Virus record (IMG/VR): IMGVR_UViG_3300018405_001117
Location: 1-21,354 of that record
DNA from: a virus
Length of the DNA: 21,354 bases
Reading direction: 5' to 3' (one strand)
Notes under the pieces: model-generated
Told to the model about the DNA's origin: nothing
Databases searched by the model: none
The model's input: only the letters and a program-made list of their open reading frames with translations
In this document: one piece after another, positions 1 to 21,354 of the stretch
Position numbering within the stretch: the stretch's first letter is position 1
Layout of the letters: every line of letters begins with the position of its first letter
Program-made: the position numbers and the translations under genes

Positions 1-1551
1 ATTTAAATCTTTAATTAAATCAAACATTAAATCTATTATTTTTGAATTATCATTTCCATTAAATATTGAATAGTTTAACGTTGAATCATAATCCCTTAAT
101 TCATATAGTCCATTTACAATAAAATCATAATTCCCAATAACTGAGTGGTACAATTTAGCTAAATCATATCTCATATCTCCATGAATTGAAAATTCTCCAT
201 ATTCTCCTCTTGGATCGATAATTTTTAAACTTTCTCCTTCAATATCATACATCATATTTCCAAAGAATAAATCTCCATGTAAAATAACTAAATTATCAAT
301 ATTAACATCAGATGATATTTCATCCACTCTTTTTAAAATTTTATCCAAATGATAAATTGGGTTATCGTAAAATTGTCCATTTATAACATATTCTTTATGT
401 GGGAACATATCTATAATCTGACCAACACGTTGTTTTGTTTTTTCTCTCAGCATTTTAATATTGGCTTGAATTAATTTGTTTTTATTCTCTTTATAAAATT
501 GCTCTTTGTTTTTAATGTTTCTTGTATCTAAAAAGTATTTATGAATATTGTCAAAAATTAAATTCCAACTATAAAAATCTGGTAGGTTATACATGAATAA
601 TTCTTGTAAAGGAGTGGAATCAATATATCCCATTACATAATTGGCACCTTCATTACATTCAATTTTATTATTAAAATCATAAGTTATTGGTGTGTACTTG
701 TGCATTTGTGATGGAATTCTTTGATACCATAAAAACTCATTTGATATTTTTTTAGGATTTTTAATGCTGCTCTTTCTAACTTTTAATTCATTAATATCAT
801 TATCAATTAATTCAATTTTATTAAACTCTCTAACAACTTGTAATTTACTTTTATTTAGATCGGATAATACCCCAAAATCTAAATAATCATTATTATAGAT
901 GCCTTTAACTGTATTATAATAAACATATTCACTTAAAAATATACTAAATTCTAACTCCTCATTATTATCAATAAAATGTTCAACATCATAGAAACCAAAA
1001 ATGTTTTTTAATTGTTTAACAACAGAGAAATTATAAATACCAATTACGTTTTTGTTTGTAGGAGGTTGCTCTTTAGGTTTATCATAAAAATCAACAATTT
1101 CATTTTTATCATTTAATTGAATCATACACCATCTTTCATAATCATCAACTTCATTATAAACAATAAAATCTTCAGAGTAATCGAATGTTAATGAATCATA
1201 TAAGATAATATCTCCTAAAACAATTAATAGTGATGCATCATCATCTAATATTGCATCAAGACCTTTATGAATTGCGTGTCCTAATCCTAACAATCCACCT
1301 TGTCTTACAAATCTAATTTTAATATTGTCTTCTTTTAGAAACACTTTCGTTACATAATCAATTATTTTGTCATATTTATATTCAACAATTATAATAACTT
1401 CATCAAACTCTTCTTTGATAAACCATTCTAATAAATGACCTATAATTGGTTTATTATTAAAAGGCAACATAGGTTTCGGATGATTATCAGTTAAAGATAA
1501 CATCCTACTTCCTCTACCTGCTGCTGGTATCATACCAATTTTTTTACCCAT
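1..1551 (-). CDS. Bifunctional nucleotidyltransferase / APH-fold small-molecule kinase (3' end outside window)
   Basis: The frame is open from the ATG at 1551 to the window edge (517 codons, no stop), so the gene is truncated by the window. Residues 1-235 are a sugar-nucleotide-type nucleotidyltransferase: the G-x-G-x-R loop is PAAGRGSRM (residues 9-17), followed by PKPMLP with Lys26, and the metal-binding Asp114 lies in VLGD. Residues from about 260 onward match the aminoglycoside/choline-kinase fold: HGD at 425-427 (catalytic Asp427), Asn432 and IDPRG with Asp446. This order is typical of capsule-locus enzymes that phosphorylate a small compound and couple it to a nucleotide (LicC plus LicA is a two-gene analogue). 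Substrate and nucleotide are unknown. The start overlaps the upstream HAD gene by 8 nt and has GGGGAG 7 nt before the ATG. Family call is firm; role in a phage is inference. Confidence 0.85.
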   Translation of the reverse strand, partial: MGKKIGMIPAAGRGSRMLSLTDNHPKPMLPFNNKPIIGHLLEWFIKEEFDEVIIIVEYKYDKIIDYVTKVFLKEDNIKIRFVRQGGLLGLGHAIHKGLDAILDDDASLLIVLGDIILYDSLTFDYSEDFIVYNEVDDYERWCMIQLNDKNEIVDFYDKPKEQPPTNKNVIGIYNFSVVKQLKNIFGFYDVEHFIDNNEELEFSIFLSEYVYYNTVKGIYNNDYLDFGVLSDLNKSKLQVVREFNKIELIDNDINELKVRKSSIKNPKKISNEFLWYQRIPSQMHKYTPITYDFNNKIECNEGANYVMGYIDSTPLQELFMYNLPDFYSWNLIFDNIHKYFLDTRNIKNKEQFYKENKNKLIQANIKMLREKTKQRVGQIIDMFPHKEYVINGQFYDNPIYHLDKILKRVDEISSDVNIDNLVILHGDLFFGNMMYDIEGESLKIIDPRGEYGEFSIHGDMRYDLAKLYHSVIGNYDFIVNGLYELRDYDSTLNYSIFNGNDNSKIIDLMFDLIKDLN

Positions 1552-1921
1552 AATATTTCTCCCCATTTTTAATAAAATCATCCATTAAAACAGATCGATC
1601 ATCAATGTAATAAGTTCCTAAAGGTTTACCAAAAATTAGCTCATCATATGGAACTTCATATTTTTTTAACCATTGTTTTGTAATATCGCCAACAGCATTT
1701 TCAACCTTTTTTACATCATTATTCATAGTTTTCATATGTCTTGCTGTATGAATAATAATATAATGACCTAGCTCATGTAATATTTTCATATGATTAATAA
1801 TCTCAACATTAGGCTTAACATTTGAATATTCTTCTTTTGGAGTTCCTTTAGGTTTTTCGACACATATTGTTCCATCTAAATCAAAAACAAATGTTTTATT
1901 TTCCTGTGCTTCCAAATCCAT
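1544..1921 (-). CDS. HAD-superfamily phosphatase (capsule/sugar-phosphate type)
   Basis: A 125-residue HAD hydrolase without a large cap domain. Motif I is FDLDGT (nucleophile Asp14, acid/base Asp16), motif II is the Thr of HTAR, motif III is the Lys of FGKP and motif IV is YIDDR. The frame is open further upstream to 1978, but the ATG at 1921 is preceded by AGAGGAG at good spacing and begins just before motif I, so I use it. It overlaps the 3' end of the dUTPase gene by 26 nt, and the following nucleotidyltransferase/kinase gene starts inside its stop region, so the two are almost certainly co-translated. HAD phosphatases of this size sit beside nucleotidyltransferases in bacterial capsule loci, which suggests it dephosphorylates an intermediate of the same compound. 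The substrate is unknown. Confidence 0.85.
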   Translation of the reverse strand: MDLEAQENKTFVFDLDGTICVEKPKGTPKEEYSNVKPNVEIINHMKILHELGHYIIIHTARHMKTMNNDVKKVENAVGDITKQWLKKYEVPYDELIFGKPLGTYYIDDRSVLMDDFIKNGEKYYG

Positions 1922-2300
1922 TATCTCCTCTCGAAGTAGTTTCATTGACAAAAGTAGGAATAACAATAGGTACAACAATCAATTGTCCAATTCTATCGTT
2001 TTTATTAACTACATAAGGCTCTGACGTGTTGTTAATAACGATTGCGTGGCATTCTCCTCTATAACTAGAATCTATAGGAGCCATTTCACATGAAATTCCT
2101 TTTGAAGAAAGTCCACTTCTAGGACCAACAAAAGCTGCAAAACCTTCTGGTAATTCTAATCCAAATCCTAGTGGGATTTTTTGTGTTCGATGAGGAGGAA
2201 TAACTGTATCCAACATTGAGAACACATCAGCTCCTGCATCATTACTATAAGCTCGAGTTGGTTTATTTCTATGCCCAAAATCAATTAATTTAATTTCCAT
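1896..2300 (-). CDS. dut: dUTP diphosphatase (dUTPase)
   Basis: A trimeric-type dUTPase of 134 residues with all five family motifs in order: SNDAGADVF (motif 1), PRSGLSSKG (2), APIDSSYRGE (3), NKNDRIGQL (4) and SRGDNGFGSTGK (5). It hydrolyses dUTP to dUMP and pyrophosphate, keeping uracil out of phage DNA and supplying dUMP. The D-x-x-Y of motif 3, including the Tyr that excludes thymine, argues for dUTPase rather than dCTP deaminase. GGAGG lies 9 nt upstream of the ATG. It begins 1 nt after the stop of the thymidylate synthase-family gene, and its 3' end is overlapped by the HAD gene. Confidence 0.96.
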   Translation of the reverse strand: MEIKLIDFGHRNKPTRAYSNDAGADVFSMLDTVIPPHRTQKIPLGFGLELPEGFAAFVGPRSGLSSKGISCEMAPIDSSYRGECHAIVINNTSEPYVVNKNDRIGQLIVVPIVIPTFVNETTSRGDNGFGSTGK

Positions 2301-2301
2301 A

Positions 2302-3132
2302 TTATTTTTCCTCCGTTATAATTCCGAATTGTTTACATAAAGCAACAGTAAAATCTCTAACCTCTTTGGTTGTACCTACTTTATAAGCCTCAATCATATT
2401 GTATAACTGGCTTGACATTTCTAATAATTTTACACCATCAATTTTATAATTTACTTCATAACCATCTTCTCTATTGAGGAGAGAATTAGTAATGTTTTCA
2501 GAGTCTCTAATATACATATGTAATGAAGTTGCGAAATGACTATATTCTCCTGCTTCTATTTTTAATTTTTTAGCAAGAGCTTGTTGTAATGTAGTAAAAT
2601 AAAAAATATCGTATGGAGTACCAGTCCATATATCATTCGATCTCATCATAGTGGTCATAATTAATTTATTTTTTCTAATCATAAATTGTAATGCAATTGT
2701 ACACTGTTCATCTTTCGTTATTTTTGCCTTCCCATCAGGAACATTAATATTAATTACAGCACGTCTAGAAGTTGGGTCTTCTGATAAAATATCATAAACT
2801 AAATCCATTTGATTGAAATGATGTTTACGTTGAATAATATACCCATACGCTGAATTGTTGGTATATAAATCATCTGATAGTTTTTCCCATATTTTTCCAT
2901 ATTTAGAGATAAATGATGTCTCATTCGATCCTGCTCCATACCAAATCATCTCTCCTAGATAATAAGGTAAAGAAAAATTCTCTCTAATACTTAAAATATT
3001 TTCACTAGGATCTTCAATTGTAAAAGCGACATTAGTTAATTCGAAAGTTCCGTTTACTTCTTCGCTGTGATTGCTTAAAAGTAGTTTTGCATAGTACGAC
3101 CATGCATCGTTGATAGATTTAAAATATAACAT
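2302..3132 (-). CDS. Thymidylate synthase-family enzyme, predicted dCMP hydroxymethylase
   Basis: A 276-residue member of the thymidylate synthase (TS) family. Landmarks align to E. coli TS with a constant offset of two: catalytic Cys144 (TS C146), Arg164-Ser165 (R166-S167), Asp167 (D169), Gly171 and Pro173 (G173, P175), His205 and Tyr207 (H207, Y209). Glu61 matches TS E58. At the position of TS Asn177, which selects dUMP over dCMP, this protein has Asp175 (GTPYDIFYF). Asp there is the hallmark of T4 gp42 dCMP hydroxymethylase, and the stretches DPTSRRAVI, MRSNDIWTG and SLHMYIRD also read like gp42. The usual TS C-terminal PxxVAI is absent. Automated annotation would probably say thymidylate synthase; I favour a dCMP-acting hydroxymethylase. 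It overlaps the upstream kinase gene by 1 nt (TAATG). Confidence 0.8.
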   Translation of the reverse strand: MLYFKSINDAWSYYAKLLLSNHSEEVNGTFELTNVAFTIEDPSENILSIRENFSLPYYLGEMIWYGAGSNETSFISKYGKIWEKLSDDLYTNNSAYGYIIQRKHHFNQMDLVYDILSEDPTSRRAVININVPDGKAKITKDEQCTIALQFMIRKNKLIMTTMMRSNDIWTGTPYDIFYFTTLQQALAKKLKIEAGEYSHFATSLHMYIRDSENITNSLLNREDGYEVNYKIDGVKLLEMSSQLYNMIEAYKVGTTKEVRDFTVALCKQFGIITEEK

Positions 3133-3644
3133 TATTTATCTAACGCTCCTTCAATAAAATTAATAATTTCTTTTGATGTTAATTTGCTAACATCTACATA
3201 GTAGATATTATTTAAGATTACAAGATTATATTTACTATATCTTGTAAAAAAATATTTCGAAAATTCAAAATAATCATTTGATTCTAATACACGCTCAAAA
3301 TTTAAATTATGGTCTTTTTCAGCGTTTCTATTTTTAATTCTATCAACTAATAAATCATTGTCACTAGAAAATAAAACAAAATAGATTGTGTTTGGGTCCG
3401 AGAAAGTTTCTACTAAATCACTATCATTTATTTTTGATTCTCTTTTATAAACACGTGGATAAATCATTTCTCCTAGGCTAAATCTATCGATAATTCTTTT
3501 ATCACCATCTAATAAATCTAAATGATATTTTAAATCATTTTCTGTTTCTGATGAGCTGTGAAAATATTCATATCCTTTTTCTACGAAGTGTTTTGCAATT
3601 GTTGATTTTCCTGTACCTTTAGCACCTTCAAGAACAATATTCAT
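3132..3644 (-). CDS. P-loop deoxynucleoside/deoxynucleotide kinase
   Basis: A 170-residue P-loop kinase. The Walker A motif is GAKGTGKST (residues 7-15), followed by the IDRFS segment typical of thymidylate and deoxynucleoside kinases, and a basic lid-like region around RIKNRNAEKDH. Such enzymes phosphorylate (d)NMPs or deoxynucleosides for phage DNA synthesis. Being first in the operon with the TS/hydroxymethylase-like gene makes a dNMP kinase for the product of that enzyme attractive, but substrate specificity cannot be read from the sequence. The ATG is preceded by AAAGGAGATG-type spacing (AGGAG 8 nt upstream) and lies just downstream of a strong promoter. Confidence 0.8.
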   Translation of the reverse strand: MNIVLEGAKGTGKSTIAKHFVEKGYEYFHSSSETENDLKYHLDLLDGDKRIIDRFSLGEMIYPRVYKRESKINDSDLVETFSDPNTIYFVLFSSDNDLLVDRIKNRNAEKDHNLNFERVLESNDYFEFSKYFFTRYSKYNLVILNNIYYVDVSKLTSKEIINFIEGALDK

Positions 3645-3667
3645 TCTATCATCTCCTTTATAATTAT

Positions 3668-3696
3668 ATTATATACTAATTTAAAGCAAATGTAAA
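3668..3696 (-). promoter_or_regulatory. Conserved phage promoter P1 (kinase/hydroxymethylase operon)
   Basis: On the minus strand: TTTACA at 3696-3691, a 17-nt spacer, then TATAAT at 3673-3668 inside GTATATAATATAATTATA. It matches the sigma-A consensus apart from one base in the -35 box and is nearly identical to three other promoters in the window. The start codon at 3644 lies about 24 nt downstream of the -10 box. Confidence 0.85.
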
Positions 3697-3724
3697 TGAG
3701 AAATTGCAATAATTTCCCATTTAC
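3692..3724 (-). terminator. Hairpin terminator overlapping promoter P1
   Basis: A 14-bp stem with one G-U pair and a 5-nt loop, beginning 10 nt after the stop codon of the PQ-loop gene. On the minus strand only a weak T-rich tail follows, while the plus strand has a long T run (3725-3740), so it may act in both directions or be a weak leftward terminator. Its 3' arm runs into the -35 box of promoter P1, so termination and re-initiation share the same bases. Confidence 0.55.
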
Positions 3725-3734
3725 TTCATTTTTT

Positions 3735-4013
3735 TTATTTAAATAGTAAAACTAAGATTAACATTATGATAGCGCATGCTGCGTTAAATCCTTGGGCAAT
3801 CAATCCTTGCTTGCTTTTTAGGTTCTCATATTTAATTAATCCTAATTGTTGTAAGAAAAATCCAGTACATGCAATCGATAGTAAAATCCAGAAAAGTACA
3901 CTTTGTCCTTGAACATTTTGTGTTGTAACTGTTGTGTAAATCTGAGGAATATAACTAATCATTAACATAGCGGTACTGATCATAGCGGCTGTTTCTAACA
4001 TAAATTTTTTCAT
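3735..4013 (-). CDS. PQ-loop (SemiSWEET-like) membrane protein
   Basis: A 92-residue protein with three predicted membrane helices (about residues 7-27, 38-57 and 70-91). The end of helix 1 carries the PQ motif in SYIPQIYTT, followed by a polar loop and an aromatic second helix. That is the layout of the half-size SWEET/MtN3 transporters, which dimerise to move sugars or other small solutes. It overlaps the preceding small gene as ATGA and has GGAG about 10 nt upstream. The role in a phage is unknown; changing host solute transport during infection is a guess. Confidence 0.75.
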   Translation of the reverse strand: MKKFMLETAAMISTAMLMISYIPQIYTTVTTQNVQGQSVLFWILLSIACTGFFLQQLGLIKYENLKSKQGLIAQGFNAACAIIMLILVLLFK

Positions 4014-4312
4014 TTTTCAAATCTCCATAATTCAACTTTTTCTATTTTTAATCTTGATTCCAAAATCCTTAAATAACTTCTCATATGAATAAGTTGCTCT
4101 AATAAAACATTATATGGAACGCTTGGTTCAAATCCTAGGTATTCATTCACATTAATATTATTTTCTCGAGCATAATCCCAGTTTTTTAACATTTCTTTTA
4201 GACCATCTAATCTAATTTTAAGTTGATAGTACTCTGCAACTAATCTGCTCTTATAACTGGAACTCATCATTAAATCTTTAGTGTACTCTAATCTTATATC
4301 TTTAGAAATCAT
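4010..4312 (-). CDS. Small helical protein of unknown function
   Basis: A 100-residue charged protein, predicted largely alpha-helical with coiled-coil tendency at both ends (residues about 15-45 and 68-95) and a short hydrophobic LGFEPSVPYN link between. The pattern of an N-terminal EY-x-L-x-x-R helix and a C-terminal LL-EQL-x-x-M-x-x-YL helix resembles a small protein family widespread in phages (named after a crAss-like phage gene), but I hold this only loosely. The frame also has ATGs at 4324 and 4318; I chose 4312 because GAGG lies 6 nt before it, inside the 3' end of nrdF, which it overlaps. Its stop overlaps the PQ-loop start, so it is translationally coupled on both sides. Confidence 0.6.
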   Translation of the reverse strand: MISKDIRLEYTKDLMMSSSYKSRLVAEYYQLKIRLDGLKEMLKNWDYARENNINVNEYLGFEPSVPYNVLLEQLIHMRSYLRILESRLKIEKVELWRFEK

Positions 4313-5309
4313 AATCATCCTCATCCATAGCTTCCGCTTGTCCCATTAAATATCCAGATCCTACTTGTGAAAAGAAATCATGGTTTGTTGTATCAGTGGA
4401 CAATCCATTTAGAACAATTGGATTTACTAATTCAACATTGCCTTCTTCGTAATAAGATTCAAATCCTAAATTTTGAAGGGCTTTATTTGCATTATATTTT
4501 ACAAAAGTGTTTACTTCTTCTGTCCACCCTACTTGGTCATAAACCTCTTTTGTATATTTTATTTCATTCTCCATTAATTTAAATAATAAATCATAAACCC
4601 ATTTTTCTAATTCTTTTTGCTCATCTTCAGGAAGTTCGTTAAAACCTAATTGAAATTTATATCCAAGATATGTCCCATGAACTGACTCATCTCTAATGAT
4701 AAGCTTAATAATTTCAGCTACGTTTTCTAATTTATTATTTCCTAAATACCATAGTGGAGTAAAGAATCCTGAATAGAACAAAAATGATTCTAGAAATACA
4801 GAAGCTGCCTTCTTCTGGAGTGGACTTCCGCTTTGATAGATTTCATTAATAACTTTAGCTTTAAATTGTAGGCTTTCATTATTGTTTCCCCATTCGAAAA
4901 TATTTTCAATTTCTTTATTGTTATTTAATGAAATAAAAATAGTAGAATATGATTTTGCATGAACAGATTCCATAAATAATATATTGTTCAATACAGCTTC
5001 TTCTTGTTGAGTTCTTACATCATTTCGCATAACGTTTGCGCCTTCTTCAGATTGCAAGGTATCTAATAATGTTAACCCAACAAACGCCTTATTAATAACG
5101 TCACGTTCATTATTTGTTAATTGACGCCAATCATCCAAGTCATTTGAAACAGGAACACGAGTGTCTAACCAGAATTGCTCCACTAATTTCAACCATGTAG
5201 CTTGATCTACTGCATCCTCAATTTTGTTCCAATCAATTGCTTTATAATAAAGAATATCATTAACGTCTAACTTCGAAACTGGAATATGATTAAAATGTTT
5301 TTGTTTCAT
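4302..5309 (-). CDS. nrdF: Class Ib ribonucleotide reductase beta subunit NrdF
   Basis: The 335-residue small subunit that holds the dimetal-tyrosyl radical cofactor for aerobic ribonucleotide reduction. Metal ligands are visible: Asp83, Glu114, His117, Glu174, Glu208 and His211, with the radical Tyr121 in ESVHAKSY. The C-terminal DEDDYDF is the tail that docks on NrdE. Length is normal for NrdF. An AAGGAG site lies 9 nt before the ATG. Unusually, nrdF is not next to nrdE: it follows the anaerobic nrdD-nrdG genes, with nrdE and nrdI in the preceding operon. A possible promoter of its own lies over the end of nrdG. Confidence 0.96.
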   Translation of the reverse strand: MKQKHFNHIPVSKLDVNDILYYKAIDWNKIEDAVDQATWLKLVEQFWLDTRVPVSNDLDDWRQLTNNERDVINKAFVGLTLLDTLQSEEGANVMRNDVRTQQEEAVLNNILFMESVHAKSYSTIFISLNNNKEIENIFEWGNNNESLQFKAKVINEIYQSGSPLQKKAASVFLESFLFYSGFFTPLWYLGNNKLENVAEIIKLIIRDESVHGTYLGYKFQLGFNELPEDEQKELEKWVYDLLFKLMENEIKYTKEVYDQVGWTEEVNTFVKYNANKALQNLGFESYYEEGNVELVNPIVLNGLSTDTTNHDFFSQVGSGYLMGQAEAMDEDDYDF

Positions 5310-5346
5310 TTTTATAAAACTCCTTTTTTATTTTTTATATATATTC

Positions 5347-5376
5347 ATTATAACACATTTGTTTTAAATAGTACAA
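5347..5376 (-). promoter_or_regulatory. Possible nrdF promoter
   Basis: On the minus strand: TTGTAC at 5376-5371, an 18-nt spacer and TATAAT at 5352-5347, just upstream of nrdF and overlapping the nrdG stop. It lacks the GTATATAATATA signature of the four main promoters. It could let NrdF be made apart from the anaerobic enzymes, but may be a chance match in AT-rich DNA. Confidence 0.35.
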
Positions 5377-5998
5377 CACTATTTCTTTCAATACTCTTTT
5401 TAACATCTATGATACGTTGGTTATCACTACCTCTGAACACCGGAGGAGCTATGTCATCTCGGTATTCGGTAATGAATTGACCATCCATTAAAACATCTAT
5501 GTTATTTAATAACTGTATTCTAGGATCGTTAGGTTCTAACTGCATAAGAGCCTCAAATGTATAACCAGTATAAGACCATATAGTTTTATCAGGATAGTTC
5601 TCTTTAATCTTGTTAGTTAGGTCTAATAATCTGGGGGAATTAAGCATTGGCTCTCCCCCACATAATGTTATACCATCTAAATTCTTTTTGGACATATCAC
5701 TCATTATCAACTTTTCTAACTCGTCATCATATAATTTACCATAACGTTTATTTTGAGCCAACACATTAAAACATTCTTTACAATCGAATGGGCAACCAGA
5801 TACATATATTGTGCATCTAATACCTTCTCCATCTAGAGATTGAAATCGTTTATAATCAGCAACTCTAGTTTCTTCTAATGGAATTAGTTTCCACTTTAAG
5901 CTTCGTTCATTCATAAATTTAATTCTCTTTTGTCTGATAGCTTCGACTTTACCCCATTCTTCAAATGTTAAATCATATCTATCGTTGGCCTTCATCAT
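5348..5998 (-). CDS. nrdG: Anaerobic ribonucleotide reductase activase NrdG
   Basis: A radical-SAM activase that installs the glycyl radical on NrdD. The iron-sulfur motif is CPFDCKEC (C-x3-C-x2-C), followed by CGGEP for SAM binding. At about 216 residues it is longer than the usual ~155, owing to an N-terminal extension of some 50 residues (DRYDLTFEEWGKV onwards). The frame also allows a TTG start at 6007; I prefer the ATG at 5998, though neither has a strong ribosome site. It follows nrdD by a few nucleotides, as expected for the activase pair. Confidence 0.93.
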   Translation of the reverse strand: MMKANDRYDLTFEEWGKVEAIRQKRIKFMNERSLKWKLIPLEETRVADYKRFQSLDGEGIRCTIYVSGCPFDCKECFNVLAQNKRYGKLYDDELEKLIMSDMSKKNLDGITLCGGEPMLNSPRLLDLTNKIKENYPDKTIWSYTGYTFEALMQLEPNDPRIQLLNNIDVLMDGQFITEYRDDIAPPVFRGSDNQRIIDVKKSIERNSVVLFKTNVL

Positions 5999-6015
5999 AT
6001 TTATCAACTTACTTT

Positions 6016-8160
6016 CTAATTATGTTTAACTCTATTGGCAATTTCAGCTTGTTTACCTGAAACTACAGGTCGTTTAGCCGGTTGACCCAAGTACCCACAT
6101 AAACGTCTAACTACGTTCATTCTATCACAATCATCATTTCCACATTTAGGACATGAATAACCATACTTATCACATTTGAACTCACCTTTAAAATTGCATT
6201 CATAACACATATCAGAAGGAGTATTAATACCAAAATAGCATAATTTATCATGAGCTTCATCCCAGATAGATTCAAATGCCTTATGGTTATTGTCTAAGTT
6301 AGGCATTTCAACATAATGCATGAAGCCAGCTGTTGCTATTTTATAATATGGAGCCTCAAATTCAATTTTACTGAAAGGATCGGTATCTAGGAAAGATGGG
6401 TAATGGAAAGAATTTTCATAATATTCCATATCATTTACATCCTTAATTACTCCAAATCGTTCTCGATCTAATTTAGCGAATCTATCTGCTAAACTCTCAC
6501 TAGGAGTACTATATAAGCTAACGTAAACTTCAAAGTCTTCTTGAACACGATCAATGTAATCTTGTAAAAATTGAAGAGTTTGTATACTAAATTGATAAAT
6601 CTCTTCATCTTTATGCCATTCCTTTTTGCAGAATAAAGCAACCATGGCATTATGTAATCCAACATAACCAACTGAAACAGTAGAGCGTTTTCTATTATCA
6701 CCAGTGTAAAGATCCCTAACAGATTTAATATTATCTCCACCGTATAAACCACCAGACTTATACATAATAGGTGCAGATTCTATATCAGCAGATAGAGTCA
6801 CATCCTCTCTAGTATGTAGAGAATCAATAAGAATATCCATCGCATCACTAACTAATTCAAAGAAATAATCTTTATTGCCTTCAGCTTGAATTGCTAGACG
6901 AGGTAAATTTAAAGATGTAACCCCAATATTATTTCTACCAACTATCTCATATTCGCCTGTAGAAGGTCGTTTCCATGGATGTAAATACGATCTGCATCCC
7001 ATTGGAGATATAACATTTCCTTCTTTAATACTCTTTAAGTTCTCTACTGAAATCAAATCAGGATAAATTCTTTTTCTAGATGTTTCCATAGCTAACTCTT
7101 TGATGTCATAATTCTCATCGCCGGGACTTTTATTCAAACCTTCTTCTACAAAGAATAATAGTTTAGGGAAAATAGCAGTGATTTCTCCTCCATCACCATT
7201 ATCCATGCCTTTTAGTCTAACGTTGAGAATAGCTTTCTGAATTTCTCTACCTAACCATCCTTTAGATTGCCCAAAAGATATTGATGAGAATGGAGTTTGT
7301 GCTGAATGTGCAGTAATTGTATTGATCTCGTATTCTAAAGCTTCCATAGATTGTTGAATATCGTGTTGCGTCATTTTTCTCGCTACTTCTTCGATATTAT
7401 TATAATCACCATCTGTTTCTTTAATAATATCATGACAGATTCCTAAATTTTTCGCATGAGTTTTCTCAGCATACGGTATAAGTAGTTTATCTATCTCATG
7501 AACTGTAATTCCCCCGTATTGAGCTCCTGTAATAGCGCTTATTAGGATAGATAAATGACTGACTGCAGTTCTAATAGATTGAGCAGGAGTAACGTGTGTT
7601 GTACCTACATCAAAACCATGTTTTAATAAATATTCAAAGTTAGGCAATGAACAATTTGGTAGTCCCTGATGTGGAAATCTATCTAAATCATGTAAGTGAA
7701 TTAAGCCTTTAATATGTGCCCTCTGTACTTTCTCTGAGAACTGTTTGATACCTTTAGATTTAGCTATAACTGACGCAGTCAAATCCCTCTGCGTTACAAA
7801 TGTTCTGGAATCTTTATTTCCATTCTCATTGACTACTTCTTTATCCTTACTCTCTAGTCTTTCTAACTGATATTGAGTATCTGAAAATTGATCGATCTTT
7901 TCCTGTTCTGAGTCTTTATATTGTTTGAAGGCTGATAATACCACTGCATCATCTTTAAGTTCCTCCTTAATGATGTTGAAAATATCTGAACTATGTATAT
8001 CCTCAAATTCATTTACCTTATTATCGATTGCTTGAACAATATCTTCAAGATCGCGTTTAAACTCAAAGTTAAAATATCTCTGAGTACTTTTTAGGTTGTT
8101 CATGATTTTTTCTTTTCTAAATGGTTTTACCCTGCCGTCTTTTTTAATGACATTTACCAT
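6016..8160 (-). CDS. nrdD: Anaerobic (class III) ribonucleoside-triphosphate reductase NrdD
   Basis: A 714-residue glycyl-radical enzyme that reduces NTPs without oxygen. The N-terminal ATP-cone starts at VNVIKKDGRVKPF. Active-site cysteines are visible in LPNCSLPN and PMGCRSYL. The C-terminal zinc site has CYEC and CPKC pairs, and the glycyl-radical loop is RRLCGYLG, with Gly689 the likely radical site. The open frame runs back to 8277, but that extension lies over a tRNA gene and has no family similarity, so the ATG at 8160 is the start, with AAGGGG about 14 nt upstream. Two tRNA genes form the leader of its operon. Confidence 0.96.
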   Translation of the reverse strand: MVNVIKKDGRVKPFRKEKIMNNLKSTQRYFNFEFKRDLEDIVQAIDNKVNEFEDIHSSDIFNIIKEELKDDAVVLSAFKQYKDSEQEKIDQFSDTQYQLERLESKDKEVVNENGNKDSRTFVTQRDLTASVIAKSKGIKQFSEKVQRAHIKGLIHLHDLDRFPHQGLPNCSLPNFEYLLKHGFDVGTTHVTPAQSIRTAVSHLSILISAITGAQYGGITVHEIDKLLIPYAEKTHAKNLGICHDIIKETDGDYNNIEEVARKMTQHDIQQSMEALEYEINTITAHSAQTPFSSISFGQSKGWLGREIQKAILNVRLKGMDNGDGGEITAIFPKLLFFVEEGLNKSPGDENYDIKELAMETSRKRIYPDLISVENLKSIKEGNVISPMGCRSYLHPWKRPSTGEYEIVGRNNIGVTSLNLPRLAIQAEGNKDYFFELVSDAMDILIDSLHTREDVTLSADIESAPIMYKSGGLYGGDNIKSVRDLYTGDNRKRSTVSVGYVGLHNAMVALFCKKEWHKDEEIYQFSIQTLQFLQDYIDRVQEDFEVYVSLYSTPSESLADRFAKLDRERFGVIKDVNDMEYYENSFHYPSFLDTDPFSKIEFEAPYYKIATAGFMHYVEMPNLDNNHKAFESIWDEAHDKLCYFGINTPSDMCYECNFKGEFKCDKYGYSCPKCGNDDCDRMNVVRRLCGYLGQPAKRPVVSGKQAEIANRVKHN

Positions 8161-8219
8161 ATTATATTTCTTGTCCCCTTCAATTTTAAAACTTATTATT
8201 TTAATACCATAAGATATTA

Positions 8220-8292
8220 TGGACGTAGATGGGCTCGAACCATCAACCATTCCGTTATGAGCGAAGCACTCTACCACTTGAGTTATACGTCC
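8220..8292 (-). tRNA. tRNA with anticodon CAU (Met or Ile2)
   Basis: A 73-nt cloverleaf: a 7-bp acceptor stem (GGACGTA with TACGTCC), D arm ACTC/GAGT, anticodon loop CTCATAA (anticodon CAU), T arm GATGG-TTCGAGC-CCATC and discriminator A. No CCA is encoded. The first anticodon-stem pair is a C-A mismatch. CAU can belong to Met or, if the wobble C becomes lysidine, to Ile reading AUA. The CTCATAA loop and GGAC acceptor start look more like Bacillota tRNA-Ile2, but this is not decisive. Lack of a G1-opposed mismatch argues against initiator tRNA. Confidence 0.93.
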
Positions 8293-8311
8293 TAAATTTT
8301 ATTTTAACAAA

Positions 8312-8385
8312 CGCACCATGCAAGATTCGAACTTGCAACTTACGCTTTAGAAGAGCGTTACTCTATCCAGTTGAGTTAATGGTGC
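8312..8385 (-). tRNA. tRNA-Arg (UCU)
   Basis: A 74-nt cloverleaf: acceptor GCACCAT with ATGGTGC, D arm ACTC/GAGT, anticodon stem ACGCT/AGCGT with loop CTTCTAA (anticodon UCU), T arm GCAAG-TTCGAAT-CTTGC and discriminator G. No CCA is encoded. It reads AGA, a favoured Arg codon in this AT-rich genome. It lies 19 nt upstream of the CAU tRNA and is transcribed from the same promoter. Confidence 0.96.
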
Positions 8386-8428
8386 AAATATAACTAGAAT
8401 TAACTAGTCATATTTAACTTATATTTAT

Positions 8429-8457
8429 ATTATATACTATTTCACACTATGTGTAAA
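8429..8457 (-). promoter_or_regulatory. Conserved phage promoter P2 (tRNA-nrdD-nrdG-nrdF operon)
   Basis: TTTACA at 8457-8452, a 17-nt spacer and TATAAT at 8434-8429 within GTATATAATATAA on the minus strand. A small imperfect dyad (4 bp plus 3 bp around a bulged G, loop ATA) spans the -35 box and early spacer and could be an operator. The promoter sits between the nrdE stop and tRNA-Arg. Confidence 0.85.
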
Positions 8458-8469
8458 CAGCTTTTCTGA

Positions 8470-10656
8470 TTAAATTACACAGCTTTCACATTCATTTACT
8501 CCAACATCTCTGTTTACATCACCTGTGTGTGTTCTAATATAATAAAGCGATTTGATACCTTTTGCCCAAGCATAATTTCTAAGCTTGTTTAAATCTCTAG
8601 TTGTCATTTTATTGGTTTTCCCATTCTTCCATTCGTACATACCTTCTAGAATTTCAGAACGCATAAATAAAGTTAGAGACATCCCTTGGTCAACATGATA
8701 TTGTGCAGCTGCATATATATCAATCACCTTACGCATATCAATATCATAAGCAGATTCATAAAATTCAATTGTTTTATCATTCAATCCCGGTGCTGGATAA
8801 AAGACTGCCCCTACTTTTCCTTCTTGTCTATGTTCGATTTTTTGAACTATAGGATGAATAGAAGAAGTTGCCTCATTAATATAAGATATTGACCCTGTTG
8901 GTGCAACTGCTAATAAATAGCTATTATACAATCCATATTTCATAATATCTTCATTCAATTTTTTCCAATCTTTAATAGTAGGAACTTTAACATTTTTGAA
9001 AATCTTTTTAACTTTGTCAGATTTGAATGTAAATTCTTCTACATCAATATATTTTCTATTAATATATGAACCATCTGCATATTCAGATTTTTCAAATTGA
9101 TGAAACTTTGTTTGTGTTAACTTAGCAATATCTTTACTAGTCTCTAAAGCATAAAATCTTAAAGCTCTAAAATAAGCATCTGTAAACTCAATAGATTCTT
9201 CGCTTCCATATTGGATTCCATAGTGTGCTAAAGCTCCATGTAAATTCATAGCCCCTAATCCAATAGAGCTATATTGCTTGTTTGCTCTACTAACAGTTGG
9301 AACTTCTTCAATATGTGTTAAAACAGAAACACCTGTCAATGCTGATACTGCTGTTCGAACTGACGTTTTAAAATCTGGAGATTGAATCATATTCAACACG
9401 TTAGTCGAAGCTAAATTACAACTAACATCAAAACCAACTTTAGAGTAAGAAAGATCTGGATTTAATTCAGATGGCTCTTGAACCTGTAAGATCTCGGAAC
9501 ATAAGTTGCTCATGATAATATCGCCAAATACTGGATTTTCACTATTAGCAGTATCAATATTGACAACATAAGGATATCCTGACTCCTGTTGCAATTTACT
9601 AATTTCCTGTTCTAATTCACGCGCTTTAATTTTATATGTTTTAATTTTTTCATTTTTCACCATGTTGTCATATTCTTTAGTGATATTTACATAAGAAAAC
9701 GGTTTTCCATATTCTCTTTCAACATCTTTAGGACTAAATAAAAACATTGGTTCATTAGTTTTTAATAATTCATAATATTTATCAGGAATGGTTAGTCCTA
9801 ACGATAATGTTTTAACTCTAATTTTCTCATCAGCATTTTCTTTTTTAGTTGATAAGAAGTTGTAAATATCGGGGTGGAATACGCTTAAGTATGTTACACC
9901 AGCACCTTGACGCTGTCCTAATTGGTTTGCATAACTGAAACTGTCCTCTAACAACTTCATAACTGGAACAACACCAGAGGACGCATTAGGAATTTCTTTA
10001 ATAGATGAACCTGATTCACGTAAATTTGATAGGTTAATACCTACGCCACCACCATTTTTACTTAATTGTAGCGCGGAATTGATTCCTCGACCAATTGATA
10101 ACATACTATCATCAAAATCTAATAAGAAGCAAGAAACCATTTCTCCTCGGCTCATTTTACCTGCATTTAAAAATGTAGGAGTTGCCATTTGAAGTCGCTG
10201 CGTGATATGCTCCTTAGCGATATTATGAGCTAATTTATAATCTCCTTGGGCTAAATATAATGACATAATAGCAATTCTATCTTCATAACGTTCTAAATAA
10301 CGTTCACCATCTTTAGTTTTTAGTGCGTATTGATTATAAAATTTAAACGCACCCATGAATGATTTAAATCTGAATTTTTGGTCGTATAAATATTGGAACA
10401 ATGACTTGATAAATGAAAATTCATACATTTCAATAAAATCTTTTTCAATATATTCATTCTCAATTAAATAATCAATCTTTTCTTTTAATGTATAGAAGAA
10501 AACTGTGTTAGGATTAACATGTTCTAAAAAATATGCTTTAACAGCTTCTCTATCTTTATCTAATTGAATCTGTCCGTCTTTTGGAATATTTACCATATTG
10601 TTCAGTTTAAAAAATGTATTCTCTTTAGGTTTTAAAATCTCTTCAAATTTATTCAA
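8470..10656 (-). CDS. nrdE: Class Ib ribonucleotide reductase alpha subunit NrdE
   Basis: The 728-residue catalytic subunit reducing NDPs. Redox cysteines are seen in GEMVSCFLLD and GFDVSCNLAS, the radical-site Cys with its Asn and Glu partners in SNLCSE, and the C-terminal thiol pair in NECESCVI, which receives electrons from NrdH. Length fits class Ib, and no intein or intron interrupts the conserved blocks. The start is a TTG at 10656 with GAGGAG 7 nt upstream, overlapping the nrdI stop by 8 nt. NrdE is separated from its partner NrdF by the tRNA-nrdD-nrdG genes. Confidence 0.96.
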   Translation of the reverse strand: MNKFEEILKPKENTFFKLNNMVNIPKDGQIQLDKDREAVKAYFLEHVNPNTVFFYTLKEKIDYLIENEYIEKDFIEMYEFSFIKSLFQYLYDQKFRFKSFMGAFKFYNQYALKTKDGERYLERYEDRIAIMSLYLAQGDYKLAHNIAKEHITQRLQMATPTFLNAGKMSRGEMVSCFLLDFDDSMLSIGRGINSALQLSKNGGGVGINLSNLRESGSSIKEIPNASSGVVPVMKLLEDSFSYANQLGQRQGAGVTYLSVFHPDIYNFLSTKKENADEKIRVKTLSLGLTIPDKYYELLKTNEPMFLFSPKDVEREYGKPFSYVNITKEYDNMVKNEKIKTYKIKARELEQEISKLQQESGYPYVVNIDTANSENPVFGDIIMSNLCSEILQVQEPSELNPDLSYSKVGFDVSCNLASTNVLNMIQSPDFKTSVRTAVSALTGVSVLTHIEEVPTVSRANKQYSSIGLGAMNLHGALAHYGIQYGSEESIEFTDAYFRALRFYALETSKDIAKLTQTKFHQFEKSEYADGSYINRKYIDVEEFTFKSDKVKKIFKNVKVPTIKDWKKLNEDIMKYGLYNSYLLAVAPTGSISYINEATSSIHPIVQKIEHRQEGKVGAVFYPAPGLNDKTIEFYESAYDIDMRKVIDIYAAAQYHVDQGMSLTLFMRSEILEGMYEWKNGKTNKMTTRDLNKLRNYAWAKGIKSLYYIRTHTGDVNRDVGVNECESCVI

Positions 10657-11044
10657 TTGTAATCTCCTCTATAATTTTATTAACATCGTGATTAGTTCCT
10701 TGAAATTCAAAATAGTGTAGAATTGGAACATTATATTTTTCTGAAAAATATTTGGCTGTTACACCAAATAGACTCATGAAGTTTCTATTGCCTCCTGCAT
10801 ATATTCCTTTACATTTCTCAACGTTGTCTTTAGTTTCGAAAAAATCTTCAAACAAATCGTACAACTCTGGAAAAACATGCTTCTCATAAGATGGAATTAC
10901 AATAATATAATCATTTTCTACATTTATTGTCGGGTCCTCAAATGGGATTTCAATAATTTCAATTTTTTCATTCTTGTTTTTTACTTTATGCGCAAATCTA
11001 GATGTGTTGTTTGTACTAAAACTAAAATATACTAAAGATCTCAT
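10649..11044 (-). CDS. nrdI: NrdI flavodoxin-like protein
   Basis: A 131-residue NrdI, the flavodoxin that generates the oxidant for assembling the dimanganese-tyrosyl cofactor in NrdF. The phosphate-binding loop is YFSFSTNNTSRF near the N-terminus, and the flavin-contact regions GIYAGGNRNF and YFEFQGTNHDV are conserved. Its presence confirms that the aerobic enzyme is class Ib. It starts inside the end of the upstream 86-residue gene (ATGA overlap) and overlaps nrdE by 8 nt. Confidence 0.95.
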   Translation of the reverse strand: MRSLVYFSFSTNNTSRFAHKVKNKNEKIEIIEIPFEDPTINVENDYIIVIPSYEKHVFPELYDLFEDFFETKDNVEKCKGIYAGGNRNFMSLFGVTAKYFSEKYNVPILHYFEFQGTNHDVNKIIEEITIE

Positions 11045-11301
11045 AATAAATCTCCTTGTGGATATTCATCTATTTCAATGGAAACATATTTTAAAAACAT
11101 AAAACTAAAATCAGATTTATCTTTTCTAATAAAACTTACCATTCCATCGAATTCATATCCTAAATTACTTAGATATTCCTCGATCATTTTATCAGTGTTT
11201 TTACCAAGTAGGAATAACACTTTTAAATCTCTATATTCTAAATCTTCTTGAATAGCTGCGCCATTACAATAAACTATTTTAACTGCTATATTTTTATTCA
11301 T
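11041..11301 (-). CDS. Unknown 86-residue protein in the nrdI-nrdE operon
   Basis: Not recognised. The protein is soluble and acidic, with a predicted alternation of strands and helices (VKIVYCNGAA, then LKVLFLLG, then an IEEYLSNLGYEF helix), and no cysteine pair or other catalytic motif. AAGGAG lies 7 nt before the ATG, and its stop overlaps the nrdI start. Tight coupling to nrdI and nrdE makes a small accessory or regulatory role in ribonucleotide reduction plausible, but nothing in the sequence shows this. Confidence 0.65.
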   Translation of the reverse strand: MNKNIAVKIVYCNGAAIQEDLEYRDLKVLFLLGKNTDKMIEEYLSNLGYEFDGMVSFIRKDKSDFSFMFLKYVSIEIDEYPQGDLL

Positions 11302-11311
11302 GTTAAGCTCC

Positions 11312-11395
11312 TTACATAAGTTGAGATATTAATATAAGCGAAACAATTATTACTAAACATGCAACAAAAATTCCAACACTTTCATATTTATTCAT
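11312..11395 (-). CDS. 27-residue single-helix membrane peptide
   Basis: A very short frame starting MNKYESVGIF and consisting mostly of one hydrophobic helix (residues about 7-25), with a charged N-terminus. The ATG overlaps the stop of the HAD gene by 8 nt, and GAGAGGAAA lies about 9 nt upstream, so ribosomes finishing the HAD gene could re-initiate. Its stop precedes the AAGGAG of the next gene. Arrangement and ribosome site support translation; function is unknown. Confidence 0.5.
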   Translation of the reverse strand: MNKYESVGIFVACLVIIVSLILISQLM

Positions 11396-11771
11396 TCGCT
11401 AATATTTCCTCTCTAATTTTTTTCCATGCTCCTTTTTCGCTAAAATCCGGAGCTCCGTACGCTCTATCATCTATATAGACGTCAGCTGCAATTTTATTAC
11501 TTCTTTTGTCGTATTTTCCTAAATAAATATTTGCATGTTCATTTATTTTTACATTTGGGTTTAAACCATACTTATCTATTAACATAAATACTCCCTTATT
11601 AGCGTTTTCCATATATCTAGAAGTCCATATAACAACTTCGATACCTTTATAGATAAATTCATTAATTACATCTATTGCATCTTCATATGGTTCGTCATAA
11701 TCTGGAAAATTATCGTTCCATACAGTTCCATCCAAATCAACAGCTATTACATCAATTTTTTTTATCATCAT
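11388..11771 (-). CDS. HAD-superfamily phosphatase, RNR-operon copy
   Basis: A 127-residue HAD hydrolase with motif I VDLDGT (Asp12, Asp14), motif II WTSR (Thr50), a Lys in the KRSNK region as motif III and motif IV YIDDR (Asp101, Asp102). It has no sizeable cap. It differs clearly from the HAD protein at 1544-1921. Position at the head of the nrdI-nrdE operon suggests a nucleotidase or other nucleotide-pool role, but the substrate is unknown. Two adjacent ATGs (11771 and 11768) are possible; the second has better spacing (6 nt) from GAGG. Confidence 0.82.
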   Translation of the reverse strand: MMIKKIDVIAVDLDGTVWNDNFPDYDEPYEDAIDVINEFIYKGIEVVIWTSRYMENANKGVFMLIDKYGLNPNVKINEHANIYLGKYDKRSNKIAADVYIDDRAYGAPDFSEKGAWKKIREEILANE

Positions 11772-11772
11772 T

Positions 11773-11818
11773 ACCCTCTTTCAATAAACTATAATTATAT
11801 TATATACTAAAAGAGGGT
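11773..11818 (-). repeat. Inverted repeat enclosing promoter P3 and the HAD gene ribosome site
   Basis: ACCCTCTTT (11773-11781) and its complement AAAGAGGGT (11810-11818) form a 9-bp perfect stem on either side of the -10 box. The arm nearest the gene contains the ribosome-binding sequence AGAGGG. Transcripts started at P3 lack the upstream arm, whereas read-through transcripts from the RecJ gene contain both arms and could hide the ribosome site. Confidence 0.6.
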
Positions 11819-11827
11819 TAATGTAAA
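11799..11827 (-). promoter_or_regulatory. Conserved phage promoter P3 (HAD-nrdI-nrdE operon)
   Basis: TTTACA at 11827-11822, a 17-nt spacer and TATAAT at 11804-11799 within GTATATAATATAATTATA on the minus strand. It lies 4 nt past the stop of the RecJ-like gene and about 28 nt before the HAD start. Confidence 0.87.
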
Positions 11828-11830
11828 CAA

Positions 11831-13675
11831 TTAAAAGCTTAAATTACCATTTTCATCCAACCAATTTTCATCATCTTTAATTTTAACAGGAGCCTCATTT
11901 AAAATTTCCATGGTGAAATCTTGTAAAATTATCTGATGTTTCACTCTTCCTGTCCATTCATTTTTAGTAGGTTCTCCAACTAGATCGATTTTGAAATATT
12001 GTGAAAATCCTGCCTCCAGTAAGAAATCATCTAACAATCCTTGTTGTTGTTTAAATGCGATGAATTCTAATCCTTCGTGATAAAATGTTAATACTGACCC
12101 TCGTTGACCAACACTATTTCTAGTGATTACCAAATCTTTATAACCAAATATAGGAGGATTGACCTTACCACCATAGATATGTTGCAATTCATTAAACTTT
12201 TGAACTTCATTTAAGTTTGATTTATTATGCAATAATTCATCTACATCATAAGTTTTATCTTGTTCTAATAGTGTCTCATCAGCAATTTTTAATAACTTTT
12301 CAATATTGTCCTTATGAATAATTACACCAAATGCATTTCCATGACCTTGAGCTAATTCAAAAAGTCCTGTTGATAAACACCATTCTCTAAAATCTTCTAG
12401 AGTACTCTCGTATCCACGTGCTGACCCACTTAATAAATCATTACCTTCTTGTTCTACTAAAACTAAAGCAGGCATCATATGCTCACTAATAAATTTATTT
12501 GCAATCAATCCGGTAGTCGATCTAAATTCTATCAATTCTTCTGGCACCGCGACTACTGCAATATTACCAACTTTTAAGTATTCGTCCATAGTTTCTTTTG
12601 TCTTATTTACAATTTTATCTTGTTTTGCTTTTATCTTTTTAAGTGATTCCATTGCCAACTCATAATGACTCCACTCTAATTCTGTTGGTTGCATCTTACC
12701 TGTGATTTTATTTTTTCTTCTTCTAGTAACTAAGATTCTTTCATCTTCATCCCAATATCCCAATAATGATTTTAACACTAAATCCTTATCTTCTTTGTCT
12801 CCAATTCTTGACACTGCATTAATAATTGGTATAATAGAGAAAGATAAATTAATTGGGGCTATCAAATCCCCGTTTTTTATCTTATCATCAAACTGAAGTT
12901 TTAAAATAGGAGATTGAATATTTTTCAATCCTTTATCAATAAACAACCTAATCTCATATTGTGAAATATCTGATGCATCTGCAATTTGTCCAGTTGCTAC
13001 TAAATCTAAGATTTTCTCAGCTGTATTTGTTTCATATTTATTGTCATAAGCTTGTGAGAATTTATAAACAACGCCTGCACCTGTTAATTCAGTATTAATT
13101 TTTTTATCATTATTTTTCAGCTGATTATTAACTAACGCATATGTGTCTTTATATTTTTTAGAGCGTTTTTCTACTTCTTTTGTTTCATCAATATTATGAT
13201 GGTCCAGAATTAAAAGTTTTTTACCAGCTTTATGAATTAAATCTTGCTCTGCAAAATCATTAGAAGCTGCATCCGGAATAATTATTAAATCACAATCACT
13301 TTTTAATAATTCATCCAATATATTACCACTAATACCATGGGATTTATTTTCATGGAAAAACCACTCAATATTTAATAGGTTGCCTCTAATTTCTTTAATC
13401 ATTCTAATTAAAGCTGCAGCAGAAGTATAACCATCTGCATCATCATCAACTAAAACGCCAATATGTTCTTCATTGTCTATAGATTTTTTAAGAATATCAA
13501 TAGATTTTTCCATTGATAGAATATCAAATGGATTTGTTTCAATTTCATCTTCATTTTCTTGCGGATTTAAAAATAACTCAGGATTTTCAATCCCTCTATT
13601 GGCTAAGAAATTCTCAACTAGATTTTTATCATTATCAATTACTTTTTCTACAACGTTAAATTTTAAACTATTCAA
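11831..13675 (-). CDS. RecJ-like DHH-family single-strand DNA exonuclease
   Basis: About 614 residues with the RecJ/DHH layout. With residue 1 at the TTG at 13681: motif I is VLVDDDADGYTS (Asp79-Asp83), motif II includes Asp137 (IIIPDAAS), the signature is LDHH (Asp160-His162), motif IV is ELTGAGVVYK, and the DHHA1 part has GSARG and AQGHGNAFG. These enzymes digest single-stranded DNA 5' to 3' with manganese or magnesium. The frame can start with a TTG at 13681, only 2 nt from AGGAG, or the TTG at 13675 with 7 nt; I use the latter. It directly follows the primase gene, which fits a role in replication or recombination. Confidence 0.9.
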   Translation of the reverse strand: MNSLKFNVVEKVIDNDKNLVENFLANRGIENPELFLNPQENEDEIETNPFDILSMEKSIDILKKSIDNEEHIGVLVDDDADGYTSAAALIRMIKEIRGNLLNIEWFFHENKSHGISGNILDELLKSDCDLIIIPDAASNDFAEQDLIHKAGKKLLILDHHNIDETKEVEKRSKKYKDTYALVNNQLKNNDKKINTELTGAGVVYKFSQAYDNKYETNTAEKILDLVATGQIADASDISQYEIRLFIDKGLKNIQSPILKLQFDDKIKNGDLIAPINLSFSIIPIINAVSRIGDKEDKDLVLKSLLGYWDEDERILVTRRRKNKITGKMQPTELEWSHYELAMESLKKIKAKQDKIVNKTKETMDEYLKVGNIAVVAVPEELIEFRSTTGLIANKFISEHMMPALVLVEQEGNDLLSGSARGYESTLEDFREWCLSTGLFELAQGHGNAFGVIIHKDNIEKLLKIADETLLEQDKTYDVDELLHNKSNLNEVQKFNELQHIYGGKVNPPIFGYKDLVITRNSVGQRGSVLTFYHEGLEFIAFKQQQGLLDDFLLEAGFSQYFKIDLVGEPTKNEWTGRVKHQIILQDFTMEILNEAPVKIKDDENWLDENGNLSF

Positions 13676-13686
13676 ACTCAACTCTC

Positions 13687-14742
13687 CTATTTTAAAAATA
13701 TTCTATTTTTGTACAATTCCTCAAAAACTTCTTTTCCTTTGTCTGTTGGACTATCTTTAAGATCTAATTTGTTATTTAAATCCCAAAGAACACTAACCTT
13801 AAAAAATGGTGCTAATCTTTTATAAAAAACTCTTTCTATTCTTTGTGCATGAAAAATCTCGTCTTGATCTCCCACTTCATTGTATTCTTTGTCCAATCCA
13901 ATAATGACCTCTTCTATTCCTAGTGATTTTATTATATTTATTTGATGTTTTGTTAAATTGCTGCCGCTTATACATAATCCTATTGACATCTCCGGTAAAA
14001 AACTATCTAATTGAAGCACTGATTTTTCCGATTCAAATAAAATCAAGGTATTTGCTTCTTGTATATTATATATATTTTTATTAATACCGTATAAATTTGC
14101 TCCAGTTAGATGCTTTAATACTTTTCTATCATGGTAGATAGGCATATATTTTTTACCTTCCTTTACAACATCCTCATTTAAATTCCTAGCTCTAACACCT
14201 ACTAAATTATTTTCAATATCGTAATGCGGGATAATTATTTGATTATTTACAATATTGAATTTTATTCCGAATTTTCTCATAGACCTAACAGATATACCTT
14301 CATCAATCCAAGATTTATGATAAAAATCGTAAAAATCATTTAATATATTTTTGTTAAGAGGATGAAGAATAGGACTTTCTTCTTGTGCCAACTTTTCATT
14401 AATTAAAATTCCAGGGTTTTCAATTTTAGCTATTTTAAAACCACTTTCAAAATGATTTACATTGCTAATATTGAACTTTTTATTAATAAACTTTAAAGCT
14501 TCTTTAAATTCTATATCCAATGAGTTCATAACAAAATCGAAAACGCTCATTGACCCGCAATGCGTATAACAATAAAACATTCTACTATCTTTAAAAAATA
14601 CCAATTTTTTCGAATGACCGTGATGACAAACAGTTTGAGCTTCGAATACATTTCCTAAGTCTTTAGGACTGGCATTTAAATCTTCTAGTAATTGCCAAAT
14701 ATCATTATCAGATAACATACCTATAATTTTATCTGCATTCAT
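13687..14742 (-). CDS. DnaG-type DNA primase
   Basis: A 351-residue primase. The N-terminal zinc-binding region carries Cys39, His41/His43, Cys58 and Cys62 (CHHGH and CYTHC clusters). A central helical part follows, then a TOPRIM domain from about residue 215 with the glutamate of ILFESEKS (Glu237/Glu239) and acidic residues in IGLDKEY and GDQDE. It lacks the C-terminal helicase-interaction domain length of bacterial DnaG (~600 residues). AAGAAGG lies 7 nt upstream of the ATG. It sits between the helicase exon 2 and the RecJ-like gene, so helicase, primase and exonuclease form one replication block. Confidence 0.88.
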   Translation of the reverse strand: MNADKIIGMLSDNDIWQLLEDLNASPKDLGNVFEAQTVCHHGHSKKLVFFKDSRMFYCYTHCGSMSVFDFVMNSLDIEFKEALKFINKKFNISNVNHFESGFKIAKIENPGILINEKLAQEESPILHPLNKNILNDFYDFYHKSWIDEGISVRSMRKFGIKFNIVNNQIIIPHYDIENNLVGVRARNLNEDVVKEGKKYMPIYHDRKVLKHLTGANLYGINKNIYNIQEANTLILFESEKSVLQLDSFLPEMSIGLCISGSNLTKHQINIIKSLGIEEVIIGLDKEYNEVGDQDEIFHAQRIERVFYKRLAPFFKVSVLWDLNNKLDLKDSPTDKGKEVFEELYKNRIFLK

Positions 14743-14753
14743 TAATTACCTTC

Positions 14754-15110
14754 TTAAAAACTTATTTCTTGATTCTCTATTTGTCTCATAGTTCTTTCAG
14801 GCTCAATTGTTCCTGGAATTTCTTCATTTCCATCTTCATCTACTAAAACTATTTCTAAAATATCAATATCTAATAGATTATAATCATAATCTGTCACAAA
14901 TAATAATTCTTCTCTAAGGGTTCCTAAGTCAAATCTAGTCCACATAATAACATGATCGATTCCAGCTCGATTCTTATATACCCAATGTGAAAAGTTAGGT
15001 TCTTTATTATTTCCAAATCCACTTTTAAAAATGTGTTTTAAATTTTCTTTATCTTGTTGAGTGGTTTTAAAGGTTAAAACTCCATGGTCTATTTTATCGG
15101 CTGTCGCTAA
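14754..15110 (-). CDS. Replicative DNA helicase, exon 2 (C-terminus)
   Basis: The last 118 codons of the DnaB-type helicase whose first exon is at 16090-17340. After removal of the intron, exon 1 ending in SLRGG joins directly to LATADKIDHG, restoring the DnaB motif H4 region (RDATSLRGG followed by ATADKID). The remainder (HVIMWTRFDLG and an acidic tail ending QENQEISF) is the end of the RecA-like core plus a C-terminal tail. An ATG at 15131 keeps the frame open upstream, but it lies in the intron P9 hairpin and is not a gene start. The first exon bases UUAG can pair with the intron guide (P10). Confidence 0.87.
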   Translation of the reverse strand, partial: LATADKIDHGVLTFKTTQQDKENLKHIFKSGFGNNKEPNFSHWVYKNRAGIDHVIMWTRFDLGTLREELLFVTDYDYNLLDIDILEIVLVDEDGNEEIPGTIEPERTMRQIENQEISF

Positions 15111-16089
15111 CAGGGTACCCACTATTTTCATAATGGCCTGGACTATATCTTCGTCGCCTGGTTTTTCAAACTTCGTATCAATAGAAGTCTTACTCTACTA
15201 AGTGAAAGTAATTACTTTCCTTTTCGATAGTCTCTACACCTTTTTCCTCTTCTTTAATCCTTTAATATCCTTTATATGGTTTCTTGAGCCTCTCATTCTT
15301 GAATAGTGTTCCATGTCCAATCATATTAATATGTTGTAACACTTCACCAAGATTTGAAAATGTTTTGAGATAATTTCCATTTAAATCGAATTGATGCCAT
15401 CTTCTTGAGTTATTCAAATTGTAGTTTTTCCTATTCTCTTCATTCTGCCATCTTTTTATATTTGCTTCAGATATTTTTTTTCTAGCCATAGGATCGTTGA
15501 ATCTTTTCTTTTGACCAATTGAACAATTTATCTTATGCAATTTTATTTTATCAGGCGTTGAGAATATTCTCCAATCTTTCATAAACATGGCATTATTTCT
15601 ACCGGAGTTAGATAATCTATTTTTCCCAATCATTTTCTTTTTTCCTTCTGGATAATACTTAAACACATTACCGCCATAACCACCTTCATGAAGATTAGTT
15701 TTAGCTTGTTTTCTATTTTTCCAGAATGAAATATGTTCTCTTTCAAGTTCGAATGCTTCTTGTTCATTTAAATTGTTTATCATAATAACAGGATATAGAT
15801 TATATTTCTCATATGTTCTATTAAAGTAAATATTCCTATGAGAAACTAAATATCTATTTTCTTTTCCTTTACCAATATAAACAACCTCGTTGTTTTTATC
15901 TTTATTAAACCAATAATAAATATAATACTGAATATGTTTCATCTCCTTAATTACTGGAGAAGAGGAACTTGGCACGGTATTACCATATCTTTTGACTTAG
16001 GTTTCACCGTTAGCATGCTTTACGCACACACCGTTGATTAACGTTTACCAGATTTTTTTAGCGTGGAGGCTCAGTCGGGTTTTTAACCA
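15111..16089 (-). mobile_element. Group I intron (979 nt) in the helicase gene, carrying a homing endonuclease
   Basis: Splice sites are placed by pairing on the minus strand. P1: exon CGTGGTGGT (16098-16090) pairs with GCCTCCACG (16070-16062), one U-U mismatch, and a U-G wobble at the 5' splice site. P10: exon 2 UUAG (15110-15107) pairs with CUGA (16074-16071) directly beside the P1 guide strand. P7: GACTAT (15232-15227) with ATAGTC (15146-15141), the latter in the classic AAGATATAGTCC element. P9: CCATTAT-GAAA-ATAGTGG (15136-15119), a GNRA-capped stem. The last intron base is G (15111). Exon ends fall on codon boundaries and restore a conserved helicase motif. The core resembles phage group IA introns such as T4 td. 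Confidence 0.9.
15262..15942 (-). CDS. GIY-YIG homing endonuclease (intron-encoded)
   Basis: An intron-encoded nuclease of 226 residues from the ATG at 15942. The GIY-YIG domain is at the N-terminus (YYIYYWF, then VVYIGKGKENR with the catalytic Arg) and the metal-binding Glu is in ELEREHISFW. The DNA-binding half has lysine/asparagine-rich NUMOD3-like segments (SNSGRNNAMF, DPMARKKISEANIKRW) and a C-terminal NUMOD1-like unit (FDLNGNYLKTFSNLGEVLQH). It should cut intronless helicase alleles to spread the intron. The start is uncertain: AAGGAG touches the ATG at 15942 with no spacing, and a GTG at 15975 lies within the intron core. Confidence 0.88.
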   Translation of the reverse strand: MKHIQYYIYYWFNKDKNNEVVYIGKGKENRYLVSHRNIYFNRTYEKYNLYPVIMINNLNEQEAFELEREHISFWKNRKQAKTNLHEGGYGGNVFKYYPEGKKKMIGKNRLSNSGRNNAMFMKDWRIFSTPDKIKLHKINCSIGQKKRFNDPMARKKISEANIKRWQNEENRKNYNLNNSRRWHQFDLNGNYLKTFSNLGEVLQHINMIGHGTLFKNERLKKPYKGY

Positions 16090-17340
16090 ACCACCACGGA
16101 GTGAAGTGGCATCTCTATTTTCTACTTCTTTTGAACCTCTATTCAACTGCGTTGAAGATTCTAAGAAAATATTATACCTGGTTGCTATATTTTTTAATGC
16201 AGCAGAGAAATGTACTAAAACTTGGTCCTCACGTAAAGTTTGACCGAAATTTTGCTGCATTGTCTTACTTAATTTAGGTGCCATTTGAATATAGTCAAAT
16301 GCGACATATTCAATATTTTCATGAATAATATATTGTTCTATTTTCATTTCAATATCTGAAATAGAGAAATCTTCAATATATGATGCGAATAATGGAGCTC
16401 TTTTTAAAATTTCTTTTGCTTTATTTAATCTTTCTAATGTTCCTGCATCATAATTTCCATCTTTAATATCTGAATCTGATATTCCTGAAATAAAAGCAAG
16501 CATGATTAATTGTACTTCATCTTTATCTAACTCTGTTGAAATAAATAAAGCAGGTCGCTCGATTCCTAATGAAATCCAACCTCTACCAGTTTCGTAAATT
16601 TGACTACACGCAACGGTACACATATCTTTAATTGCTTGTCTTGTTTTGCCGGTCCCAGTGCTCCCTGATCTCAATAAGAATTTACCTTTTCTCATACCTC
16701 TAAATAATTTATTATAATAACCATTTTGGAATGGATATCCCATATCTGGTTCTTCTTGAATACGATTGAGCAGAGTGTCTAAATCGTCTCCTGCTTTAAA
16801 GTCAAGAACGACACCTTCATCTACATTCCATTCATCTCTAACCGCAATCAATTTATTCGTAAAATGCTCAATAATTTCATTAGTAGTCATTGATTCCAAC
16901 TTATGAGAAGATTCATTAATTTCTTTTAAATCAAAAGTTTTGTAATCATAAACATCTGAAACATCAATACCTTTTTCTACGTAACTTCTTAATAATGAGT
17001 ATTTTTTAAGTCTATCATAATCACTTTTAAATACTTCGTAATTCGCATGCGATTTAGAATCTTTAATGTAATTTATTCCATCATTATCATCCCATATTTT
17101 GTAATAAACAGGATACGAACTCAAATAATTATCTATGTCGATTGGTGTTATATTTTTAACATCTTTATTTGAGAAAGTAATATTTGAAACTGCTGAAAAT
17201 ACAATCTTATGAAATTCTTGTACAAAATCCCTAGGTCCTAATATGTTTTCAGGATTTTTCAAGAAAGATGGGTCATTACATATATTTCCTAAAATAGAAT
17301 AAATTGACCTAGTTGGGTTAAGAGCAATTGTTTCATTCAT
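16090..17340 (-). CDS. Replicative DNA helicase (DnaB-type), exon 1
   Basis: The first 417 codons of a DnaB-type hexameric helicase; with exon 2 (14754-15110) the protein is 535 residues. An N-terminal helical domain (residues 1 to about 180) precedes the RecA-like core with Walker A GSTGTGKT, ALFISTELDKDE, the Walker B-like FDYIQMAP and SSTQLNRGS, and exon 1 stops in the RDATSLRGG motif. Reading on into the intron would add 14 unrelated residues before a stop at 16045, so splicing is needed for a whole helicase. GGAGG lies about 13 nt before the ATG. It overlaps the upstream zinc-ribbon gene by 1 nt. Confidence 0.93.
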
Positions 17341-17828
17341 TACGTTAGTTCCTCCATATTAATCATTTTTTTATCTTTATAGTTATCACTAATTATTGAT
17401 TTTGTGGCCTTATAGATAATTCGCGTTCTATTAATAGATTGTACATCTTCTAATTTTTCTGCTCTTTTTCTATTTTTCTCAAAATAAATAATTGCATCAT
17501 CTATAATATAAGGAACCAAACTTAATCCATATTTTGAATGGAAAGATTTTTTTAAAACATGTTTCCCATACCAAATTGCTTTAGCCTGATCATTGTATTT
17601 GTAATTACGACTTTCCCTAAAGTCTTTCATTTGTCTTAACATCATTCCAGTTGGGTAAGGAATATTATAAATCTTACTTATTTCATTGATGAGCTTCTGT
17701 CTACCTTCATCATCTTCTTTTTTGATAATGAGGCATTCTTTGCAATAATTCTTGTTTTTATACAAGGTTAATTCTTCTTTTTGATATTTATTATCGCAGA
17801 AGCCATAACACTTCAAACGTCTTGACAT
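17340..17828 (-). CDS. Zinc-ribbon protein next to the helicase (possible helicase loader)
   Basis: A 162-residue basic protein. The N-terminal zinc ribbon has Cys7-x3-Cys11 and Cys29-x2-Cys32. The rest is helical, with an aromatic/basic segment (KAIWYGKHVLKKSFHSKYG) and a charged C-terminus. GGAGG lies 7 nt before the ATG and the stop overlaps the helicase start as TAATG. It is the first gene after promoter P4. Genes directly before a phage DnaB helicase often encode helicase loaders or origin proteins, so I suggest that role from position only; there is no AAA+ or known loader motif. Confidence 0.7.
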   Translation of the reverse strand: MSRRLKCYGFCDNKYQKEELTLYKNKNYCKECLIIKKEDDEGRQKLINEISKIYNIPYPTGMMLRQMKDFRESRNYKYNDQAKAIWYGKHVLKKSFHSKYGLSLVPYIIDDAIIYFEKNRKRAEKLEDVQSINRTRIIYKATKSIISDNYKDKKMINMEELT

Positions 17829-17860
17829 TTAACAACCTCCAATTAATACTATATATCTAT

Positions 17861-17889
17861 ATTATATACAACCCAAGCTTTAATGTAAA
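17861..17889 (-). promoter_or_regulatory. Conserved phage promoter P4 (zinc-ribbon-helicase-primase-RecJ operon)
   Basis: TTTACA at 17889-17884, a 17-nt spacer and TATAAT at 17866-17861 within GTATATAATATAGATATATA on the minus strand. The -35 box lies in the loop of a perfect 12-bp hairpin (17869-17902). The start codon at 17828 is about 33 nt past the -10 box. Confidence 0.87.
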
Positions 17890-17902
17890 TAAGCTTGGGT
17901 TG
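17869..17902 (-). terminator. Perfect 12-bp hairpin with the P4 -35 box in its loop
   Basis: CAACCCAAGCTT, a 10-nt loop containing TTTACA, then AAGCTTGGGTTG, starting 9 nt past the stop of the SprT-like gene. No strong T run follows on the minus strand (TATATAATATA), so it may be a weak terminator, a processing site, or an operator for P4. The shared bases mean transcription from upstream and initiation at P4 are linked. Confidence 0.55.
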
Positions 17903-17911
17903 AAATATTTT

Positions 17912-18514
17912 TTATATTAAATTGTTGTATGCCTTTAATGCTTCTACATCTTGTGAAACATAAGCATCGTGTTTTTTAACCAATTCCACAAATCCTCTAG
18001 AATTATCACTTGGGTCTTTCCCATTAATATGTAAATAGTGATGAATAATCTCATGTCGAAGAATTGATTTCACAACTTCTTCATCTAACTGATTTACAAC
18101 ATAATCACTGATTACTATTGATTGAGTATCAGGCCAATATAATGCGTAATATTGATGTGTATTGCTTTTAACTAAATTGAGTAAAGGCAATTTATCTTTT
18201 TCTATTTCAAGCTCATTAACCGAGAATTCTTCAATATATTTTTCAATATCTTCTTCTGTTAATTCATTAACCTTCCACATCAACTCAACAGTCATCATTA
18301 CACCGGTGTTTTCTAAATATCTAAATTTCAGCACATTATTTTCTAAAAACACATCAAAACTTTCTAAATATCGCAAACTTCTTCCATGTTCTTTAAGGTG
18401 CATGTTTAGTTCTTTTTTGAGAGTATTGAATTTTTCTGTGTTTTTTACAACTTTTCTTTTTTCTCCATTAAATTTTTTAACAAATTTTTGAATTTCTAAA
18501 TCATTTAATAACAT
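17912..18514 (-). CDS. SprT-like zinc metalloprotease-fold protein
   Basis: A 200-residue protein with the zincin motif RHEIIHHYLH (His154, Glu155, His158) in the C-terminal part, followed by a DNSRGFVELVKKHD segment like the SprT/Spartan helix that supplies the third ligand. The N-terminal 100 residues are charged and helical with no recognised domain. SprT-like proteins cleave DNA-bound or DNA-crosslinked proteins in cells; a similar role in phage replication is inferred from its place beside replication genes. GGAGG lies 6 nt before the ATG, overlapping the stop of the upstream membrane protein gene. Confidence 0.78.
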   Translation of the reverse strand: MLLNDLEIQKFVKKFNGEKRKVVKNTEKFNTLKKELNMHLKEHGRSLRYLESFDVFLENNVLKFRYLENTGVMMTVELMWKVNELTEEDIEKYIEEFSVNELEIEKDKLPLLNLVKSNTHQYYALYWPDTQSIVISDYVVNQLDEEVVKSILRHEIIHHYLHINGKDPSDNSRGFVELVKKHDAYVSQDVEALKAYNNLI

Positions 18515-18517
18515 TAT

Positions 18518-18712
18518 TTACCTCCGACTGCCTCCGTTTGCGCACACATTAATAAAAATCATCAGACCGACCGTATAAATATTGTGAACTTCTCTACCTA
18601 ATATTCCGCTTAAAGACCATGACCCTAATAAAACAGTTCCTACTAAAATCATTACAACTAACAAAAGCGACAAGATAAATATTAAAACATTTTTCACTTT
18701 ATTTTTATTCAT
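18518..18712 (-). CDS. Small two-helix membrane protein
   Basis: A 64-residue protein with a lysine-rich N-terminus (MNKNKVK), a long hydrophobic helix (residues about 8-30) and a second helix (about 41-58), ending in GGSRR. Charge placement suggests the N-terminus is cytoplasmic. The start overlaps the nrdH stop by 8 nt, and the stop overlaps the ribosome site of the SprT-like gene. Function is not recognisable; there is no holin-specific sign and it lies among metabolism genes. Confidence 0.65.
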   Translation of the reverse strand: MNKNKVKNVLIFILSLLLVVMILVGTVLLGSWSLSGILGREVHNIYTVGLMIFINVCANGGSRR

Positions 18713-18953
18713 CTAATAAATGACCTTCTAAATTGGTTACTTGATGACCTGACCAATGCCATTGCCAATCATTTAAAGATACCACTGGAGCTTGTCTATA
18801 TCCTTCACTTTTAATCTGCTCTAATGCGTCGTCATCAGAGTAAATATCAACTTCTGTAAATTCTATTCCATGTTCATTTAACCATTCTTTTGTTTTTTCG
18901 CAGTTAGAACAAGGTTTTTTTGAGTACACAGTAACATTATTTATTTTTAACAT
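18705..18953 (-). CDS. nrdH: NrdH glutaredoxin-like redoxin
   Basis: An 82-residue thioredoxin-fold protein with the redox pair Cys15-x-x-Cys18 (KPCSNCEKT), the cis-proline segment QAPVVSL and the C-terminal WSGHQVTNLEGHL helix typical of NrdH. It passes electrons to the class Ib reductase NrdE. The CSNC active site differs from the usual CVQC or CMQC of NrdH, which may tune its redox behaviour. The gene is about 8 kb upstream of nrdI and nrdE rather than beside them. It overlaps the upstream 57-residue gene by 1 nt (TAATG), with only a weak ribosome site, suggesting translational coupling. Confidence 0.88.
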   Translation of the reverse strand: MLKINNVTVYSKKPCSNCEKTKEWLNEHGIEFTEVDIYSDDDALEQIKSEGYRQAPVVSLNDWQWHWSGHQVTNLEGHLLDE

Positions 18954-19126
18954 TAAGCATCATTCTTTCTTTTATTTTTTTTACGACGATCTTCTTTTGT
19001 TTTACGAACTAATTCTGTTTTAGCTTCATTTTCACGAACTGCTTTTAATTCGGCTCTTCTAAATCGTTCTTTCATATCATTCATATCTTGATTAACTGCT
19101 GTATAAGGCTGTTTTAATCTTCCCAT
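18953..19126 (-). CDS. 57-residue basic protein
   Basis: A short gene starting MGRLKQPYTAV and ending in a strongly basic tail (KTKEDRRKKNKRKNDA); the middle is a charged helix. A near-consensus GGAGGAA lies 5 nt before the ATG. The stop overlaps the nrdH start as TAATG. The lysine/arginine tail could bind nucleic acid, but no family is recognised. Confidence 0.75.
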   Translation of the reverse strand: MGRLKQPYTAVNQDMNDMKERFRRAELKAVRENEAKTELVRKTKEDRRKKNKRKNDA

Positions 19127-19188
19127 GTTATTCCTCCACTAATATCGTGATTATGTTTATTTTTACTTTGAATAAAATATGTTTTTTA

Positions 19189-19297
19189 TTTACAAAATAC
19201 GTCACGCGAAGGTTGCCGAGATAACATTTCCTAAGTGATTTGTTGTAATATCAACCCTCGCGTGAGTTTTAGGCAAAATTTTAGACGTTTTTGTAAA
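19189..19297 (-). repeat. Nested inverted repeat in the 195-nt gap after the Sak4-like gene
   Basis: Outer arms TTTACAAAATACGT (19189-19202) and ACGTTTTTGTAAA (19285-19297) enclose inner arms TCACGCGAAGGTTG (19202-19215) and CAACCCTCGCGTGA (19252-19265, 13 of 14 pairs plus one G-U). The inner arms are strikingly GC-rich for this genome. The whole gap 19127-19321 has no gene. It could be a structured RNA, a cruciform regulatory site or a replication origin element. There is no promoter of the conserved type here. Confidence 0.7.
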
Positions 19298-19321
19298 TAT
19301 TGTTATAATTAGTCAATATAA

Positions 19322-20395
19322 TTATAATTTAATATTTTCTTCGTTAGCTTTCTCTTCAATTAAAGATAATGCATGCGCAACTAATTCTTTTTGAGCTTCT
19401 TTAGCGTCTGTAATCTTATTTCCTAGTCCAAACACTTCAGATGAAATTGTGTTTAACAATTCAAGTTTACCTTCTTTATGGAAGGCTCCTCCCCAAGCTT
19501 TAACTTTACTCATTAATTCTTTGAAGTCAATTTCTTTAGCGACTTTTTCTCTTGCTTTATCAGTTTTATCGTCTTCACTAATCAATCCAATAGAACGTTC
19601 AACTGCATCTCTATAAGCTTGTGCACTTAAATCAACAACTGGATCGATTCCTTCAAATGTTGACCCTGCTTGCCACTGTAAAGTGTCTCGTAGATAAATA
19701 ACTCGCTTTTCTTGTCCTGTAGAAACATCAACAGTTGTATTTAAAAATAAGATATTATCTACCATTTTATTAATTGGTCCCATGTAACGATCATCTAAAT
19801 CGGGCGTATATTTTTGAAATTCATACACATCAATTTTAGTGTCTGTTCCTTTATCTTTTTTCTGTTTTAATTCAACCGTGGCCCCAGCTAAATCTGACTC
19901 TAGAACTCCTGATGCTGGGATTTGAACAGTTTTTTGAGTAGCATGACCAATAAATACTGGAACATATCCTAATTCTGAAATTTTGTTAATTCCATCTTTC
20001 CACATATTTTTAAGGTCTCGCCAGTCTTTACCCCAAATATCGTCACGTTCTCCAATTACTTTTTCTTTCCATTTAGCGGCTACGAATTTTTCTAACATAC
20101 TACTTAAGTTTTCTGCTGTATCAATCGCAACTGCGTCGTATAATTCTTTAACCTTTGGATTGCGCAATTGATTTAACAAATTCAACCAATCATTCCAATT
20201 TGTAATTCTAGCAATCATTGCTCCTGGTAAAGCTTTATGACGATCTTCTGTCGCGGCAAACAAAGCTCTATTACCAAACATTTCATGAACTAATGTAGTC
20301 TTACCGATTTTAGGTGGGCCATAAACAAAAGTTGAATACTCATCAGGATTTGTTGGCACCTTATTTGGTTGAATATCTAAAATATTAAATGACAA
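19322..20395 (-). CDS. Sak4-like RecA-fold ATPase (single-strand annealing/recombination)
   Basis: A 357-residue phage ATPase of the AAA_24/Sak4 type. Walker A is GPPKIGKTT (residues 26-34), Walker B is AVAIDTAEN (Asp92), followed by FIGHATQKT as a sensor-like segment. The C-terminal 80 residues (from about LISEDDKTDK) are charged and helical. Sak4 proteins promote strand annealing with help from a phage SSB, and an SSB-like gene lies immediately upstream, which supports the call. The start is a TTG at 20395 with GGAG 7 nt upstream; no ATG is close by. Confidence 0.85.
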   Translation of the reverse strand: MSFNILDIQPNKVPTNPDEYSTFVYGPPKIGKTTLVHEMFGNRALFAATEDRHKALPGAMIARITNWNDWLNLLNQLRNPKVKELYDAVAIDTAENLSSMLEKFVAAKWKEKVIGERDDIWGKDWRDLKNMWKDGINKISELGYVPVFIGHATQKTVQIPASGVLESDLAGATVELKQKKDKGTDTKIDVYEFQKYTPDLDDRYMGPINKMVDNILFLNTTVDVSTGQEKRVIYLRDTLQWQAGSTFEGIDPVVDLSAQAYRDAVERSIGLISEDDKTDKAREKVAKEIDFKELMSKVKAWGGAFHKEGKLELLNTISSEVFGLGNKITDAKEAQKELVAHALSLIEEKANEENIKL

Positions 20396-20663
20396 TTTAA
20401 TTCTCCTTATTCTTGTTTTTATTTTTTAATTAAAAATAAATGGCTGTATGGATTGTTTAACATATAACAGCGAAGCATTTACCTTACATAACGCTAACAC
20501 GTAAGCACCATTTATTTAATTATTTATTTAAAGTGGGATTTTTTATTTTTTGCAATAGCCTATATGAAATTAATCATAATCATCGTCACTTTGCTTGCTC
20601 ACATTTACATTGCTTCGAGCGATTAATTCTTTCATGCAATAACCACATATTATTTATCTTTTA
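20396..20663 (-). other. Non-coding gap between the SSB-like and Sak4-like genes
   Basis: A 268-nt gap. On the minus strand a 14-bp AT-rich closing stem (20508-20521 with 20428-20443, one 2-nt bulge) encloses about 64 nt that includes a smaller CTTAC/GTAAG stem (20501-20505 with 20483-20487) and several GCG/CGC segments. A T-rich run follows the closing stem, so it could be a terminator or a structured leader for the Sak4-like gene. No promoter of the conserved type and no convincing gene is seen. Confidence 0.45.
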
Positions 20664-21354
20664 TTAGAAATCTGGTAAATCTTCATCTGTAACTACTACA
20701 GGTTTTTCTTCTGTTTTAGCAGACCCAAATCCTGTTGGAGTTGCAGCAGCTTGAGAATTTTGTTTCAATTCTTGTAATGCTAAAGCACGATTTTTATGCG
20801 CTTGTTCTACATCTGCAGGACTATATTCGTTTACTCCATCACTATAAGGTAAATCTCCACCGATAATTTCTAATCCACTAACATAGTTTTTAACGATATT
20901 AGTTTCAACACGCTCAGCAGAACCAAATCCTGAAGTGTTTTCCACAACTTCTTCTTCCTCTTCTAGTTCAGCGTAATTGTTGATTTTATAAGTGATTTTA
21001 CCAGTTGTGCCAGGATAGTACATTGACTCGAACACACCTGCTAAATCTTTACCGATAATTGTATTTTTCAATGGAATCACTCGACCATTATAACCAACTG
21101 TAAAAGCATCTAATTCTAAGTTTCCAGTAGGAAGACCCTCAGCATCTAATTCCGAAGTCATACCCTCAACATAAGTATCAATAGTAGCCAATGCTTTTGG
21201 TTTAAAATCATCTTCCACTCTATTGAAGAATGTTGCAGAGAATGAATTGTAAGATGTTAATGAACCAGATTGTGTGTAATATTCTTCTAATCGAACCTCG
21301 CCTGTAACTCGAACCTGTTGTCCAACCTCATATTCATCCATAACTGTTTTATAA
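20664..21354 (-). CDS. Phage single-stranded DNA-binding protein (5' end outside window)
   Basis: An OB-fold-like protein. The visible start, YKTVMDEYEVGQQVRVTGEV, reads as the middle of an OB fold; the ATG at 21341 has no ribosome site and the frame continues to the window edge, so the true start is beyond it. The C-terminal part has two GFGSA units (SGFGSAER and TGFGSAKT) in a low-complexity linker and ends in DEDLPDF, an acidic tail like the DDDLPF tip that SSBs use to recruit partners. Adjacency to the Sak4-like ATPase matches known SSB/Sak4 recombination pairs. Confidence in the SSB role rests on tail and context more than on the core. Confidence 0.75.
   Translation of the reverse strand, partial: YKTVMDEYEVGQQVRVTGEVRLEEYYTQSGSLTSYNSFSATFFNRVEDDFKPKALATIDTYVEGMTSELDAEGLPTGNLELDAFTVGYNGRVIPLKNTIIGKDLAGVFESMYYPGTTGKITYKINNYAELEEEEEVVENTSGFGSAERVETNIVKNYVSGLEIIGGDLPYSDGVNEYSPADVEQAHKNRALALQELKQNSQAAATPTGFGSAKTEEKPVVVTDEDLPDF

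Follow-up and report, generated by a model that had tools for sequence, protein, structure and literature searches.

The sak4 Gap and Its Gene Neighborhood

The window, by which we mean the whole 21,354-nt stretch of viral DNA analyzed here, is a virus record in itself (21 kb). Its segment 19127–19321 is an entire non-coding gap, flanked on both sides by − strand ORFs, and the gap sits within a one-directional cluster of replication and nucleotide-metabolism genes. Read along the − strand, the order is a phrog_2367 protein, sak4, the gap, a 57-aa ORF, a glutaredoxin/thioredoxin-like gene, a 64-aa ORF, an SprT-like gene (Pfam score slightly below the cut-off), a 162-aa ORF (phrog_4680), a DnaB-like helicase, a homing endonuclease, a DnaG-type primase, a RecJ-like gene, two ribonucleotide reductases (RNRs), and thymidylate synthase. 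The 57-aa ORF has no Pfam match at 0.001. A preliminary description of this DNA placed the gap between recombination and RNR genes. This is right on the sak4 side; on the other side lie the 57-aa ORF and then the glutaredoxin-like gene, and the nearest RNR gene found, a large subunit at 8470–10656, is about 8.5 kb from the gap. The features of the locus are as follows.

19322–20395, − strand: sak4, Sak4-like recombinase (phrog_124, E 2.5e-45), upstream of the gap
19297–19319, no strand assigned: AT-rich palindrome ATATTG-N11-CAATAT, immediately past the sak4 stop
19286–19299, − strand: outer stem, 5′ arm in the sense RNA; the 11-nt perfect inverted repeat, lengthened in the fold
19266–19285, − strand: one-sided 5′ bulge of 20 nt at the junction of outer and inner stems (minimum-free-energy structure)
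19267–19278, − strand: weak third dyad, TTTTGCCTAAAA, inside the 20-nt bulge; a side hairpin in the antisense fold
19252–19265, − strand: inner GC-rich stem, 5′ arm, 14 nt, 13/14 complementary; the mismatch is a sense G-U
19216–19251, − strand: inner-stem loop, 36 nt (inverted repeat and fold)
19202–19215, − strand: inner GC-rich stem, 3′ arm (inverted repeat)
19187–19201, − strand: outer stem, 3′ arm, with one bulged base (inverted repeat and fold)
18953–19126, − strand: 57-aa ORF with a GGAGG ribosome-binding site, downstream of the gap; marginal phrog_26707 match

Elsewhere in the window, ribonucleotide reductases of two types are encoded in 4302–10656, the aerobic one (large and small subunits) and the anaerobic one (NrdD), with tRNA-Met and tRNA-Arg genes adjoining. 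The DnaB helicase gene is interrupted at 15119–16044 (− strand) by an ORF for a homing endonuclease (phrog_314). Matches to group I introns, weak and under the Rfam cut-off, lie near both ends (E 0.011 and 0.037), and the DnaB gene is uninterrupted in the related contigs L002 and L003.

Structure and Stability of the Nested Dyad

The gap contains no ORF, and two inverted repeats lie nested in it, as the preliminary description had it. The inner arms (19202–19215 and 19252–19265) are 14 nt each, match at 13 of 14 positions, and are spaced by 36 nt; in the sense RNA, copied from the − strand, the single mismatch is a G-U pair. The outer arms (19187–19197 and 19289–19299) form a perfect inverted repeat of 11 nt, which in the − strand fold is lengthened to 14 pairs, reaching 19286 and 19201, with one base bulged. 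The described contrast in composition also holds, 8 of 14 bases in the inner arm being G or C as against 28% across the gap. The extent needs a small correction: the nested dyad spans 113 nt, not about 109.

The nested dyad is clearly real and far from chance. On the − strand, the 113-nt core has a folding energy of −34.1 kcal/mol (z −6.2), and none of 200 shuffled sequences is equally stable. For the gap as a whole, z is −4.7 (− strand) and −3.9 (+ strand). Among 4247 segments of 120 nt on the − strand, the dyad site is the lowest-folding, with the tRNA region about level, just behind. The inner repeat is one of four of equal quality in the window; in 60 dinucleotide shuffles of the window in its entirety, no inverted repeat of such quality has at least 8 G+C per arm.

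The Closest Relative

Relatives of Sak4 are found in Enterococcus, Geobacillus, Staphylococcus, Lactobacillus, Leuconostoc, and Bacillus phages, among others, in 108 phage records that are all below 60% identity. Sak4 of contig L002 is 71% identical to that of the window, compared with 59% for an Enterococcus phage and 51% for a Geobacillus phage. L002, with DnaB at 86%, is the only close contig that is syntenic across the gap. Its sak4 gap is 315 nt long and unlike the window’s in sequence. At the same place, it holds a large hairpin with an outer stem of 6 bp, a 5′ bulge of 10 nt, and an inner stem of 26 bp interrupted by three mismatches; the core has z −4.4, and the arms are unrelated to those of the window.

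No conserved sequence core was found between the two gaps, and in a MAFFT alignment of the two, the dyad is too gapped for pair counting. The one stretch of gap sequence found in common is an AT-rich block of 30 nt adjoining the dyad, 90% identical to L002 2432–2461 (E 0.002 by blastn in a search of about 0.94 Mb of loci). This block contains the palindrome ATATTG-N11-CAATAT of the window. Past the gap, the small ORFs of the window and of L002 do not align with each other.

A separate motif, approximately AAATGGTGCTTAC-loop-GTAAG.TAAATG...ACAGCCATTTATTT, lies in the gap upstream of sak4, at 20396–20663 (− strand) in the window and 1104–1250 in L002, and among viral contigs scanned for the pattern, L002 alone has it. 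It could form a small structured RNA; Rfam gives no match to it at E 5 or below, and the whole-gap folds are ordinary (z 0.4 and −0.8).

Searches for Homologues of the Dyad

At the gathering cut-off, Rfam finds two tRNAs in the whole window and nothing in the gap. At a permissive threshold, the best match in the window’s gap has E 3.9, and nothing credible appears in the L002 gap (best E 1.6). BLASTN of the gap returned only short AT-rich fragments from phages (best E 0.07 among the best 40 of 82 records) and from plasmids (best E 0.004 among 10 records). The inner arms, used as an exact pattern, have no match in viral contigs. Two covariance models, R1 from the window and R2 from L002, each built from a single sequence entered twice, gave no credible locus over 77 sources each. 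Neither detects the other’s source, and R1 run unfiltered on L002 finds no homologue; each model’s second-best match falls on the opposite strand of the sequence from which it was built. A scan of genome contigs with the Sak4 alignment gave 16 loci, all at 29% identity or less, and a scan with a 200-aa protein as query gave no matches. The literature searches turned up no account of the element, nor of any hairpin conserved at the 3′ side of sak4. With R1 and R2 lacking homologues, the dyad would not qualify as a new conserved family of structured RNA.

Hairpins at the sak4 Gene End in Other Relatives

Gap-by-gap folds were made in 21 loci, and the 150 nt past the sak4 stop were folded in 21 loci, the two sets overlapping without being identical. 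For the comparison of gaps, we used nine loci with gene tables and gaps of 40–400 nt; in eight of the nine, the gap on the 3′ side of sak4 is 40 nt or longer. These gaps have a median z of −3.81 (six of eight at −2 or below), compared with −1.01 for the other gaps (17 of 47). The one-sided Mann–Whitney p is 0.003, a value that is indicative since the loci are related phages.

By script, a gap of at least 25 nt follows sak4 in 16 of 21 loci. Inspection by eye places a hairpin near the sak4 stop in nearly all of the loci with a gap, the exceptions being L025 (none clear) and L092 (weak). L043 was scored as gapless by the script, but its annotated 53-nt gap holds a hairpin with z −3.8. Apart from the near-duplicate pairs L009/L017 and L011/L022, the sak4-gap sequences differ widely. 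A T run of at least five, a feature of terminators, accompanies the hairpin in L009, L011, L017, L022, and L024. Taken whole, several sak4 gaps fold weakly: L025 (z −1.2), L014 (−1.3), L022 (−1.5), L091 (−1.6), and L092 (−1.9). Since L012, L023, L042, and L093 have no gap at all after sak4, the element in the sak4 gap is dispensable.

The conserved trait is thus a hairpin at the sak4 gene end and not the dyad sequence. Conservation or covariation in relatives had been named beforehand as a point on which the dyad would stand or fall, and the answer is divided: conservation of the dyad sequence is absent, and what the relatives share is only the presence and position of a hairpin. Another strong intergenic hairpin was seen in L004, a related contig (DnaB about 70%), in the 230-nt gap at 521–750 (core 585–650, z −4.8).

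Strand Preference

Over 15 hairpin cores, 19 G-U pairs form in the sense strand and 7 in the antisense. The sense strand is the stabler in 11 cores and the antisense in three (those of the window, L014, and L019), with one tie. For the window’s hairpin, the antisense fold is slightly the stabler, −36.7 versus −34.1. These predicted folds favor RNA over DNA as the level of action for the group, but not for the window’s own copy.

A Proposed Hairpin in the Intercistronic mRNA

Most likely, the dyad is ordinary mRNA punctuation and neither an origin of replication nor a new family of RNA. On balance, we favor an intercistronic hairpin in the sense mRNA at the 3′ end of sak4, serving in attenuation and/or 3′-end protection. 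The − strand transcript would fold just past the sak4 stop into the outer stem, the one-sided 5′ bulge, and the GC-rich inner stem. In this role, the hairpin would stop part of the transcription, as an attenuating terminator, and/or hold off 3′ exonucleases. Expression of sak4 would then differ in level from that of the genes downstream (the small ORF, the glutaredoxin-like gene, and the SprT-like gene). We infer the action as RNA, and likewise any choice between termination and protection. The suggestion of a structured RNA in the preliminary description thus survives loosely, as an intercistronic mRNA hairpin, on the strength of the fold, the tendency of the relatives to carry a hairpin, and the sense G-U excess of the group.

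A terminator role is probably a partial one, given the lack of a U-tract and of a promoter behind the hairpin. On the sense strand, A-rich sequence comes after the hairpin, with one T among the eight bases past the folded domain. The stem has 14 bp and is GC-rich, but its loop, at 36 nt, is longer than a standard terminator allows, and no terminator-like site was found in 16000–21354. Perfect TTTACA-N17-TATAAT promoter sites occur four times on the − strand of the window (17889, 11827, 8457, and 3696), and none lies in the sak4 gap of the window or L002. Without a promoter behind the hairpin, complete termination would silence four genes, unless another type of promoter serves them. It follows that partial termination, protection of the message, or processing is more likely than a complete stop.

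Compared with intrinsic (Rho-independent) terminators, including suboptimal ones assisted by NusA/NusG (PMC8060035), the element shares a hairpin right after the stop codon, and several relatives have a stem and T run at the sak4 site. The window’s hairpin differs in having no U-tract, a 36-nt loop, a 20-nt one-sided bulge, and no phage-type promoter downstream. With the intercistronic stem-loops that protect mRNA (PMC7509114), it shares a stable hairpin separating cistrons; protection here is putative.

In this group of phages, TTTACA-N17-TATAAT promoters are themselves often fused to a hairpin (window 17889 and 3696; L002 3935; L009 630 and 8289; L011 172 and 7734; L045 12482). The loop or one of the arms contains the −35 box, and the spacer contains the 3′ arm, in some cases together with a T run. 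These are compact terminator–promoter fusions; of 32 distinct sites folded, several have z below −3.7, and others have no hairpin.

Alternative Explanations

The main rival to the gene-end hairpin is processing, which we consider rather unlikely. Here, host RNase III would cut a signal of two stems and an asymmetric loop, separating sak4 from the downstream message, as in the T7 early mRNA. In the predicted folds, two stems surround a one-sided or lopsided loop in the window (20/0 nt), in L002 (10/0), and in Staphylococcus phage SpP (L044, 10/4), and the missing promoter behind the hairpin fits processing inside an operon. The T7 site R1.1, between genes 1.0 and 1.1, has an asymmetric internal loop of 4/5 nt (PMC6121014). 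Signals of this type are likewise intercistronic, with two stems and an asymmetric internal loop. However, the loops predicted here are bigger and less balanced than that of R1.1, the window’s one-sided loop being much larger and its terminal loop larger also, and cleavage is only putative. The location of the loop on the 5′ side in three of three cases is not significant, and the majority of relatives have short, simple hairpins without an asymmetric loop.

It is improbable that the dyad is the relic of an inserted element or a functionless structure that drifted in the spacer. The relic reading would account for arms without a homologue in viral contigs, phages, or plasmids and for the missing sak4 gap in some relatives. 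Against it, the syntenic L002 gap also holds a large, stable hairpin, hairpins are in excess at the sak4 position across relatives, and no target-site duplication was seen by eye in the gap sequence.

A more ambitious reading, which we regard as quite improbable, is that the sak4 gene ends of Firmicutes phages carry a class of fast-evolving, large RNA domains, conserved in architecture only and with a role beyond termination. The arrangement of outer stem, one-sided 5′ bulge, and inner stem in the window, L002, and SpP is suggestive only.

A ligand-sensing leader or a trans-acting small RNA is, we think, very unlikely. The fold is large and elaborate, with a small ORF some 60 nt downstream of it, and the lack of a fitting Rfam family would allow for an undescribed class; however, the window and L002 have no sequence core in common, a phage-type promoter of its own is absent, and the best Rfam match is no better than E 3.9.

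An equally slim chance attaches to a DNA element, that is, a replication origin, a cruciform, or a protein-bound palindrome: the dyad is palindromic at the DNA level, lies among replication genes beside a short AT-rich palindrome common to L002, and folds as well on the antisense strand as on the sense, but the origin and cruciform readings of the preliminary description were dropped, as the GC skew, its proposed check, is monotone over this 21-kb fragment with no turning point at the gap, neither DnaA boxes within one mismatch nor iterons were found in the gap, and the dyad sequence is unconserved even in L002.

Implications

The significance of a gene-end hairpin after sak4 is mainly one of annotation. 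In this phage group, the position of gene-end hairpins tends to recur and their sequence does not; therefore, sequence searches miss such hairpins. If the architecture-only class were real, it might, for example, couple the stability of the recombinase mRNA to the stage of infection. If the large two-stem form is functional in itself, it would offer a compact setting of recombinase levels.
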